Assembly (NCBI RefSeq): GCF_022870865.1 | Contig: NZ_CP091508.1 | Location: forward strand, 744,001 to 808,000 | Reading direction: 5' to 3' | DNA length: 64,000 nt | Origin: Uruburuella testudinis | GTDB lineage: Bacteria; Pseudomonadota; Gammaproteobacteria; Burkholderiales; Neisseriaceae | In this document: piece after piece, positions 1 through 64,000 of the stretch | How the letters are laid out: each line of letters opens with the position of its first letter | Numbering within the stretch: the first letter of the stretch is position 1 | Program-made: the position numbers and the translations under genes | The notes under the pieces: model-generated | What the model was told of the DNA's origin: nothing | Databases searched by the model: none | Seen by the model: the letters and a program-made list of their open reading frames with translations, nothing else

Positions 1-557
1 TCCACCAGTTTGAATATCGGCAGACCGATCAGGGCATTGGGATCGCTGCTGTCGATGCGTTGCAGTAAAGCTGCGCCCAGCCCTTCGCTTTTGGCTGCGC
101 CGGCGCAGTATATCGCATCAGGCTCACGTTCGAGATAGCGGCTGATTTGCCGGGATGACAAGGCGCGCATGGTAACTGTGGTGGTGTCGGTATGGGTGTG
201 CAGCCGGCCCGATGCAGTATTGAGAAGGCACAGGGCGCTGTAAAAGGTGAGCGTTTTGCCTGAGAGCGCTGCCAGCATATGTTGCGCATTTGCCACGCTC
301 ATCGGTTTGCCCAGCTGTTGTCCGTTGCACCATGCGACTTGGTCTGCACCGATAATCAATGCTTGCGGAAAAGCAGCGGCCAGAGATTGCGCTTTGCCCA
401 CGGCCAGCCTTAATGCGGTATCGGCTGCGGACTCTCCTGTGCGGGCGGTTTCGTCGAAATCAGGTTTGGCTATTTCAAAAATCAGCCCGAGCGTGCGCAA
501 TTGCTGTTGGCGGAAAACCGAGCTTGAGCCTAAAATAAGCGGGAGTTTTGTATTCAT
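1..557 (-). CDS. maf: Maf/YceF-type nucleotide pyrophosphatase (3' end cut by window)
   Basis: Reading leftwards from ATG at 557 there is an open frame of 185 codons that leaves the window without a stop. It begins MNTKLPLILGSSSVFRQQQL and carries the Maf signature LGSSS near residue 9 and GADQVA near residue 70. Maf/YceF proteins hydrolyse non-canonical nucleoside triphosphates (the YceF branch prefers 7-methyl-GTP) in the cytoplasm as pool housekeeping. Family members are about 190-205 residues, so only a few C-terminal residues are missing. It is divergent from yceD with about 50 bp between the two starts, the neighbourhood usual for yceF beside yceD-rpmF in proteobacteria. The YceF assignment rests on this context and the SSS-x-F-R N-terminus. 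Confidence 0.85.
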   Translation of the reverse strand, partial: MNTKLPLILGSSSVFRQQQLRTLGLIFEIAKPDFDETARTGESAADTALRLAVGKAQSLAAAFPQALIIGADQVAWCNGQQLGKPMSVANAQHMLAALSGKTLTFYSALCLLNTASGRLHTHTDTTTVTMRALSSRQISRYLEREPDAIYCAGAAKSEGLGAALLQRIDSSDPNALIGLPIFKLV

Positions 558-608
558 GTGTGTAAAAGCATTGACGTTAAGCTTCTGAAATTATATCATA
601 CCCCGTTT

Positions 609-1112
609 ATGTTAGACCCTAATTTGATTGACCCCGAAGTGTTCGCCGCCGAAGGGCGCTGTTTGCAAGGCAAATGGGCGCTGAATCAGCTTGACGGGCG
701 CGTTTGGTTGCACGAGTATTTGGCAGATAAGCAGGCTGAGGTGTCGTTTGTGCTGAAAGGCGGGCGGGATCGTTGGCAGCGTTTGTATTTGGATTTGAGC
801 GTGAAAGGCGATGTGCCGCTGTTTTGCCAGCGCTGTGTCAAGCCCATGCCGTTTGCGTTTGATGAAAGCAGCCGTATTGTGCTGTTTGCTGATGATGAGG
901 GTTTGGATGAAGCCATGCTTTCCGATGATGAATTGGAAGGGATGCTGCTCCAAAAAGCATTAGATGTGCGTACGTTGGTAGAAGACCAAATCCTGATGGC
1001 AATACCGTTTTCGCCGCGGCATGAGGATTGCGGCAATGATGCATTGGCCGAAGTCAATCAAGATAAACCCAATCCTTTTGCCGTATTGGCAGGGCTGAAA
1101 AACAGCCGCTAA
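609..1112 (+). CDS. yceD: YceD family (DUF177) rRNA-accumulation protein
   Basis: 167 residues if started at ATG 609 (MLDPNLIDPEVF); an upstream in-frame start at 558 would add 17 residues that look non-coding. Contains the YceD core with a cysteine pair in LFCQRCVKPM and a late acidic stretch with HEDCGN. YceD is needed for normal 23S rRNA accumulation and sits almost invariably directly upstream of rpmF, as here (35 bp gap), suggesting a shared ribosome-related transcript. No signal peptide or membrane segment is visible. Confidence 0.88.
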   Translation: MLDPNLIDPEVFAAEGRCLQGKWALNQLDGRVWLHEYLADKQAEVSFVLKGGRDRWQRLYLDLSVKGDVPLFCQRCVKPMPFAFDESSRIVLFADDEGLDEAMLSDDELEGMLLQKALDVRTLVEDQILMAIPFSPRHEDCGNDALAEVNQDKPNPFAVLAGLKNSR

Positions 1113-1147
1113 CCAGTTTTGTATTTTTATATTTTTAGGAGCTTGAA

Positions 1148-1327
1148 ATGGCCGTTCAACAAAACAAAAAATCTCCCTCTAAACGCGGTATGCACCGTTC
1201 GCACGATGCGCTGACTGCACCGGCGCTGTCGGTTGACGGCAACACCGGTGAAGTGCACCGCCCGCACCACATTTCGCCCAACGGCATGTACCGTGGCCGT
1301 AAAGTGGTGAAAGCCAAAGGCGAATAA
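1148..1327 (+). CDS. rpmF: 50S ribosomal protein L32
   Basis: 59 residues starting [20 protein letters not shown], the invariant L32 opening, followed by the conserved [20 protein letters not shown] segment; small, basic and lacking the zinc-binding cysteines (C-minus type). A good ribosome-binding site (TAGGAG) lies 8 bp before the ATG. It is a component of the large ribosomal subunit. Position between yceD and plsX matches the classic yceD-rpmF-plsX-fab cluster that couples ribosome and fatty-acid genes, except for the phosphoribosyltransferase gene inserted next. Confidence 0.97.
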
Positions 1328-1449
1328 TCCACTTCTGCCTTTATGAAAGATGAAAGCCAGACGATTGCCCTGAAACCGCAATTACTGGCTTTTTTGCGTT
1401 AAACAATCTGCGGTTCGCGCTGTTTGAACCGGTTGCGGTAGTGAAAATC

Positions 1450-1977
1450 ATGACAACAAAAATCTGGTATACCTACGACGATATCCATCGGGTGATTAAA
1501 ACCCTGGCCGAAAAAATCAAGGCGGCAGACGTGCAATACGATGCCATGATTGCCATCGGCGGCGGCGGCTTTATTCCGGCGCGTATCCTGCGCTGTTTTT
1601 TGGATATTCCGATTTATGCCGTTACCACTGCTTATTATGATAGCGATGACGCAGGCAAAACCACCGATGAAGTTAAAAAAATCCAATGGCTCGACCCCAT
1701 GCCGGAAACCTTGCGCGGTAAAAACGTTTTGGTAGTGGATGAGGTGGATGACAGCAGGGTTACTTTGTCGTTTGTGTTGAATGAGCTGGCGAAAGAAGAT
1801 TTTAATACCATCGGTATAGCTGTGCTGCACGAAAAGCTGAAAGCCAAAGCGGGCGAACTGCCGGATGGTATGCCGTATTTCAGCGGTATCACTGTGGAAG
1901 ATTGGTGGATTAACTACCCTTGGGATGCCGATGATATTGATGAACACAACCGCTTGGCTGTTGAGGGTGCCCGATAG
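1450..1977 (+). CDS. Purine-type phosphoribosyltransferase
   Basis: 175 residues from ATG 1450 (MTTKIWYTYDD); a GTG at 1441 in the same frame is an alternative. It has the type I phosphoribosyltransferase fold signatures: AIGGGGFIPARIL (pyrophosphate loop) around residue 35 and the PRPP-binding motif VLVVDEVDDSRVT around residue 95, then WWINYPW near the C-terminus. These enzymes join a purine base to PRPP for salvage in the cytosol; xanthine or hypoxanthine is the likely base, but specificity cannot be read from sequence. It interrupts the rpmF-plsX pair and is followed by about 290 bp without a gene, so it probably ends the yceD-rpmF transcript. Confidence 0.8.
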   Translation: MTTKIWYTYDDIHRVIKTLAEKIKAADVQYDAMIAIGGGGFIPARILRCFLDIPIYAVTTAYYDSDDAGKTTDEVKKIQWLDPMPETLRGKNVLVVDEVDDSRVTLSFVLNELAKEDFNTIGIAVLHEKLKAKAGELPDGMPYFSGITVEDWWINYPWDADDIDEHNRLAVEGAR

Positions 1978-2266
1978 CATCGGGATGCACGGGTTGCTAT
2001 GATTCATAGCAGCTTTCGGTATACGCCCCGGTCTGCCGTGTCGGGAAACTGTTGCCGCATGATTTTGTCTTGCATGTGTGTCTTACATGTGAAAATAGCT
2101 GTGAAAGTGACAAGTTAACAGCTTTTGGTGTGTCATGATGTTTCAGACGGCCTGTTTTTCGGTAAGGCCGGTTTGTCGTGTTTTAAAGCAATACCCCGAA
2201 TAATGATTCCGCACGGTCTGCTTGATTAAACGGCCGTCTGAAAGCGGAAAATTGGAGCAACATTTA

Positions 2267-3331
2267 ATGATTACATTGGCCGTAGATGCCATGGGCGGTG
2301 ACACCGGCCTGGCGGTAACCGTGCCCGGCGCCGTTGCCTTTTTAAAGCAGCAGCCTAATGCCCGCCTGATTATGGTGGGCGAGCCACAATCTCTGCATAC
2401 AGCGCTTGCCGCCGCGAATGCGCCGATGGCGCGTATTGAAATCCAGCCGGCAAGCGAAGTGGTGGAAATGGACGAAGCGCCGCAATCGGCTTTGAAAAAC
2501 AAAAAAGATTCATCCATGCGTGTGGCCATCAACCAAGTGAAAGAAGGTAAGGCGCAGGCTGCGGTTTCTGCGGGCAATACCGGCGCATTGATGGCTATTG
2601 CACGCTTTGTGCTAAAAACCATTCCGGGCATCGAGCGGCCCGCCATCGCCAAATTTCTGCCGGCTTCTTCGGGTAAAACCACATTAATGCTGGATTTGGG
2701 TGCCAATGTTGATTGTACGGCCGAGCAATTGGTGCAGTTTGCCGTTATCGGCAGCGAGCTGGTGCAGGCCCTGCATCCTGAAAAGGGCAGCCCGCGCGTG
2801 GGTTTACTTAATGTGGGCACGGAAGACATTAAAGGCACCGATACCATCAAGCAAACCTTTAATCTGCTGAGCGGCAGCAATCTCAATTTTGTCGGCAATA
2901 TTGAAGGCAATGTGATTTTCAGCGGCGAGGTTGATGTGGTGGTGGCCGACGGATTTGTGGGCAATATCGTCTTAAAAACCATTGAAGGCGCAGTGAAATT
3001 TATGGGCGGCGCGATTAAGCAGGAATTTCAGGCCAACCTGTTTACCAAGGCCGCGGCAGTAATGGCCATGCCTGCTTTGAAAGGCCTTAAAACCAAGCTG
3101 GATCCGCGCCGTTTTAACGGTGCCATTTTCCTCGGTTTGCGCGGGGTGGTGGTGAAAAGCCACGGCGGCACCGATGCGGCCGGTTTTTATTATGCGCTTG
3201 AAGAGGCTTATTATGAAGCGCGTGCCGACAGCCTGGCTAAAATCGAGCAGGGTGTGGCGGCGCAGCTGGCGGTATTGGCCGATAAAAAGCTGGAAACCAA
3301 ACAAGAACCGGCAGTCGATAATATCGTATAA
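2267..3331 (+). CDS. plsX: Phosphate acyltransferase PlsX
   Basis: 354 residues from ATG 2267 (MITLAVDAMGGDTG), preceded by GGAG at a good distance; an earlier in-frame start at 2222 would cross an uptake sequence and is unlikely. The opening DAMGGD, the AAVSAGNTGALMA segment and VADGFVGNIVLK are diagnostic of PlsX, a peripheral membrane enzyme that turns acyl-ACP into acyl-phosphate, the first step of phospholipid synthesis with PlsY. Length matches the family. It heads the plsX-fabH-fabD-fabG fatty-acid group. Confidence 0.96.
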   Translation: MITLAVDAMGGDTGLAVTVPGAVAFLKQQPNARLIMVGEPQSLHTALAAANAPMARIEIQPASEVVEMDEAPQSALKNKKDSSMRVAINQVKEGKAQAAVSAGNTGALMAIARFVLKTIPGIERPAIAKFLPASSGKTTLMLDLGANVDCTAEQLVQFAVIGSELVQALHPEKGSPRVGLLNVGTEDIKGTDTIKQTFNLLSGSNLNFVGNIEGNVIFSGEVDVVVADGFVGNIVLKTIEGAVKFMGGAIKQEFQANLFTKAAAVMAMPALKGLKTKLDPRRFNGAIFLGLRGVVVKSHGGTDAAGFYYALEEAYYEARADSLAKIEQGVAAQLAVLADKKLETKQEPAVDNIV

Positions 3332-3353
3332 AACAGGGTAGAAAATATATTTT

Positions 3354-3377
3354 CAGACGGCATCAAAATGCCGTCTG
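3354..3377. terminator. Inverted uptake-sequence stem-loop after plsX
   Basis: A 10-bp perfect stem, CAGACGGCAT / ATGCCGTCTG, with a CAAA loop. It is an inverted pair of DNA uptake sequences (here the ATGCCGTCTG variant), a common neisserial transcription terminator, though no clear T-run follows, so termination may be partial. Confidence 0.55.
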
Positions 3378-3510
3378 CAAGCAAAATCATATGGCAATAG
3401 TCATGTTGTGGTAATGAAAAAACGCGTAATCTGCCCGATTTAACGTTGGGGGAAGCCGGGGATTGCCTTACAATAAACCCCTTTAACATAAAACAGATAA
3501 CCCGAAGGCG

Positions 3511-4476
3511 ATGCCCATGCAGTATGCCAAAATTCTCGGTACCGGCAGCTATCTGCCTGCCAACCGTGTCAGCAATGACGATCTTGCGAAAAAAGTAGAT
3601 ACTTCCGATGAATGGATTACCACCCGCACCGGAATCAAATTCCGCCATATCGCCGATGATGATGAAAAAACCAGCGATTTGGCCGTAGCCGCCGCCCGCC
3701 GCGCCTTGGATGATGCCGGGCTTGGCGCCGATGAAATCGATTTGATTATCGTGGCCACCGCCACACCCGATATGCAGTTCCCTTCCACCGCTTCTATCGT
3801 GCAGCACAAGCTGGGCGTCGCAGGCTGCCCGGCTTTTGATGTGGCTGCTGTTTGTGCCGGCTTTATGTATGCCCTCAATACCGCCCATGCCTATATTAAA
3901 AGCGGTATGGCTGCAAAGGCGTTGGTGATCGGTGCAGAAACATTCAGCCGTATTCTCGACTGGAACGACCGCAGCACTTGCGTGTTGTTTGGTGATGGTG
4001 CCGGAGCGGTGGTGTTGGGGGCTTCGGAAGAGCCGGGCATTATCGCCGGCAAGCTTCAGGCCGACGGCGCCTACCTGCCGCTGTTGAAAGTGCCTGCACA
4101 CATGGCAGGCGGCCAAATATGCGGCAATCCCTATGTAGAAATGGATGGCCCCGGTGTGTTTAAATTTGCCGTAAAAACGCTGGCAAAAGTGGCTGAAGAA
4201 GTGATTGCCGAGGCGGGCATGAGTGCTGCCGATATTGATTGGATTGTGCCGCATCAGGCCAACAAGCGTATTATCGAATCCACCGCCAAACATTTGGGCT
4301 TGAGCATGGATAAAGTGATTCTTACCGTGGCCGAACATGCCAACACTTCCGCCGCATCCATTCCGCTGGCCCTTGATGCCGGTATACGCAACGGCCAAAT
4401 CCGGCGTGGGCAGACCTTGCTGCTGGAGGGCATCGGTGGCGGTTTTGCCTGGGGCGCGGTGTTGATGAAATATTAA
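3511..4476 (+). CDS. fabH: Beta-ketoacyl-ACP synthase III
   Basis: 321 residues from ATG 3511; ATG 3517 ([14 protein letters not shown]) is equally usable. FabH condenses acetyl-CoA with malonyl-ACP to start fatty-acid synthesis. The catalytic triad is visible: Cys in [13 protein letters not shown] (about residue 114), His in [10 protein letters not shown] (about 248) and Asn in [11 protein letters not shown] (about 278). The glycine-rich C-terminus [15 protein letters not shown] is also typical. It lies 180 bp behind plsX and its stop overlaps the start of the next gene (TAATG). Confidence 0.96.
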
Positions 4477-4817
4477 TGCGCCGGGCGGGTATCATTACGG
4501 CTGCCGTATATCTGCCGTTGGTGGCTGTTTGTTCTGTAAAACTTGCGGCTTTTTATGGGGTGGTGAGCGCCTTGTTGTTTTGCCTCTATGGCTTTGATAA
4601 GGCCGCCGCCATGAGCAATGGAAAGGGTGGGCGCAAACATCGGATTGCCGAAAAAAGCCTGCATGTTGTTGCGCTGGCCGGCGGTTGGCCGGGGGCGCAG
4701 TTGGGGCGGTTGGTGTTCCGCCACAAAACCGTTAAAGCCAGCTTTATACACCGTTTTTGGCTGATGGCGGCTCTGAATGTAGCCATTACTTTCGGAATGC
4801 TATACTATAACAGATAA
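4476..4817 (+). CDS. Small DUF1294 membrane protein
   Basis: 113 residues overlapping the fabH stop by one base, so very likely translationally coupled to it. Two hydrophobic segments near the N-terminus (residues about 5-40) and one at the C-terminus (95-110) bracket a basic loop with GGWPGAQLGRLVFRHKT, the hallmark of the DUF1294 family of small inner-membrane proteins. No biochemical role is established for the family; coupling to fabH suggests a membrane-lipid context, which is inference. Confidence 0.8.
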   Translation: MRRAGIITAAVYLPLVAVCSVKLAAFYGVVSALLFCLYGFDKAAAMSNGKGGRKHRIAEKSLHVVALAGGWPGAQLGRLVFRHKTVKASFIHRFWLMAALNVAITFGMLYYNR

Positions 4818-4862
4818 GCTTGAGCCCGATCACAGCCATGACTGCCGCTGTATGTGGTGTAT

Positions 4863-4938
4863 AGGGTGTGCTGAATCATTTGATTTACGGGTTGTTTAAC
4901 GCAAAAATATGATGATATATGAATGGTCAGGACACCCT
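4863..4938. mobile_element. Short copy of the AGGGTGTCCTGA miniature element
   Basis: A 76-bp internally deleted copy: left end AGGGTGTGCTGA, right end TCAGGACACCCT (inverse of the left). The body retains TTTGATTTACGGG and GCAAAAATATGATGATATATGA, shared with the copies at 42502 and 23466. It lies in the fabH/DUF1294-fabD gap. Confidence 0.7.
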
Positions 4939-5027
4939 GGCATGCACTAAACCGGATAACCTGATAATGCAGCCTGAAACCGGGCTGCTGTTTCTTTTTA
5001 GCGCTTTTTGAGCAGAGGAGTGATGTG

Positions 5028-5957
5028 ATGAATTTTGCCTTTTTCTTCCCCGGCCAAGGCTCGCAGAGCCTCGGTATGATGAACGGTTTTGCAGATCAGG
5101 CCGTGGTGAAAGCTACGTTTGACGAAGCCTCTGCTGCACTCGGCCAGGATTTATGGGCCATGATTAATGGTGAAGATGCCGCGCCGATTAATGAAACCGT
5201 TAATACCCAGCCTTTGATGCTGGCGGCGGGCATCGCCACTTACCGTGCCTATCTCGAAGCAGGCGGCCAAGCCCCTGCCGTAGTGGCCGGCCACAGCTTG
5301 GGTGAGTATACCGCGCTGGTAGCTGCCGAAGCGCTGAAATTTGAAGATGCCGTCAAACTCGTGCGCCTGCGTGCCGAATTGATGCAAAGCGCCGTGCCGC
5401 AAGGCATGGGTGCGATGGCGGCTGTTTTGGGGTTGGAAGACGGCCAAGTGCAAGCCATCTGCGTCGAAGCCGCGCAAGGTGAAGTGGTGGAAGCCGTAAA
5501 CTTCAATTCGCCCGGTCAAGTGGTGATTGCCGGAAATGTTGCAGCCGTTGAACGCGCCATGGCTGCTGCGAAAGAAACCGGGGCCAAACGCGCGCTGCTG
5601 CTGCCTGTGTCTGTGCCTTCACATTGCAGCCTGATGAAGCCTGCCGCTGAAAAATTGGCTGAAACTTTGCAAAATATAGAGATTAAACCGCCGCAAATCC
5701 GCGTTATCCACAATGCCGATGTGGCCGCCTACAGCGATGCGGACAAAATCAAAGATGCCCTGGTGCGCCAGCTTTACAGCCCCGTGCGTTGGACTGAAAC
5801 TGTGAATGCGCTGGTTGAGGAAGGCATTACCGAATCTGCCGAATGCGGCCCGGGTAAAGTGCTGGCCGGGTTGGCCAAACGTATCAATAAAGCAGCCGTA
5901 TGCACCGCACTTACCAATGCCGAACAAGTGGCGGCATTTATTGAAGCCGAAGGGTAA
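5028..5957 (+). CDS. fabD: Malonyl-CoA:ACP transacylase
   Basis: 309 residues from ATG 5028, seven bases behind AGAGGAG; a GTG at 5025 is a weaker alternative. It moves malonyl from CoA to acyl carrier protein for elongation. The FFFPGQGSQ opening, the nucleophile motif GHSLGEYTAL (Ser about residue 91), catalytic His in PVSVPSHCSLM (about 200) and the C-terminal ECGPGKVLAGL are all present. Separated from fabH by DUF1294 and a miniature element, and from its usual partner fabG by two glycosyltransferase genes. Confidence 0.96.
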   Translation: MNFAFFFPGQGSQSLGMMNGFADQAVVKATFDEASAALGQDLWAMINGEDAAPINETVNTQPLMLAAGIATYRAYLEAGGQAPAVVAGHSLGEYTALVAAEALKFEDAVKLVRLRAELMQSAVPQGMGAMAAVLGLEDGQVQAICVEAAQGEVVEAVNFNSPGQVVIAGNVAAVERAMAAAKETGAKRALLLPVSVPSHCSLMKPAAEKLAETLQNIEIKPPQIRVIHNADVAAYSDADKIKDALVRQLYSPVRWTETVNALVEEGITESAECGPGKVLAGLAKRINKAAVCTALTNAEQVAAFIEAEG

Positions 5958-6033
5958 TCGTTTTTTTTGCAGATGGTTGGGGAGGGCTAGTGTCGTCTGC
6001 AAAATATTTAATTGAATAATATATAAAACAGAT

Positions 6034-7110
6034 ATGAAATTATCTAAAAAATTAGTCATTCGCTATTTCGGGCATAAAAAAATATGCCACGATTTTGATT
6101 TCAGGAATGTTAAATCTATTCTTATACGGCCGGTGGGCGATGCAGTGGGAGATGCTGTTGCCCATATTGCTTATATCCGCCAATTAAAAGCCATTTATCC
6201 GGGGGTTCGCATCGGCGTGATTGTCACCGACCGCAATCATGATATTTATGCCTATAGTCATGAGGTTGATGAATTAATTAAAGATAAAACAATAGATTAT
6301 TTGAAGCAGCGGGGAAAATGGCAGCTTTTTTTGGATTTTTACTGTTATTTTAACAGTCGGCATATTATGGCAGACCGCTTGCTAAAGCCTGAAGCTGTTA
6401 TGATTTTTAATAAAATCAATAAGGCTTATTACACAACCGAAAATGTGTTGAATTATGATTTTCACTGCCCGATGGTGGAGGGAAACCATATTGTTGATGC
6501 GCTGAAAACTTCCAAAATCGCCGAATATTTTGAAATTCCTCCTGGCCGGTTTTTCTTACAAGTTGTCGAAGCCCAGTCAGAGCAGGCCAAAGATTTTTGG
6601 CAGCAAGGAAAAATACGGGTATTGCTTGCGCCGCAAGGCAGTATTTGTGACCGTCAAATACCTCCTCAAGAATTGGCACAATTGCTGAACCGTTGTGATT
6701 CCGAAAGCATAGAAACAGCGCAGTTTTTATTGTGTAATGCGCGTAACAGCGAAGCCTATTTGGCAGAACTCAAGCAATATTGCCGGGTGGATATTGAAGT
6801 AAATTTGGTTCCGAAAACCACCTTACATCAATATTTGCAATTGGTGGCATCGTCTGATGTGGTTGTGTGTATTGACAGTGGAACAGTACATGTTGCTTGT
6901 GCTTTCAACCGGCCTTTATTGGCTTTTTATGCGAATTTCCCGTCTAATTTTAGGTTGTGGCATCCCTTGCCGAATAAAGGTGTCCCTCATCTTACTGTGA
7001 TTTCCGGGTTGGCAGAAGAATCTAAGCGTACCAGTGATTTTCCTTTGAATGAAGCAGTGGTTTGGCTGAGTGAACAAATCGGCCTATGTAACAAGAGGAA
7101 GAGGTGTTGA
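6034..7110 (+). CDS. Family 9 (heptosyltransferase-like) glycosyltransferase, copy 1
   Basis: 358 residues. The N-terminal half has SILIRPVGDAVGDAVAHIAY, the acceptor-side motif of GT9 LPS heptosyltransferases; the C-terminal half has LLAPQGS (about 195) and the donor-binding CIDSGTVHVACAFNRPLLAFY (about 285), the typical DSG-x-x-H-x-A signature. It probably adds a sugar to lipooligosaccharide at the inner face of the inner membrane; the sugar is unknown. It is clearly AT-richer than fabD and fabG and has poor ribosome-binding signals, suggesting acquisition into the fatty-acid cluster. The next gene is a paralogue one base away, so this is a tandem duplication or paired transferase set. Confidence 0.8.
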   Translation: MKLSKKLVIRYFGHKKICHDFDFRNVKSILIRPVGDAVGDAVAHIAYIRQLKAIYPGVRIGVIVTDRNHDIYAYSHEVDELIKDKTIDYLKQRGKWQLFLDFYCYFNSRHIMADRLLKPEAVMIFNKINKAYYTTENVLNYDFHCPMVEGNHIVDALKTSKIAEYFEIPPGRFFLQVVEAQSEQAKDFWQQGKIRVLLAPQGSICDRQIPPQELAQLLNRCDSESIETAQFLLCNARNSEAYLAELKQYCRVDIEVNLVPKTTLHQYLQLVASSDVVVCIDSGTVHVACAFNRPLLAFYANFPSNFRLWHPLPNKGVPHLTVISGLAEESKRTSDFPLNEAVVWLSEQIGLCNKRKRC

Positions 7111-7111
7111 G

Positions 7112-8179
7112 ATGCTGCTGTTAAAGAAAATGCTTGCCCATTTGTTTGGCCGGAAAAAACCCAATTTATCGTTTGATTTCGGAACAGTAGATTCGGTATT
7201 AATCAGGCCTATGGGGCATTTGGTGGGTGATAGTGTGGCGCATATTGCCTATATCCGCCAATTAAAAACGCTATATCCCGGCTGCCGTATCGGGGTGCTG
7301 GTAAACCGACGCAGCCGTCCGATTTATGAATGTTGCCCTTTGGTTGATGTATTGATTGAAGATACTTTTGCCCAATGTTTGCGTCAGTATAAAAAATGGC
7401 AGCTTTATCTTGATTTTTATGAAACGTACAACAGTCGGCACATTGTCAAAACAGCCATATTGGCGCCGCATGTGAATATTATTTTTCAAAAAGCCGACAA
7501 AGCCTATTATTCTCCTGCCAATGTACGTAATTATGACTTTCATTGCCCTCCTGAAGCCGAGGCTAAAATGGTTTCATGGTTGGAAACGTCGGTGTTGGCA
7601 AAAAAATGCAAATTGCCTAAGCCAGATGTCAGTTTGAGCCCTTGTGACAAGCATTTGGCTGAAGCGGCGAAAATGTGGCCTGTTGGAAAATGCCGTATTT
7701 TGTTGGCGCCCCAAGGCAGTGTGGCGGAACGGCAGGTTTCTCCGCAGGAGTTGGCCGGGCTGTTGAACAATATCGATAAAAGCTTGTTAATACACAGCAG
7801 CTTTTTATTGGGTCACACATCAAATAGTGCAGATTATTTAGAAGTGCTGCGGAAAGCCTGTGATGCAGATGTGGATATCCGATTATCACCGCCTACGGAT
7901 TTGGCCCAATATTTAGGTTTGGTAGCTTCAGCCGATATTGTGGTGTGTGTTGATAGCGGTACAGTGCATTTGGCTTGTGCTTTCAGACGGCCTTTGTTAA
8001 GTTTTTTTGCTAATGACTTGGCCAATATTCAAAAATGGCAACCGCAAACAGCCGATGGCATACCCTCACTTATGGTTGTGTCACAGTTGCAACCCAGCAA
8101 GACTACGGCCGATTTTCCGATGCAGAAAGCCGTTTTGTGGCTGAACCAACAAATTGCGCTCAATCAGCCGGCGGTATAG
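7112..8179 (+). CDS. Family 9 (heptosyltransferase-like) glycosyltransferase, copy 2
   Basis: 355 residues from ATG 7112, behind an AGGAAGAGG ribosome site and two bases after the TGA of copy 1; an in-frame ATG at 7070 would overlap copy 1. Aligns with copy 1 along its whole length (SVLIRPMGHLVGDSVAHIAY; LLAPQGSVAERQVSPQELA; CVDSGTVHLACAFRRPLLSFF) but the two have diverged substantially, so the duplication is old and the copies probably have different donors or acceptors. Expected role: lipooligosaccharide core or outer-sugar assembly. Contains an uptake-sequence core in its 3' part. Confidence 0.8.
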   Translation: MLLLKKMLAHLFGRKKPNLSFDFGTVDSVLIRPMGHLVGDSVAHIAYIRQLKTLYPGCRIGVLVNRRSRPIYECCPLVDVLIEDTFAQCLRQYKKWQLYLDFYETYNSRHIVKTAILAPHVNIIFQKADKAYYSPANVRNYDFHCPPEAEAKMVSWLETSVLAKKCKLPKPDVSLSPCDKHLAEAAKMWPVGKCRILLAPQGSVAERQVSPQELAGLLNNIDKSLLIHSSFLLGHTSNSADYLEVLRKACDADVDIRLSPPTDLAQYLGLVASADIVVCVDSGTVHLACAFRRPLLSFFANDLANIQKWQPQTADGIPSLMVVSQLQPSKTTADFPMQKAVLWLNQQIALNQPAV

Positions 8180-8247
8180 AGTGTAACGGTAATAGTAAAA
8201 GCAATTGATAATATTAGGGAAAATAACCAACTGTGTTTCTGAATACT

Positions 8248-8409
8248 AGGGTGTCCTGACAATTCGTTTGTAGAGGAATTTTTGTTCCTGAAAATTCAGG
8301 TGCAAGGCAAAAACGCAGCAAGATTGGATATCTTGCGAGGCTTTTTAACACAGCAGATGCGCTTTCAGGGGCAAAATACACGCGTAAATCGAATGGTTAG
8401 GGACACCCT
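8248..8409. mobile_element. AGGGTGTCCTGA miniature inverted-repeat element
   Basis: 162 bp with a left end AGGGTGTCCTGA and right end AGGGACACCCT. Inside are the family's landmarks: GGCAAAAACGCAGCAAGAT, then a small palindrome GCAAGAT/ATCTTGC, then GAGGCTTTTTAACACAGCAG and a gap to the right end. It carries no coding capacity. It fills most of the gap between the second glycosyltransferase and fabG; the remaining 240 bp hold one uptake sequence at 8608 and the fabG leader. Confidence 0.75.
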
Positions 8410-8648
8410 AAGCAGATAGGCCCGTGTTATCGCTGTGAAACTTAATAATAAATAATAGAGGCGGCGGGTCGAAAACAGTACGCATATACGTACGGCAAGA
8501 AGAGGCACCAAGTAGGATTATTTGATTTGGCGGCTTATCCGGCTGTCTTCGATCTGCCGCCCCGGCAGCTTATTTTGAATTGGCATCACATGCCCACTTG
8601 TGATATAAGGCCGTCTGAATAAATACTTTAACGAAAAGGATCAGGTTT

Positions 8649-9395
8649 ATGAGTTCGCAAGACTTAAACGGTAAAATCGCTTTGGTAACCGGCGCTTCAC
8701 GCGGCATCGGTGCCGCGATTGCAGATACGCTGGCGGCGGCGGGGGCGAAAGTGATCGGCACGGCCACTTCCGAGGGTGGTGCAGCGGCGATTGGCGAAAG
8801 GCTGGCGCAGTGGGGCGGCGAAGGGCGTGTATTGGATTCTGCTGCCGAGGGCAGTATCGAAGCGCTGATCGGCGAGATTGAAAAAGCCGACGGCAAGCTG
8901 GATATTTTGGTGAACAATGCCGGCATCACCCGCGACAATCTGCTGATGCGGATGAAAGAAGAGGAGTGGGACGACATCATGCAGGTTAATCTGAAATCTG
9001 TGTTCCGTGCCTCTAAAGCGGTATTGCGCGGTATGATGAAGCAGCGTGCCGGCCGCATCATCAACATCACTTCGGTTGTTGGTGTGATGGGTAATGCCGG
9101 TCAGGCCAATTATGCGGCGGCGAAGGCCGGCTTGATTGGTTTTTCCAAATCGATGGCACGTGAAGTGGGCAGCCGCGGCATTACAGTCAACTGTGTGGCA
9201 CCGGGCTTTATTGATACCGACATGACCCGTGCGCTGCCGGAAGCGCAACGTGCATTATTTGAAGCGCAAACTTCACTCGGCCGTTTCGGCGAGGCGCAGG
9301 ATATTGCTGATGCGGTGTTGTTTCTTGCCAGTGATCAGGCGAAATATATTACTGGGCAAACGTTGCATGTGAACGGCGGTATGTTGATGCCTTAA
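8649..9395 (+). CDS. fabG: 3-oxoacyl-ACP reductase
   Basis: 248 residues, the usual FabG length. Short-chain dehydrogenase motifs: TGASRGIG cofactor loop (about residue 15), NNAG (about 90), catalytic Ser in ITSVVG (about 139) and YAAAK (about 153). It uses NADPH to reduce 3-oxoacyl-ACP in fatty-acid elongation. The gene has its own ~470-bp upstream gap and a strong terminator, so it is a separate unit from fabD. acpP and fabF, which usually follow, are absent. Confidence 0.95.
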   Translation: MSSQDLNGKIALVTGASRGIGAAIADTLAAAGAKVIGTATSEGGAAAIGERLAQWGGEGRVLDSAAEGSIEALIGEIEKADGKLDILVNNAGITRDNLLMRMKEEEWDDIMQVNLKSVFRASKAVLRGMMKQRAGRIINITSVVGVMGNAGQANYAAAKAGLIGFSKSMAREVGSRGITVNCVAPGFIDTDMTRALPEAQRALFEAQTSLGRFGEAQDIADAVLFLASDQAKYITGQTLHVNGGMLMP

Positions 9396-9415
9396 CAGCA
9401 TGTGTTTATGAAGAA

Positions 9416-9449
9416 GCCGTCTGAAAAATATTTTTCAGACGGCCTTTTT
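9416..9449 (+). terminator. Uptake-sequence terminator after fabG
   Basis: Perfect inverted pair GCCGTCTGAAAAA / TTTTTCAGACGGC with a two-base loop, followed by CTTTTTA. Classic neisserial rho-independent terminator made from two inverted uptake sequences. Confidence 0.85.
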
Positions 9450-9489
9450 ATTTCAGGCAATAGCATAGATAATAAAAAGCAAGGCATTA

Positions 9490-9600
9490 ATATATTATGG
9501 ATTCGGCAATTTTAATTCTAAAAATCTTTTATTGATTTCTTTTTAAAAACAATCAGATTGATTTGAAAAATGCAGTGATTCAATTGCCGTTTCTCTAACT
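9490..9600 (-). repeat. AT-rich dispersed repeat, copy 1 (inverted relative to copies 2 and 3)
   Basis: The reverse complement contains GAAATCAATAAAAGATTTTT and AGAATTAAAATTGCCGAATC, which recur almost unchanged at 12290-12383 and, more diverged, at 28580-28677. Ends are roughly GGCAATT-type inverted ends. Not coding. The rest of the 9396-9790 gap, about 9635-9760, is a degenerate copy of a second neisserial intergenic repeat (GTTGGCTCGC...GTACTGTCTTCGGCTC...TTACTTTTTGA), seen also at 23630, 25862, 26082, 42303 and 62068. Confidence 0.6.
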
Positions 9601-9790
9601 GCTTAAAAGATTTCACACCCATTCGGAAAAATCATCCAACTGTGTTGGCTCGCTTGAGTTCAGGACAGGCTGGTTTCGCTAAGGCGTTGGCGCGCCAAGT
9701 TAATCAGCCCCATACGGGTTGTACTGTCTTCGGCTCACTGCTTTGTCGGCTTACTTTTTGAATCAGTATTATTGAGAGAAACGAATAAAT

Positions 9791-11770
9791 ATGGAGCATT
9801 TTTCCCTCGCCCCGATTGTGATTGTGCTGTTGGTTGCTGTGTTGACGGTAATTGTGTGCCGCCGCTTGAATATCCCTTCTATGCTGGGCTATCTGCTGGT
9901 GGGTTTTATTGCCGGGCCGGGTATGCTGCATCTGATTCCGCAAACGTCTGCTACCGATTATTTGGGTGAAATCGGGATTGTGTTTTTGATGTTCAGTATC
10001 GGCTTGGAATTTTCACTGCCCAAACTTCAGGCCATGCGCAAGCTGGTTTTGGGTTTGGGTGGTATGCAGGTGGTGCTGACTGTTGCACTGATATTGGGCA
10101 TTTTGATGTTGCAGGGCACGCCTTTTGCTTGGGCGTTTGCAGTAGCCGGTGCGCTGGCCATGTCGTCTACAGCGATTGTCAGCCGTATTTTGGCAGAAAA
10201 AACAGAATTGGGGCAGCCGCACGGGCAGATGGCGATGGGTGTGTTGCTGATGCAGGATATTGCGGTAGTGCCATTGATGATTCTGCTGCCTGCGTTGGCC
10301 GGCAGCAGCGATAATTTATGGCTGGCCTTGGGTTTGGCGGCATTAAAAATGGTGTTGACGCTGGGCTTGTTGTTTGTGGTCGGCAGCCGGGTGATGACGC
10401 CGTGGTTCCGTTTGGTGGCCAAGCAGAAATCATCTGAGCTGTTTATGATTAATGTGCTGCTGGTCACTTTGGGCGTGGCTTATCTGACCGAGCTTGAAGG
10501 GTTGTCGCTGGCTTTGGGGGCGTTTGTGGCAGGCATGCTGTTGTCGGAAACCGAATACCGCTTTCAGGTTGAAGACGATATCCGCCCGTTTCGCGATATT
10601 TTGTTGGGCTTTTTCTTTATCACGGTAGGCATGAAGCTTGATATTGCCGCTCTGCGGGAGGGCTGGCAAACGGTGTTGATGTTGTTGGGCATCTTGCTGC
10701 TGCTCAAAGCGTTGGTAATTTTTTTGATTGCACGCTATTTGCGCCACAATATCGCCAACAGCATGAAATCAGCCATGTATTTGGCGCAGGGCGGTGAGTT
10801 TGGTTTTGTTATTTTGGCGGTTTCGCATAGTCTTGATTTGCTTTCGATAGAGTTGGAGCAGGCGGCAACTGCGGCGATTTTAGTATCGATGATATTGGCG
10901 CCGTTTATCTTGAATGCGAGCGACCGTGTGGTTAACAAGCTGGTTAAGTCGACTTGGGATATGAAAGCCGTCGATTTGCAGAATATGTTAATCGACACCA
11001 TGAACAAATCAGAGCATGTGCTGATTGTCGGCTACGGGCGCGGCGGCCAAACCATCGGCCGTATTCTGGCGCAAGAAAATATTCCCTATTATGCGCTGGA
11101 TATGGATGCCGAACGGGTGCGCATTGCTCACGGTGCGGGCGAGCCGGTATCGTTTGGTGATGCCAAGCGGCGTGAAGTGCTTGAAGCGGCAGGCTTGGGG
11201 CGTGCGCAAATGGTGGTGATTACGCTGAACAATATGGCTGAAACCAAACATGTGCTCAATAATATTATGAGCATGCACCCGACCATGCCCGTGCATGTGC
11301 GTGCCGTCAGCGATGATTATCTGCAAACCTTTACGGAAATGGGCGCGGAAGAGGCGGTTTCCGATACCAAAGAAACCAGCCTGGCGTTGGCTTCATACGC
11401 CATGTTGGGCGCAGGGCGTTCGTATCAGCATGTGCATCAGGTGATGATGAATATCCGCCGCAGCCGTTATCAAATGTTGGAAGATTTGTTTGTCGGCAGC
11501 GATGATGAAGCCGGATTTTATGATGAGCGCAACAGCGTTACCCGTTATGCCTTTGCCTTGCCTGAGGAGGCGCGCGCGATCGGCAGCCCGATTCATGCAC
11601 TCCCTTTGGCTCATTTGAATGTGAGATTATTGTTTGTGCGGCGCAACACGCATCAACTGGCGCAGTTTGATGAGGATTTTCGTTTGCAAGCCGGAGATAT
11701 CTTGGTGGTAGCCGGCCATCAGGAAAAAATAATTTCTTTTGAAAACTGGTCGCTACAAGGTAAGGCATAA
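9791..11770 (+). CDS. KefB/YbaL-type monovalent cation:proton antiporter with RCK domain
   Basis: 659 residues. Residues 1-385 are an Na+/H+-exchanger-type (CPA2) membrane domain of about 12 segments, with GMLHLIPQTSATDYLGEIGIV near the start and the AGMLLSETEYRFQVEDDIRPF segment around 245. Residues about 410-540 are a Rossmann TrkA-N domain (HVLIVGYGRGGQTIGRILAQE) that senses nucleotide or glutathione adducts, and the end looks like a TrkA-C domain (HQLAQFDEDFRLQAGDILVV). KefB-like systems release K+ and acidify the cytoplasm during electrophile stress. It is monocistronic and followed by the tRNA operon promoter. Confidence 0.88.
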   Translation: MEHFSLAPIVIVLLVAVLTVIVCRRLNIPSMLGYLLVGFIAGPGMLHLIPQTSATDYLGEIGIVFLMFSIGLEFSLPKLQAMRKLVLGLGGMQVVLTVALILGILMLQGTPFAWAFAVAGALAMSSTAIVSRILAEKTELGQPHGQMAMGVLLMQDIAVVPLMILLPALAGSSDNLWLALGLAALKMVLTLGLLFVVGSRVMTPWFRLVAKQKSSELFMINVLLVTLGVAYLTELEGLSLALGAFVAGMLLSETEYRFQVEDDIRPFRDILLGFFFITVGMKLDIAALREGWQTVLMLLGILLLLKALVIFLIARYLRHNIANSMKSAMYLAQGGEFGFVILAVSHSLDLLSIELEQAATAAILVSMILAPFILNASDRVVNKLVKSTWDMKAVDLQNMLIDTMNKSEHVLIVGYGRGGQTIGRILAQENIPYYALDMDAERVRIAHGAGEPVSFGDAKRREVLEAAGLGRAQMVVITLNNMAETKHVLNNIMSMHPTMPVHVRAVSDDYLQTFTEMGAEEAVSDTKETSLALASYAMLGAGRSYQHVHQVMMNIRRSRYQMLEDLFVGSDDEAGFYDERNSVTRYAFALPEEARAIGSPIHALPLAHLNVRLLFVRRNTHQLAQFDEDFRLQAGDILVVAGHQEKIISFENWSLQGKA

Positions 11771-11787
11771 AAAAATTAAAAAAACAC

Positions 11788-11816
11788 TTGCGCAGATAAC
11801 GGGATTTTGGTTTAAT
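11788..11816 (+). promoter_or_regulatory. Promoter of tRNA-Val/tRNA-Asp operon, copy 1
   Basis: TTGCGC at 11788-11793 and TTTAAT at 11811-11816 with an exact 17-bp spacer, and a GC-rich stretch after the -10. The same boxes, spacer length and downstream 30 bases recur in front of the second tRNA copy at 28861-28889, the first as TTGCAC. Conservation of the two blocks supports this being the functional promoter. Confidence 0.75.
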
Positions 11817-11846
11817 CACGTTCTCGCAGCAACACAGCGATGAAAC

Positions 11847-11922
11847 GGGTGATTAGCTCAGTTGGTAGAGCGTCTGCCTTACAAGCAGAATGTCGGCGGT
11901 TCGACTCCGTCATCACCCACCA
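11847..11922 (+). tRNA. tRNA-Val (anticodon TAC), copy 1
   Basis: 76 nt with encoded CCA. Acceptor GGGTGAT pairs with ATCACCC; D-loop TCAGTTGGTAGAG; anticodon loop CTTACAA giving TAC (valine); T-arm GGCGGTTCGACTCCGTC. Identical to the copy at 28920-28995. Confidence 0.96.
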
Positions 11923-11932
11923 TTTTTTGTGC

Positions 11933-12009
11933 GGAGTGGTAGTTCAGTTGGTTAGAATACCGGCCTGTCACGCCGGGGGTCGCGGGTTCGAGTCCCGTCC
12001 ACTCCGCCA
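11933..12009 (+). tRNA. tRNA-Asp (anticodon GTC), copy 1
   Basis: 77 nt with encoded CCA. Acceptor GGAGTGG pairs with CCACTCC; anticodon loop CTGTCAC giving GTC (aspartate); T-arm CGCGGGTTCGAGTCCCG. Ten bases behind tRNA-Val, so co-transcribed. Identical to the copy at 29007-29083. Confidence 0.96.
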
Positions 12010-12010
12010 A

Positions 12011-12059
12011 CCCATATAAGAAAAAGCACCGTTTTTAACGGTGCTTTTTCTTATATGGG
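12011..12059 (+). terminator. Terminator of tRNA operon, copy 1
   Basis: Very long hairpin: CCCATATAAG + AAAAAGCACCGT, loop TTTTA, ACGGTGCTTTTT + CTTATATGGG. The inner stem ends in a T-run, a strong rho-independent terminator. Its sequence differs from the terminator of copy 2, so the duplication boundary lies between tRNA-Asp and the terminator. Confidence 0.85.
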
Positions 12060-12553
12060 TAAGTATGCCGGTTTGTAAAAACAGGCTGATAAGACGGCAA
12101 GCCGAAGGCGGTGCAGTTCATGCAACAAGGCGTAGCAACGCCGTAACACTTTTTTATTCGTTTCACTATAAATCGATGTGATTCGCGGGCCAAGCCTACG
12201 CTACGCAGTTGCTGAAGATTAAAATATTTCAGACGGCCTCAAACGGCCTGGTAGCATGGGTTTTGCCCGTAAAATCTATCGCAACAGCAATTAAATAACC
12301 GCATTTTTTAAAATCAATCTAACTGGTTTCAAAAAAGAAATCAATAAAAGATTTTTAGAATGAAAATTGCCGAATCTATAGGATACCTTGGCTATTCATT
12401 TGCAGATGCTTTTTGCCTGAAAACACATTTGCGTTGCAAAGCCTTGCAAGGCGGCTAATTTTGCAGCGTTTTTTGCCTGGTATTTGCCTTGCCAGGCGCA
12501 AAAATGCCGTCATAAACGACGTCGGAACGCCATCGTGACATTTGCCGAAAAAT
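12060..12553. repeat. Gene-free stretch built of dispersed repeats
   Basis: From left to right: a degenerate, inverted copy of the GTTGGCTCGC-type neisserial repeat (about 12075-12200, with GCAAGCCGAAGGCGGTGCAG); an uptake sequence near 12230; AT-rich repeat copy 2 (12290-12383); and a decayed copy of the AGGGTGTCCTGA element (about 12384-12541), recognisable by AAGCCTTGCAAGGC and the GCAGCGTTTTTTGCCTGG body segment but with eroded ends. No gene seen. Confidence 0.55.
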
Positions 12554-12587
12554 AAAAAGTCCGCATCATCAAAATGCGGACTTTTTT
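12554..12587 (-). terminator. Terminator after the OmpA-like gene
   Basis: AAAAAGTCCGCAT / ATGCGGACTTTTTT, a 13-bp stem with a 7-base loop; T-runs on both strands make it bidirectional. It lies 14 bp beyond the stop of the leftward OmpA-domain gene. Confidence 0.85.
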
Positions 12588-12601
12588 AAAACCGGAGTGG
12601 G

Positions 12602-13171
12602 TTATTCCAACACCACTTCTACGCGGCGGGCTTCGGCGTTGCTGCCGCTGCCTTCGGCATTTTCAGGTTTGCGCAATTCGATTTGCGCTTCGGGTACGCC
12701 AAAGCCGAGCAGAGCATCGCGCACGGCAAAGGCGCGCTGCTTCGACAGCTCTTCATTTTGCGCTTGGTTGCCGGTTTCATCGTGAAAACCGGAAATCACC
12801 GCTTTTCGGCCTTCTTTCACGCCCGCCAATACATCTTGCAGGGCTTCGCCGGCGCCGGCGGCCAAATCGGCTTTACCGGTGGCGAAATAGAATTTTACAA
12901 TACCATTTTCAATAATGATTTTGGCATCATCATTGTTTTGGGTGTCTGCAGCCAAAATGGCATCAGCCGGGCTGCTGGCAGCCATTTCTGTTGCCGTTGC
13001 TGTTTCGCTGATGATAATGGTTTCGGAAGCGGCTGTTTGTTCCGAACCTTCAATGCGGCCGGTTTGCCAGCCCCATACTGAGAAAAATAATACGGCTGCG
13101 GTGGTCAGCGCCACAGCAGCAGCGGGCAGCCAAAAAGCCAAGCGTTGTTCGTTGCTTTCTTGATCAGACAT
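12602..13171 (-). CDS. OmpA-domain membrane-anchored protein
   Basis: 189 residues from ATG 13171 (MSDQESNEQRLAFWLPAAA), which has GGGAGT eight bases upstream; the frame is open further back but without a matching signal. A single transmembrane segment (about residues 14-36, AAAVALTTAAVLFFSVWGW) is followed by a Thr/Glu/Ala-rich linker and a C-terminal OmpA-like peptidoglycan-binding domain (about 95-189) with VKFYFATGKADL, ISGFHDETGNQAQNEELSKQ and a final RRVEVVL. It probably tethers the inner membrane to peptidoglycan from the periplasmic side. It diverges from glyQ with 161 bp between starts. Confidence 0.8.
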   Translation of the reverse strand: MSDQESNEQRLAFWLPAAAVALTTAAVLFFSVWGWQTGRIEGSEQTAASETIIISETATATEMAASSPADAILAADTQNNDDAKIIIENGIVKFYFATGKADLAAGAGEALQDVLAGVKEGRKAVISGFHDETGNQAQNEELSKQRAFAVRDALLGFGVPEAQIELRKPENAEGSGSNAEARRVEVVLE

Positions 13172-13332
13172 CTCAAACTCCCTTAAAATAATCGGATTAC
13201 AGGCAATAACATCAAAATTTTCCGCATTATACCCAACTTGCCGCCGATGCAACAGCTAAATCCCTGTTCAATAAGCCGCCAAAACAGTAAAATGGCGCCT
13301 TTATACGCATTTATCTATTTGGCAGGGCAAAC

Positions 13333-14238
13333 ATGCTGACATTCCAACAAATCATTTTCAAATTACAAAACTTCTGGGCGGAGCAAGGCTGCGTGGTGTT
13401 GCAACCGTTTGATATGGAAGTGGGTGCGGGCACCAGCCATCCCGCCACCTGTCTGCGTGCACTCGGCCCCGAGCCGTGGTTTGCCGCCTATGTGCAGCCC
13501 AGCCGCCGCCCCAAAGACGGCCGTTACGGCGACAACCCCAACCGCCTGCAACACTATTATCAATTTCAGGTGGCCTTGAAGCCTGCACCGGCCAATATTC
13601 AGGAGCTGTATCTCGATTCGCTGAAAGAATTGGGCATCTCGCCGCTGGAACACGACATCCGCTTTGTAGAAGACGATTGGGAAAACCCCACGCTCGGCGC
13701 ATGGGGCTTAGGCTGGGAAGTGTGGCTCAACGGTATGGAAGTCACTCAATTTACCTATTTCCAACAAGTGGGCGGTATCGACTGCACGCCCGTGCTTGGC
13801 GAAATCACCTACGGTATCGAGCGTTTGGCCATGTATCTGCAAGGCGTGGAAAACGTGTACGACCTTGTGTGGGCGCAAACCCCCGACGGCCAAACCGTTA
13901 CCTACGGCGATGTGTACCACCAAAACGAAGTGGAACAGTCTACCTATAATTTTGAATACGCCAATGTGGAATTGCTGCTGCAAAACTTCAACAACTTTGA
14001 AGCCGAAGCCCGCCGCCTGCTCGAAATCGAAGACGCCAGCCTCGCGCTGCCCGCCTACGAACAAGTGCTCAAAGCCGGCCATACCTTCAATATGCTTGAT
14101 GCACGCGGCGCCATTTCCGTAACCGAGCGCGCCACCTACATCGGCCGCATCCGCAACCTCAGCCGCATTGTGGCACAAAAATTTGTCGAAAGCCGTGAGG
14201 CCTTGGGTTTTCCGCTGATTAAAAATAAAACGGCATAA
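13333..14238 (+). CDS. glyQ: Glycyl-tRNA synthetase alpha subunit
   Basis: 301 residues starting [20 protein letters not shown], the standard GlyQ opening, with class II motifs in [13 protein letters not shown] and the C-terminal AYIGRI-like [14 protein letters not shown]. With GlyS it forms the alpha2-beta2 enzyme that charges tRNA-Gly. Normally glyQ and glyS are adjacent; here 620 bp containing a decayed foreign gene separate them, so the two subunits may now be transcribed separately. Confidence 0.97.
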
Positions 14239-14319
14239 TTTTTCAGACGGCCTGAAGATTAAAAACGCAGACAACCAAGGCCGTCTGAAAACCAAAACCG
14301 ATTGATTTATCAGGTAATC

Positions 14320-14694
14320 ATGCAACCGATTGAAATTTACCAAAGCTAAAGTGGGCAAGCTTAGACTGTTTGGCTGTCGCAAACTCAGATGGCCGAGCTA
14401 TTCGGACGTGACCAATCTGTGATTTCACAACCTATCTGTAATGCGCTGGAAGAAAATGAAATCAATGAAAAAAGCAATATGCAAAAAATACATATCGCTT
14501 CTACTGGCCGCCCGGTAACCTTTTATGATTTGGTAACCATCATATCTGTTGGTTACCGCATTAAATCAGCGCAAGGCGTAACATTCCGCCGTTGGGCAAC
14601 CGTCTGCCTGAAAGACTGCCTGCCCGAAGGCTGCGTGCTCAACCATAAGCGTTTACAGCAAACGCAGCCGAGTGGGTGCAAGCCTTGGCGCTGA
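14320..14694 (+). pseudogene. Decayed RhuM-family gene between glyQ and glyS
   Basis: ATG 14320 opens MQPIEIYQS and hits a stop at once, then another stop; the frame resumes as TVWLSQTQMAELFGRDQSVI and continues with ISVGYRIKSAQGVTFRRWAT and CVLNHKRL before diverging. This order (EIxIYQ, TVWL-x-Q-x-QMAELF, VGYRxKSxxG-x-x-FRxWAT, L-x-x-KRL) is the start of the RhuM/virulence-associated family found on genomic islands. Full-length members are about 330 residues, so this is an N-terminal fragment with internal stops. Downstream to 14858 there is only an uptake sequence at 14811 and the glyS leader. Confidence 0.7.
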
Positions 14695-14858
14695 TTTAAA
14701 AACTGCTGCTTCGCCCGCATTAGCCGTGGTTACACCAACCTTATTGGTGGCGTAATCCGACCCCAAACAGAAAGAAACCTTGATTCGACTGATGATGCGC
14801 ATGCTGCATCAGGCCGTCTGAACAAAGAAACCAAACATTTGTAACAGAAAGTTTAACC

Positions 14859-16919
14859 ATGACCCAAACCTTATTAATCGAACTGCGCACCGAAGAGCTG
14901 CCGCCCAAAGCCCTCAACCTGCTGGGCAACAGCCTGGCGGCTTCCATCGTTGAAGCGCTGGCAAAAGCGCAATTGATTGAAGGCGAAGCCGATTACACTG
15001 CCTACGCCTCGCCTCGCCGTTTGGCCGTGCAGGTGAAAAATGTTAAAGCCGTGCAGGCCGACCGCCGGATTGTTAAAAAAGGCCCCGCTGTGGCCGCCGG
15101 CATAAAAGACGGCGTGCCGACCAAAGCGCTGGAGGGTTTTGCCCGTTCGTGCGGCGCAGAAATCGCCGCGCTCAGCATCGTTAATGACGGTAAACAAGAT
15201 GTGTATGCTTATGAATACACCCAGCAAGGCCAGCCCTTGGCAGCGCTCATCAGCGAGATTTTGGCACAGGCTGTGAAAAAACTGCCGATTCCGAAAGTGA
15301 TGCGCTGGGGCAGCAGCACCCACACCTTCGTGCGCCCCGTTCACGGGCTGGTGGTGATGCACGGTGCAGATACTGTGGCTGCTGACGTATTGGGTTTGAG
15401 CAGCCAAAACGCTACCCTCGGCCACCGCTTTCTTTCAGACGGCCAAATCGTGCTGAACAGCGCCGACAGCTACGCCGAGCAAATGCGCGAACAAGGCAAA
15501 GTGATTGCCAATTTTGCCGAACGTAAAGCCGCTATTCAAACCGCCTTGAACGATCAGGCAGGCCGTCTGAACGCCCAAGTGGCCGCCGATGAAGCGCTGC
15601 TTGATGAAGTGACTGCGCTGGTAGAATGGCCGGTGGTGCTCGAGGCCGGATTTGAGGCGCACTTTTTACAAGTGCCGCAAGAATGCCTGATTCTCACCAT
15701 GCAGCAAAACCAAAAATACTTCCCGCTGCTGGACCAAAACGGCAAGCTGATGAACCGCTTTTTGCTGGTGTCTAACCTGCAAGCCCAAGATCCTAGCCAC
15801 ATCATTCACGGCAACGAACGCGTATTGCGCGCGCGCCTGGCCGATGCCGAATTTTTCTACAAGCAAGACCAAAAAGCCACGCTGGAAAGCCGCTTGCCCA
15901 AGCTTGCCCATGTGGTTTACCACAATAAAATCGGCAGCCAGGCCGAACGCATCGACCGCCTGATGAGCATCAGCGGCAGCATTGCCAAAGCATTGGGCAG
16001 CGATGTGGCCGTAGCCGAGCGCGCCGCCCGCCTGGCCAAAGCCGATTTGGTTACTGAAATGGTGGGAGAATTTCCCGAATTGCAAGGCACCATGGGCAAA
16101 TACTATGCCGCTCTTGATGGCGAAACGCCCGAAATCGCCGCCGCTATTGAGCAGCACTACCAGCCCCGCTTTGCCGGCGATGCCCTGCCTGAAGGCAAAA
16201 CCGCCACCGCCGTATCGCTGGCCGACAAGCTCGAAACCCTGGTCGGTATTTGGGGCATCGGGCTGATTCCCACCGGCGACAAAGACCCATACGCCCTGCG
16301 CCGCGCCGCTTTGGGTGTGTTGCGCATGCTCATGCAACACGATTTGAACGCCGCCGAATTGATTCAGACGGCCTACAACAGCTTCCCTGCCGGGATATTG
16401 AACGACAAAACCCCCGCCGAAGTGGCCGAATTTATGCAGGCGCGTTTGGCCGTATTGCTGCAAAACGATTACCCGCAAGACGTGGTTGCCGCCGTGCTGG
16501 CCAAACAGCCGCAGCAGTTGGGCGATATCGAAGGCCGTCTGAACGCTGTAGCCGCCTTTAAAGCGCTGCCCGAAGCCGCTGCGCTGGCCGCCGCCAACAA
16601 ACGCGTGCACAACCTCTTGAAAAAGGCCGATGCCGAATTGGGCGAAGTGAATGAAAGCCTGTTGCAGCAAAGCGAAGAGCAAGCCCTGTTTGCCGCCGCG
16701 CAAAGCCTTGCCCCCAAAATCGAAGCCGCGTTGGCCAAGCAAGACTTTCAGACGGCCTTAACCGAGCTGGCCGCCATCAAGCCGCAAGTCGATACCTTTT
16801 TCGACGGCGTGATGGTGATGGCCGATGATGCCGCCGTGAAGCAAAACCGCCTGAACCTGCTCAACCAATTGGCGCAGCAAATGAACGCCGTGGCCGACAT
16901 TGCCTTGTTGGGCGAGTAA
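14859..16919 (+). CDS. glyS: Glycyl-tRNA synthetase beta subunit
   Basis: 686 residues, matching GlyS (about 690). Opens MTQTLLIELRTEELPPKALN, with LPIPKVMRWG near 145, EFPELQGTMGKYYA near 400 and GDKDPYALRRAALGVLR near 475, all GlyS hallmarks, ending in a DALR-type anticodon-binding helical domain. Partner of GlyQ. Several uptake sequences lie inside the coding region (15432, 15562, 16534). Confidence 0.97.
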   Translation: MTQTLLIELRTEELPPKALNLLGNSLAASIVEALAKAQLIEGEADYTAYASPRRLAVQVKNVKAVQADRRIVKKGPAVAAGIKDGVPTKALEGFARSCGAEIAALSIVNDGKQDVYAYEYTQQGQPLAALISEILAQAVKKLPIPKVMRWGSSTHTFVRPVHGLVVMHGADTVAADVLGLSSQNATLGHRFLSDGQIVLNSADSYAEQMREQGKVIANFAERKAAIQTALNDQAGRLNAQVAADEALLDEVTALVEWPVVLEAGFEAHFLQVPQECLILTMQQNQKYFPLLDQNGKLMNRFLLVSNLQAQDPSHIIHGNERVLRARLADAEFFYKQDQKATLESRLPKLAHVVYHNKIGSQAERIDRLMSISGSIAKALGSDVAVAERAARLAKADLVTEMVGEFPELQGTMGKYYAALDGETPEIAAAIEQHYQPRFAGDALPEGKTATAVSLADKLETLVGIWGIGLIPTGDKDPYALRRAALGVLRMLMQHDLNAAELIQTAYNSFPAGILNDKTPAEVAEFMQARLAVLLQNDYPQDVVAAVLAKQPQQLGDIEGRLNAVAAFKALPEAAALAAANKRVHNLLKKADAELGEVNESLLQQSEEQALFAAAQSLAPKIEAALAKQDFQTALTELAAIKPQVDTFFDGVMVMADDAAVKQNRLNLLNQLAQQMNAVADIALLGE

Positions 16920-17071
16920 AACAGCGTTATGAAAAGCGGGCCGCCCCCGCTTTTTTCTTGCTGGAAAACACAGCCGGCGTGCAACAGAGGTTTTGATACC
17001 ATGCCGTCTGAAACATTTTCTGCACAATGCTATAATCCGCCTATTACATTCATGCCGTCTGAAAGCCCATC

Positions 17072-17515
17072 ATGTACGACAACATCCGTTTCCACACCGA
17101 TGAAAACTACCCGGCCAACCTGCCGCCCGAAGCCGCCGTCACCCATATCGGCATGTATTGGGCGTGGGCAGCTGCGCAAGGGCTGGCCAACCCCGTGTGG
17201 CAAAGCGCACCCGAGAGCCGCGAAGATTTTGCCGCGATGCTTGAGGGCCGCATCAACGGTTCGGAATTTCTGCTCACTCATATGGACGGTGCGCTGATTC
17301 CCGAAGATTTCAACGAATTGGGGCAGCGTTTCACCTCGTTTTATTACGACGATGAAGAAGAGGGCTACGGAAAATTTATGGAAGATTATGTCGTTACCAT
17401 GAATACGCCCGAGCTGGACAGCTTCTATCATGTGGCCGACAACGCCGAAAACCGCGCCGTGCTTGAAGCCGTGTTTCAGACGGCCTTTGAGCAATGGCAG
17501 CAGTCGTTGCGTTAA
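17072..17515 (+). CDS. Conserved hypothetical acidic protein
   Basis: 147 residues, strongly acidic, no signal peptide or membrane segment. Opens [20 protein letters not shown] and includes [16 protein letters not shown] and [21 protein letters not shown] do not recognise a functional family with confidence; proteins of this look (about 150 residues, GMYWAWA segment) are common in Neisseriaceae and may belong to an uncharacterised immunity-like or DUF family. It is preceded by two ATGCCGTCTGAA uptake sequences and followed 20 bp later by rfbB. Confidence 0.6.
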
Positions 17516-17535
17516 TTCATGATATATCTTCGAAA

Positions 17536-18606
17536 ATGAAAATTTTAATTACCGGCGGTGCCGGTTTTATCGGCTCTGCCCTTATCCGCCATATTATCCG
17601 CCACACGGAACACCGCGTTGTCAATGTCGACAAGCTCACTTATGCGGGCAATCTCGAATCATTGGCCGAAGTGGAGGCGGACCCGCGTTATGCTTTCGAA
17701 CAGGTGGATATTTGCAGCCGGAGTGCGCTTGAGCGCGTGTTTGCTGTGCATCAGCCCGATGCGGTGATGCACTTGGCGGCGGAAAGCCATGTCGACCGAT
17801 CTATCGACGGGCCGGCGGCTTTTGTGGAAACCAATATCGTCGGCACATACACCTTGCTCGAAGCCGCGCGTGCTTATTGGCAGCAGATGCCGTCTGAACG
17901 GCGGACGGCTTTTCGTTTTCATCATATTTCCACCGATGAAGTGTACGGCGATTTGCACGGCAGCGGAGCGTTGTTTACCGAAACCACGCCGTATGCGCCC
18001 AGCAGCCCTTATTCGGCCTCAAAAGCCTCCAGCGACCATTTGGTGCGTGCGTGGCACCGCACTTACGGATTACCGGCCATCATAACCAACTGTTCCAATA
18101 ACTACGGCCCTTATCATTTCCCGGAAAAACTGATTCCGCTGATGATACTCAATGCATTGGCGGGCAAGCCGCTGCCGGTTTATGGCGACGGGCGGCAAAT
18201 CCGCGATTGGCTGTTTGTAGAAGATCATGCGCGTGCGCTTTATGCGGTGATTACGCGCGCACGGGTAGGGGAAACCTATAATATCGGCGGCCATAATGAG
18301 CAGGCCAATATTGATGTGGTGCGCAGCATTTGCCGCCTGCTGGAAGAAATGGTGCCCGACAAGCCTGCCGGTGTGGCAAATTATGAAGACTTGATTAGCT
18401 TTGTGGCCGACCGCCCCGGCCATGATGTACGTTATGCCATTGATGCTGCTAAAATCCAAAACGATTTGGGCTGGCGACCGCAAGAAACATTTGAATCAGG
18501 CCTCCGCAAAACCGTGCGTTGGTATCTGGATAACCGTGAATGGTGGCGGCGTGTGCTGGATGGTTCTTACCGTTTGGAACGCTTGGGGCAGGGAGCGTTA
18601 TCATGA
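17536..18606 (+). CDS. rfbB: dTDP-glucose 4,6-dehydratase
   Basis: 356 residues from ATG 17536 ([20 protein letters not shown]). Extended short-chain dehydrogenase: NAD loop [19 protein letters not shown] (about 82), STDEVYGDL (about 134), catalytic [12 protein letters not shown] (about 160) and [15 protein letters not shown]. Converts dTDP-glucose to dTDP-4-keto-6-deoxyglucose. Overlaps rfbA by ATGA, the start of the rfbBAC set for dTDP-deoxysugar synthesis. Confidence 0.96.
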
Positions 18607-19475
18607 AAGGCATTATTTTGGCCGGCGGCTCCGGCACACGGCTGTATCCGGTCACGCGCGGCGTGTCGAAGCAGCTTTTGCCGGTGTACAACAAGCCGAT
18701 GATTTATTATCCGCTCTCAGTGCTGATGCTGGCGGGTATCCGCGACATTCTGGTGATTACCTCGCCGGAGGATAACGCCGCTTTCCGCCGTTTGCTCGGC
18801 AACGGCAGCGATTTCGGCATCCGTATCGAATACGCCGAACAGCCCAGCCCCGACGGCCTCGCGCAAGCCTTTATTATCGGCGAATCCTTTATCGGCAGTG
18901 ACAGCGTGTGTTTGGTGTTGGGCGACAATATTTTCTACGGCCAGTCGTTCAGCCAAAGTCTGCAAAAAGCCGCTGCGCAAACCGATGGCGCCACCGTGTT
19001 TGCCTATCAGGTTAAAGATCCCGAACGTTTCGGTGTGGTGGCGTTCGATAGTAATTTCAAAGCTTTGTCGATTGAAGAAAAACCGTTACAGCCGAAATCG
19101 CATTGGGCGGTAACCGGGCTGTATTTCTACGATAACCGTGTGGTGGCATTTGCCAAACAGGTGAGGCCGTCTGAACGCGGCGAATTGGAAATCACCAGCA
19201 TCAACCAAATGTATCTCGAAAAGGGCGCGCTCAACGTGCAACTGCTCGGCCGCGGCTTTGCCTGGCTAGACACCGGCACGCATGAAAGCCTGCATCAGGC
19301 CGCCTCATTCGTGCAGACTGTCGAGGAATTGCAAAACCTGCAAATCGCCTGCCTGGAAGAAATTGCCTGGCGCAACGGCTGGCTTTCAGACGGCCAATTG
19401 AAAAAACTGGCCGGGCAGATAGGCGAAAATGAATATGGCCGCTACCTGCTGCATTTGCTTGAAAATCGCCATTAA
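18603..19475 (+). CDS. rfbA: Glucose-1-phosphate thymidylyltransferase
   Basis: 290 residues from ATG 18603, overlapping the rfbB stop. [21 protein letters not shown] is the nucleotide-binding signature and [16 protein letters not shown] follows; VLGDNIFYG and the [12 protein letters not shown] segment are typical. Makes dTDP-glucose from dTTP and glucose-1-phosphate, the substrate of RfbB. Confidence 0.97.
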
Positions 19476-19505
19476 CATTCATATGTTGAAAGTGCCGGTT
19501 GAACC

Positions 19506-20048
19506 ATGAATATCATTGATACCGCCATCCCTGATGTGAAAATCCTTGTACCGGAAATTCTTGAGGACGAGCGTGGTTTTTTCATGGAAACATTTCGTGA
19601 CGAATGGTTTCAAGCCTATGTCGCCCCACAAATTTTTGTGCAGGAAAGCCATTCCAAATCCGCGGCCGGTGTATTGCGCGGGCTGCACTACCAAACCGTC
19701 AATACGCAGGGCAAACTGGTGCGCGTTGTGGCAGGTGCCGTATTTGATGTGGCTGTTGATTTGCGCCGCAGTTCGCCCACTTTCGGCCAATGGGCGGGCG
19801 CGCTGTTGTCGGCGGAAAACCGCCGTCAATTGTGGGTGCCCGAAGGCTTTGCCCACGGCTTTTACGTGTTGGGTGAGGGCGCGGAATTTGTGTATAAATG
19901 CACCGATTATTACAACCCCGCCGCCGAGCACAGCTTATTATGGAACGACCCGGCTGTCGGTATCGATTGGCCGCTCACCGGCGAGCCGCAACTGTCGGCC
20001 AAAGACTTAGCGGCCAAACCGCTCGACGAAGCCGTTTTATTTGATTGA
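19506..20048 (+). CDS. rfbC: dTDP-4-dehydrorhamnose 3,5-epimerase
   Basis: 180 residues, family length. Cupin fold with EDERGFFMETF, FVQESHSKSAAGVLRGLHYQ (catalytic His) and VAVDLRRSSPTFGQW. It epimerises dTDP-4-keto-6-deoxyglucose. The last enzyme of rhamnose synthesis, RfbD, is not nearby, as in the B-A-C sets of meningococcal capsule region D; the pathway may stop at the keto-sugar or be completed elsewhere. Confidence 0.96.
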   Translation: MNIIDTAIPDVKILVPEILEDERGFFMETFRDEWFQAYVAPQIFVQESHSKSAAGVLRGLHYQTVNTQGKLVRVVAGAVFDVAVDLRRSSPTFGQWAGALLSAENRRQLWVPEGFAHGFYVLGEGAEFVYKCTDYYNPAAEHSLLWNDPAVGIDWPLTGEPQLSAKDLAAKPLDEAVLFD

Positions 20049-20053
20049 AACGT

Positions 20054-21103
20054 ATGAACAATATTGCTATCAGTATCAATTGTTTCCGCAACGGCGGCGG
20101 CATGGAAAGCTACACCTTTGATTTGGTCAAACAGCTGCACGCCGATAGGCACGCCGTTAAAATCTATGCCGCCACATTTGACACGGCGCGGCCGGAATAC
20201 CGTCAAATCGAAGCAGTATGGGTCAACCAAAAACGCATCCCAAAAAAACTGCGGCCGTTTTTCTTTGCCCGCCAACTCAACCGCCTGCGCCTTGCCGGCG
20301 AGCCGCTGATTGCCTGCAATCCCGCCGATAATGCCGATGTGTTTATCTGCGGCGGCACCCATTTGGGCTATCTGCAAGGCATGGGGCAAACCGCCAACTT
20401 GCTCGATAAACTTACCATCCGCCGCAACCGCAGCAATTACCGGAGCGCACGGCTGATTATGGCGCATTCAGAATTGATGCAGCGCGAGCTGAGCGGCCTG
20501 TATGGCGTGCCGTCTGAAAAAATCCGCGTGGTGCATCCGCCTGCCGATACCGGGCGCTTCTTCCCACAGCCCGAAAACATCGCCGCCACCCGCGCACAAT
20601 ACGGCTTCAGCGATAAAGAAACCGTATTTCTTTTCCCCTCTACCGGCCACAAACGCAAAGGCCTCGATATGCTGGCCGAATTTTTTGAGCAGACCGATTT
20701 GCCGGTAAAACTGGCCGTGGCCGGCTCGCCGCTGCCGCGACCGATGAAAAACGTGGTTGAGTTGGGTTTTTGCAAAAACATGCCCGAGCTTTACCGCGCT
20801 GCCGACTACACCATTATGGCCTCAATGTATGAGCCGTTCGGCCTTGTCGGTGTAGAATCCGTGCTTTGCGGCACCCGCGTGGTGTTGGCTGATAATATGG
20901 GTTGCTGTGAAGTGTTGAATGACAACGCAGGCTTTTTCTTTTCGCGCCAACAGCCGCAAACGCTTGCCGACAGCATCGCCAAAGCGGTTGCACTCAAGCA
21001 GAGCGGCAATCATAAATTGGCCGAACCGCAACAGGCATTAAGTTATAATCCCACTTTAGAATATCATATCCGCCAGCTTTACAGCATGCTGGAGGCCGTC
21101 TGA
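20054..21103 (+). CDS. Family 4 (WaaG-like) glycosyltransferase
   Basis: 349 residues from ATG 20054 (MNNIAISINCFRNGGGMESY), six bases behind the rfbC stop; an upstream in-frame TTG at 20045 is a weaker start. N-terminal GGGMESYTFDLVKQL acceptor loop and C-terminal EPFGLVGVESVLCGTRVVLA with the GT4 E-x7-E motif; MASMYEPFG near residue 256. GT-B fold, retaining transferase, expected in lipooligosaccharide core synthesis. Context (deoxysugar genes before, heptose phosphatase after) supports an envelope role; acceptor and sugar unknown. Confidence 0.82.
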   Translation: MNNIAISINCFRNGGGMESYTFDLVKQLHADRHAVKIYAATFDTARPEYRQIEAVWVNQKRIPKKLRPFFFARQLNRLRLAGEPLIACNPADNADVFICGGTHLGYLQGMGQTANLLDKLTIRRNRSNYRSARLIMAHSELMQRELSGLYGVPSEKIRVVHPPADTGRFFPQPENIAATRAQYGFSDKETVFLFPSTGHKRKGLDMLAEFFEQTDLPVKLAVAGSPLPRPMKNVVELGFCKNMPELYRAADYTIMASMYEPFGLVGVESVLCGTRVVLADNMGCCEVLNDNAGFFFSRQQPQTLADSIAKAVALKQSGNHKLAEPQQALSYNPTLEYHIRQLYSMLEAV

Positions 21104-21116
21104 AAGGCTTAATACA

Positions 21117-21686
21117 ATGAAACTGATTATCCTCGACCGCGACGGTGTGATTAATCACGACCGTGATGATTTTGTAAAGTCGGCTGACGAATGGGTGCCG
21201 ATTGAGGGCAGTATGGATGCGATTGCGTTTCTTGCCGAAGCGGGATACACCCTTGCCGTGGCCACCAACCAATCGGGCATCGGCCGCAAATACTTTACCA
21301 TGCAAGACCTGACCGAAATGCACAATAAAATGCACAAGCTGGTGCAGCAGGCGGGCGGGGTAATTGACGGCATTTGGTTTTGTCCGCACACCGCCGATTC
21401 GGATTGCGATTGCCGCAAACCCAAGCCGGGGATGGTGAAAGACATTATCGAACGCTTTAATGCCGAAGCCGCAGACACCTGGATGGTGGGCGACAGCCTG
21501 CGCGACTTACAGGCAGTGGCGGCCGTTGGCGGCAAACCCGTCTTGGTGTTGACCGGCAAAGGCAGCAAAACGCTGGCGGCTGAGGGCGAACAATTGCCGG
21601 AAAATACACAAGTGTTTGATAATTTGCTGGCATTTTCGCAATATTTGACACAGCAGGCTGATGCAAAGCCGGCGGATAAGCCATGA
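21117..21686 (+). CDS. gmhB: D-glycero-beta-D-manno-heptose-1,7-bisphosphate 7-phosphatase
   Basis: 189 residues. HAD phosphatase motif I is ILDRDGVINHDRDDF (Asp about residue 6 and 8), motif II in AVATNQSGIGRKYF, the zinc-like cysteine/histidine set WFCPHTADSDCDCRKPKPGM (about 86-105) that defines GmhB, and motif IV in WMVGDSLRDLQA. It dephosphorylates heptose bisphosphate on the way to ADP-heptose for the LPS inner core. Follows the GT4 gene by 13 bp. Confidence 0.93.
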   Translation: MKLIILDRDGVINHDRDDFVKSADEWVPIEGSMDAIAFLAEAGYTLAVATNQSGIGRKYFTMQDLTEMHNKMHKLVQQAGGVIDGIWFCPHTADSDCDCRKPKPGMVKDIIERFNAEAADTWMVGDSLRDLQAVAAVGGKPVLVLTGKGSKTLAAEGEQLPENTQVFDNLLAFSQYLTQQADAKPADKP

Positions 21687-21738
21687 ATCGAGGCCGTCTG
21701 AAAACTGCTTGCCCGCCCTTTGATAGAGAAAGATTTAC

Positions 21739-22479
21739 ATGCTGATTATCCGTAATTTGCTTTACTGGCTGCTGTTGTGCCTGATTACCCCGCCGATGTT
21801 TTTGCTGTTTATCCCTGCTGCGTTTTTCCCGCAAGGCGCCAATAAAATGGGGCGTGCTTGGGCGTTAACGCTGGTGTGGATGCTCAAACACATTATCGGC
21901 TTGAACTACCGTGTTATCGGGCGTGAGAATATTCCTGCCGGGCCTGCGATTATTTGCAGCAAACACCAATCAGGCTGGGAAACCTTGGCCTTGCAGGAAA
22001 TTTTTCCGCTGCATGTGTATGTGGCAAAAAAAGAATTGTTTAAGCTGCCGTTTTTCGGTTGGGGTTTGAAATTGACCAAAGCCATCGGTATCGACCGCAG
22101 CAATACCGCGTTGGCCAGCCAGCAGTTGATGGCGCAAGGCCTGGCGCGTAAGAATGAAGGCTTGTGGATTGCCATTTTCCCGGAGGGAACCCGCATGCCG
22201 CCGGGCACCAAAGGGCGTTACCGCCTCGGCGGTGCGCGGATGGCCAAGCTGTTTGGCATGGATTTGGTGCCGGTGGCGCTCAACAGCGGCGAATTCTGGC
22301 CGCGTAATTCGTTTCTGAAATATCCGGGCGAAGTTACCATTGTTATCGGCCAACCTTTGCGCCACGACAGCGCCGAGCCGGAAGTGCTGATGGCACAATG
22401 TGAAGCGTGGATTGAAAACCAGCAAAAGCAAATCAGCGGAATAGGGCCGTGCGCACGCGCCCCGCATCAAGGTGTTTGA
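21739..22479 (+). CDS. 1-acyl-glycerol-3-phosphate acyltransferase family
   Basis: 246 residues. Hydrophobic N-terminus (about 5-35), then motif I KHQSGWETLA (HxxxxE in place of the usual HxxxxD, seen in neisserial members), motif II KKELFKLPFFGWGLK, motif III IFPEGTRMPPG and motif IV-like LVPVALNSG. Inner-membrane enzyme that adds the second acyl chain to lysophosphatidic acid, a PlsC/NlaB-like function. Starts 53 bp after gmhB, with an uptake sequence between. Confidence 0.88.
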   Translation: MLIIRNLLYWLLLCLITPPMFLLFIPAAFFPQGANKMGRAWALTLVWMLKHIIGLNYRVIGRENIPAGPAIICSKHQSGWETLALQEIFPLHVYVAKKELFKLPFFGWGLKLTKAIGIDRSNTALASQQLMAQGLARKNEGLWIAIFPEGTRMPPGTKGRYRLGGARMAKLFGMDLVPVALNSGEFWPRNSFLKYPGEVTIVIGQPLRHDSAEPEVLMAQCEAWIENQQKQISGIGPCARAPHQGV

Positions 22480-22634
22480 GCGGGCAGGTAAAGTGGTATG
22501 CTTGATAATTGGTTTGCGGTTTTGCCGTGTGTGGGCAACTGATGGCGCTGGCCGGTCAGGATGCCGTCTTGCCGGTTTGGCTTGATGATATGAGTATCAA
22601 AAAAGCCCCGCGTCAGTATTTATGATTTGAACGG

Positions 22635-23327
22635 ATGATGATGCTGTTGGCACACACTCTTTCAGACGGCCGTGCGATTACGCTTGAGTTGAAACGCAGC
22701 GCCAAGAAAAATATCATTATGCGCCCGCTGGATGCCGGGCGCATCAGCGTGAATGTGCCGCCGTATTTGGGCGAGCGGCCGTTGCGGCATTGGTTGCAAA
22801 CCCATGAAGATTTGGTGCTGAAAACCTTGGCTTGCCGCCCAAAAAGCGACAGCGCCGCGCAAATGCCGGCGCAGATTTGGTATCGCGGCGAAATGCATGA
22901 TTTGCATATCCACACTCAAGCACATATCCGCCGCGAACAGGCCGGTTTTTTGCTGCCGTCTGCACCCTGGCCGCAACAAAAACAGCATTTGCGTCGCTAT
23001 TTGACTGAACGCGCTGCCGAGGTGCTGTTGCCGCGTTTGCAGGCGCATGCTGAAAAAGTGCAGCTTTTTCCTGCGGCGGCGGCGCTTTCCAATGCCAAAA
23101 CTTTTTGGGGCGTATGCCGCAGCCGCAGCGGTATCCGCTTGAATTGGCGCTTAATCGGTGCGCCTGATTTTGTGGTGGATTATGTGTGTATTCACGAGCT
23201 TTGCCATATTCCGCACCCCAATCACAGCTCGAAATTTTGGGCGGCAGTCAACCGCCACACACCGCATACCGCTGCGGCCAAGCAATGGCTGAAACAGCAC
23301 GGTTCGGAATTGTTTGTGTTGGATTGA
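22635..23327 (+). CDS. YgjP-type M48 metallopeptidase (DUF45)
   Basis: 230 residues. The C-terminal half holds the zinc site YVCIHELCHIPHPNHSSKFW (HExxH-like HELCH with a downstream His), preceded by FWGVCRSRSGIRLNWRL, diagnostic of YgjP/DUF45. The N-terminal half is a beta-rich domain (ITLELKRSAKKNIIMRP). Cytosolic; substrates of the family are unknown. An uptake sequence lies just after the start. The 155 bp upstream show nothing convincing. Confidence 0.85.
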   Translation: MMMLLAHTLSDGRAITLELKRSAKKNIIMRPLDAGRISVNVPPYLGERPLRHWLQTHEDLVLKTLACRPKSDSAAQMPAQIWYRGEMHDLHIHTQAHIRREQAGFLLPSAPWPQQKQHLRRYLTERAAEVLLPRLQAHAEKVQLFPAAAALSNAKTFWGVCRSRSGIRLNWRLIGAPDFVVDYVCIHELCHIPHPNHSSKFWAAVNRHTPHTAAAKQWLKQHGSELFVLD

Positions 23328-23798
23328 GCAAAGCGGTTAAGATAAGGCCGTCTGAAACAAAAGAAAAAGAGCTTGATAACTGCCCGGCTGCATCGATTGC
23401 CGCCGGCGCGATGCTACCGCTTCTTTCCTCTTCTGTTTCAGACGGCTTGATTATGTTTGAGCCCTAGGGTGTTCTGACCATTCAGAATTATTCAGATTTT
23501 TTGTGATAAAAGTGCAGATGCCAGGCACAAAACGCAGCAAGATTGGACATCTTGCGAGGCTTTTTAACGCAGCAGATGTGCTTTTAGCGCAAAAAAGATG
23601 ATGGTATATGAATTGTCAGGATACCCTAGCCCGCTTGAGCTGGCTCGTGCCAGCATACGTGTTTGCCGTCTTCGGCCGGCTTGCCAGCTTACTTTTGTGA
23701 GCGGGTATAAGTTGAGCGGTTAAAGTTTATTTTGAACCGTCGGCATCGGCTTGCTTTTTCAGATGGTGCCTGTTTTTGGTTTTTTTGGGAAGAATATC
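23328..23798. repeat. Gene-free stretch with repeats before the lipocalin gene
   Basis: Contains uptake sequences at about 23346 and 23437 in opposite orientation, a full miniature element (annotated separately), and at about 23630-23705 a degenerate GTTGGCTCGC-type repeat (GCCGTCTTCGGCCGGCTTGC...TTACTTTTGTGA). The last 50 bp are the leader of the lipocalin gene. Confidence 0.5.
23466..23627. mobile_element. AGGGTGTCCTGA miniature inverted-repeat element
   Basis: 162 bp, left end AGGGTGTTCTGA, right end TCAGGATACCCT, flanked by CT on the left and AG on the right so that the outer end reads CTAGGGT/ACCCTAG. Internal AACGCAGCAAGAT, palindrome GCAAGAT/ATCTTGC and GCAGCAGATGTGCTTTTAGCG as in the copy at 25917, to which it is closest. 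Confidence 0.8.
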
Positions 23799-24344
23799 AT
23801 GAAAAAAACGGCTTGTTTATTGTGTTTGGCGGTTGCTGCCGCTTCCCTGCCGGCAGTTGCCGAAACCGTTACGCCGCCTGCCGTTGTCGCGCGGGTGGAT
23901 GTGCCGCGCTATATGGGTGTTTGGCATGAAATTTCACGCTTGCCGATGAAGTTTCAAAATGCCTGCGCGGGTGAGGTTACTGCCAACTATACGCTGAATG
24001 CCGATGGTAGTGTTAACGTGCTCAACCGTTGCCGGAAAAACAATGGTGAAATGATGCAGGCCAAAGGATTGGCAAGAGCGGTTGATAAAACCGGCAGCAA
24101 ACTGCGTGTAACTTTTTTGCCTGAAGGATTACGCTGGCTGCCGGTGGGCAGGGCGCCGTATTGGATATTGCGTTTGGATGAGAACTACCAAACCGCATTA
24201 GTCGGCACGCCCGACCGCCGGTATTTGTGGCTGTTGTCGCGCAGCGCGAAAATAGATGAAGCGCTGTACCAGAGCTATTTGGAAACCGCACGTGAGCAAG
24301 GCTATGATTTGAAAGAATTAATTATTAATCCGGAAGCATTTTGA
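23799..24344 (+). CDS. Secreted lipocalin (Blc-like)
   Basis: 181 residues from ATG 23799 (MKKTACLLCLAVAAASLPAV). A signal peptide with AVA cleavage near residue 22 exports it; no lipobox cysteine, so periplasmic rather than lipid-anchored. The mature protein has the lipocalin signature YMGVWHEISRLPMKFQ (GxW) and the YLWLLSRS motif near residue 147. Bacterial lipocalins bind hydrophobic ligands, perhaps lysophospholipids. Length matches Blc (about 175). Confidence 0.88.
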   Translation: MKKTACLLCLAVAAASLPAVAETVTPPAVVARVDVPRYMGVWHEISRLPMKFQNACAGEVTANYTLNADGSVNVLNRCRKNNGEMMQAKGLARAVDKTGSKLRVTFLPEGLRWLPVGRAPYWILRLDENYQTALVGTPDRRYLWLLSRSAKIDEALYQSYLETAREQGYDLKELIINPEAF

Positions 24345-24550
24345 TTGCGGCAGGGTGAGCGTGCTTAACAATATTCATACAATATTGCTGTGGAGAGGCG
24401 CGAATTAAGCGTTTAATAAATTGAAATAATTGAATTTATTTTCAGTTGAAATTGAAAGCAGCAACAAAAATCAAGTGCTTATCATGGCTTCAGCCCTGCA
24501 TTTGTCCTTGCCGGATAACACACCGGCAAGGGTTTTTCAGACGGCCTTAT

Positions 24551-25630
24551 TTAAGTGTTTTCCAAAATCCATGTTTTCAGCAGCGGATTGTTTATCTGCC
24601 ATTGGTCGGCGGTGTTTTTGCTGATTAAGTCGTGCCGTTGCAGCCGTTTGATTGCACCTTGTGTGCTGCTGCTGCTCACTTCATTGATGCCAAGCGCGGC
24701 GGCGTATTGCTTGCGGCTGTCGTTGCTGTAGGGGCTGCTGCTGTCGGTGGCCGCCATAGCCTGCATGATGGCTTGTTCTAGCGGCTTCAATTTCTGCCAT
24801 ACGCCTGATTCTGTGCCTTGTGTGTTGAGTTGCGCCAGCCGATAGTCTGCGGCGGCTTCAAGCGGCAATTCGGGGTTGATAATCATATCTTGAATGATGG
24901 CCCTCATATACATCGGCGTGTGATTCAGGCGCTCAAACAAGCGGTATAGCGCAGCTTTATCCAGACTGTTACCCGTGCGTTGGCAATAGATATCGGCCAG
25001 GAAGTCGGTGAAGTCTTGCCCTAGCTGGGGAAAGTCTAAGGCATGGGCAAAATGGAAAAACGGTGCTTTACTGTTGTTGAACATGGTTTTCAGCCCGTTG
25101 GTGCTGCTGCCCGTAAAGATGGTTTTTACGTGGTCTTGATGGATGTCCAAGCCTGTACGGAGTGAGCGGATCAGCCCCGCAGCCCCTGTAAAGCGTGCCA
25201 ACTCCTGCACTTCGTCCAGCAGCAGCAAGGCGGGGCGGTTGGCGGCGGCAATGGTGCTAATCAACTCGACAATGCCGCCTGCGGGGTCGGCGCTGTGTTG
25301 CCGCTCGATGACAAGGCCGAATGCCTCCACTTTGCTGATTTGGCCGATAAAGGTTTTTGCCTTGCCGCCTGTTTGGATGTTTTCGGCAAATTGTTGTAAG
25401 GCCGTCTGAAAACGAATGGGAATGTTGCCATCATCGGCCATAAAGGAAAAGTAGAAGACGTTGAAACCTTGCTGTTCTGCCAGCGGAGCAATGTCTTTCA
25501 GCAGAAATTGCGTTTTACCCATACGGCGCGGGGCGAATAAGGTGAATGCGTGTGTAATGCCGCCCTGTAGGCTGTTTATCAGCTTGGCGGCATATTCGGG
25601 GCGGTGGAAATATAGCGGGTCTGCTTGCAT
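24551..25630 (-). CDS. AAA ATPase with C-terminal winged helix
   Basis: 359 residues. Walker A is APRRMGKTQFLL (about residue 33), Walker B ALLLLDEVQELA (about 132), then sensor-like FTGSSTNGLKTM (about 171). The C-terminal 80 residues (AIMQAMAATDSSSPYSND..., TQGAIKRLQRHDLIS) form a probable winged helix. This is the STAND-like archaeal-ATPase type often found in single copy near mobile regions, function unknown. It lies between a lipocalin and an integrase relic. An uptake sequence inside (near 25400) suggests it has been in Neisseriaceae for some time. Confidence 0.7.
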   Translation of the reverse strand: MQADPLYFHRPEYAAKLINSLQGGITHAFTLFAPRRMGKTQFLLKDIAPLAEQQGFNVFYFSFMADDGNIPIRFQTALQQFAENIQTGGKAKTFIGQISKVEAFGLVIERQHSADPAGGIVELISTIAAANRPALLLLDEVQELARFTGAAGLIRSLRTGLDIHQDHVKTIFTGSSTNGLKTMFNNSKAPFFHFAHALDFPQLGQDFTDFLADIYCQRTGNSLDKAALYRLFERLNHTPMYMRAIIQDMIINPELPLEAAADYRLAQLNTQGTESGVWQKLKPLEQAIMQAMAATDSSSPYSNDSRKQYAAALGINEVSSSSTQGAIKRLQRHDLISKNTADQWQINNPLLKTWILENT

Positions 25631-25744
25631 GGTTGCGGTGGTTGCTGGTGGATGTTGTTATACATGATTATACATAGAATGGATAATTATACAAACGCTG
25701 TATAACGATGGATAAGCACCCGCAATAAAGCCGATGTTTCAGAC

Positions 25745-25857
25745 GGCCTTTTTATCGTGCTGCAATATCTGCTTGGCGGTTTCATCGTGTCGCTTCAGAA
25801 AGTCGCGGTACTATTGCACCATTTCACGACGTTCGTTTGCATACTTTGCCAAAGATG
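25745..25857 (-). pseudogene. Fragment of an unknown coding sequence
   Basis: Read leftwards, one frame gives LAKYANERREMVQ, a stop, then YRDFLKRHDETAKQILQHDK ending with a stop formed by an uptake sequence. The even amino-acid make-up on both sides of a single stop suggests a broken 3' end of a gene, not random sequence. Not recognised. Lies upstream of the ATPase gene, on the same strand. Confidence 0.35.
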
Positions 25858-25861
25858 AATA

Positions 25862-26184
25862 ACACCTAATTCACAAAAGTAAGCGCACAAGGCGGCGAGC
25901 CGGGGATAGTGCAGCTAGGGTGTCCTGACCATTCAGAATGATTCAGATTTTTTGTGACAAAAGCACAGACGCCGGGCAAAAAACGCAGCAAGATTTGGGC
26001 ATCTTGCGAGGCTTTTTAATGCAGCAGATGTGCTTTTAGCGCAAAAAATATGATGATAGATGACACATCAGGACAGCCTAGCACGGGGCTGGTTGATTTG
26101 GCGAGTCAGCGCCTTAGCGAAAACAGCCCTATTCGAGCTCTGGTGAGTCAATGCAGTTAGGTTGTTTTTGTGAATGGGTATCAG
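25862..26184. repeat. Repeats flanking and including a miniature element
   Basis: About 25862-25915 is an inverted copy of the GTTGGCTCGC-type repeat (TTCACAAAAGTAAGC...GGCGGCGAGCC), and 26082-26175 another (GAGTCAGCGCC...GTTGTTTTTGTGAATGGGTA). Between them is a complete AGGGTGTCCTGA element (annotated separately). No gene. Confidence 0.5.
25917..26079. mobile_element. AGGGTGTCCTGA miniature inverted-repeat element
   Basis: 163 bp, AGGGTGTCCTGA to TCAGGACAGCCT, inside CT...AG. Body nearly identical to the 23466 copy, with GGGCAAAAAACGCAGCAAGAT-type core, an internal palindrome and AGCAGATGTGCTTTTAGCG. It sits inside another repeat, so it inserted after that repeat. Confidence 0.8.
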
Positions 26185-26662
26185 CGCCCGTTACCTTGTT
26201 GGCTGTAAGGTGTGCTGGTTGGGCCGCTATCTGATGCTGTCGGCGGTTTCGATGCGCCGCAGTTGATGATGTTTTCTGTCAGGGCTTTAATGGCGGTAAT
26301 GTTGATTTCGTCTATCGGCTTCCGTCGGTGCAGGTTGGCGGAGCCATTGCGGTGTGATTGCCTCGAAGGTGTTTGCCAGAGCGGCAGCTCTTTCGGCTTT
26401 GGTCTGTTGGTTGGCGGCGGCGGGGTCTTGCCCTGTTGCAGCATATTGCAGCCTTGTTGGCGACTTCGCGAGCTTCTGTAAGTGATACGGCGAGGGATTT
26501 GCCGATTGAAAGCAGCTTTTCTTTTCCGCCAATGCGGTATTTCAGCCGCCATAATTTGCCGCCGCTGGTGTTGATGTACAAATACAGGCCACGCCCACCA
26601 TTCAGTTTATAGGGCTTTTCAGCATGCTTGGCATTCTTTATTTGGCGGTCGTTTAGTGGCAT
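26185..26662 (-). pseudogene. Decayed tyrosine integrase (N-terminal part)
   Basis: From ATG 26662 the frame reads MPLNDRQIKNAKHAEKPYKL, then GGRGLYLYINTSGGKLWRLK and GGKEKLLSIGKSLAVSLTEA, the DUF4102 arm-binding domain of phage and island integrases (normal start MxLTDxxIxxAKP). Coding sense then shifts frame: another frame gives DPAAANQQTKAERAAALANT followed by FEAITPQWLRQ, typical of the next linker. No catalytic domain remains; full integrases are about 400 residues. It lies 183 bp beyond the 3' end of a tRNA-Leu gene on the same strand, the usual integration arrangement. Confidence 0.75.
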
Positions 26663-26845
26663 TTTGGGGTATTTTTTCAGGGGTATTTCTCAATACGCCC
26701 AACTTGTGATTTATTCAGTTAGACGGCATTATGCGATTAGATACCAAGCAAGTATTCAATCAGCCTGAAAGCCTTGCCAGTATTGAATTTGATTGATTGC
26801 GTTAGATTGCATTAGACAAAAAAATAACCCCTAAAATGGGTTGGG

Positions 26846-26930
26846 TGGTGCGGACGGAGAGACTCGAACTCTCACACCTCTCGGCGCCAGAACCTAAATC
26901 TGGTGCGTCTACCAATTTCGCCACGTCCGC
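26846..26930 (-). tRNA. tRNA-Leu (anticodon TAG)
   Basis: 85 nt including CCA. Acceptor GCGGACG pairs with CGTCCGC; D-loop TGGTAGACGCA; anticodon stem-loop CAGATTTAGGTTCTG giving TAG; long variable arm CGCCGAGAGGTGT; T-arm GAGTTCGAGTCTC. Its 3' end faces the integrase relic, making it the likely attachment gene of a lost island. Confidence 0.95.
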
Positions 26931-27106
26931 GTTGATGTTTGGGCAGGTGGCCGATTATACCGAAAGCTTTGCCAAATGCAAAGGCAGATACGGCTTGAAA
27001 AAGCGGATACTGCCCTCAACTGTATGCGCATTCATCAGGCCGTCTGAAAGCTTGCATGGTTAAGTGGTTTCAGACGGCCTGTCATATAGAAAGAGAAGGC
27101 AAGGCC

Positions 27107-27775
27107 ATGGCGGCTTTATTGATTGAAGATTATTTGCAGACACAGGGGCTGCGTTTGCCGCCGGATGAGGTGCTGGCGGCCTATTTGACAGCACAGGCAG
27201 TGATGAACCGGGGCGAGGCGGCGATTGACCGGCATATTTTGTGGTATGAAAACGATGAAGCGGTATTGGCCGAACATATCGAAAAAAATGATGCCCATGA
27301 AAGCTTGCTCAAACAAATATTTATGGCTCTCGATTCGGTGTGCAGCCGCACCGGGCAACAAAGTGCGGTAGTGTATGCGTTGATGCCGTCTGAAAACAGC
27401 GATGTCCGGCTGGTGCGTTTGGCACAGCAGGGCGAAGTGATTGAGCAGCAAATAGCGGTAACGGAAGAGAGCGGTTGGCAATATCTGCCGAGCCGCACGG
27501 CGCAAACCGGCTGGATGAATATTGTCAACGATGTGCCGCAATGGCTGGCGCTGGAAGAATTGAAAGGCAGCCGCCACAGTTGCAGCCAAAGTCAGATGTC
27601 GTTGCCGGTATGCCATGCCGGCGGTGCCGTGCTGGGCGTGGTGTATGTGGAGCATGCCGAAAAAGAAGCTTTTGATGATGCGGCTCTGGCAGATTGGGTG
27701 GGCTTGTCCTTGGCTTTGGCTCTCCCTTTGCAGGCCTTGCTGCGGGGCGAAGAAGAGGAGCCGGAACATGATTAG
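27107..27775 (+). CDS. GAF-like protein upstream of ribA
   Basis: 222 residues from ATG 27107 ([20 protein letters not shown]), preceded by GAAGGCAAGG. Residues about 60-205 have the alternating hydrophobic pattern of a GAF domain ([61 protein letters not shown]). A ligand-sensing or signalling role is likely but no output domain is attached. Its end overlaps the ribA start by 8 bp, so the pair is translationally coupled. Confidence 0.65.
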
Positions 27776-28364
27776 TCCGGTAAAATTTGTGGCCGCCTGC
27801 CGTCTGCCGACGGAATGGGGCGTGTTTACCCTGCATGGTTTTGAAGATGTGCGCGGCGGGCAGGAGCATGTGGCGCTGAGCATGGGCGATATTGCCGATG
27901 GCGCCCCGGTGTTGGCACGGGTGCATTCCGAATGCCTGACCGGCGATGCGTTGTTTTCGCAAAAATGCGATTGCGGCCCGCAGTTGCAGGCCGCGATGCA
28001 GGCGGTGCAGCAGGCGGGGCGGGGCGTGATTGTGTATTTGCGCCAGGAAGGCCGCGGTATCGGCCTGATTAACAAAATCCGCGCTTATCAGCTTCAGGAT
28101 CAGGGGCTGGATACAGTGGAAGCGAATGTGGCGCTCGGTTTGCCGGTGGATGCCCGCGATTTCACGCTGGCCAAGCATATATTTGATTACCTGGGTGTGC
28201 AGGCAGTGAATTTGTTGACCAACAATCCGCAAAAAGTGCAGGTGCTTACCGATGCCGGCATCAACGTCGCCCAACGGGTGCCGCTGCATGTGGGTGAAAA
28301 CTTGGAAAACGAGCGCTATTTGCATACCAAAGCCGAGAAGCTCGGTCATTGGTTTGATATTTGA
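27768..28364 (+). CDS. ribA: GTP cyclohydrolase II
   Basis: 198 residues from ATG 27768 ([20 protein letters not shown]). Zinc site [15 protein letters not shown] (three Cys, about residue 58-70), GTP-binding [20 protein letters not shown], catalytic [17 protein letters not shown]. Converts GTP to 2,5-diamino-6-ribosylamino-pyrimidinone phosphate for riboflavin synthesis. Family length. Overlaps the GAF-like gene. Confidence 0.96.
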
Positions 28365-28860
28365 CCGCCGCGTGCAAAGCGAGAAGAGGCCGGAGTTAAA
28401 GAATCTTGGCCGAATATAAAGTTTCAGACGGCTTGATGCATTTCTATCAGGCCGTCTGAAATGCTTATGGCCGTTGAACTTATCGCCATTGCAAAGATAA
28501 ACGGACACGCCGACAAATCGAAGGCAGTATGCATGTGCGATGGGGCGGAACAACGCAGTTAGGATGTCCTGTCTATAAGAAACGGCAATGGAATAACTGT
28601 GCTTTTATAATTCATTTAATTGTTTTAAAAAGAAATTAATAAAAATTATTAGAATGATAATTACCAAACCTATATAAGTTGGAGAAGAACAGATTTTACA
28701 AAGGCGCTGAAGAGGCAGGCCAACCGGCTCCGTGTTTTCTATATGGCCTTTGGTTTGTTGCTTTGCCAGCTGGTTTTATAAATGGGCATTGGGGTTGAAA
28801 TAATTTCATTTTTGTTTCAATTATTTGTGAATATAGTGAATGATTTCTTACGAAAAACAC
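28365..28860. repeat. Gene-free stretch of repeats upstream of tRNA copy 2
   Basis: Holds inverted uptake sequences (about 28421 and 28450), a degenerate GTTGGCTCGC-type repeat (28500-28560), one isolated end of the miniature element (AGGATGTCCTGT, 28560), AT-rich repeat copy 3 (28580-28677) and further decayed repeat sequence to about 28790, then an AT-rich approach to the tRNA promoter. No gene seen. Confidence 0.5.
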
Positions 28861-28889
28861 TTGCACGAAGGGCGGGATTTTGGTTTAAT
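28861..28889 (+). promoter_or_regulatory. Promoter of tRNA-Val/tRNA-Asp operon, copy 2
   Basis: TTGCAC (28861-28866), 17-bp spacer, TTTAAT (28884-28889); same layout and mostly the same bases as copy 1 at 11788. Confidence 0.75.
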
Positions 28890-28919
28890 CACGTTCTCGC
28901 AGCAACACAGCGATGAAAC

Positions 28920-28995
28920 GGGTGATTAGCTCAGTTGGTAGAGCGTCTGCCTTACAAGCAGAATGTCGGCGGTTCGACTCCGTCATCACCCACCA
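28920..28995 (+). tRNA. tRNA-Val (anticodon TAC), copy 2
   Basis: Identical over 76 nt to the gene at 11847. The upstream 30 bases (ATCACGTTCTCGCAGCAACA and beyond) are identical too. Confidence 0.96.
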
Positions 28996-29006
28996 TTTTT
29001 TTGTGC

Positions 29007-29083
29007 GGAGTGGTAGTTCAGTTGGTTAGAATACCGGCCTGTCACGCCGGGGGTCGCGGGTTCGAGTCCCGTCCACTCCGCCA
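29007..29083 (+). tRNA. tRNA-Asp (anticodon GTC), copy 2
   Basis: Identical over 77 nt to the gene at 11933. The spacer from tRNA-Val is one T longer than in copy 1. Confidence 0.96.
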
Positions 29084-29091
29084 ATCCTGAT

Positions 29092-29125
29092 AAAAAAGCA
29101 CTGCTTATTCAAGCAGTGCTTTTTT
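29092..29125 (+). terminator. Terminator of tRNA operon, copy 2
   Basis: AAAAAAGCACTGCTT, loop, AAGCAGTGCTTTTTT: a strong hairpin with a T-run, different in sequence from the copy 1 terminator. Confidence 0.85.
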
Positions 29126-29844
29126 GCTATTGCCGTTCAATTGAATCGTTGTACGAGGCGGGGAACGAAGATGGAATAAACCTAAACCATCATAATGATA
29201 ATCGCATTAAAATAGCAGATAAAGTATCGATCTGTCAGGCCGTCTGAAAAATGATTTCAGACGGCCTGTTTTTATATCTGCCCGAAAAATAACTTGATTT
29301 TTGTGCCGTTTGGTTGCCGAGTTGCGGCATTTTTACATTTAAACAAACGTTCAGGGATGTTTATAAAAAGATTAAATGATGGTAATATTTATATGCTATT
29401 GTGAATCGGTTAATGTTGTCATTTGAAGCACTTAGCATCGTTGTTGACGGACATTTTTTGCATATTCAGGCAGAGTTTGTTGATAAGTGTTTATGCTTAC
29501 TTATCTGGGTTTTATGGCGGATTCTGCTTTGTTTGTGATGGATTTGGCGATGATGTGGCGATGTTGCCATGTTGTTTGAGTAAAAAAGGTAATGGCCGGA
29601 GGATGCTTGAAGAGATATTGCGGTAATATTTTTGAGTGTTATTATCTTTAATGCATAAATTTTATTTACAGTTTCAATGTGCTATATCAAGGAAGAAATA
29701 CCAATATTGTGTTAGAGTTTGTGTTCTAGTTAATATTTTTTTCAATATGCGGCTGTTGATGATGTGAGTGTCAGGCCGATTGTCAGGTAAGCCCAGGCTT
29801 ATTTGTAAAGAAGGCAGATGCTGAGTTGGAGGCTGTTTTGAATC
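29126..29844. other. Long AT-rich region before the glycogen locus
   Basis: An inverted uptake-sequence pair (CAGGCCGTCTGAAA / TTTCAGACGGCCTG, 29236-29268) followed by TTTTTA could terminate stray transcription. From about 29330 the sequence becomes AT-rich and probably holds the promoter of the glycogen genes, but I see no clear pair of boxes. A 67-codon open frame at 29423-29626 has no coding character. Confidence 0.5.
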
Positions 29845-32800
29845 ATGGGGTCGGAAATGGGTGAAGTTTGGGCGGAACAAACAGAACGGCAGGCGTTGGC
29901 GTTGGGCGTGTTGCCGGGCTATCGCGGCACCGATGGTGTTTACCGCCCGGTGAGCCGGCCTGCGTTGGAGAAGCTGGCCGAATGTTTGGCGGCGACAGCC
30001 GGTGGGGATGATGGTTTTGATGATGTGCGGGTGGTGCCGGCCGGCGCAGCGGTGTCGCTGAATCTGGCTGCCGGCTTTTCGGCGCCCGACAGTGTTTGGT
30101 TGTCGGATGAAGCAGGGGCGCGCCGTGAAGTGGCTTGGCAATGGCTTTCAGACGGCCTTTCTGTTGCCTTGCCGGCGCTGGGCGATGGTTATTACCAATT
30201 AACGGTTTCTCAAAATCAAGCACTTTACCGATGTTTTGTGATTGCGGCGCCGGCCACGGCTTACGAACCGCCGGCATTGGTCGGCAACCGCCGCTTGAAC
30301 GGCTTGAGTATTCAGCTTTATAGCCTGCGTTCCGCCACAAATTGGGGTATCGGTGATTTTTCGGATTTGGCAGCATTGGTGGATTATGCTGCGGCGCGCC
30401 GGCTTGATTTTATCGGCATCAATCCTTTGCATGCTTTGTTTGGCGCCCGCCCCGCTTATGCCAGCCCCTACAGCCCTTCTTCGCGGGTGTGGCTGAATCC
30501 GCTTTATTTGGATGTTGACCGCGTGGCGGCTTTTCAGGCCTCTGCGCCAGCACAACAATGGCGCACTTCGCCTGAAATCTGCCGGCGTATTGAGGCGTTG
30601 CGGCGGAGCGGCACGGTAGATTACGAGGGTGTGTGGGCGCTGAAAAAAGCGGCGCTTCAGACGGCCTTTCTGTTTTTCGAGCAAGACGGTTCGGCGGCGA
30701 TGCAGCAGCAGCGCGGCGAATTTGCTGCATTTGCCGATAAAAAAGGCGATGCATTACACGGCTTTGCTTTGTTTGAAACCTTAAACCAGTATTTTGCCGA
30801 CCCGGGCATCTTGGGGTGGCCGGGCTGGCCTGAAGCCTACCGCAATCCGCAAAATGAAGCGGTGCAACAATTTGCGCAACTGCATGCGCAGGAAGTGCGT
30901 TTTTATATGTGGCTGCAATGGTTGTGCGCCGTGCAGCTTGAGGCAGTGCAGCAGCGGGTGCGCGATTGCGGCATGAAAATCGGCTTGTATGGCGATTTAT
31001 CAGTAGGCGCGGCGGGCGGCGGTGCGGATGTTTGGCTGGAGCAAGCGCTGTATTGTTTGGATATGTCGGTGGGGGCGCCGCCCGATCAGTTTAATCCTGC
31101 CGGGCAGAATTGGTCGCTGCCGCCGTTGCACCCGGGCAAGCTGCTGCAAAGCGGGTGTCGCGAATTTATTAAGATTGTGCGTGAAAATGTGCGCTTATAT
31201 GGTGCGCTGCGTATCGATCATGTGATGTCGCTCAGCCGTTTGTGGTGGGTGGCTGCGGGCATGCGCGCCGATGACGGGGCTTATGTGCGTTATCCGCAAG
31301 AAGTGCTGATGGCGGTGGTGGCGCTGGAAAGCCGCCGCCATCAGTGTGTGATTATCGGCGAAGACTTGGGCATTGTGCCTGAGGGTATGCGTGATTTGCT
31401 GAACCGCTATCAGATTTTTTCTTACTCGGTGGTGTATTTCAATCACGGCGAACAAGGCTTTAACCGGCCCGATGATTACCCCGAACAGGCGGTCACCGTA
31501 ACCAGCACGCATGATTTGCCGCCGGTGGCCGGTTTTTGGGCAGGGCGTGATTTGGAAACCATGCGCCTGCTCGGCGTGTATGCCGACGATACGGCTTTTC
31601 ATGCCGCATTCATGCAGCGGCAATGCGATAAAGCGGCGTTGCTGCAAGCTTTGAAACAAGCCGGCTTGTTGCCGCCCGATGCGCCGTTGCCGGATATGTT
31701 GACCGGGCAGATGCTGTTTGCCTTGCACCGTTTCGGCGCTGAATGCCGCAGCAAACTTTACGCCGCTCAGATAGAAAACCTGCTTGGCATGAGCGAAAAC
31801 TTCAACGTGCCGGGCGTGGCCGAAGGTTATCCCAATTGGGCGGTCAAACTGCCGCTGGGCCTGGAAGATTTCCCCGCACAAGCGCAGATGGAAACGCATT
31901 TACAGATGATTCACGAGGTAGCCATGAGAAAAAACAGCCGACCAACACCTTATCCGCAGCCCGATCAAACCGAGCGCGACACTATCGACAGCCTGTTTTA
32001 TGCCCGCCACGGCAATCCGTTTGCCTATTTGGGGCGGCATCGTATCGAAGGTGTGGGCGAAGTGGTGCGCTGCCTGCTGCCCGATGCACATACGGTGGAT
32101 TTGATGGCACGTGAGGGCGGCGGGCTGATTGTGCCGATGCAGAAAATAGACGAGCGCGGCTTTTTCGTGGCCGTGTTGCCTGAAAATACGCCGGATTATG
32201 TGTTTAATGCACAGTATCCCGGCGTTCAGACGGCCTTTGTTACAGAAGATGCCTACCGCTTCGGCTCTTGCCTGCAATCGCTTGATTCTTGGCTGTTGGG
32301 CGAGGGCAAGCATTTGAGGCCGTATGAAACTTTGGGTGCGCACATCGTCACCCATCAAGGTGTGGAGGGCGTGCATTTCAGCGTCTGGGCGCCGAATGCG
32401 CAACGGGTGTCGGTTATCGGCGAATTCAATAATTGGGACGGCCGCCGCCATGCCATGCGCTTTCATGCCGACATTGGCGTGTGGGAAATTTTTATTCCCG
32501 CTGTGCCGTTTAACGCGCTATATAAATTTGAAATCCGCGATGCGGCAGGAAATGTGCGCCAAAAAGCCGACCCCTATGCATTTGCTTCAGAATTGCGCCC
32601 GACCACTGCTTCGGTGGTGCGCGGTCTGCCCGACAAAGTGCCCGCGCCCGCCCATCGTGCAACGGCCAATGCCATCGACAGCCCGGTCTGCATTTATGAA
32701 GTGCATCTGGGCTCGTGGCGGCGCAATCTCGACAACGGCTTTTGGCTCACTTATGAAGAATTGGCGCATGAGCTGGTGGATTATGTGAAAGAAATGGGCT

Positions 32801-34146
32801 TTACCCACATCGAGCTGCTGCCGATTTCCGAATACCCGTTTGACGGCTCGTGGGGCTATCAGGCCACCGGGCTTTATGCGCCCACCAGCCGTTTCGGTTC
32901 GCCGCAGCAGCTGCAATATCTGATTCAGACGGCCCATCAGGCCGGTATCTGCGTGATTTTGGATTGGGTGGTCGGCCATTTTCCGACCGACGAACACGGT
33001 TTGGCGCAGTTTGACGGCACGCCGCTTTATGAGCATGCCGATCCGCGCGAAGGCTATCATCAAGACTGGAACACGCTGATTTATAACTTCGGCCGGGCAG
33101 AAGTGAAAAACTTTTTGCAAGGCAATGCGCTGTATTGGATTGAGCGCTTAGGTTTTGACGGCTTGCGCGTGGATGCCGTGGCTTCGATGATTTACCGTGA
33201 TTATTCGCGCAAAGACGGCGAGTGGATTCCCAACCAATACGGCGGCCGCGAAAATTTGGAAGCGATTGAGTTTCTGCGCGACACCAACACCATGTTGCAG
33301 CAGCAGGTGCCGGGTGCGGCCGAGATTGCAGAAGAGTCGACCTCGTTTGCCAACGTTACCCGTGCCGAAGGGCTGAATTTCCAATACAAGTGGAATATGG
33401 GCTGGATGAACGACACCTTGCGCTACATGCAGGAAGACCCGATTAACCGCAAATACCATCACCATCTGATGACATTCGGCATGATGTATCAATACAGCGA
33501 AAATTTTGTGCTGCCGCTGTCGCATGATGAAGTGGTGCACGGTAAAAAATCGCTGCTCGACCGCATGCCGGGCGACTGCTGGCAGAAATTTGCCAACCTG
33601 CGCGCTTACTATGGCTTTATGTATGCCTTCCCCGGCAAAAAGCTGCTGTTTATGGGCAACGAATTTGCGCAAGGGCGCGAATGGAATTACGACCAAGCAC
33701 TGGATTGGTTTTTGCTCGATGAAGAGCACGGCGGCTGGCACAACGGTGTGCAAAGTTTCGTGCGCGATTTGAACCATGCCTACCGCAATCATGCGCCGCT
33801 GTATCAGCTCGACCAATGGCCGGAAGGCTTCGAATGGCTGGTGGTGGACGATGTGGAAAGCTCGATATTCGTATTCGAGCGCCGCGATCGTGCCGGCAAT
33901 TCATTGATTGTTATCAGCAATTTTACGCCGGTGGTGCGCGAACATTACCGTTTTGGTGTGAATCAGGCCGGCATATATCGTGAAATTTTGAATTCAGACG
34001 GCCTCAATTATAAAGGCAGCGGTGTGGTTGCGGGCTCAGAAATACACACCGATGCAACAGCCTCGCACGGCAAGCCGCAATCGTTGTCGGTTACCGTGCC
34101 GCCGCTGGCAACCGTGTATCTTTACCGGGAAAACCATCATGACTGA
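29845..34146 (+). CDS. Fused 4-alpha-glucanotransferase (MalQ) and glycogen branching enzyme (GlgB)
   Basis: 1433 residues in one frame. Residues about 1-690 are MalQ (GH77): [54 protein letters not shown], catalytic [13 protein letters not shown] and the Glu in [24 protein letters not shown]. Residues about 695-1433 are GlgB: CBM48-type [22 protein letters not shown]13 catalytic Asp in [17 protein letters not shown], Glu in [12 protein letters not shown], and [15 protein letters not shown]. MalQ disproportionates maltodextrins and GlgB adds alpha-1,6 branches, so the fusion couples chain building and branching. An in-frame ATG at 31924 with GAGG five bases upstream opens exactly at the GlgB module and could make free GlgB. 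Overlaps glgX by 8 bp. Confidence 0.93.
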
Positions 34147-36148
34147 TCAAACGGCATCAAACAGCGCGATTGAAACCGGGCTGCCATACCCCATGGGTGC
34201 AGATGTGCGCGAAGGCGGTGTGAATTTCACCCTGTTTTCATCGCGCGCCGAAAAAATCGAGCTGTGCCTGTTTGGTGCAGGCGGTGAAGAAACCCGCCTG
34301 ACCTTGCCGGGGCGCAGCGGGCATATCCACCACGGTTTTGTGCCGGGCTTGGCAGCAGGGCAGTGTTACGGCTACCGCGTGCACGGCCATGATTTGCCGG
34401 AAGAAGGTTTGTTTTTCAACCCGCAAAAAGTGTTAACCGACCCTTATTCGAAAGCCATCGAAGGCACACCCGCCTACGGCACGCAGGAACAGCTGGCCTG
34501 GTTTCGCGCTGAAGACGGCAGAGACAATGCTGCGGTGGCCGCCAAAAGCATCGTGGTCGGGCCGTCTGAATTCGATTGGGAAGATGACAAGCTGCCGCAA
34601 ACCCCGATTGCGCAAACCGTGATTTACGAAGCGCATGTCAAAGGGCTGACCAAGCTGTTTCCCGATTTGTCCGATGCCGGCACTTACCGCGCATTGGCCG
34701 ATGAGCGGATAACAGGCCATCTGAAAGCATTGGGTATCACCGCCGTGGAGCTGTTGCCCGTGCACCAGCATCTTGATGAGCAACATCTGCAAGCCATGGG
34801 CTTGAGCAATTATTGGGGCTACAACACCTGGTCGCATTTCGCTGTCGAGCCGCGCTATGCCGCTGTGCCCGAACAGGCCGCCGATGAATTGCGTGAAGCG
34901 GTAAAAGCCTTACATAAAGCCGGTATTGAAGTGATTTTAGATGTGGTGTACAACCACACCGCCGAGCAGGATGCGGGCGGGCCGATGCTGTGTCAGCGCG
35001 GCATCGACAACGCGGCCTGGTATTGGGTAAATCAGGACGGCTATTATGAAAATTGGAGCGGCTGCGGCAATACCCTGCACGTCGGCCACCGCAGCGTGAC
35101 CCGCTGGGTAATGGACAGCCTGCGCTATTGGGCGGAGGCCTTTCATATCGACGGCTTCCGCTTTGATTTGGCCACAGTATTGGGGCGCGAGCCGGCATTT
35201 GATGCCTATGGCCGCTTCTTTCAGGCCTGCTATCAAGATCCGGTGTTGGTCGGCCGCAAAATGATTGCCGAGCCGTGGGATATCGGCCCGGACGGTTATC
35301 AGGTGGGGCGCTTTGCGCAACCTTTTTCCGAATGGAACGACCGTTTCCGCGATGATATGCGCGAATTTTGGGTACACCAGAGCGGCAAGCTCGGAGCCTT
35401 TGCCGAACGCTTTTCCGGCTCGGCCGATTTGTTCCGCCACGACGGCAGAAACCCCTCGGCCTGCATCAACTTCATTACCGCCCACGACGGCTTTACCCTG
35501 CATGATTTGGTGAGCTACAACGGCAAACACAACGAAGCCAACGGCGAAGACAACCGCGACGGCCACAACGACAACATCAGCAACAACCACGGCGCAGAGG
35601 GCGAAACCGATGATGCTGCTATTCTCGAAACACGCGAATACACCGCCAAAGCGCTGCTCGCCACTCTGATGCTGGCCAACGGCATTCCCATGCTGCTGGC
35701 CGGCGATGAATTCGGCAACAGCCAGCAAGGCAACAACAACGGCTATTGCCAAGACAATGACATTACCTGGCTGGCTTGGCACAAACACAATGGCCGTCTG
35801 AATGACTATGTTAAAGAATTGGCGGCATTGCGCCGTGAAATTCCCCTCATCGGCGAAGACTGCTGGTGGGACGGACGGGTGCGCTGGCTGAATACGGAAG
35901 GCGCACCGATAGAAGGAGAAGCATGGCAAAACAACGAAAGCAAAGCCTTGCAAATCCTGATGGATGATGAATGGCTGCTGCTGGTTAACGGCAAACGCGG
36001 CGAACAGTCATTCCATCTGCCTCAAGAGCGCTGGAAATGCCGTTTGGCACCGTCAAACAGCTTCCGGCACGCAGACAGCCGATGCACGGTAGCGCATATG
36101 GGCATCTGGATATTTCACAAACAAGGAGAAGCCACTCATGAGACCTGA
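34139..36148 (+). CDS. glgX: Glycogen debranching enzyme GlgX
   Basis: 669 residues from ATG 34139 ([20 protein letters not shown]), overlapping the end of the fusion gene. CBM48 N-terminus ([19 protein letters not shown]), then GH13 motifs: [24 protein letters not shown] (nucleophile Asp), [16 protein letters not shown] (acid Glu) and [17 protein letters not shown]. Removes alpha-1,6 branches from phosphorylase limit dextrins. Length is normal. Followed with an 11-bp overlap by glgC. Confidence 0.95.
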
Positions 36149-37478
36149 CGACACTTTATTGGCAGACGAAAACAAAGCGCCTCTGCACACTTTAGATATC
36201 GCTGAAAACACCTTGGTGCTGATTCTGGCCGGCGGACGCGGCTCGCGCCTGCATGAAATGACCGACCGGCGTTCCAAACCGGCGGTGTATTTCGGCGGCA
36301 ACTGGCGCATTATCGACTTTACCCTGTCAAACTGCCTCAATTCCAACCTAAAAAAAATCGGCGTGCTCACCCAATACGAGGCCCATTCACTGCTGCGCCA
36401 CCTGCAACACGCCTGGTCGTTTCTGCCCCGCGACCGCGGCCAGTTTGTCGATATGCTGCCGGCACGCCAGCAAATCAACGAAAGCATGTGGTATCGCGGC
36501 ACCGCCGATGCGGTGTGGCAAAACGTGCCCATCATGCAAGAGCACTACAAGCCCAAATATGTGTTGATTCTGGCGGGCGATCATATCTACAAGATGAACT
36601 ATATGCAGATGCTGCGCGACCACATCAGCAGCGGCGCCAAATGCACTGTGGGCTGTATCGAAGTCAAACGCAGCGAGGCCGACCAATTCGGTATTATGTC
36701 GGTTAACGAGAAGCTGAAAGTGCAGGAATTTATCGAAAAACCGGCCAATCCGCCCAGCATGCGTGAAAAACCCGATTCTTCGCTGGCCTCAATGGGGATT
36801 TATGTATTTGATGCCGACTACCTGTATCAATCGTTGGCCGGCGAAGTGCTCAAAGAACACACCCACCACGATTTCGGCAAAGACATCATTCCGCGCGCGC
36901 TGGAAGAGGGCGTGTTATATGCGCACCCGTTTGAGCGCTCATGCATGGGCAGAAATGCCGAGGGCAGCATTTATTGGCGCGATGTGGGTACGCTTGACAG
37001 CTATTGGCGCACCCATATGGATTTGGTTACCGAACATCCGCAGCTGAATTTGTTTGACCAGTCGTGGCCGGTGCGCGGGCTGCCCACGCAAACCATGCCC
37101 ACCAAGTTTTTCTACAAACACAACAAACAAGGCCGCGTGCTCGATAATTCGCTGGTTAACGGCGGCTGCATCATCACCGATGCCGAAATCCGCTCATCGG
37201 TGTTGTTTGACCACGTTACCGTGAAAGAAAACAGCATCATTGATTCTTGCGTGGTGTTGCCCAATGTGACCATCGGTAAAAACTGCCATCTGAAAAACTG
37301 CATTATCGAGCGTAACTGCATTATCCCGGACGGCATGAAAATCGGCCTGACTCCGAAAAAAGATGCCGAACATTTCCGCATCAGCTCCGGCGGCAGTGTG
37401 GTATTGGTAACCCGTGCCATGTTGGATGCGGTTGCACAAGAATCATCCGGGTCGCAGGGAGCACCCGAGCAAGTGTAA
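36138..37478 (+). CDS. glgC: Glucose-1-phosphate adenylyltransferase
   Basis: 446 residues; ATG 36138 preceded by AAGGAG and overlapping the glgX end. LILAGGRGSRLHEMTDRRSK is the ADP-glucose pyrophosphorylase signature; also KPAVYFGGNWRIIDFTLSN, VLILAGDHIYKMNY and a C-terminal left-handed beta-helix (VTIGKNCHLKNCIIERNC). Supplies ADP-glucose to GlgA, the committed step of glycogen synthesis, usually allosterically controlled. Three uptake sequences follow the gene. Confidence 0.96.
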   Translation: MRPDDTLLADENKAPLHTLDIAENTLVLILAGGRGSRLHEMTDRRSKPAVYFGGNWRIIDFTLSNCLNSNLKKIGVLTQYEAHSLLRHLQHAWSFLPRDRGQFVDMLPARQQINESMWYRGTADAVWQNVPIMQEHYKPKYVLILAGDHIYKMNYMQMLRDHISSGAKCTVGCIEVKRSEADQFGIMSVNEKLKVQEFIEKPANPPSMREKPDSSLASMGIYVFDADYLYQSLAGEVLKEHTHHDFGKDIIPRALEEGVLYAHPFERSCMGRNAEGSIYWRDVGTLDSYWRTHMDLVTEHPQLNLFDQSWPVRGLPTQTMPTKFFYKHNKQGRVLDNSLVNGGCIITDAEIRSSVLFDHVTVKENSIIDSCVVLPNVTIGKNCHLKNCIIERNCIIPDGMKIGLTPKKDAEHFRISSGGSVVLVTRAMLDAVAQESSGSQGAPEQV

Positions 37479-37910
37479 AAATAACCTGCCGGTTTTCAGA
37501 CGGCCGCTGTTTCAGACGGCCTGTGATTGAGCAAAGGCCGTCTGAAACCCATTCTGCCGCAATAAGCCGGCAAGGCAAATGAATACAGTCGGGTTGTTTT
37601 TTTAGAATGGTATGCAAACAAACCATAACAATAAGGCGCTAAACTTACAGAGCCTCTCAACCGGCCGCCGCCGTATAAGGGCGTCCTGACCATTTGATTT
37701 ACGGGTGTATTTTGCCCCTGATGAAAACGCATCTGCTGCGTTAAAAAGCCTCGCAAGATGTCCAATCTTGCTGCGTTTTTTGCCTGGCATCTGCATTTTC
37801 AGGAACAAAAATCCCCCCATAAACAACACATCAGGACACCCTGGCGCGGTGCGTGGCGATGCCGCAGCGGGTTGGTTGAGAAGCTCCTTACTTTCAGTCA
37901 GGAGATTTCC
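37479..37910. other. glgC-glgA gap
   Basis: Three uptake sequences at 37495-37548 (two in one direction, the last inverted, able to form a terminator-like stem) followed by a miniature element at 37678-37842. glgA starts 68 bp later behind CAGGAG. The gap therefore splits the glycogen genes into two transcription units or adds a polar barrier. Confidence 0.5.
37678..37842. mobile_element. AGGGTGTCCTGA miniature element inside the glycogen locus
   Basis: 165 bp, AGGGCGTCCTGA to TCAGGACACCCT. In this copy the core is inverted relative to the 23466 and 25917 copies (AAGCCTCGCAAGATGTCCA then ATCTTGCTGCGTTTTTTGCC), showing that the element is found in both orientations. Confidence 0.8.
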
Positions 37911-39350
37911 ATGAAAATTTTACATGCCGCTTCAGAGCTTTTCCCCTTGTTGAAAACCGGAGGCTTGGCCGATGTGCTGGGCGCATTGCCGTTTGCCCAA
38001 TTGCAGCGCGGCAACGATGTGCGGGTGGTGCTGCCTTATTATCCGAAAGTGCGCGAAGCGTTGCCCGATGCGGCAGAAGTGGCCGTGCGCGATAATTTCG
38101 GCGGCCATATCATAATCCGTTATGCCGATTACAACGGCTTGGGGCTGTATCTGATTGATGCGCCGCACTTGTTTGAGCGCGCCGGCAATCCGTATCACGA
38201 CGAACATTACAACGATTACCCCGATAACGTTATCCGTTTCGGCGTGTTGGGTTGGGCCGCCGCCGCATTGGCCACCGGCATGGATGAACTGTGGGGCAGG
38301 GCCGATGTGCTGCACGCGCACGATTGGCAGGCCGGTCTGGCGCCGGCTTATCTGCACGCTTGGGGTGTGGATGTGCGCAGCGTGTTTACCATCCACAATA
38401 TCGCTTATCAGGGCATGTTTCAGGCGTATCATCTGCCCGAACTGGATTTGCCGTGGCAGATGTATCATGTTGAAGGGTTGGAATTCCACGGCCAGATTTC
38501 ATTTTTGAAAGCGGGCTTGTATTACGCCGGCTGCATCACCACCGTCAGCCCTTCGTATGCCGAAGAAATTACCCACGAACCCGCCGCTTGCGGAATGCAG
38601 GGTTTATTGCAAAACCGTTTGGAAGAAGGCCGTCTGAACGGCATTTTAAACGGTGTCGATGAAGCGGTATGGAACCCGCAAACCGATACGGCGCTGGCAA
38701 AAAATTATCATCTCAAAGCCATGCAGGGCAAAAAAACCGATAAAAAAGCGGTGCAGCAATGGTTTGGCCTGCCGCAAGACGATAACGCTTTGCTGGCGGT
38801 GATGGTTTCGCGGCTGACACCCCAAAAAGGCGCCGATTTGCTGCTGGCCGCCCTGCAAGACACTCTGGCGGCCGGCGGCAAATTGCAATTTGTGTTGCTG
38901 GGCAGCGGCGAGCCGGAGCTGGAGCAGGCTTTCCGTGATTTGGCCGCTGCTTGGCCGCAGCAGGTCGGTGTGCACATCGGCTACGATGAGCAATTGGCGC
39001 ACAATTTGATCGCCGGCGGCGATGCCATTTTGATTCCCAGCCGCTTCGAGCCTTGCGGCCTCACCCAGCTTTACGGCCTCAAATACGGCACGTTGCCGAT
39101 TGTGCGCCGCACCGGCGGGCTGGCCGATACGGTGGTGCATACCGATGCGGATACTCTGAAACAGAAAACCGCCACCGGCTTTGTGTTTGAAGAGCCGTCT
39201 GCCGCGGCACTGGCCGGCGTGCTGACGCAAGCGTTGGCTTTGTGGGACAAACCCCGCATCTGGTCGGCTGTGCGCAAACAGGCCATGTTGCAGGATTTCG
39301 GCTGGCATAAGGCGGCCGAGCACTATGAAAGCTGTTATGGCCGTCTGTAA
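37911..39350 (+). CDS. glgA: Glycogen synthase
   Basis: 479 residues from ATG 37911 (MKILHAASELFPLLKTGGLA); CAGGAG lies eight bases upstream. KTGGLADV is the ADP-glucose-binding motif; also HAHDWQAGLAPAYLH, VSRLTPQKGADLLL and SRFEPCGLTQLYGLKYGTLP (E-x7-E). GT5, GT-B fold, transfers glucose from ADP-glucose to the growing alpha-1,4 chain. Family length about 477. Partner of GlgC and the MalQ-GlgB fusion. Confidence 0.96.
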   Translation: MKILHAASELFPLLKTGGLADVLGALPFAQLQRGNDVRVVLPYYPKVREALPDAAEVAVRDNFGGHIIIRYADYNGLGLYLIDAPHLFERAGNPYHDEHYNDYPDNVIRFGVLGWAAAALATGMDELWGRADVLHAHDWQAGLAPAYLHAWGVDVRSVFTIHNIAYQGMFQAYHLPELDLPWQMYHVEGLEFHGQISFLKAGLYYAGCITTVSPSYAEEITHEPAACGMQGLLQNRLEEGRLNGILNGVDEAVWNPQTDTALAKNYHLKAMQGKKTDKKAVQQWFGLPQDDNALLAVMVSRLTPQKGADLLLAALQDTLAAGGKLQFVLLGSGEPELEQAFRDLAAAWPQQVGVHIGYDEQLAHNLIAGGDAILIPSRFEPCGLTQLYGLKYGTLPIVRRTGGLADTVVHTDADTLKQKTATGFVFEEPSAAALAGVLTQALALWDKPRIWSAVRKQAMLQDFGWHKAAEHYESCYGRL

Positions 39351-39725
39351 AAACCGCCTTTAAACAGCGGTGTTTGCAGATGATGATGCATACCGATTGT
39401 TTACCCAGCGCCACACAGCCTTGCATTTGGCTGCTGTAGCGGTAAAATTGTTGACAATAATTATCTGTCGGTCATTGCATCGTGCTACAATTTCAGCAAC
39501 GTTTGTTCTAGGTTTTTTCTGACTATTCGTTTATGAGGGGATTTTTGCTCCTGAAATGCGTGATGCCAAGCAAAAACGCATCTGTCAGCCGAATGGATAG
39601 GATTACCCTAGAGTCGGCCGGGTGCTCGGTTGGCGGTTGTCTGCCGGGCTGTATGGCAGAGGAGGCAGCAGCGGGTGCCCGGCCGGTAATATTTTTCCAC
39701 TTTTTTAATATGATTAGGATTCATC
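39351..39725. other. glgA-glgP gap with decayed miniature element
   Basis: At about 39509-39609 a strongly eroded copy of the miniature element (left end CTAGGTTTTTTCTGAC, right end GGATTACCCTAG, body CCTGAAATGCG...AAGCAAAAACGCA). The rest has no gene. glgP begins at 39726 without a strong ribosome site. Confidence 0.45.
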
Positions 39726-42215
39726 ATGGCCAGACTTCCCGAATATGAATACCGCATGCCTACCACGGATGCCGACCGCATCCGCCAATCCATCGTATTT
39801 AAGCTGATTTTCATCCTCGGGGTGGATCCTAAAGACGCCAAGCCCGAACACTGGCTCAACGCGGCCATGTTTACCGCCCGCGATCTGGTTACCGAAAGCT
39901 TTTTGCGCACCCGCCGCAGCCATATCGACCACAAAAAACGCATGGTTTATTACCTTTCGATGGAATTTCTGTTGGGGCGAGCGTTTACCAATTCGCTGAT
40001 CAACGAAGGCATCTACGACGCTTTTAAAGAAGCGTTCCAACAGCTGGAGCTGGATTTCGACACCGTGATCGGCGAAGAAGAAGACCCCGGCCTCGGTAAC
40101 GGCGGCTTGGGGCGCTTGGCGGCGTGCTTCCTTGATTCGCTGGCCACTTTGCGCATTCCGGCAATGGGCTACGGCATCCGCTATCAATACGGCATGTTCA
40201 AACAAGAAATTATCGACGGCCAGCAAGTTGAAAAACCCGATTTGTGGCTCGATAAAGACATGGCCTGGCAGTTTCCCCGCCCCAACAAACACTATCCCGT
40301 GGCATTCGGCGGCCAGCTGCACATCGAAGACAATGTGCGTTGTTGGGAGCCGGCAGAAAAAATCACCGCCTTGGGTTTTGACGAGATCATTCCCGGCTAT
40401 GGCGGCGAAGTTGCCAACCCGCTGCGTTTGTGGACCGCCCATGCCGGCTATCTGTTTGACTTGGCCGATTTCAATAAAGGCGACTATTTTGCCGCCATGC
40501 GCAATCAAACCAGCGATGAAAATATCTCGCGCGTGCTTTATCCCAATGATTCCACCGAAAGCGGCCGCGAATTGCGCCTGAAGCAGGAATATTTTTTGGT
40601 ATCCGCTTCGATTCAAGACATCATTGCCCGCCATAAATGCCGTTTCGACAGCATCGACACCCTGGCCGACGAAGTGGCCATCCACCTGAACGACACCCAC
40701 CCGGTGCTGGCCATTCCCGAGCTGATGCGGCTGCTGATCGATGTGGAAGGCTGGACATGGGAAAAAGCCTGGGATACCTGCTGCAAAGTATTTTCCTACA
40801 CCAACCATACGCTGATGAGCGAAGCGCTGGAAACCTGGTCGCTTGATTTGATGGGGCGCATGCTGCCGCGCCACCTTGATATCATTTTTGAAATCAATAA
40901 AATCTTTTTGGACGAAGTGCGCGCGTTGGGGCTGTTTGACGAAGATTTCATCCGCCGCGTATCCATTATCGATGAAAGCAACGGCCGTCGTGTGCGCATG
41001 GCTTGGCTGGCTGTTGTCGGTTCGCACAAAGTCAACGGTGTGGCCAAAATCCATTCTGATTTGATGACCACCTCGATTTTTGCCGATTTCGCCAAATTGT
41101 TCCCCAGCCGCTTTACCAACGTGACCAACGGGGTAACGCCGCGCCGCTGGATTGCCGTGGCCAACCGCCCGCTGACCGCTTTTTTAGACAAACATCTCGG
41201 CACCAACCAATGGCGCCTGCATCTCGAAAAAATCGCAGCGCTCAATGATTTGGTGGATGACAAAGCCGTGCAGGAAGAATTTGCCGAAGTCAAACGTGCC
41301 AACAAGCAGCGGCTGGCCGACTATATCGAAAAAGAGCTGGGCATCAAAATCAGCACCGAAGCCTTGTTTGACGTGCAGATCAAACGCATTCACGAATACA
41401 AGCGTCAAGCCATGAATGTGATGCACATTATTGACCGCTACAACCAAATTTTGGAAAACCCCGATAAAGATTGGCAGCCGCGCGTGTTCATTTTTGCCGG
41501 CAAAGCCGCTTCATCTTATTATGTGGCCAAAAAAATCATCCGCCTGATTAACGACGTTGCGGAAGTGGTGAATCATGACGAGCGTATTCGTGATTTGATT
41601 AAAGTGGTGTTTATTCCGAATTACAGCGTGAGCCTGGCGCAAATCATTATCCCCGCCGCCGATTTGTCGGAGCAGATTTCGCTGGCCGGCACCGAGGCTT
41701 CAGGCACCGGCAATATGAAATTTGCGCTCAACGGCGCCCTCACCGTGGGCACGCTTGATGGTGCCAACGTGGAAATCCGCGAAAAAGTGGGCGACGAACA
41801 TATTTTCATTTTCGGCAACACCGTGGAGCAGGTGGAAGCCTTGCGGCAGAAAGGCTATGATCCGCTCGATTATCTTGAAAAAGACCCCGATTTGCGCCGT
41901 GTGGTCAAACAAATCGTTACCGGCTTCTTTTCACCGCAAGAGCCCAACCGCTATGCCGACGTATCGCAGGCCTATGGCGATTATTATCAGGTAATGGCCG
42001 ATTTTCGCAGCTATGTCGACACCCAATACCGCATCGATGATTATTACCGCGATAAGGGTAACTGGTATCGCTCGGCATTAATCAATATCGCCAATATGGG
42101 GCATTTCTCTTCCGACCGTTCGATTGCCGAATATGCCGAAAATATTTGGAACATCAAACCGTTGACCGAAGCAGAGCTGCCGCCCGAAGACGACCGTTTC
42201 AGCATATCTGTCTGA
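39726..42215 (+). CDS. glgP: Glycogen/maltodextrin phosphorylase
   Basis: 829 residues, normal for GT35. EEDPGLGNGGLGRLAACFLD near residue 120, HLNDTHPVLAIPELMR near 320 and the pyridoxal-phosphate lysine in EASGTGNMKFALNGALTVGT (about residue 660-680). Releases glucose-1-phosphate from chain ends, working with GlgX to mobilise the glycogen made by the upstream genes. Ends in a strong inverted-uptake terminator. Confidence 0.96.
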   Translation: MARLPEYEYRMPTTDADRIRQSIVFKLIFILGVDPKDAKPEHWLNAAMFTARDLVTESFLRTRRSHIDHKKRMVYYLSMEFLLGRAFTNSLINEGIYDAFKEAFQQLELDFDTVIGEEEDPGLGNGGLGRLAACFLDSLATLRIPAMGYGIRYQYGMFKQEIIDGQQVEKPDLWLDKDMAWQFPRPNKHYPVAFGGQLHIEDNVRCWEPAEKITALGFDEIIPGYGGEVANPLRLWTAHAGYLFDLADFNKGDYFAAMRNQTSDENISRVLYPNDSTESGRELRLKQEYFLVSASIQDIIARHKCRFDSIDTLADEVAIHLNDTHPVLAIPELMRLLIDVEGWTWEKAWDTCCKVFSYTNHTLMSEALETWSLDLMGRMLPRHLDIIFEINKIFLDEVRALGLFDEDFIRRVSIIDESNGRRVRMAWLAVVGSHKVNGVAKIHSDLMTTSIFADFAKLFPSRFTNVTNGVTPRRWIAVANRPLTAFLDKHLGTNQWRLHLEKIAALNDLVDDKAVQEEFAEVKRANKQRLADYIEKELGIKISTEALFDVQIKRIHEYKRQAMNVMHIIDRYNQILENPDKDWQPRVFIFAGKAASSYYVAKKIIRLINDVAEVVNHDERIRDLIKVVFIPNYSVSLAQIIIPAADLSEQISLAGTEASGTGNMKFALNGALTVGTLDGANVEIREKVGDEHIFIFGNTVEQVEALRQKGYDPLDYLEKDPDLRRVVKQIVTGFFSPQEPNRYADVSQAYGDYYQVMADFRSYVDTQYRIDDYYRDKGNWYRSALINIANMGHFSSDRSIAEYAENIWNIKPLTEAELPPEDDRFSISV

Positions 42216-42236
42216 CAACAGATTGCCGGCAGGCCT

Positions 42237-42282
42237 AAGGCCGTCTGAAAACCTGCGTTTGCAAGTTTTCAGACGGCCTTTT
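42237..42282 (+). terminator. Uptake-sequence terminator after glgP
   Basis: AAGGCCGTCTGAAAAC / GTTTTCAGACGGCCTT, 16-bp stem, 14-base loop, followed by TTCTT. Confidence 0.85.
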
Positions 42283-42674
42283 CTTAATGGCTGCGGTAAA
42301 TGAATCCCCATTCACAAAGTCAGTTAACAAGAGGGTGGGCTGAAGACAGTACAGCGAGCACGACAAGTCGGGCCAACGCCGTCAGGTTATTTTTGTGAAT
42401 GGATATAACGTGAGTTCGGGATAAAAAATTCCCAATAAAGAGCAGCCGATTGGTAGCAAGCTGTTGTTTGTATAAAAATAAAAAACACATCCGGACACCT
42501 TAGGGTGTCCTGATAATTCGATTTACGGGTGCTCTTTGCCCCTGAAAACGCAGCAGATGTGCTTTTAGCGCAAAAAAGATGATGATAGATGACACATCAG
42601 GACACCCCAGCGCCTGATTGTCGCTCAAATAAACCGTTTATGCCCGAACAGATTGCGCGTAAAATCCACCCATT
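42283..42674. repeat. Gene-free stretch with three repeat types
   Basis: 42303-42405 is an inverted GTTGGCTCGC-type repeat (ATTCACAAAGTCAG...GTTATTTTTGTGAATGG). At 42416-42434 stands one end (TAACGTGAGTTCGGGATAA) of the palindromic element seen complete at 56737, followed by similar interior sequence (TTCCCAATAAAGAGCAGCC). At 42489-42500 is an isolated right end of the miniature element, and 42502-42608 a short complete copy (annotated separately). Confidence 0.55.
42502..42608. mobile_element. Short AGGGTGTCCTGA miniature element
   Basis: 107 bp from AGGGTGTCCTGA to TCAGGACACCCC, retaining AATTCGATTTACGGGTGC, AACGCAGCAGATGTGCTTTT and GATGATAGATGACACATCA; the middle palindrome is deleted. 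Confidence 0.75.
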
Positions 42675-45140
42675 ATGAGCGAAAAAACTTGTTTCCATTG
42701 CGGGCTGGATGTGCCTGAAAATCTGGATTTACCGATTGTTTATGAAGGCGAAAGCCATGCGGCCTGCTGTGCCGGCTGTCAGGCCGTGGCACAGAGCATT
42801 ATTGATGCCGGGTTGGGCGGCTATTATAAACAGCGCACTGCCGATGCCGAAAAAGCAGCGCTGCCGCCCGAAGAGATTCTGGCGCAGCTCAAACTTTATG
42901 ATTTACCTGAAGTGCAGGCGGATTTTGTGGAAGCCGATGCCGATGGTGGGCGTGAGGCAGTGTTGATGTTGGGCGGCATTACCTGCGCAGCCTGTGTGTG
43001 GCTGATCGAGCAGCAATTGTTGCGCCTGCCCGGTGTGGTGCGGGTTGATTTGAATTACAGCACCCGCCGGGTCAGGGTGGCTTGGAACAGCCGCCAGGTG
43101 GCGCTTTCCGATATTTTGCTGCGTATTCAAAATACCGGCTACAGCGCCGCGCCGTATGATGCGCAAAAAGTGGAAGAGCAGGCACAAAAAGAGCGCAAAC
43201 AATCGCTTATCCGCTTGGCGGTAGCCGGTTTGAGCATGATGCAGACGATGATGTTTGCGATTCCGACCTATCTTTACGGCAATGAAATCGAGCCGCAATA
43301 TCTGAGTATTCTGCATTGGGGCGCCTTTTTTATGGTGTTGCCGGTGATGTTTTATTCGGCTGTGCCGTTTTACCAAGGCACTTGGCGCGATTTGAAAAAC
43401 CGCCGTGTGGGCATGGATACGCCGGTGGCGATTGCCGTTGTGTTGGCATTTATTGCCGGTGTGTATGCGCTATTGAGCAATGCCGGGCAGGGCATGTATT
43501 TCGAATCGGTTGCCATGTTTGTGTTTTTGCTGCTGGGCGGGCGCTATATGGAGCAGATTGCGCGGCGCAAGGCGGGTGATGCGGCGGAGCGGTTGGTGAA
43601 ACTGGTGCCGGCTTTCTGTCACAGGCTGACCGATTATCCGCACAGTGACCACAGCGAAGAAGCCGCGGTGGTGCAGTTGCAAGCCGGCGATGTGATTGTG
43701 GTGCGGGCAGGGGAAGTGATGCCGGCCGACGGTGTGGTGCTGGCCGGCGAAAGCGAAGTCAACGAGGCCATGCTCACGGGCGAAAGCTTGCCGGTGCCGA
43801 AACAAGCCGGCGCCGCCGTAGTGGCCGGCACACTTAACGCCGCAAGCCCGTTGGTGGTGCGCATCGACACAGTCGGCAGCCAAACACGGCTGGCGCATAT
43901 TGTGAAGCTGCTCGACCGTGCGCTGGCGCAGAAACCCCGTCTGGCCGAGCTGGCCGATCAATATGCTTCATCGTTTGTGTTGGGCTTACTGGTGATGGCA
44001 GTGCCGGTGTTTATCGGTTGGACGCTGTATGCCGATGCACAGCAGGCATTGTGGATTACCGTGTCGCTGCTGGTGATTACCTGCCCGTGCGCTTTATCAC
44101 TGGCCACCCCCACCGCGCTGGCGGCATCTACCGGCAATCTGGCTTCAGACGGCATTCTGGTCAGCGGCAGCCACAGCCTGGAAACTCTGGCACAAATCAA
44201 TGATGTGGTGTTCGACAAAACCGGCACACTGACCAAAGGCGAGCTGGCCGTCAGCCGCGTGATGACTTTAGGCCGTCTGAACAGCAGCGAAGCCGGCGCA
44301 GTTGCGCAAGTGCTGGAGCAGCAGTCGGAACATCCGATTGCACGCGCCATTTTGAAGCATGCGCCGTCCGTTTCAGACGGCCTCGATATTCAAGCGGCGC
44401 AGCGACTCAACCGCATCGGCTACGGCGTGAGCGCTCAAATCAGCCTCAACGGCGAAACGCAGATTTGGGCGCTCGGACGTGCAGATTTTGTGGCCGAAAT
44501 CGCCGGCGCTTTGCCTGCCGGTGCAGAAATGCCGGCGCACAACGGCAGCATGGTGTATCTGGGCAACCAGCAAGGTTTTCAGGCGGCCTTTTTGTTGGAT
44601 GACGAAATCAAGCCGGATATCGCCGCGATGCTGGCCGAGCTGAAGCAGTTCGGCGTACGCCTGCATCTGCTCAGCGGCGACCGCCGTGCCGCAGTTGCTT
44701 CACTGGCGGAGACTTTGGGCCTGGATGCCTGGCATGCCGAAGCCACACCGGAAGACAAACTGGCCTATGTGGAAACCTTGCAGCGGCAAAACCGCAAAGT
44801 GCTGATGGTGGGCGACGGCATCAACGACGCACCGGTGTTGGCCAAAGCCGATGTATCGGTGGCGGTGGCGGGCGGTGCCGATGTCGCGCGCGACGGGGCC
44901 GATGTGGTGCTGCTCAACGACGATATGCGCGTATTGCCGCGCACCGTATACCAAGCCCGCCAAACCCGCACCATTATCCGCCAAAATCTGATATGGGCGA
45001 GCCTGTATAACCTGATCGCCGTACCACTGGCCGTATTCGGCTATGTTACCCCGTGGATCGCCGCCCTGGGCATGAGCCTGAGTTCATTGCTGGTGTTGGC
45101 CAATGCACTGCGGCTGCTGAAGAAAAATAAGGCCGTCTGA
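42675..45140 (+). CDS. FixI/CcoI-like copper P-type ATPase
   Basis: 821 residues. The N-terminus has the YHS-like CFHCGLDVP and CCAGCQAVAQSI pair that marks FixI/CcoI rather than CopA, then an HMA domain with GGITCAACVWLIEQQ (about 96). Transmembrane core with CPCALSLATPTAL (about 475, copper path), DKTGTLT phosphorylation site (about 515), and hinge VGDGINDAPVLAKADVSVA. It pumps copper outward, probably to load cbb3-type cytochrome oxidase. The ccoNOP genes are not adjacent. The stop codon region is followed at once by a CRISPR remnant. Confidence 0.88.
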   Translation: MSEKTCFHCGLDVPENLDLPIVYEGESHAACCAGCQAVAQSIIDAGLGGYYKQRTADAEKAALPPEEILAQLKLYDLPEVQADFVEADADGGREAVLMLGGITCAACVWLIEQQLLRLPGVVRVDLNYSTRRVRVAWNSRQVALSDILLRIQNTGYSAAPYDAQKVEEQAQKERKQSLIRLAVAGLSMMQTMMFAIPTYLYGNEIEPQYLSILHWGAFFMVLPVMFYSAVPFYQGTWRDLKNRRVGMDTPVAIAVVLAFIAGVYALLSNAGQGMYFESVAMFVFLLLGGRYMEQIARRKAGDAAERLVKLVPAFCHRLTDYPHSDHSEEAAVVQLQAGDVIVVRAGEVMPADGVVLAGESEVNEAMLTGESLPVPKQAGAAVVAGTLNAASPLVVRIDTVGSQTRLAHIVKLLDRALAQKPRLAELADQYASSFVLGLLVMAVPVFIGWTLYADAQQALWITVSLLVITCPCALSLATPTALAASTGNLASDGILVSGSHSLETLAQINDVVFDKTGTLTKGELAVSRVMTLGRLNSSEAGAVAQVLEQQSEHPIARAILKHAPSVSDGLDIQAAQRLNRIGYGVSAQISLNGETQIWALGRADFVAEIAGALPAGAEMPAHNGSMVYLGNQQGFQAAFLLDDEIKPDIAAMLAELKQFGVRLHLLSGDRRAAVASLAETLGLDAWHAEATPEDKLAYVETLQRQNRKVLMVGDGINDAPVLAKADVSVAVAGGADVARDGADVVLLNDDMRVLPRTVYQARQTRTIIRQNLIWASLYNLIAVPLAVFGYVTPWIAALGMSLSSLLVLANALRLLKKNKAV

Positions 45141-45153
45141 AAAGCATGATTTA

Positions 45154-45241
45154 TATCATTGCGGCCTGCGTGGCAGTGAACTGTCGGTCATGCGAACGCG
45201 GGCCCCCGTTGTTTATCATTGCGGCCTGCGTGGCAGTGAAC
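45154..45241 (-). CRISPR. Mini-CRISPR with a divergent type I-F repeat (two repeats, one spacer)
   Basis: Two identical 28-base repeats at 45154-45181 and 45214-45241 enclose one 32-base spacer: exactly the 60-nt period of the main array. On the transcribed (minus) strand the repeat begins GTTCACTGCC, then ACGCAGGCCG and CAATGATA; 21 of 28 positions equal the main repeat. The Cas6f stem has one mismatched pair and the G...A loop closure is lost, and the 5' handle is CAATGATA instead of CTTAGAAA. The spacer is GC-rich and starts AACAACGGGGGCC on the minus strand. The right side carries a second copy of the main-array leader. Confidence 0.8.
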
Positions 45242-45380
45242 TAGGCTATTTATCGTTCAACTCTTTTATTCCCAAGCCTGTGGCGTAGAGAGCAGTTATA
45301 GATCTTTTTTAAAAGGCCGCCTGAAACCTTTAAAAAAATCAGGCTCTTTAGGTTATGGTTTAAAAAAGGTGAAATTCCCA
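45242..45380 (-). promoter_or_regulatory. Duplicated CRISPR leader beside the mini-array
   Basis: Aligns base for base, with scattered changes, to the leader at 52077-52210: GCTATTT-ATCG-TCAACTCTTT, CTGTGG, CCTTTAAAAA and CAGGCTCTTT all recur in order. On the minus strand the promoter of the main leader (TTGAGA, 17 bp, TAAAAT) has become TTGGGA with a one-base deletion in the -10 (TAAAT), so transcription is probably weaker or lost. Confidence 0.7.
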
Positions 45381-45605
45381 GAGGATGTGCATTATCATGC
45401 TCAATAGCCTGCAACACCGGTTTATGAAGCAAATACCTTACTATTCTTTATCGCCATTGAATGGTTTCAAATTGCTGCTCAACCGGCCTAAAAAGCCGGC
45501 TGTGGGCAACTGATAATCGCCACTCAAATAAACGCCGCAAAATCAGTAATGCAACAACACACGCCTGTTTGGTAAGTTTTATATCCATTTAAAAATAAAC
45601 AGATA
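45381..45605. other. Gene-free stretch downstream of leuA
   Basis: AT-rich sequence between the duplicated leader and the leuA terminator. I see no open frame with coding character and no clear repeat. Confidence 0.4.
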
Positions 45606-45649
45606 AGGCCGTCTGAAACCATGGAGCTATAGGTTTCAGACGGCCTTTA
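45606..45649 (-). terminator. Uptake-sequence terminator after leuA
   Basis: AAGGCCGTCTGAAACC / GGTTTCAGACGGCCTT with a short loop, 18 bp beyond the leuA stop; T-runs on both sides make it effective in both directions. Confidence 0.85.
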
Positions 45650-45666
45650 TTGCATGGGCAGCCCGC

Positions 45667-47457
45667 TTAAATGCCGCTGCCTTGTGCTTTCAATTTTTCC
45701 GTGCCGAATTCGAGTTTGCTCAATGCGGAAAGATAAGCTTTAGCAGTGGCCACCAGCACATCAGTGTCTGCCCCTTGTCCGTTGACTACGCGGCTGCCGC
45801 GGGCGAGGCGCACAGAGGTTTCACCTTGGCTTTCGGTGCCTTCGGTGACGGCGTTTACCGAATAAATCTGCAAGGTTGCGCCGCTGGCTGCCACGCTTTC
45901 GATGGCTTTGAAAATTGCATCAACGGGGCCGGAGCCGTTGGCGGTGGCGCGATGCTCTGTGCCGCCCACGCTGAACACCACTTCGGCCACGGGCTCTTCG
46001 CCGGTTTCGGTGGTGATTTTTTGCGACAGAAATTTGTAGTGGTCTTGTGACAGATTCACCATTTCGTCTGACACCAGTGCATGCAAATCTTCATCGAAAA
46101 TTTCGCGTTTTTTGTCGGCCAGCTCTTTAAAACGGGCAAATGCGGCGTTGAGTGCTTCTTCGCTTTCCAACTGAATTCCCAAATCGGCCAGCTTGGTTTT
46201 GAAGGCGTTGCGGCCAGAAAGTTTGCCCAGGCTCAGGCGGTTTGCCGCCCAGCCCACCGATTCGGCCGACATGATTTCGTAGGTTTCGCGGTGCTTCAAC
46301 ACGCCGTCTTGGTGGATGCCTGATTCATGGGCGAAGGCGTTGGCGCCCACAATGGCCTTGTTCGGCTGCACCGGGTAGCCGGTCACGGTCGACACCAATT
46401 TGGAGCTGGGCACGATTTGGGTGGTGTCGATGCCGGTTTCGAGGCCGAATACATCGTGGCGGGTTTTAAGCGTCATCACGATTTCTTCGAGGCTGGCATT
46501 GCCCGCACGCTCGCCCAAGCCGTTGATGGTGCATTCTACTTGGCGCGCACCGCCCTGCACGGCGGCAAGCGAGTTGGCCACGGCCAGGCCGAGGTCGTTA
46601 TGGCAGTGGGCAGACCACACTACTTTGTCGCCACCCGGTGTTTTGGCAATCAGCTCGCGGAAAAAGGTTTCAGTGCGGTGTGGCACTGAATAGCCGACGG
46701 TGTCGGGAATATTGATGGTGGTTGCGCCGGCTTCAATCACTGCGCCGCAGATTTCGGCCAGAAAATTGATTTCGGAACGCAACGCATCTTCGCAGGAAAA
46801 CTCAACATCATCGGTGTATTCTTTGGCGATTTTCACCGCTTTCACAGCTGCTTCTACCACCTGCTTGGGTTTCATTTTCAGCTTGTGTTCCATGTGGATG
46901 GGGCTGGTAGCTATAAAGGTGTGGATACGGCGTTTGGCGGCGGGCGCAACGGCTTCGCCGGCAGCGCGGATGTCGCGCTCCACCGCACGGCTCAGCGAGC
47001 AAACGGTGGCCTTGGTCAGGGTTTTGGCGATTTCGTTCACAGCTTCAAAGTCGCCCGGGCTGGCAGCGGCAAAGCCTGCCTCAATCACGTCGACGCCGAG
47101 CTTTTCCAGCTGGCGGGCGACACGGATTTTTTCTTCTTTGGTCATGGCGGCACCGGGCGATTGTTCGCCGTCGCGCAAGGTGGTGTCGAAAATGATAACG
47201 CGTTGGTCTTTCGGCATGGTGGTTTTCTCCAGGGATTCTTGTTGTTGTAAAAATGCATTCAAATCAAGCGGCCGCCCTTGCGCTTCGGCCAGCGCGGTCA
47301 GCTTCTGCAATTGATTGAGCGGTAGCGAGCCGCGGGTGCGCCATTTGTAAATAGCCGCCGTGCTGGCTGCGTGTTGCGGATCTTGCTGTTTTAAGGCTTC
47401 GGCCAGCGCGTTGACGCCGCCGAAATAGGCGATTAAGCGGTCGATGTCCAGCTGCAT
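45667..47457 (-). CDS. leuA: 2-isopropylmalate synthase with N-terminal helix-turn-helix domain
   Basis: 596 residues from ATG 47457 (AAGGGAT ribosome site). Residues 81-596 are a full Leu[32 protein letters not shown], metal site [16 protein letters not shown], and the C-terminal leucine-sensing domain. It condenses acetyl-CoA with 2-ketoisovalerate, the first step of leucine synthesis. Residues 1-80 are an unrelated domain ([34 protein letters not shown]) that looks like a YdaS/Cro-type helix-turn-helix, fused in frame. ATG 47217 (residue 81) has its own GGAG at a fair distance, so a plain 516-residue LeuA could also be made. Operator-like boxes overlap the promoter. Confidence 0.9.
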
Positions 47458-47465
47458 GGTATCCC

Positions 47466-47600
47466 TTTGTCTAATTTTATCTGGGCTAGGTTTTAAGTAG
47501 ATTTGATTATACTAAAATAAGACAATTTGGCAATAATTATTCTTTGATATGCTGTGTAAAGTTTGATGACTGCATTAATAAATACATTTTGTCTAATTAT
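47466..47600 (-). promoter_or_regulatory. leuA promoter with three TTGTCTwATT boxes
   Basis: On the minus strand TTGCCA (47528-47533), 16 bp, TATAAT (47506-47511) form a strong promoter. Three similar boxes surround it: TTTGTCTAATTTTAT at 47466-47480 (plus sense, between transcription start and the start codon), TTGTCTTATTTTA at 47513-47525 (minus sense, inside the promoter spacer) and TTTGTCTAATTAT at 47588-47600 (plus sense, upstream). The placement is that of repressor operators; the natural candidate binder is the helix-turn-helix fused to LeuA. This is inference. Confidence 0.6.
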
Positions 47601-47715
47601 CTTGAGTACCGCACCGCCAAAGGCCGTCTGAAAACATGGTGATAAAACCAATGCAGCCGCTTTAAATTCGGCCGAAATATAGTAAACTGCCGGCATCTGT
47701 AATTTTTTTACCGCC

Positions 47716-48828
47716 ATGACCACCATTCCCACCAACCGCCATACCGATATCGAATGGCGCAATGAAAGCACGCAAAAGCCGCCCAAACAGGCGCTTTTCA
47801 TTGACCGTGCCAATGCCGATATGCTGCTTCAATACGCCCGTAACAACACCGCCGTCGTATGGCAGGGCGATTTCCATAACGCCAAACAGATTTTGGCAGC
47901 GCTGAAAAAGCGTATCCGCAAACCGGCTGCCCAAGCGCCGCAAGCGGATATTCAGACGGCCTTTCACCGCCACCGTCTGCAACAGGCGCAGCAAAGCCGG
48001 CTGATAAACATGCTGGCGGTGGAAATCGGCGCCGGCTTCACCCTTAATTTGCCGCGCGCGCCCGATGTATCCGCCGCGCTGGCCGATGTATACGGCCTGC
48101 CCAATGAAACGCCGTTTCTGTTGCCGCTCAACCAATTGCTCGGCTTTATCGGCGCACACGAATGGCACAAAAAAGGCGTAAACATTCCCGCGCTTGGCGG
48201 CAGAATTCACGTGCCTTTCGGTGTCTTTTCCCCATTGCGCGGCGAATATCTCGAATTATTGATGCAGGCACCATTGCCCAGGCATTACCGAACCGCCTTT
48301 GATATCGGCACCGGCAGCGGCGTATTGGCCGCCCTGCTTGCCCGCCGCGGCGTTTCCACTGTTATCGGCACCGACACCAATCCACGCGCCATCAACTGCG
48401 CCGAAGCCAACCTGACGCGGCTGGGATTAAGCCAACAAGTGCGCATCGAACACACTGATTTATTCCCCGCCGGCTGCGCCGATTTAATCGTCTGCAACCC
48501 GCCGTGGCTGCCCGCCAAACCCACTTCCGCCATCGAAGCCGCACTTTACGACCCCGATCATGCCATGCTGAAAAGCTTTCTCAACGGCGTTGCCGCACAC
48601 CTCAACCCCGGCGGCGAAGCCTGGCTGGTGATTTCCGATCTGGCCGAACACCTGCATTTGCGCCATGCCGATTTTTTACAACAATGCTTTCAGACGGCCT
48701 CATTAACCGTAATCGATGTGCTGCACACCAAACCTGTACATCAAAAAGCCGCCGCCCCCAAAGACCCGCTCTCATTTGCCCGCAATCAGGAAACCACCCA
48801 TCTTTACCGATTGAAACCCAAAAAATAA
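47716..48828 (+). CDS. Class I SAM-dependent methyltransferase (NPPW type)
   Basis: 370 residues. An N-terminal helical region (1-180) is followed by a Rossmann methyltransferase domain: FDIGTGSGVLAALLARRGV (motif I, about 197), GTDTNPRAINCAEANLTRLG (about 220) and VCNPPWLPAK (motif IV, about 263), with HLNPGGEAWLVISDL near 300. NPPW/NPPY marks enzymes that methylate amide or exocyclic amino nitrogens, as in HemK/PrmC, RlmG and RsmC, so an rRNA or release-factor target is plausible. Divergent from leuA with 258 bp between. Terminated by a strong hairpin. Confidence 0.8.
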   Translation: MTTIPTNRHTDIEWRNESTQKPPKQALFIDRANADMLLQYARNNTAVVWQGDFHNAKQILAALKKRIRKPAAQAPQADIQTAFHRHRLQQAQQSRLINMLAVEIGAGFTLNLPRAPDVSAALADVYGLPNETPFLLPLNQLLGFIGAHEWHKKGVNIPALGGRIHVPFGVFSPLRGEYLELLMQAPLPRHYRTAFDIGTGSGVLAALLARRGVSTVIGTDTNPRAINCAEANLTRLGLSQQVRIEHTDLFPAGCADLIVCNPPWLPAKPTSAIEAALYDPDHAMLKSFLNGVAAHLNPGGEAWLVISDLAEHLHLRHADFLQQCFQTASLTVIDVLHTKPVHQKAAAPKDPLSFARNQETTHLYRLKPKK

Positions 48829-48829
48829 A

Positions 48830-48873
48830 GCCAAAGCCGCCTGAAATATTTCAGACGGCTTTGGCTTTTTGTA
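48830..48873 (+). terminator. Terminator after the methyltransferase gene
   Basis: GCCAAAGCCGCCTGAAA / TTTCAGACGGCTTTGGC with one mismatched pair, then TTTTTG; part of it is an inverted uptake-sequence pair. The array trailer follows. Confidence 0.85.
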
Positions 48874-48988
48874 ACCCCCCCCCGTAACGGTAAGAAAACC
48901 ATTGTTAAACAACAGGCACGGCGCAAGTTATTTCTAAGCCGTTTTGCAGGGCAGCGAACGAATGGCTGCAACCATTGGTTTTTATAGA

Positions 48989-51900
48989 TTTATAAGCTGC
49001 CTGTGCGGCAGTGAACCCAAAGACGGCCATCACGTCCAAACCTTTGATTTTCTAAGCTGCCTGTGCGGCAGTGAACGCATTCTGACTGATTATGCAGCAG
49101 AACAACTATTTCTAAGCTGCCTGTGCGGCAGTGAACGAAACAAAACACCCGCACGCTGACCTGATTGTTTTCTAAGCTGCCTGTGCGGCAGTGAACGGCG
49201 TCTTGCTCAAACTCCATGCCGTCAAACTTTTCTAAGCTGCCTGTGCGGCAGTGAACTTGACCCCCGCCGCCAAAGAAACCCGCCGAAATTTCTAAGCTGC
49301 CTGTGCGGCAGTGAACATGAGCGACTACGTCCCGATTTGCGCGCTGCATTTCTAAGCTGCCTGTGCGGCAGTGAACGGTCTCGCCCAAATCGACTCCGAC
49401 AGCAAGGTTTTCTAAGCTGCCTGTGCGGCAGTGAACTAAACCTTATGTGTCATCGGTTGGTCTCTATTTTTCTAAGCTGCCTGTGCGGCAGTGAACCAAG
49501 TATGCGCAGGGTATGCGCGTTGGGGTCATTTCTAAGCTGCCTGTGCGGCAGTGAACTTTACGGCTTGCCCGCGGAGGTGATTTACCACTTTCTAAGCTGC
49601 CTGTGCGGCAGTGAACGCGAGAAGCCGCGTCGGTTGCAGTTAGTGCATTTTCTAAGCTGCCTGTGCGGCAGTGAACGCACACGCCGATGCGCTGCTGGCG
49701 CTCACGGATTTCTAAGCTGCCTGTGCGGCAGTGAACAATCGCACCGTATGCGGTCGCCGCAGAAGACTTTTCTAAGCTGCCTGTGCGGCAGTGAACGAAG
49801 ATATTTTTTATGCGCACAACGTAGGCAGTTTCTAAGCTGCCTGTGCGGCAGTGAACAGTATCGATGCCTGTTACGTCCATGATTTTGCTTTCTAAGCTGC
49901 CTGTGCGGCAGTGAACACCACACCCCCCGAATCCCTACCACCGTTCGCTTTCTAAGCTGCCTGTGCGGCAGTGAACTCCCACGGCTTATCGGTTTTTTGC
50001 GCCAGCTTTTTCTAAGCTGCCTGTGCGGCAGTGAACATTGCAATCACATGTCTAATCGCTTTGGTTGTTTTCTAAGCTGCCTGTGCGGCAGTGAACGGTA
50101 TTTGTATTTTAAAAACGCTGATGCGTGTTTTCTAAGCTGCCTGTGCGGCAGTGAACGAACATGATGGTTTTTCCGATTTCCCGATTTCTTTCTAAGCTGC
50201 CTGTGCGGCAGTGAACTGCCATCACGCGGGTAGGTGTGACAGTAGCTTTTTCTAAGCTGCCTGTGCGGCAGTGAACGAGTGGAAAGCCAGAACACAGAAC
50301 GTTATGGTTTTCTAAGCTGCCTGTGCGGCAGTGAACCAGTATGGCGACGCGCCGAACGACAGCGTAGATTTCTAAGCTGCCTGTGCGGCAGTGAACCTGA
50401 TGTGTACGTGGTGCGGGTGGTACAGGCATTTCTAAGCTGCCTGTGCGGCAGTGAACGCTCTCGTCGACCACCACCAGGTCATAACGCTTTTCTAAGCTGC
50501 CTGTGCGGCAGTGAACGAGACCATGTCAGGGGATACCCCTGCGATTGCTTTCTAAGCTGCCTGTGCGGCAGTGAACTAGTGCCAATTCGGCATTGGTGTA
50601 GTTATCAATTTCTAAGCTGCCTGTGCGGCAGTGAACTCTGCGCGGTCGAATGTCGCCTCGCCCGCGTTTTTCTAAGCTGCCTGTGCGGCAGTGAACCCCC
50701 CCACCGTGCCTCTTCGGATTGCTCGTACTTTCTAAGCTGCCTGTGCGGCAGTGAACGGATATGGGCGACCGGGCGCCCTATACTTTTTTTTCTAAGCTGC
50801 CTGTGCGGCAGTGAACATTGAGTAGTGAGCGGGTGAGCGTCGGTTGATTTTCTAAGCTGCCTGTGCGGCAGTGAACGGCTATACGCTGCCCGACAAGGGT
50901 ACGGAGGTTTTCTAAGCTGCCTGTGCGGCAGTGAACCCTACATGAACGGGCTGGTGCTGGATACCGAATTTCTAAGCTGCCTGTGCGGCAGTGAACTATC
51001 GTGTGCAAGTGGTACTCTGCAATGTAAGTTTCTAAGCTGCCTGTGCGGCAGTGAACTCGCGGTATTGGTCAAATTCTCTCGCTGTTGTTTTCTAAGCTGC
51101 CTGTGCGGCAGTGAACGAAATTGGCGGATTGGCAGGAATACGAGGCATTTTCTAAGCTGCCTGTGCGGCAGTGAACATATCGTGTGCAAATAGGGCGCTG
51201 CAATATAATTTCTAAGCTGCCTGTGCGGCAGTGAACTGACAATCGCTTGGTGAGTGAGTGGGAAATAATTTCTAAGCTGCCTGTGCGGCAGTGAACACTG
51301 ACATTGGCGCTTTCGGTTATCGGTGCGTTTTCTAAGCTGCCTGTGCGGCAGTGAACGCCTTCTTATGTGTAAGATGATGAATTTTATATTTCTAAGCTGC
51401 CTGTGCGGCAGTGAACCTTTACGTTTGTTAAAACATGTAAGAAATATATTTCTAAGCTGCCTGTGCGGCAGTGAACAAGGTTTCGGGGTGTTTGCGCCAT
51501 TGGCGTAATTTCTAAGCTGCCTGTGCGGCAGTGAACAATACACACATCTTAAACAAGCGCCCCGATACTTTCTAAGCTGCCTGTGCGGCAGTGAACGGAT
51601 GGAAGCCGGCGCCCTCGATATGGCCATATTTCTAAGCTGCCTGTGCGGCAGTGAACTTCGGGTAGCTGTACCACACCCGCCGCTTGTTTTTCTAAGCTGC
51701 CTGTGCGGCAGTGAACTCAAGCACGCGCTGCGAGGGGATTTCTTCAAATTTCTAAGCTGCCTGTGCGGCAGTGAACTATTGCGGCGCGCGCCGCCGCGGC
51801 GCTTGAATTTTCTAAGCTGCCTGTGCGGCAGTGAACGCAGCAGCGGCGGGGGTGATTTGGTTGTTCATTTTCTAAGCTGCCTGTGCGGCAGTGAACAGTT

Positions 51901-52076
51901 AGTGCACGGCGACCGCATAACGCGGTCATTTCTAAGCTGCCTGTGCGGCAGTGAACAACGTAATAAAATCAAGCTGATGGGTAAGAGATTTCTAAGCTGC
52001 CTGTGCGGCAGTGAACATTTAAAAAAGTTGAAATGAAAAAAATAAATATTTCTAAGCTGCCTGTGCGGCAGTGAAC
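48989..52076 (-). CRISPR. Type I-F CRISPR array, 52 repeats and 51 spacers
   Basis: Perfect 60-nt periodicity: 28-base repeat, 32-base spacer, 51 times without a single length deviation. On the transcribed (minus) strand the repeat is GTTCACTGCCGCACAGGCAG followed by CTTAGAAA; the Cas6f stem is CTGCC/GGCAG with loop GCACA. Fifty-one repeats are identical; the leader-distal one at 48989-49016 has one change (TTTATAAG instead of TTTCTAAG on the plus strand), as expected of the oldest unit. Newest spacers lie on the right next to the leader. Many spacers translate into clean protein-like frames on one strand, consistent with phage genes as sources. Spacers at 50997 and 51177 are variants of one target. 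Confidence 0.98.
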
Positions 52077-52210
52077 TAAGCTATTTTATCGCTCAACTCT
52101 TTAATTCTCAAGTCTGTGGTGTGGGAAACGGTTATAGGCCTTTTTTTAAGAGCCACCTGAAACCTTTAAAAACCAGGCTCTTTGGGCTGTGATTTAAAAA
52201 AGGGTTGAAC
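52077..52210 (-). promoter_or_regulatory. CRISPR leader and array promoter
   Basis: On the minus strand TTGAGA (52106-52111), 17-bp spacer and TAAAAT (52083-52088) give a near-consensus promoter whose start falls at the first repeat. Further inside, AAGAGCC and GGCTCTT (about 52151-52185) form an inverted repeat. The whole block is duplicated at 45242-45380. Confidence 0.75.
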
Positions 52211-52292
52211 ATCAGCTTGCATTTGTTGCATGGCGCTTGTTAGAACGGTTTAATTTAAGTCAATACTCTATCCATATTTCTTTTTATCTCTG

Positions 52293-52379
52293 TATAATCA
52301 CACTCAAACTGCCGTGCAGGCAGCTTAGAAATAAAAGATATTAATAGTTATTTTAACCGCCGAACAGGCGGAATGGCTT
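52293..52379 (+). ncRNA. Candidate cas-regulating mini-CRISPR RNA (CreR-like) for type I-F
   Basis: TATAAT at 52293-52298 (preceded by TG) would start RNA near 52305. Pseudo-repeat 1 (52304-52331) matches the array repeat at 22 of 28 positions, with stem CTGCC/GGCAG, loop GTGCA and a perfect 5' handle CTTAGAAA. Pseudo-repeat 2 (52352-52379) keeps 17 of 28 but its stem CCGCC/GGCGG shows a compensatory T-A to C-G change and a G...A loop (GAACA), so pairing is conserved. Between them is a 20-base pseudo-spacer, TAAAAGATATTAATAGTTAT, 12 nt (two Csy3 steps) shorter than the 32-nt array spacers. It is on the opposite strand to the array, reading towards csy1. No good -35 box is visible. Confidence 0.75.
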
Positions 52380-52510
52380 TATTTGAAGTTGTTTGTTAAC
52401 ACTGCATGTGCCGGCCCCTTTGTCTATACAGGTAATCAGGTTTTCTAACTGTTGCTGATAAACTATCAGCATAAAATTTTAGAGGTATCAATTTGTTTTA
52501 ATATTCAAAA

Positions 52511-52560
52511 CCTAAAAAATATTTTTATTATTTCCTAAAAAATATTTATATTAATATTTA
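52511..52560 (+). promoter_or_regulatory. Two CC-PAM target-like sites in front of the csy1 promoter
   Basis: CC followed by TAAAAAATATTT occurs at 52511-52524 and 52534-52547. Against the pseudo-spacer, the second site (protospacer from 52536) agrees at positions 1-5, 7-11, 13-15, 17, 19-20 and 22-25; in the first 20 the mismatches are 6, 12, 16 and 18. The first site agrees at 1-5, 7-11 and a few later bases (14 of 20). CC is the known type I-F PAM. The better site ends directly at the -35 box of csy1. Confidence 0.7.
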
Positions 52561-52590
52561 TTGACATCAGGCTCGGTGCTATCGTATGGT
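52561..52590 (+). promoter_or_regulatory. Predicted csy operon promoter
   Basis: TTGACA (52561-52566, consensus) and TATGGT (52585-52590) with an 18-bp spacer, about 45 bp before the csy1 start; AAAGGAAA serves as ribosome site. The remaining sequence between the CreR-like unit and the target sites (52380-52510) shows no gene. Confidence 0.65.
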
Positions 52591-52642
52591 TATCCTGTAA
52601 AGATCAATGAGCTCAAAATAATTTCTCTATAAAGGAAAGCGT

Positions 52643-54016
52643 ATGCAGGAAATTACACCGGAGCATGTTCGTGCGGCCATTGGGCGGTTTTGTGATGGTC
52701 TGTATCAAAAAAAGGCAGAGTCTGAGCTGAAAAAGTTGGAGAAGGCGCGTTTATCGCAAAATGAAAGTGAAATTGCCGCACTCGAAGCAACATTGGCCGA
52801 GCTTAAGCAAAAATACTTGCCGGCCCGCTGGATAGCATCGGATGCGTTGCGTTTTGCTACGCAATTAAAATTTGGATCGCATATCTCAAAAGGGGTTCAC
52901 CCCGATGCAAAGGGCGACAATATTTATTTTCAGACCGCATTTACACTGCCGCCTCATCTTGCCGGTTCGCAATTGCTCTCTGAGCCTGCCTTAGATGCCA
53001 ACGGCAATGCTGCCGCTTTGCCTTTGGCGGCTTTTTTAAACCTTACGATCGATGATGCAGGCCGTCTGAAACTGCGTGATTTGCTGCAGGAAAACCATGC
53101 GGCACTGCAAGGTTGTTTTGCGGATGATGAAGCAGAATCAGCTCGCATCTGCACTGTTTTTCAGACGGCCTTAAAAGCAGAAATCGATCAGCCTGTTTGC
53201 CATGAGCGCAACAAGCAGATTTTGTGGCCATTGGGGGAGGATGCGGCGGTACGGGATGATTATGTCTGTTTGGTGCCGTTGCATCCCTCGGCGCTGGTGC
53301 ATGAGGTGTATCAACGCATCCATCAAATCCGTTATGGCGAAGCAAGCAAGGCAGCCAAAGAAGCCCGTTTTAAGCATAAAGAAAACGAAATGCAGCCTTA
53401 TTTCACAACATTGCCGATGGGTGTGGTCAAGCTGGGCGGCAGCCAGCCGCAAAATGTCAGCCAGCTGACCAGCCGACAAGGCGGGCTCAATTATTTGCTG
53501 CCGGCTTTACCGCCTCAGTTTGCCCGCGACGGGGCGTATCAGTTAAAGCCACAGCATGCTAGTTTTTTCAACCGGTCGCTGCGTTATGCCTGCCGCGAGC
53601 CGTTTGAGAATTTGAAAAGAGTAGTGGTTGCTAAAAAATCTATTATGCAAATCCGCCATTTACGCCAAGATGCGCTCGAACATATGCTGGGGATTATTCT
53701 GGATCTTGCCGAACATATTCAGACGGCCAAACCGGCAGGTTGGAGCCGTGATTTTCCGCAACTGCCGCAAGCGCAAAAATACTGGCTCGATCCGAACCGT
53801 GCAGCGCTGGAAGGCGAAGCAGATTTTCAGACCGGCTGGGGAAATGATTGGGAAACAACGGTGCAGCAGCATTTTACTTTATGGCTGAATAGTTGGTTCA
53901 AGCAGCAATTTCCTAAAAAAGCGGCAGAATTCAACGATGCCGAATATCAACAGTGGTATCGCGATATGCGTCATGCTTTGCGTGCGGCGCAGCGGAACGG
54001 AAGGAGCGCCGCATGA
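52643..54016 (+). CDS. csy1: Type I-F Cascade large subunit Csy1 (Cas8f)
   Basis: 457 residues. Recognisable Csy1 features: coiled N-terminus (KKAESELKKLEKARLSQNES), LKFGSHISKGVHPDAKGDNI, LVPLHPSALVHEVYQRI near 215, and LGGSQPQNVSQLTSRQGGLN near 265, the segment shared by Csy1 proteins. With Csy2 it binds the crRNA 5' handle and reads the PAM. Overlaps csy2 by ATGA. Contains uptake sequences, so the locus has been adapted to this genus. Confidence 0.95.
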   Translation: MQEITPEHVRAAIGRFCDGLYQKKAESELKKLEKARLSQNESEIAALEATLAELKQKYLPARWIASDALRFATQLKFGSHISKGVHPDAKGDNIYFQTAFTLPPHLAGSQLLSEPALDANGNAAALPLAAFLNLTIDDAGRLKLRDLLQENHAALQGCFADDEAESARICTVFQTALKAEIDQPVCHERNKQILWPLGEDAAVRDDYVCLVPLHPSALVHEVYQRIHQIRYGEASKAAKEARFKHKENEMQPYFTTLPMGVVKLGGSQPQNVSQLTSRQGGLNYLLPALPPQFARDGAYQLKPQHASFFNRSLRYACREPFENLKRVVVAKKSIMQIRHLRQDALEHMLGIILDLAEHIQTAKPAGWSRDFPQLPQAQKYWLDPNRAALEGEADFQTGWGNDWETTVQQHFTLWLNSWFKQQFPKKAAEFNDAEYQQWYRDMRHALRAAQRNGRSAA

Positions 54017-55014
54017 AAACACCCTGTTATTATGCTGTGTTTGAACGAGTCTCTATTCAGGCGGCCAATGCGGTTTCGGGCCCGCTCAGTTACGGCTTTC
54101 CTGCACTAAACGGTTTTTTGGGCGCCATGCATGCGCTGAACCGCAAGCTGTCTGCAACCGGCATGCCGGCAAGCCTCGGTGGTGTGCTGATTGCCAACCA
54201 CCGCTGCGATATACAGGCGTTTCAGGCAGATATATTCAGCGATGCGGTTTTTATCCAGAGCCGCAACCCCATCAAACGTAACGGCGAAACGGCACCCATC
54301 ATCGAAGAAGGTAAGGTGCATCTTACGGTAAGCCTTGCCGTGGAAGTATTCGGCCATATCAACGATATCCAGCCGCAAGCCAATGAATTAGCGGAACAGT
54401 TGGCAAAATTGTTGTATCAGCAACGGATTGCCGGCGGCAGTGTTACCCGTATCGGCCGTTGCCGGCTTTATCCGACCCATCAAAGCGCCGATGTTCGCCG
54501 TCGTCTGCTGCCGGGTTTTGTTTTGATGAATGCCGACCGCAAACTGAAAATCATTACCGCCGAGCTGAAAAGCGGAATCTGCCACAAATACAGCAGAGGC
54601 CGTCTGAAAGCCGAAGATGGCGAAGATGGCGAACCGATTCCCACCGGTATGCCTGCCAACCCCGATGCTTCCCAGCTTGATGCCTTGCTGGCAACAGCAA
54701 TGCGCTATCATCAGCCGCAGGCCAATGGCGAATGGCACAGCACCGGCATCAAATCGCGCCACGGCTGGATCGTGCCGCTGCCATTGGGCTATCAAGCTAT
54801 CAGCCCCCTATTTCCCGCTGGGAAAATGCAGCACAGCCGCAATCCTGACTACCCCGCCTGCTACGCCGAAGCCCTCTACGGCTTGGGCGAATGGGTGTTC
54901 CCGACCAGGCTACCCGAAACATTGGCCGGCTGTTTCTGGCGCTATGCCGAGCCGCAAGAAAACCTTTACCTGATTACCCAAAGCACAGATGAACAAGGAG
55001 AACACTATGTCTAA
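54013..55014 (+). CDS. csy2: Type I-F Cascade subunit Csy2 (Cas5f)
   Basis: 333 residues from ATG 54013, overlapping csy1. Opens with FERVSIQAANAVSGPLSYGFPALNGF-type sequence (Csy2 RAMP start) and includes FSDAVFIQSRNPIKRNGETA and the late KMQHSRNPDYPACYAEALYG. Partners Csy1 at the 5' handle. Overlaps csy3 by 8 bp, consistent with a tightly coupled operon. Confidence 0.95.
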   Translation: MKTPCYYAVFERVSIQAANAVSGPLSYGFPALNGFLGAMHALNRKLSATGMPASLGGVLIANHRCDIQAFQADIFSDAVFIQSRNPIKRNGETAPIIEEGKVHLTVSLAVEVFGHINDIQPQANELAEQLAKLLYQQRIAGGSVTRIGRCRLYPTHQSADVRRRLLPGFVLMNADRKLKIITAELKSGICHKYSRGRLKAEDGEDGEPIPTGMPANPDASQLDALLATAMRYHQPQANGEWHSTGIKSRHGWIVPLPLGYQAISPLFPAGKMQHSRNPDYPACYAEALYGLGEWVFPTRLPETLAGCFWRYAEPQENLYLITQSTDEQGEHYV

Positions 55015-55996
55015 ACTCGAAATCGCCAGCGTATTGGCGTTTGAACGCAACCTCGATATTTCCGATGCATGGTTTTGCCAATGTGGTGATGATGGCGCAC
55101 GCAAGCCGGTCAGCATTCGCGAAAAATCTGTGCGCGGCACTATTTCTAACCGTCTTAAAAACGCCGTGGCCAACGACCCCGCCAAACTCGATGCTGAGAT
55201 TCAAAAACCCAACCTGCAAAAAGTTGATGTGGCCACGCTGGATGAAGACTGCCACACCCTGATTGCCCGTTTTACCCTGAAATCCCTGCCGTTTGACGGC
55301 CGCCCGAACAGCTGCAATAACCCCGATTATCAAGCCAAACTGCGACAAGCCATTGACGCCTACCTCACCGCCAACGGCACCCGCGTATTGGCGCTGCGCT
55401 ATGCCGCCAATATTGCTAACGCCCGCTGGCTGTGGCGTAACCGCATGGGTGCCGAAAGTATCCGCATCACCGTCTCTAACCGGCAGGAGCAAGTGGTTAT
55501 CACAAACAGCAAATCCCTTTCGTTGAATGAATTTAACAGTAACGCCGAAACCGAGATTATTGCCAATTGGATTGAGCAAGGCCTCAACGGCGTAGCCTTC
55601 ACCCTGCTCGAAATCGAAGCAGAGGCCAAAGTCGGTTACGGCCAAGAAGTCTACCCTTCACAAGAGCTGATACTCGACACCGGCCGCAGCAACAAAAGCA
55701 AAGTGCTCTACCAAATCGGCAACAACGCCGGCATGCACAGTCAAAAAATAAGCAACGCCATCCGTACCATCGACACCTGGTACAGCCCCGATGCCGCCTT
55801 CCCGATTGCGGCCGAACCCTATGGCGCCGTCACCACGATGGGTGTCGCATTCCGCCAACCCAAACAGAAAAACGATTTCTACACTTTATTTGACAATTGG
55901 ATACTCAAAGACCAAGCGCCGGCAATCGAACAACAGCACTACATCATCAGCGTATTGTTGCGCGGCGGCGTATTTGGAGCCAGCGGCAAGGAGTAA
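55007..55996 (+). CDS. csy3: Type I-F Cascade backbone Csy3 (Cas7f)
   Basis: 329 residues from ATG 55007 (MSKLEIASVLAFERNLDISD). SVLAFERNLDISDAWF and RYAANIANARWLWRNRMGAE are typical of Csy3, as is VGYGQEVYPSQEL. Six copies normally coat a 32-nt spacer in 6-nt steps, each flipping out every sixth base. This step size is relevant to the 20-nt pseudo-spacer upstream. Confidence 0.95.
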   Translation: MSKLEIASVLAFERNLDISDAWFCQCGDDGARKPVSIREKSVRGTISNRLKNAVANDPAKLDAEIQKPNLQKVDVATLDEDCHTLIARFTLKSLPFDGRPNSCNNPDYQAKLRQAIDAYLTANGTRVLALRYAANIANARWLWRNRMGAESIRITVSNRQEQVVITNSKSLSLNEFNSNAETEIIANWIEQGLNGVAFTLLEIEAEAKVGYGQEVYPSQELILDTGRSNKSKVLYQIGNNAGMHSQKISNAIRTIDTWYSPDAAFPIAAEPYGAVTTMGVAFRQPKQKNDFYTLFDNWILKDQAPAIEQQHYIISVLLRGGVFGASGKE

Positions 55997-55999
55997 AGC

Positions 56000-56563
56000 A
56001 TGAATTTAAGCCACTATATCGAATTGAAAGCCATTCCACAGGCCGATATGATGCAGGCAGAAGTCATCAGTCACCTGATGCAGCAAATTCATCGCCGGCT
56101 ACCCACCTATGCCGGCCGCATCGGCACGGCTTTTCCCGGCTACAGCCAGCAACGTACCCTCGGCGGCATCATCCGTCTGTTTGGCAGCCGGGCAGATATA
56201 CAACAGCTTCATGACGCCCTGCAAACCTTGGCAGACTACGCCTTAATTGATGCCCCGGCCGCCGTGCCAAGCACCCACCGGCACGCCGTATTTGCCCGTT
56301 GGCAACCGAAAGGCCAAAGCGACCGGCGTCGCGCCGAAAGCCGTCTGAAAGCCCAAGGCCTGAGTGACAGCGAAATCTGCCAACGGCTGTACAACAAACA
56401 ATTGAAACAAACCGACTTACGCATCCCGTTTGTGCAAATGTACAGCAGCAGCACCGGCCAGCATTTCCCTTTGTGGATCACCTGCCGCAGCAAAAGCCAA
56501 ATGCAAACCGGATTGTTTAACAGCTACGGACTCAGCCACACCACCACCGTGCCGGCATTCTGA
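56000..56563 (+). CDS. cas6f: CRISPR RNA endoribonuclease Cas6f (Csy4)
   Basis: 187 residues, the usual Csy4 length. MNLSHYIELKAIPQADMMQA and VISHLMQQIHRRLPTYAGRIGT carry the catalytic His region (His about residue 30), and the arginine-rich helix SDRRRAESRLKAQGLSDSEI (about 105-125) binds the repeat hairpin. It cuts after the G closing the CTGCC/GGCAG stem and stays bound. Starts four bases after csy3. Confidence 0.95.
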   Translation: MNLSHYIELKAIPQADMMQAEVISHLMQQIHRRLPTYAGRIGTAFPGYSQQRTLGGIIRLFGSRADIQQLHDALQTLADYALIDAPAAVPSTHRHAVFARWQPKGQSDRRRAESRLKAQGLSDSEICQRLYNKQLKQTDLRIPFVQMYSSSTGQHFPLWITCRSKSQMQTGLFNSYGLSHTTTVPAF

Positions 56564-56582
56564 ATGCACCACATCCTTTCTC

Positions 56583-56609
56583 CGGGCATCTCTACAGATG
56601 CCCGTTTTT
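56583..56609 (+). terminator. Terminator of the csy operon
   Basis: CGGGCATCT, loop CTAC, AGATGCCCG, then TTTTT: a 9-bp perfect hairpin 20 bp behind the cas6f stop. An inverted uptake sequence follows at 56617. Confidence 0.9.
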
Positions 56610-56701
56610 ACTGCCTTTCAGACGGCCTTAGCCGAAAGAGCCATAGCCGGATTTTCACTCTAAACGCCTGCAGTAAGCGATGCTGTTTAGATGATGGTCT
56701 A

Positions 56702-56729
56702 GTTTATTGCCACACAGGCAGATAAAGAA
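56702..56729 (+). repeat. Solitary relic type I-F repeat downstream of cas6f
   Basis: GTTTATTGCCACACAGGCAG followed by ATAAAGAA matches the array repeat at 21 of 28 positions, in the orientation of the csy operon. The stem still pairs (TTGCC/GGCAG with one wobble). In canonical I-F loci the array lies just here, behind cas6f and in this direction, so this is probably the last trace of a former array. Confidence 0.65.
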
Positions 56730-56736
56730 CAGGATT

Positions 56737-56801
56737 TAACGTGAGTTCGGGATAAGAAAGTTCCAAAAAACAGCAGCCTATATTATCCCGAACTCACGTT
56801 A
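56737..56801. mobile_element. 65-bp palindromic element between cas6f and cas2-3
   Basis: Perfect 19-bp inverted ends TAACGTGAGTTCGGGATAA / TTATCCCGAACTCACGTTA around 27 interior bases. A related single end with similar interior occurs at 42416. Looks like a miniature inverted-repeat transposon of a different family from the AGGGTGTCCTGA elements. It ends two bases from the cas2-3 stop and may act as a terminator for it. Confidence 0.7.
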
Positions 56802-56802
56802 T

Positions 56803-59800
56803 TTATGTCCACCAAAACCCTGACCATTCGTTAAAGTGCCAGCTTATTTGGCGGTTGCTGTCTGATTTCGGCAGCGATAGGGTGGCGAATTTTAATGCGG
56901 TTTGTATGGGGTTGGGCTGGTCGGTTTGTTGTTCCAGTTCTGTGAGTGCCGCGGTCAGGTTGGCGGTAAGCCAGGGAAAAATATTGGGGCTGTGGGTGAG
57001 CTCGGCGGGGTGGAATATGTGGTTGTCGTTTCCAGTGTCGTCGTAAGGGTGGGCGTAGGCGTTTTCAGCCAGTTTGAAGCGGTAGCCGCCTTCGCCATCG
57101 GGCAGGCAGATGTAATCTTCGTGGGGACGGCTGAGGCGGAAGGGGCTGATTAAGGCGGTGTGGGCGCTGAGTGGGGCGGCACTGCCGGGGGTGCGGTAGG
57201 CGGTAACGAGGTTGGGGTGGTCGGGGTTGAGCAAGGTTTGCATGGCTGCGTGTTCGAGTGCGGCGAGGTTGGTGTAGTAGCGACGGCCTTCTTCAGGCAG
57301 TGGCATGGGAAAATCAGAGCGCAGCAGCCGGGGCAGGCTGTTAATCGGATTGATTTGTGTGCTGTCGAGTAAATCGCGGGCGGTGTCGCTATCGAGGCAG
57401 AAATCGGGAGCGGATTCAAAGCCGGGGTGGGTAAAGTTGATTTTGTCGTTGTCTTTGCCATAACGCCGGCGATTGCTTAATGCGCGCAGGTTGTGGCTCA
57501 TAATCAAAATGTTGGCGTGTGTGGCGGTTTTGTTGCTGCGGTGCCGCCATACGCGCCCGGCGAGTTGGATGATCGAACGCATGGATGAGGGTTCGACAAT
57601 GGCCCAGTCATAATCGTGGTCGCGGCCGACTTCGGTAACGGGGGTGCCGAGGATGATGAAAATATGGTTTTTGGCGCTGCTGTGTTGCAGGGCTGCCTGA
57701 ATTTCGGGTTGGTGAAACAGGGCTTCGGGATGATGACGGTCGAGCAGGCGGTCGAGCGTGTTTTCGAGCTTGCTGCGTAACAACAGTAATTGGCGGGCAT
57801 GGTAGCAGGCAAGGTGGATGGCGGTGTCGGGCGGGGCATCGCCGGTGAGCAGGGTGTGGGCGATGCTCAGCATGGGTTGGATATTGGCGAAGCGGATCAG
57901 GCCGATGCTGATTTGTTTGCCGCTGTTTGGGCAGGTTTGGGCTTCTTGTTGGTGCAGGCGGGCGGCGGCTTGGAGCAGCCTGTCGGCGATGTGCCGGTGG
58001 TCGGCATTGTCGAGCGGCAGCCAGTCGGCTTTTCGGCGGGCGGGTGCTGCGGCCAATTTTGCGGCTCGGGCGGCGGTAAAGGTGTGATGAGCTCGGGAAA
58101 AGGCGGCTGTATCGGTGCAGGCTTCGGCGTGTTTCCGGTGTTCGTCAAACCAGGCGCAAACCACCGGCAGATCGGGCAGCCCTTGTTGGGCATTCCAGAT
58201 TTTCCGGCCTTCGCGATAGGCTTGTTGCAGACCGCAGACAAAATCGGGGGTAAGGGTGGCGGAGGAAAGCAGTATGCGGCTGCCGAGCATGCCTGCCCAG
58301 TAAACCAGGCGGGAGAGGGCGGGCAGGTCGGCTTGGTTGAAGTCGTCGGGTTCGTCCAGAATCAGGTCTGCGCTCAACAGGCGCAGCATGGGGGCGATAT
58401 AGCGGCCGCCTCGCTGTTGCTCGCTCAGTTGCATCAGGTGGTCGATGGTACAGCTGACCAATGGGCTGTAGAGCAGTTGCCGTGCTTTGCCATCGGCGAT
58501 TACGGTGCCGAAGAGTGTTTCATCTGCACCGCCGGAAAGTAATTCGGGGGCATCGGGTATTTCAGCCGGGTCGAGCAATGCTTGCGCCGATTCGCTGCCG
58601 GTTGGTAAATGTTCGGATGGTCGGCGGTAATCGTGACCGTTGCCGGGTTGGTGGTGTTCGAAAAGGGTGTGTACCGCTTTGCCGCCCACCAATACGGCGA
58701 GGTGTTCTTCGTTAAGGTTGAGTTTGGTGCGTAAGGCTTGGCCGGTTTGCAGGGTGAGTGTGCGCAGCCCCAGTGCAATGGTAAAACGGGCGCCGCGTTG
58801 CGGATTGGCAAGTGCGTACATGATGCGGGCGTTGCCCAATGTTTTGCCGCAGCCTGTGCTGGCAAGGTTGACGCCGAAAAAACCTTGTTGTTCGGAAGCT
58901 GTTTGAAAGCGGGCGGCTAAGTCATAGGCATGGTTTTGCCATTGGAAACGGGGATGGGTAGTGCGGCGGCTGAAGGCTTTGTGTTTGCCGATGGCTGGCA
59001 GCGCGCGGGTGAGTTGCGGCAACAGGCGGGCAAAGCGGGCGGTAAATGCGCCGACTCCGATTAAGTGTTCGTCGAGGGTTTGTTTGATCTGGCTGTTGAG
59101 GTCGGTGTTGGCGGCCAGCGGGAAGCCGCTGTCGCCTGATTTGCGTTGTTTGGCATCTGCTTTGAGGCTGGAATAATTGTGATCGCCTACCATCAGGCTC
59201 AGGCGCGATAAGTGCAGCAGCAGAGGGTTGAGGCCGTCTGAAAGGGCAAACAGCGGCGGATGGTTGAGTGCTTTGCCGGCCCAGCGGGCGATGGCTTTTT
59301 GCCAGCTTTTGCTTTGGGTGGGCAAGGTTCGCGCGTGCCATTGCCAGAATGTGCCGGCATCGGCCTGGCTGTGGGGGTTGTGTACCCAATAGTCGGCAGG
59401 GCGGAGGTTTTGGAAAAACTGTTCGATGCTTTGGTGCAAATAAGGGTCGTTGCTGCGTTGCAGTTGTTTGCGTTGGCGGCCGTCTGAGTAATTGATTTCG
59501 TTATAAAACGGCAGTCGGTGGTGGCTGGCAATCAGCCAGGCCACCCAGCGGGCCAATGGCGGCAGGGTGCTGAAGTCGTACTGGCAGGCTGGTTCGCGGA
59601 TGATGGCGTCAACCCAGTTTGGCTCTCCGGTTTCAAATGCGGCCCAGCCGGCCAGCCGTTGCAGCCATTGTTCGTCGGTGTGGCAGCCGCTTATCATGGC
59701 TTGAAACAGGCGCAGCGAAATCCATTCGTGGCGGTAAGGGTCGGCCTCGCGACTGTGCCCTTGTAATTTGTGTTGAAAGCCGCTGCTGGCTTTGCCAAAA

Positions 59801-60171
59801 TCGTGTAGTAAGGCAGCCAGCGTGGCGATGATTTGGATTGAGGCCGCATGTTGCCAAGTGTTTTCGTCGGGGTTTTTGAGTATGTTGCGGCGGCTGCGGT
59901 TGGTGGGTGTGCGGCCTTCGGTGTTGAACTGGCTGCGGTCGCCGACAATCCACAACAATTCGGTGTGGTTTTTACCATGTGTCCAATAGCAGGCAACGGC
60001 GGTGTTTTTGCGGGCGCTGCGGCGCAAAAGTTTGTGCAGCATGCTCAGCCCGGCTTGGGTTATCGGTGTTTGCCAAGTGCGCTCGCCGCAGCGTTCTGCG
60101 AATTGGTCGAGAATGCGGCGGGTCTCTTTGATCGCGTTTTTCCGACATTGGCTGACCAGCAGAATATTCAT
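56803..60171 (-). CDS. cas3: Type I-F Cas2-Cas3 fusion nuclease-helicase
   Basis: 1122 residues. The N-terminal ~95 residues (MNILLVSQCRKNAIKETRRI) are the Cas2 domain; an HD nuclease follows (ALLHDFGKASSGFQHKLQGH, about 120), then an SF2 helicase with Walker A STGCGKTLGNARIMYAL (about 440) and DEAD-like LILDEPDDFNQADLP (about 610), motif III SSATL and motif VI QLAGRVWRHR (about 890). It degrades targets marked by the Csy complex and, with Cas1, acquires spacers. Its start overlaps the cas1 stop. It is convergent with cas6f, opposite to the canonical layout. Confidence 0.96.
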   Translation of the reverse strand: MNILLVSQCRKNAIKETRRILDQFAERCGERTWQTPITQAGLSMLHKLLRRSARKNTAVACYWTHGKNHTELLWIVGDRSQFNTEGRTPTNRSRRNILKNPDENTWQHAASIQIIATLAALLHDFGKASSGFQHKLQGHSREADPYRHEWISLRLFQAMISGCHTDEQWLQRLAGWAAFETGEPNWVDAIIREPACQYDFSTLPPLARWVAWLIASHHRLPFYNEINYSDGRQRKQLQRSNDPYLHQSIEQFFQNLRPADYWVHNPHSQADAGTFWQWHARTLPTQSKSWQKAIARWAGKALNHPPLFALSDGLNPLLLHLSRLSLMVGDHNYSSLKADAKQRKSGDSGFPLAANTDLNSQIKQTLDEHLIGVGAFTARFARLLPQLTRALPAIGKHKAFSRRTTHPRFQWQNHAYDLAARFQTASEQQGFFGVNLASTGCGKTLGNARIMYALANPQRGARFTIALGLRTLTLQTGQALRTKLNLNEEHLAVLVGGKAVHTLFEHHQPGNGHDYRRPSEHLPTGSESAQALLDPAEIPDAPELLSGGADETLFGTVIADGKARQLLYSPLVSCTIDHLMQLSEQQRGGRYIAPMLRLLSADLILDEPDDFNQADLPALSRLVYWAGMLGSRILLSSATLTPDFVCGLQQAYREGRKIWNAQQGLPDLPVVCAWFDEHRKHAEACTDTAAFSRAHHTFTAARAAKLAAAPARRKADWLPLDNADHRHIADRLLQAAARLHQQEAQTCPNSGKQISIGLIRFANIQPMLSIAHTLLTGDAPPDTAIHLACYHARQLLLLRSKLENTLDRLLDRHHPEALFHQPEIQAALQHSSAKNHIFIILGTPVTEVGRDHDYDWAIVEPSSMRSIIQLAGRVWRHRSNKTATHANILIMSHNLRALSNRRRYGKDNDKINFTHPGFESAPDFCLDSDTARDLLDSTQINPINSLPRLLRSDFPMPLPEEGRRYYTNLAALEHAAMQTLLNPDHPNLVTAYRTPGSAAPLSAHTALISPFRLSRPHEDYICLPDGEGGYRFKLAENAYAHPYDDTGNDNHIFHPAELTHSPNIFPWLTANLTAALTELEQQTDQPNPIQTALKFATLSLPKSDSNRQISWHFNEWSGFWWT

Positions 60172-61139
60172 CCGACCGCTCCTTGCGCTGCAAGTTGTTT
60201 TAAGGTGTCGATAACATGATCGAGTGCTTCAAAGCGAGTGAGTTGTTCGATGCAGATTTGGCGGAAATCACGGGGGCTGTCGCCCGCGGTGGCAGAAATA
60301 AAGGCCTGAGGCAGAATCAGGGCATCTTTAATGATGTCGGCAGCATCGAATACCAGGCCGCCGCGCCGCGTTTTGCCATGCAGCACTGCCAGCCCGTGCG
60401 GCAGCCCCAATACCCAGCAGGCGGTGGCACCGATGCCGTAGGCCAGGTAGTTGCCGTGGTCGAGAAAAATGTTGGCCGGATCGCTGCGCTCGCCGCGTGT
60501 GCTTCGGCGGAAGAGGGCATCTTGTTGTGTGGCCTGATTGGCAAGTGCATATAGGGCGGTGGTCAGGCGGCCTTCGGCGGCCAGCAGCGACATGCTGTCG
60601 GCGGCGGTGGCAAACGCGGCCGAAAATTGTGTCAGCAAGTTGTTCAGACGGCCTGTGTCGTATTGCCAATTGAGTTTGGGCCAGCATTGGGCAATGGTTT
60701 GCAAACGCATTTGTTGTAATTGTTTGGCGCATTGCAGACGCTTGTCGTCATCAAACCAAAATGCGCACCATTGCTGTAGATATTCGGTGGGGCGGTATTC
60801 GCTTTGCGGACTGAAAAATTCACAGCCGATTTCTGCTTCGGTGCCGGCAAACAGAGGTGTGCCGCCGCCTGCGCTGAAGCCGATCATCACGCCGGCTTTG
60901 CTCAAGTCGCGTACCGCGGCCTGGGTGATGGATGTGCCGCTGCCGAGCAGAATGCAACTGGTATTGGCGATAGGAATATTCCAGTAGAGCGATTCGCTGC
61001 CCTGTTCGGTGATATATTCCACCCGGCCACCGTTTACCACAACGCGGCAATGCTCCAGATAATAAATATGGGCACGTTTCGAATGCAGAATGGTTTTCAG
61101 CTCCGATGGGGCGAGATAGGCAGGTTTGGATTTGGGCAT
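60168..61139 (-). CDS. cas1: Type I-F CRISPR integrase Cas1
   Basis: 323 residues. Opens MPKSKPAYLAPSELKTILHS; contains HSKRAHIYYLEHCRVVVNGG, ITEQGSESLYWNIPIANTSC and the C-terminal helical metal site with FLDHGNYLAYGIGATACWVL and LPHGLAVLHGKTRRGGLVFD. It inserts new spacers at the leader end together with the Cas2 part of Cas2-3. Heads the cas1-cas3 unit, with a gap of about 170 bp to eda. Confidence 0.96.
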   Translation of the reverse strand: MPKSKPAYLAPSELKTILHSKRAHIYYLEHCRVVVNGGRVEYITEQGSESLYWNIPIANTSCILLGSGTSITQAAVRDLSKAGVMIGFSAGGGTPLFAGTEAEIGCEFFSPQSEYRPTEYLQQWCAFWFDDDKRLQCAKQLQQMRLQTIAQCWPKLNWQYDTGRLNNLLTQFSAAFATAADSMSLLAAEGRLTTALYALANQATQQDALFRRSTRGERSDPANIFLDHGNYLAYGIGATACWVLGLPHGLAVLHGKTRRGGLVFDAADIIKDALILPQAFISATAGDSPRDFRQICIEQLTRFEALDHVIDTLKQLAAQGAVG

Positions 61140-61256
61140 GATAATGGCGGATGGGTTGGCGAACCCGGTTAAGGGTAGCGTAAAAATTTTAAAAAAGAAA
61201 GGTGGTTTGCTGAGGGGGAAAGTGTTTTGAATGGGTATGGTTTATCAATTAAGTAT

Positions 61257-61292
61257 AAAGGCCGTCTGAAACCGGAGTTTCAGACGGCCTTT
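61257..61292 (-). terminator. Uptake-sequence terminator after eda
   Basis: AAAGGCCGTCTGAAAC / GTTTCAGACGGCCTTT, 16-bp perfect stem with a 4-base loop, 18 bp beyond the eda stop. Confidence 0.88.
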
Positions 61293-61309
61293 GCCGTTAA
61301 TTATGGGTA

Positions 61310-61927
61310 TTACAGCGCTGAAGCTTCTTTGGCAAGTTGGGTAATGGTAGCCCAGTCTTTGCTTTGAACCGCTGCTTTCGGGGTGAGCCATGAGCCGCCG
61401 ACACACAATACGTTGGGTAGTGCCAAATATTCGGGTGCGGTTTCGAGGCTGATGCCGCCGGTGGGGCAGAAGCGCACGTCGGCAAACGGGCCGTAGAGGG
61501 CTTTGAGCATGGCTTTGCCGCCCACAACTTCGGCGGGAAACAGCTTCATGGTGTCGATGCCGTGTTCCAGCGCGAGCATTAATTCGCCCGGTGTGGCGAT
61601 GCCGGGAATCACGGCAATGCTGCTTTTTTCGGCGGCTTTTGCAAAGTTGATGTTGAAGCCGGGGCTGATGGCGAATACGGCGCCTGCATCTTCCACGGCT
61701 TTGAGCTGTTCGCCGTTAATCACGGTGCCGGCGCCGACAATGGCATTGGGCACTTCTTTTTTGATTTGGCGGATGGCTTCGATGCCGGCGGGGGTGCGCA
61801 GGGTGATTTCGAGGGTGGGGATGCCGCCTTCCACCAGAGCGTGTGCCAAGTCAACGGCGGTAGAGAGGTCGTCGATGGCGATTACCGGTACGACTTTGCC
61901 GGCGCTGAGAATTTCGCGTGGGGTCAT
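61310..61927 (-). CDS. eda: KDPG aldolase (Entner-Doudoroff)
   Basis: 205 residues. VVPVIAIDDLSTAVDLAHAL, catalytic Glu in PTLEITLRTPAGIEAI, Schiff-base Lys in DTMKLFPAEVVGGKAML (about residue 130) and RFCPTGGISLETAPEYLAL are typical of KDPG/KHG aldolase. Cleaves 2-keto-3-deoxy-6-phosphogluconate into pyruvate and glyceraldehyde-3-phosphate. Downstream of edd on the same strand, separated by 250 bp of repeats. Confidence 0.96.
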   Translation of the reverse strand: MTPREILSAGKVVPVIAIDDLSTAVDLAHALVEGGIPTLEITLRTPAGIEAIRQIKKEVPNAIVGAGTVINGEQLKAVEDAGAVFAISPGFNINFAKAAEKSSIAVIPGIATPGELMLALEHGIDTMKLFPAEVVGGKAMLKALYGPFADVRFCPTGGISLETAPEYLALPNVLCVGGSWLTPKAAVQSKDWATITQLAKEASAL

Positions 61928-62177
61928 GTTAAGTGCTCCGAGTTTGTCAAAAAATGAAACGGTTAAATCCAGTTATTCTTGCATCATCATACAAGAGGCC
62001 GTCTGAAAAGGGTAAGGTTATCAAAGGTTTCAGACGGCCTTTCATATCCAGCCACAAAAATAATCTAACGGTGTTGGCTCGCCTTGCCGTACTCATTGTA
62101 CTGCCTTCAGCCCGCCGCCTTGTTTACTTACTTTTGTGAATCGGTAGAAGCGTTATCCTAAAGGCCGTCTGAACACA
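61928..62177. repeat. edd-eda gap with repeats
   Basis: An inverted uptake-sequence pair at 61996-62042 (possible terminator or attenuator between edd and eda) and a GTTGGCTCGC-type neisserial repeat at about 62068-62150 (GTTGGCTCGCCTTGCCGTAC ... TTACTTTTGTGAATCGGTAG), the best-preserved copy in the window. Confidence 0.55.
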
Positions 62178-64000
62178 TTAAGCGAAATCGCCGCCGAAGC
62201 TCATGGCACCGGTTTCGGCGCTGCTGCTCAAGCTGCGGAAGCCGGCAAACAGTTCGCGGCCGACGCCGTGGGCGTTTTTACTCAGATCGGGCGAGGGGAT
62301 TTCGCGGGCGTTCCATTCGGCTTCGTCGACCAACACATTCAATTCGCCGTTTTCGGCATCAAAGCGGATCATGTCGCCGGTGCGGATTTTACCGATGGCA
62401 CCGCCGAGCAGGGCTTCGGGGCTCATGTGGATAGAGGCGGGCACTTTGCCGGAAGCGCCCGACATGCGCCCGTCTGTGACCAGGGCAACTTTAAAACCAC
62501 GGCCTTGCAGAATGCTCAGTTGCGGGGTGAGCTTGTGCAATTCGGGCATGCCGTTGGCGCGCGGGCCTTGGAAGCGGACAACAGCTACGAAATCGCGTTC
62601 TAATTCGCCGCGGTCGAAGGCGGCCAAAACGTCTTTTTGGTCGTCGAATACGATGGCGGGCGCTTCGATGATGCGGTGGTCGGGGGTAACCGCCGATACT
62701 TTAATCACGCCGCGGCCGATATTGCCTTTCATCAGGCGCAGGCCGCCGTCGGGTGAGAAGGGGTTGGCGGCGGGGCGTACCACATCTTCATCGCCGCTTA
62801 CGGCGGGGGCATCGCGCCATTCAAGTTTGCCGTTAATCATAAACGGCTCTTTGGTGTAGGCGCGCATGCCGTGGCCGACCACGGTGTTGACGTCTTCGTG
62901 CATCAGGCCGGCATCGAGCAGCTCACGGATAACGAAAGCCAGGCCGCCTGCTGCGGCGAAGTGGTTGACGTCGGCTTTGCCGTTGGGATACACGCGGGCA
63001 AGCAGCGGGATGATAGATGAGATTTCGTCGAAATCGTCCCAGTTGACGATGATGCCGGCGGCGCGGGCAAAGGCGACCAGGTGCATGGTGTGGTTGGTGG
63101 AGCCGCCGGTGGCCATCAGGCCGACAATGGCGTTGACGATGGATTTTTCATCAATCATTTCGCCCACGGGCAAAATGGCGTCGTTTTTCACCGCTTGAGC
63201 CAAGTGTGCGCCTGCTGCGCGGGTGAGTGCTTCACGCATCGGGGTGTTGGGGTTGACGAAAGCGGTGTTGGGCATATGCAGCCCCATCATTTCCATCATC
63301 ATCTGGTTGGAGTTGGCGGTGCCGTAAAACGTGCAGGTGCCGGGGCTGTGGTAGGAGCCCATTTCGCTTTCAAGCAGGGCATCGCGGCCGACTTTGCCTT
63401 CGGCAAACAATTGGCGGGTTTTGGCTTTTGCATCGTTGGCAATGCCGCTGGTCATCGGGCCGGCGGGCACGAATACGGCGGGCAGGTGGCCGAAGCTCAA
63501 TGCGCCGATAAGCAGGCCGGGCACGATTTTGTCGCACACGCCCAGATAAAAGGCGGCATCAAACATTTGGTGCGACAGCGCCACGGCGGTGCTCATGGCA
63601 ATCACATCGCGCGAAAACAGCGATAATTCCATGCCTTCGTAGCCTTGGGTGATGCCGTCGCACATGGCGGGCGTGCCGCCGGCGAATTGTACGGTGGCGC
63701 CGTGTTTGAACGCTTCTTCTTTAATCCAGGCGGGGAAGTCTTGCAGCGGCTGATGCGCCGAAACCATGTCGTTATAAGCTGATACGATGCCGAAATTGGG
63801 GGTTTTTTCTTGTTTCAGCTCGATTTTGATGGCTTCGGGGGCGGCGGCGAAAGCGTGGGCAAGATTGGTGCAACCGAGCTGGCTGCGCTCAAGGCGGCCC
63901 TGGTGGCGGGCGGCACGGATACGCGCCAGATAAGCGCTGCGTGTGGGTTGGCTGCGTTCGATGATGCGCCGGGTAACGGCATCAAGGGTGGGATGGAGGG
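62178..64000 (-). CDS. edd: 6-phosphogluconate dehydratase (5' end cut by window)
   Basis: About 607 residues visible; the frame is open to the window edge, where it reads [20 protein letters not shown], so only a few N-terminal residues are missing. [20 protein letters not shown], iron-sulphur ligands in [11 protein letters not shown] and [40 protein letters not shown] and [19 protein letters not shown] are diagnostic. Dehydrates 6-phosphogluconate to KDPG, the substrate of Eda. Together they give Entner-Doudoroff glucose catabolism. Confidence 0.96.

What the first reader, a model, noticed from the sequence alone, without database searches (positions are those of the whole stretch)
52293..52379. 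CreR-like mini-CRISPR in front of a type I-F cas operon
Between array and csy1, on the strand opposite to the array, a TATAAT box precedes two degenerate I-F repeats. The first keeps the Cas6f stem and a perfect CTTAGAAA handle (22/28); the second keeps the stem through a compensatory T-A to C-G change and the G...A loop (17/28). They enclose a 20-nt pseudo-spacer. This repeat / short spacer / repeat layout beside cas genes is that of cas-regulating RNAs (CreR), which to my knowledge are described for types I-B, I-E and V-A; a type I-F version would be new. Conservation of pairing, not sequence, argues against a simple decayed array end.
Basis: partly seen in the sequence, partly recalled or inferred. 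Interest (0 to 1): 0.95.

Follow-up and report, generated by a model that had tools for sequence, protein, structure and literature searches.

The report
Type I-F CRISPR self-regulating guide RNA
In front of its type I-F CRISPR genes this bacterium carries a shrunken two-repeat CRISPR whose 20-letter spacer matches two sites next to the predicted promoter of those same genes, so a predicted RNA from it would likely guide the bacterium's own Cas complex to hold its production down.

Summary
In detail: TATAAT, a 22/28 pseudo-repeat with a perfect CTTAGAAA handle, a 20-nt pseudo-spacer and a 17/28 pseudo-repeat with an intact stem lie at 52293-52379. The pseudo-spacer matches two tandem CC-flanked (type I-F PAM) sites, 52513 and 52536, just upstream of the predicted csy1 promoter: 13/15 and 14/15 outside positions 6, 12, 18, against at most 10/15 at the other CC sites of the window. 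Over 46 csy1 loci, 14 have a guide-target pair of 13/15 or better, against 8 of 2070 swapped pairs. Spacer and target change together between species, and mismatches pile up at 6, 12 and 18, the bases a type I complex flips out. Best reading: a CreR-type guide that loads Csy, binds without triggering Cas2/3 and represses csy1-cas6f. RNA, processing and repression are untested. The novelty claim fails: an I-F regulatory mini-CRISPR (CreA) is published in Acinetobacter, and a tested I-F1 regulatory mini-array (Shmakov 2023) is recalled. New member of a known kind, with clear comparative evidence and tandem target sites.

The parts
52293..52298 (+). TATAAT, predicted -10 box of the mini-CRISPR's own promoter
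   Evidence: Sequence. A box with at least 5 of 6 letters of TATAAT lies next to psiR1 in 14 of 18 loci (no shuffle control). The consensus scan reports no promoter here.
52304..52331 (+). pseudo-repeat 1 (psiR1) with Csy4-type stem-loop and CTTAGAAA handle (52324-52331)
   Evidence: 22/28 to the array repeat, 5-bp stem; Rfam CRISPR-DR4 30.9 bits, below gathering score; folds as a hairpin
52332..52351 (+). pseudo-spacer (psiS), 20 nt, TAAAAGATATTAATAGTTAT
   Evidence: Sequence; best CC-flanked match in the 600 bp before csy1 14/15, 0 of 1000 shuffled spacers as good
52352..52379 (+). pseudo-repeat 2 (psiR2), stem CCGCC/GGCGG kept, handle lost
   Evidence: 17/28, 5-bp stem; 98.8% of stem cells paired in 17 psiR2 with 14 double-sided changes (psiR2 were picked for good stems)
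52324..52371 (+). predicted mature guide RNA (8-nt handle + 20-nt psiS + 20-nt hairpin tail)
   Evidence: Inferred from the I-F anatomy reported for Acinetobacter CreA; not measured
52511..52532 (+). upstream target: CC PAM (52511-52512) + protospacer 52513-52532
   Evidence: 13/15 outside positions 6, 12, 18; second best of 8411 CC sites in the window
52534..52555 (+). promoter-proximal target: CC PAM (52534-52535) + protospacer 52536-52555
   Evidence: 14/15; best of 8411 CC sites; only exact match of CCTAAAANATATTNATANT in the 2.95-Mb genome
52561..52590 (+). predicted csy1 promoter TTGACA-18-TATGGT
   Evidence: Best + strand hit of the consensus scan, 10/12 (5 promoter-like sites found in the region, 2.3 expected in shuffles)
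52643..54016 (+). csy1 (cas8f)
   Evidence: TIGR02564, 361.8 bits
54013..55014 (+). csy2 (cas5f), start codon assumed
   Evidence: TIGR02565, 306 bits
54989..55996 (+). csy3 (cas7f)
   Evidence: TIGR02566, 397.6 bits
56000..56563 (+). cas6f (csy4)
   Evidence: TIGR02563, 143.2 bits
56803..60171 (-). cas2/3 (Cas3f with Cas2 domain)
   Evidence: TIGR02562, 1220.2 bits; PF21384 Cas2 domain
60168..61139 (-). cas1f
   Evidence: TIGR03637, 471.5 bits
48989..52076 (-). main type I-F CRISPR array, 52 repeats, leader end facing the mini-CRISPR
   Evidence: 52 matches to the repeat, 51 exact and one with 1 mismatch

Best explanation
The element at 52293-52379 is a two-repeat mini-CRISPR whose 20-nt spacer matches two CC-flanked sites next to the predicted csy1 promoter, and a predicted RNA from it would be cut by Cas6f, load the Csy complex and likely repress the csy1-csy2-csy3-cas6f operon (a type I-F CreR). 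Shown by sequence: the two pseudo-repeats, the spacer, the two targets with PAM, the seed match, and co-variation across species. Inferred: transcription from the TATAAT box, Csy4 processing to 48 nt, binding of one or both sites, and repression. The 20-nt guide would form only a truncated R-loop; in an I-F1 system the complex with a spacer shortened by 12 nt binds and opens DNA but does not trigger Cas2/3, so the site would be occupied and not cut. The outcome would be a feedback loop: Csy complex not taken up by array crRNA shuts off its own operon, and crRNA demand or an anti-CRISPR would relieve it. The cas1-cas2/3 operon, on the other strand, has no CC site scoring above 10/15 anywhere in the window, so the loop would act on the interference operon only.
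For: Targets: among 8411 CC sites in the window the two csy1 sites score 14/15 and 13/15, the next best 10/15; the core pattern has one exact and one 1-mismatch match in the whole genome, both here. Shuffled spacers reach 14 in 0 of 1000. Relatives: over 46 distinct csy1 loci, taking guide-like hairpins anywhere in the held locus and CC sites within 400 bp upstream of the csy1 match, 14 of 46 pairs reach 13/15 or better against 8 of 2070 swapped pairs, and 10 of 46 against 1 of 2070 reach 14 (criteria were set, then applied alike to true and swapped pairs). The 14 guides lie 111-455 bp upstream of csy1. Co-change: Aggregatibacter segnis (L049) and NCTC11607 (L051) differ at psiS positions 5, 10 and 11, and their targets carry the same three changes, while the targets alone differ at 6, 18 and 19. 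Mismatches by position in 14 loci: 0 at 1-5, 10 at position 6, 11 at 12, 11 at 18; enrichment at 6 and 12 p 5e-5 by permutation. Published rule: every sixth base is flipped out in type I complexes (PMC7305327, one passage). psiR1 keeps the 8-nt handle (mean 7.4/8; at least 5 was a search criterion) while psiR2 loses it (3.2/8) but keeps the stem, as expected if only handle 1 and hairpin 2 end up in the guide. Short R-loops bind without Cas2/3 cutting (PMC7296934, abstract and one section). An I-F guide with 20-nt psiS and CC PAM represses in Acinetobacter (PMC10097628, passages). The six Cas proteins match their families over nearly full length.
Against: No RNA or expression data. The mini-CRISPR promoter is not found by the consensus scan. 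In Acinetobacter CreA pairing at 2-5, 7-9 and 13-17 was needed; the window's better site mismatches at 16 and the other at 13 and 16, so binding may be weaker than there. The sites lie upstream of -35, not on it: blocking is plausible, activation not excluded. 29 of 46 csy1 loci show no pair at 12 or better, including G051 with 49% csy1 identity, so the device is not universal. One of the 17 loci at 12 or better (L034) is taken as chance, since its guide is an array-type repeat downstream. Hits at 11/15 (L061, L053, and G095's own psiS) are at a level 20% of swapped pairs reach. In one search, 4 of 18 assigned spacers did not match: two were psiR2 mistaken for psiR1 (corrected), one is the other spacer of the G056 mini-array, one the last unit of an ordinary array. 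In the stem counts one of five measures, further pair types, did not exceed the shuffles for either repeat.
Confidence: 0.87

Rival explanations
1. CreA of a CreTA module: the same guide represses a small toxin gene hidden near the target, making CRISPR addictive.
For: Same anatomy as the I-F CreA of Acinetobacter, which also lies in the gap before csy1. In relative G025 a 76-aa ORF without Pfam or NCBIfam match lies between target and csy1. Short minus-strand frames exist in the gap, 10 aa from ATG 52567 and 31 aa from TTG 52491, so a small or RNA-only toxin cannot be excluded.
Against: In the window the gene after the targets is csy1; no + strand frame of 5 or more codons starts between the predicted -10 box and csy1. 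In L049 and L051 the targets lie just before the csy1 start.
Confidence: 0.06
2. The guide-loaded Csy complex activates csy1, since the nearer site lies just upstream of -35 where activators bind.
For: The protospacer ends 5 bp upstream of -35 in the window and lies close upstream of a TTGACG in G025 and G047.
Against: Other loci place the target inside the likely promoter (G064) or just before the csy1 start (L049, L051); published cases repress.
Confidence: 0.05
3. A decayed end of an array, with no function.
For: Repeats are degenerate; position next to the array.
Against: It lies at the leader end and on the opposite strand of the array; stems vary by paired changes; psiS-target match and co-change.
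Confidence: 0.01
4. An RNA anti-CRISPR (Racr) or phage-derived solitary repeat.
For: CRISPR-repeat mimicry by phages exists in I-F (PMC10651486, passages).
Against: Two repeats with a matched host target inside the cas locus. Of 19 viral contigs with the handle plus seed string, none has a G+C-rich I-F stem before it; one (L102) has an A+T-rich 5-pair stem and four share a 4-pair one.
Confidence: 0.01

Closest known systems
CreR (cas-regulating RNAs, types I-B, I-E, V-A)
   Same: crRNA-like RNA with partial complementarity to the cas promoter, generally without a toxin (review passages PMC12737573 and PMC13131331); mini-CRISPR layout is recalled
   Different: Type I-F effector; two tandem targets; function not measured here
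CreA of the type I-F CreTA, Acinetobacter WCHA45 (PMC10097628)
   Same: I-F, 20-nt psiS, CC PAM, two degenerate hairpin repeats, sits before csy1; positions 10, 12, 19, 20 dispensable (passages)
   Different: Represses a toxic small RNA, not cas; needs 13-17, where the window mismatches at 16; here the target lies beside csy1
Regulatory mini-arrays / crlRNAs, Shmakov et al. 2023 NAR (content recalled; only citations of it seen)
   Same: By recall, mini-arrays matching cas8 promoters are widespread and one from type I-F1 was tested
   Different: Could not be read, so it is unknown whether any locus here is listed there
Atypical arrays of type I-F3 CRISPR-transposons (PMC12150760, passages)
   Same: Two imperfect repeats around one spacer next to I-F cas genes
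   Different: Guide transposition to a chromosomal site; here cas1 and cas2/3 are present and the spacer matches the csy1 region; transposase genes were not searched for

Membership tests
CreR (cas-regulating mini-CRISPR) | Two degenerate repeats of the resident type around a short spacer beside cas genes | tested here: met
CreR (cas-regulating mini-CRISPR) | PAM-flanked partial match of the spacer to a cas promoter | tested here: met
   14/15 and 13/15 at CC sites before csy1; the promoter itself is predicted
CreR (cas-regulating mini-CRISPR) | Spacer-target match kept in relatives although sequences change (my criterion) | tested here: met
   14 of 46 loci against 8 of 2070 swaps; 3 co-changes L049/L051
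CreR (cas-regulating mini-CRISPR) | RNA made and matured by Cas6 | not testable with these tools
   No RNA data; hairpins predicted, z -2.79
CreR (cas-regulating mini-CRISPR) | Effector-dependent repression of cas, relieved by crRNA competition or Acr | not testable with these tools
   needs a reporter assay
CreTA antitoxin CreA | Target controls a linked toxin | tested here: inconclusive
   next gene after the target is csy1 and no + strand frame of 5 or more codons starts after the predicted -10; short minus-strand frames or an RNA toxin are not excluded
Racr (RNA anti-CRISPR) | Solitary repeat on a phage or other mobile element | tested here: not met
   two repeats with a spacer inside the cas locus; prophage context was not searched
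Ordinary CRISPR array | Near-identical repeats with about 32-nt spacers in array orientation | tested here: not met
   22/28 and 17/28 repeats, 20-nt spacer, opposite strand

The most novel reading that the evidence does not exclude
A type I-F autoregulator with a tandem operator: two abutting CC-flanked targets spaced 23 bp (2-nt PAM + 20-nt psiS + 1), on which two Csy complexes sit head to tail before the csy1 promoter and give a steep switch that reads the pool of unloaded Csy complex. Double sites of 12/15 or better also occur in Oligella, Sansalvadorimonas and G282 (4 of 18 loci with the window, at spacings of 20 to 129 bp), so this may be a recurrent design, not described for CreR in anything I could read.
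Probability: 0.25. Interest if true: 0.7.

Novelty: new member of a known kind. Interest (0 to 1): 0.55.

Why it matters
If right, type I-F systems in several families (Neisseriaceae, Pasteurellaceae, Moraxellaceae and others; families by recalled taxonomy) carry a built-in guide aimed at their own effector operon, each locus with its own matched guide and target. This is a natural data set on which bases a Csy complex reads in the cell (6, 12 and 18 free) and a simple answer to how a strong defence avoids over-expression: a short guide that binds without cutting. It makes directly testable how I-F cas expression senses crRNA load and anti-CRISPRs.

Tried and rejected
Second tiny array at 45154-45241: repeats 21/28 with 4 of 5 stem pairs; its spacer's best CC sites in the window are three at 11/15 in unrelated places; not taken as a second regulator.

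psiS against the rest of the window, including the cas1-cas2/3 side: no further CC site above 10/15. Viral contigs with handle plus seed: 19 found, none with a G+C-rich I-F stem. A csy1 single-sequence scan of genome contigs found no relative; the alignment scan found 30 loci.

First assignment of psiR1 in Psychrobacter (L063) and Pasteurella atlantica (L068) was wrong (psiR2 taken); the relaxed scan corrected it and gave 14/15 and 15/15. G051 (L030), Conchiformibius (L037) and the distant csy1 loci L018 and L021-L026 gave no pair of 12 or better (for the last seven only 1.5 kb of flank was held). L034's 12/15 comes from an array-type repeat downstream and is taken as chance; its mini-array's own psiS gives 11/15.

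Papers: Shmakov 2023 not held; statements about its content are recalled. No held text was found that names an I-F CreR on a cas promoter (searches, of which 5, 11, 45, 67 and 72 list only the top 12 or 20 of 24 to 108 papers).

Full report
What was checked. The stretch 52293-52379 holds, on the + strand, TATAAT at 52293, psiR1 at 52304-52331 (22/28 to the array repeat, perfect CTTAGAAA handle), a 20-nt psiS at 52332-52351 and psiR2 at 52352-52379 (17/28, 5-bp stem kept by a T-A to C-G change). The main array (52 repeats, 48989-52076) is read from the other strand with its leader end toward this element. In shuffles of the gap the best 28-mer match was 18/28 in 300 trials, and a psiR2-like stem-loop at the right distance came up in 0 of 5000. 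Rfam sees psiR1 as CRISPR-DR4 below its gathering score and does not see psiR2. The single strand folds with both hairpins, z -2.79, 2 of 200 shuffles as stable.

The target. I scored psiS against CC-flanked sites (CC is the I-F PAM; PMC10097628 passages) over positions 1-5, 7-11, 13-17. In the 64-kb window 8411 CC sites give 14/15 at 52536, 13/15 at 52513, and no other above 10/15. Both are on the + strand, 23 bp apart; the second ends 5 bp before the TTGACA (52561) of the predicted csy1 promoter. In the whole 2.95-Mb genome the pattern CCTAAAANATATTNATANT has one exact match, 52534, and one with a single mismatch, 52511; the next are psiS itself and unrelated sites with two mismatches. In the window shuffles expect 0.03 matches at up to 2 mismatches against 3 found, one of them psiS itself. 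Shuffled psiS reach the observed score in 0 of 1000. Over all 20 positions the better site mismatches at 6, 12, 16 and 18, the other at 6, 12, 13, 16, 18 and 19.

Relatives. csy1 was found in 21 of 299 related genomes, 12 of 83 in the family, and in 30 loci of the genome-contig collection. I then scanned 46 distinct csy1 loci: every hairpin with a handle-like tail anywhere in the held locus as guide (loci of 3.4 to 24 kb), every CC site within 400 bp upstream of the csy1 match as target. The criteria were set after a first look but used alike on true and swapped pairs. True pairs reach 13/15 in 14 of 46, swapped pairs in 8 of 2070; 14/15 in 10 of 46 against 1 of 2070; 12/15 in 17 of 46 against 61 of 2070; 11/15 in 24 of 46 against 414 of 2070. 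The 14 are the window, G047, G025 (same genus), G064, Oligella urethralis, G056, Pelistega, Aggregatibacter segnis, Sansalvadorimonas, the strain deposited as Pseudomonas stutzeri NCTC11607, Psychrobacter, Moraxella lacunata, M. caprae and Pasteurella atlantica. Guides lie 111-455 bp upstream of csy1. G282 and Rodentibacter caecimuris reach 12; L034 also, but by an array-type repeat downstream; the 'Crenarchaeota' MAG L061 and Moraxella sp. L053 only 11. In the family, 5 of 11 assessable genomes have a pair of 12 or better (window, G047, G025, G064, G056) and 6 do not (G051, G061, G065, G075, G055, G063; the last four have distant csy1 and short held flanks); G066 is cut at the contig edge.

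Spacer and target change together. Across 18 loci (the 16 at 12 or better without L034, plus L061 and L053) the psiS agree at a mean of 5.9 of 15 positions, yet 16 of 18 fit their own target at 12 or better; of 306 swaps only the two between the Moraxella species with the same psiS give a site of 12 or better. A. segnis and NCTC11607 have targets at nearly the same place on the same strand; their psiS differ at 5, 10 and 11 and the targets differ in the same way at all three, while the targets alone differ at 6, 18 and 19. Mismatch counts in the 14 loci (chosen by psiR detection and uncorrected p of at most 0.02, best site by all 17 positions): none at 1-5, 10 at 6, 11 at 12, 11 at 18, 0-6 elsewhere; enrichment at 6 and 12 p 5e-5 by permutation. 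On the set the counts at 6, 12 and 18 are 10, 11 and 10 of 14, but there the other positions were selected to match. Every sixth base is flipped out in type I complexes (PMC7305327, one passage). This is the fingerprint of a Csy-bound guide on double-stranded DNA.

The repeats. psiR2 stems in 17 distinct sequences pair in 98.8% of cells with 14 double-sided changes (shuffle mean 4.8); psiR1 in 18 loci 97.8%, 25 double-sided changes (shuffle mean 7.3); the number of further pair types did not exceed the shuffles in either. Both were picked for a good stem, which inflates the paired percentage. The handle is kept in psiR1 (7.4/8; 5 was required) and lost in psiR2 (3.2/8, no requirement). A TATAAT-like box of 5 or 6 letters lies next to psiR1 in 14 of 18 (no shuffle control). 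psiS length is 16-30 nt in these 18, against 32 in the window's array.

How it likely works. The RNA would start near the 5' end of psiR1, be cut by Cas6f at both stems to a 48-nt guide, load a short Csy complex, and bind 52513 and/or 52536. In the I-F1 system of Aggregatibacter the complex shortened by 12 nt binds and opens its target but does not trigger Cas2/3 (PMC7296934, abstract and section on spacer length). So the site would be occupied and not cut, and the csy operon held down. The six Cas proteins match their families above cut-off. Because array crRNAs compete for the same proteins, the loop would sense unloaded complex; that part rests on reviews of CreR (passages) and is untested here. 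Against a simple carry-over from Acinetobacter: there positions 13-17 were needed, and both sites here mismatch at 16.

Known or new. Reviews held here give CreR for I-B, I-E and V-A or for type I and V-A. A type I-F CreA with 20-nt psiS is published. From recall, Shmakov et al. 2023 reported mini-arrays matching cas8 promoters and tested one of type I-F1; the paper could not be read. I therefore file this as a new member of a known kind. What I did not find in print in the searches named under Tried and rejected is the tandem operator and the cross-family co-change evidence, but unread tables may hold it.

Noticed in passing
window 45154-45369: A second, two-repeat CRISPR remnant on the minus strand (repeats 45154-45181 and 45214-45241, 21/28 to the main repeat, 4 of 5 stem pairs) followed at 45252-45369 by a stretch 81% identical to the leader of the main array.
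   Followed up: partly
L007/L029 (genome G025, same genus): A 76-aa ORF without Pfam or NCBIfam match lies between the mini-CRISPR target and csy1; it may be an added first gene of the operon or a guarded toxin-like gene.
   Followed up: partly
L035/L017 (genome G056): The mini-array has two spacers of 32 and 30 nt; the second matches a site upstream of csy1 at 15/15, the first only at 7/15.
   Followed up: partly
window 56803-61139: cas1-cas2/3 are on the opposite strand, convergent with the csy operon, so adaptation and interference genes must be under separate promoters.
   Followed up: no
window 52453-52471: Perfect 8-bp hairpin TGCTGATA-AAC-TATCAGCA between mini-CRISPR and targets, followed by TAAAATTTT; possible end of the guide transcript or an operator.
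   Followed up: no
L051, L061: Record names look doubtful: 'Pseudomonas stutzeri' NCTC11607 carries a mini-CRISPR close to that of Aggregatibacter, and a contig titled Crenarchaeota carries a type I-F csy1 locus.
   Followed up: no
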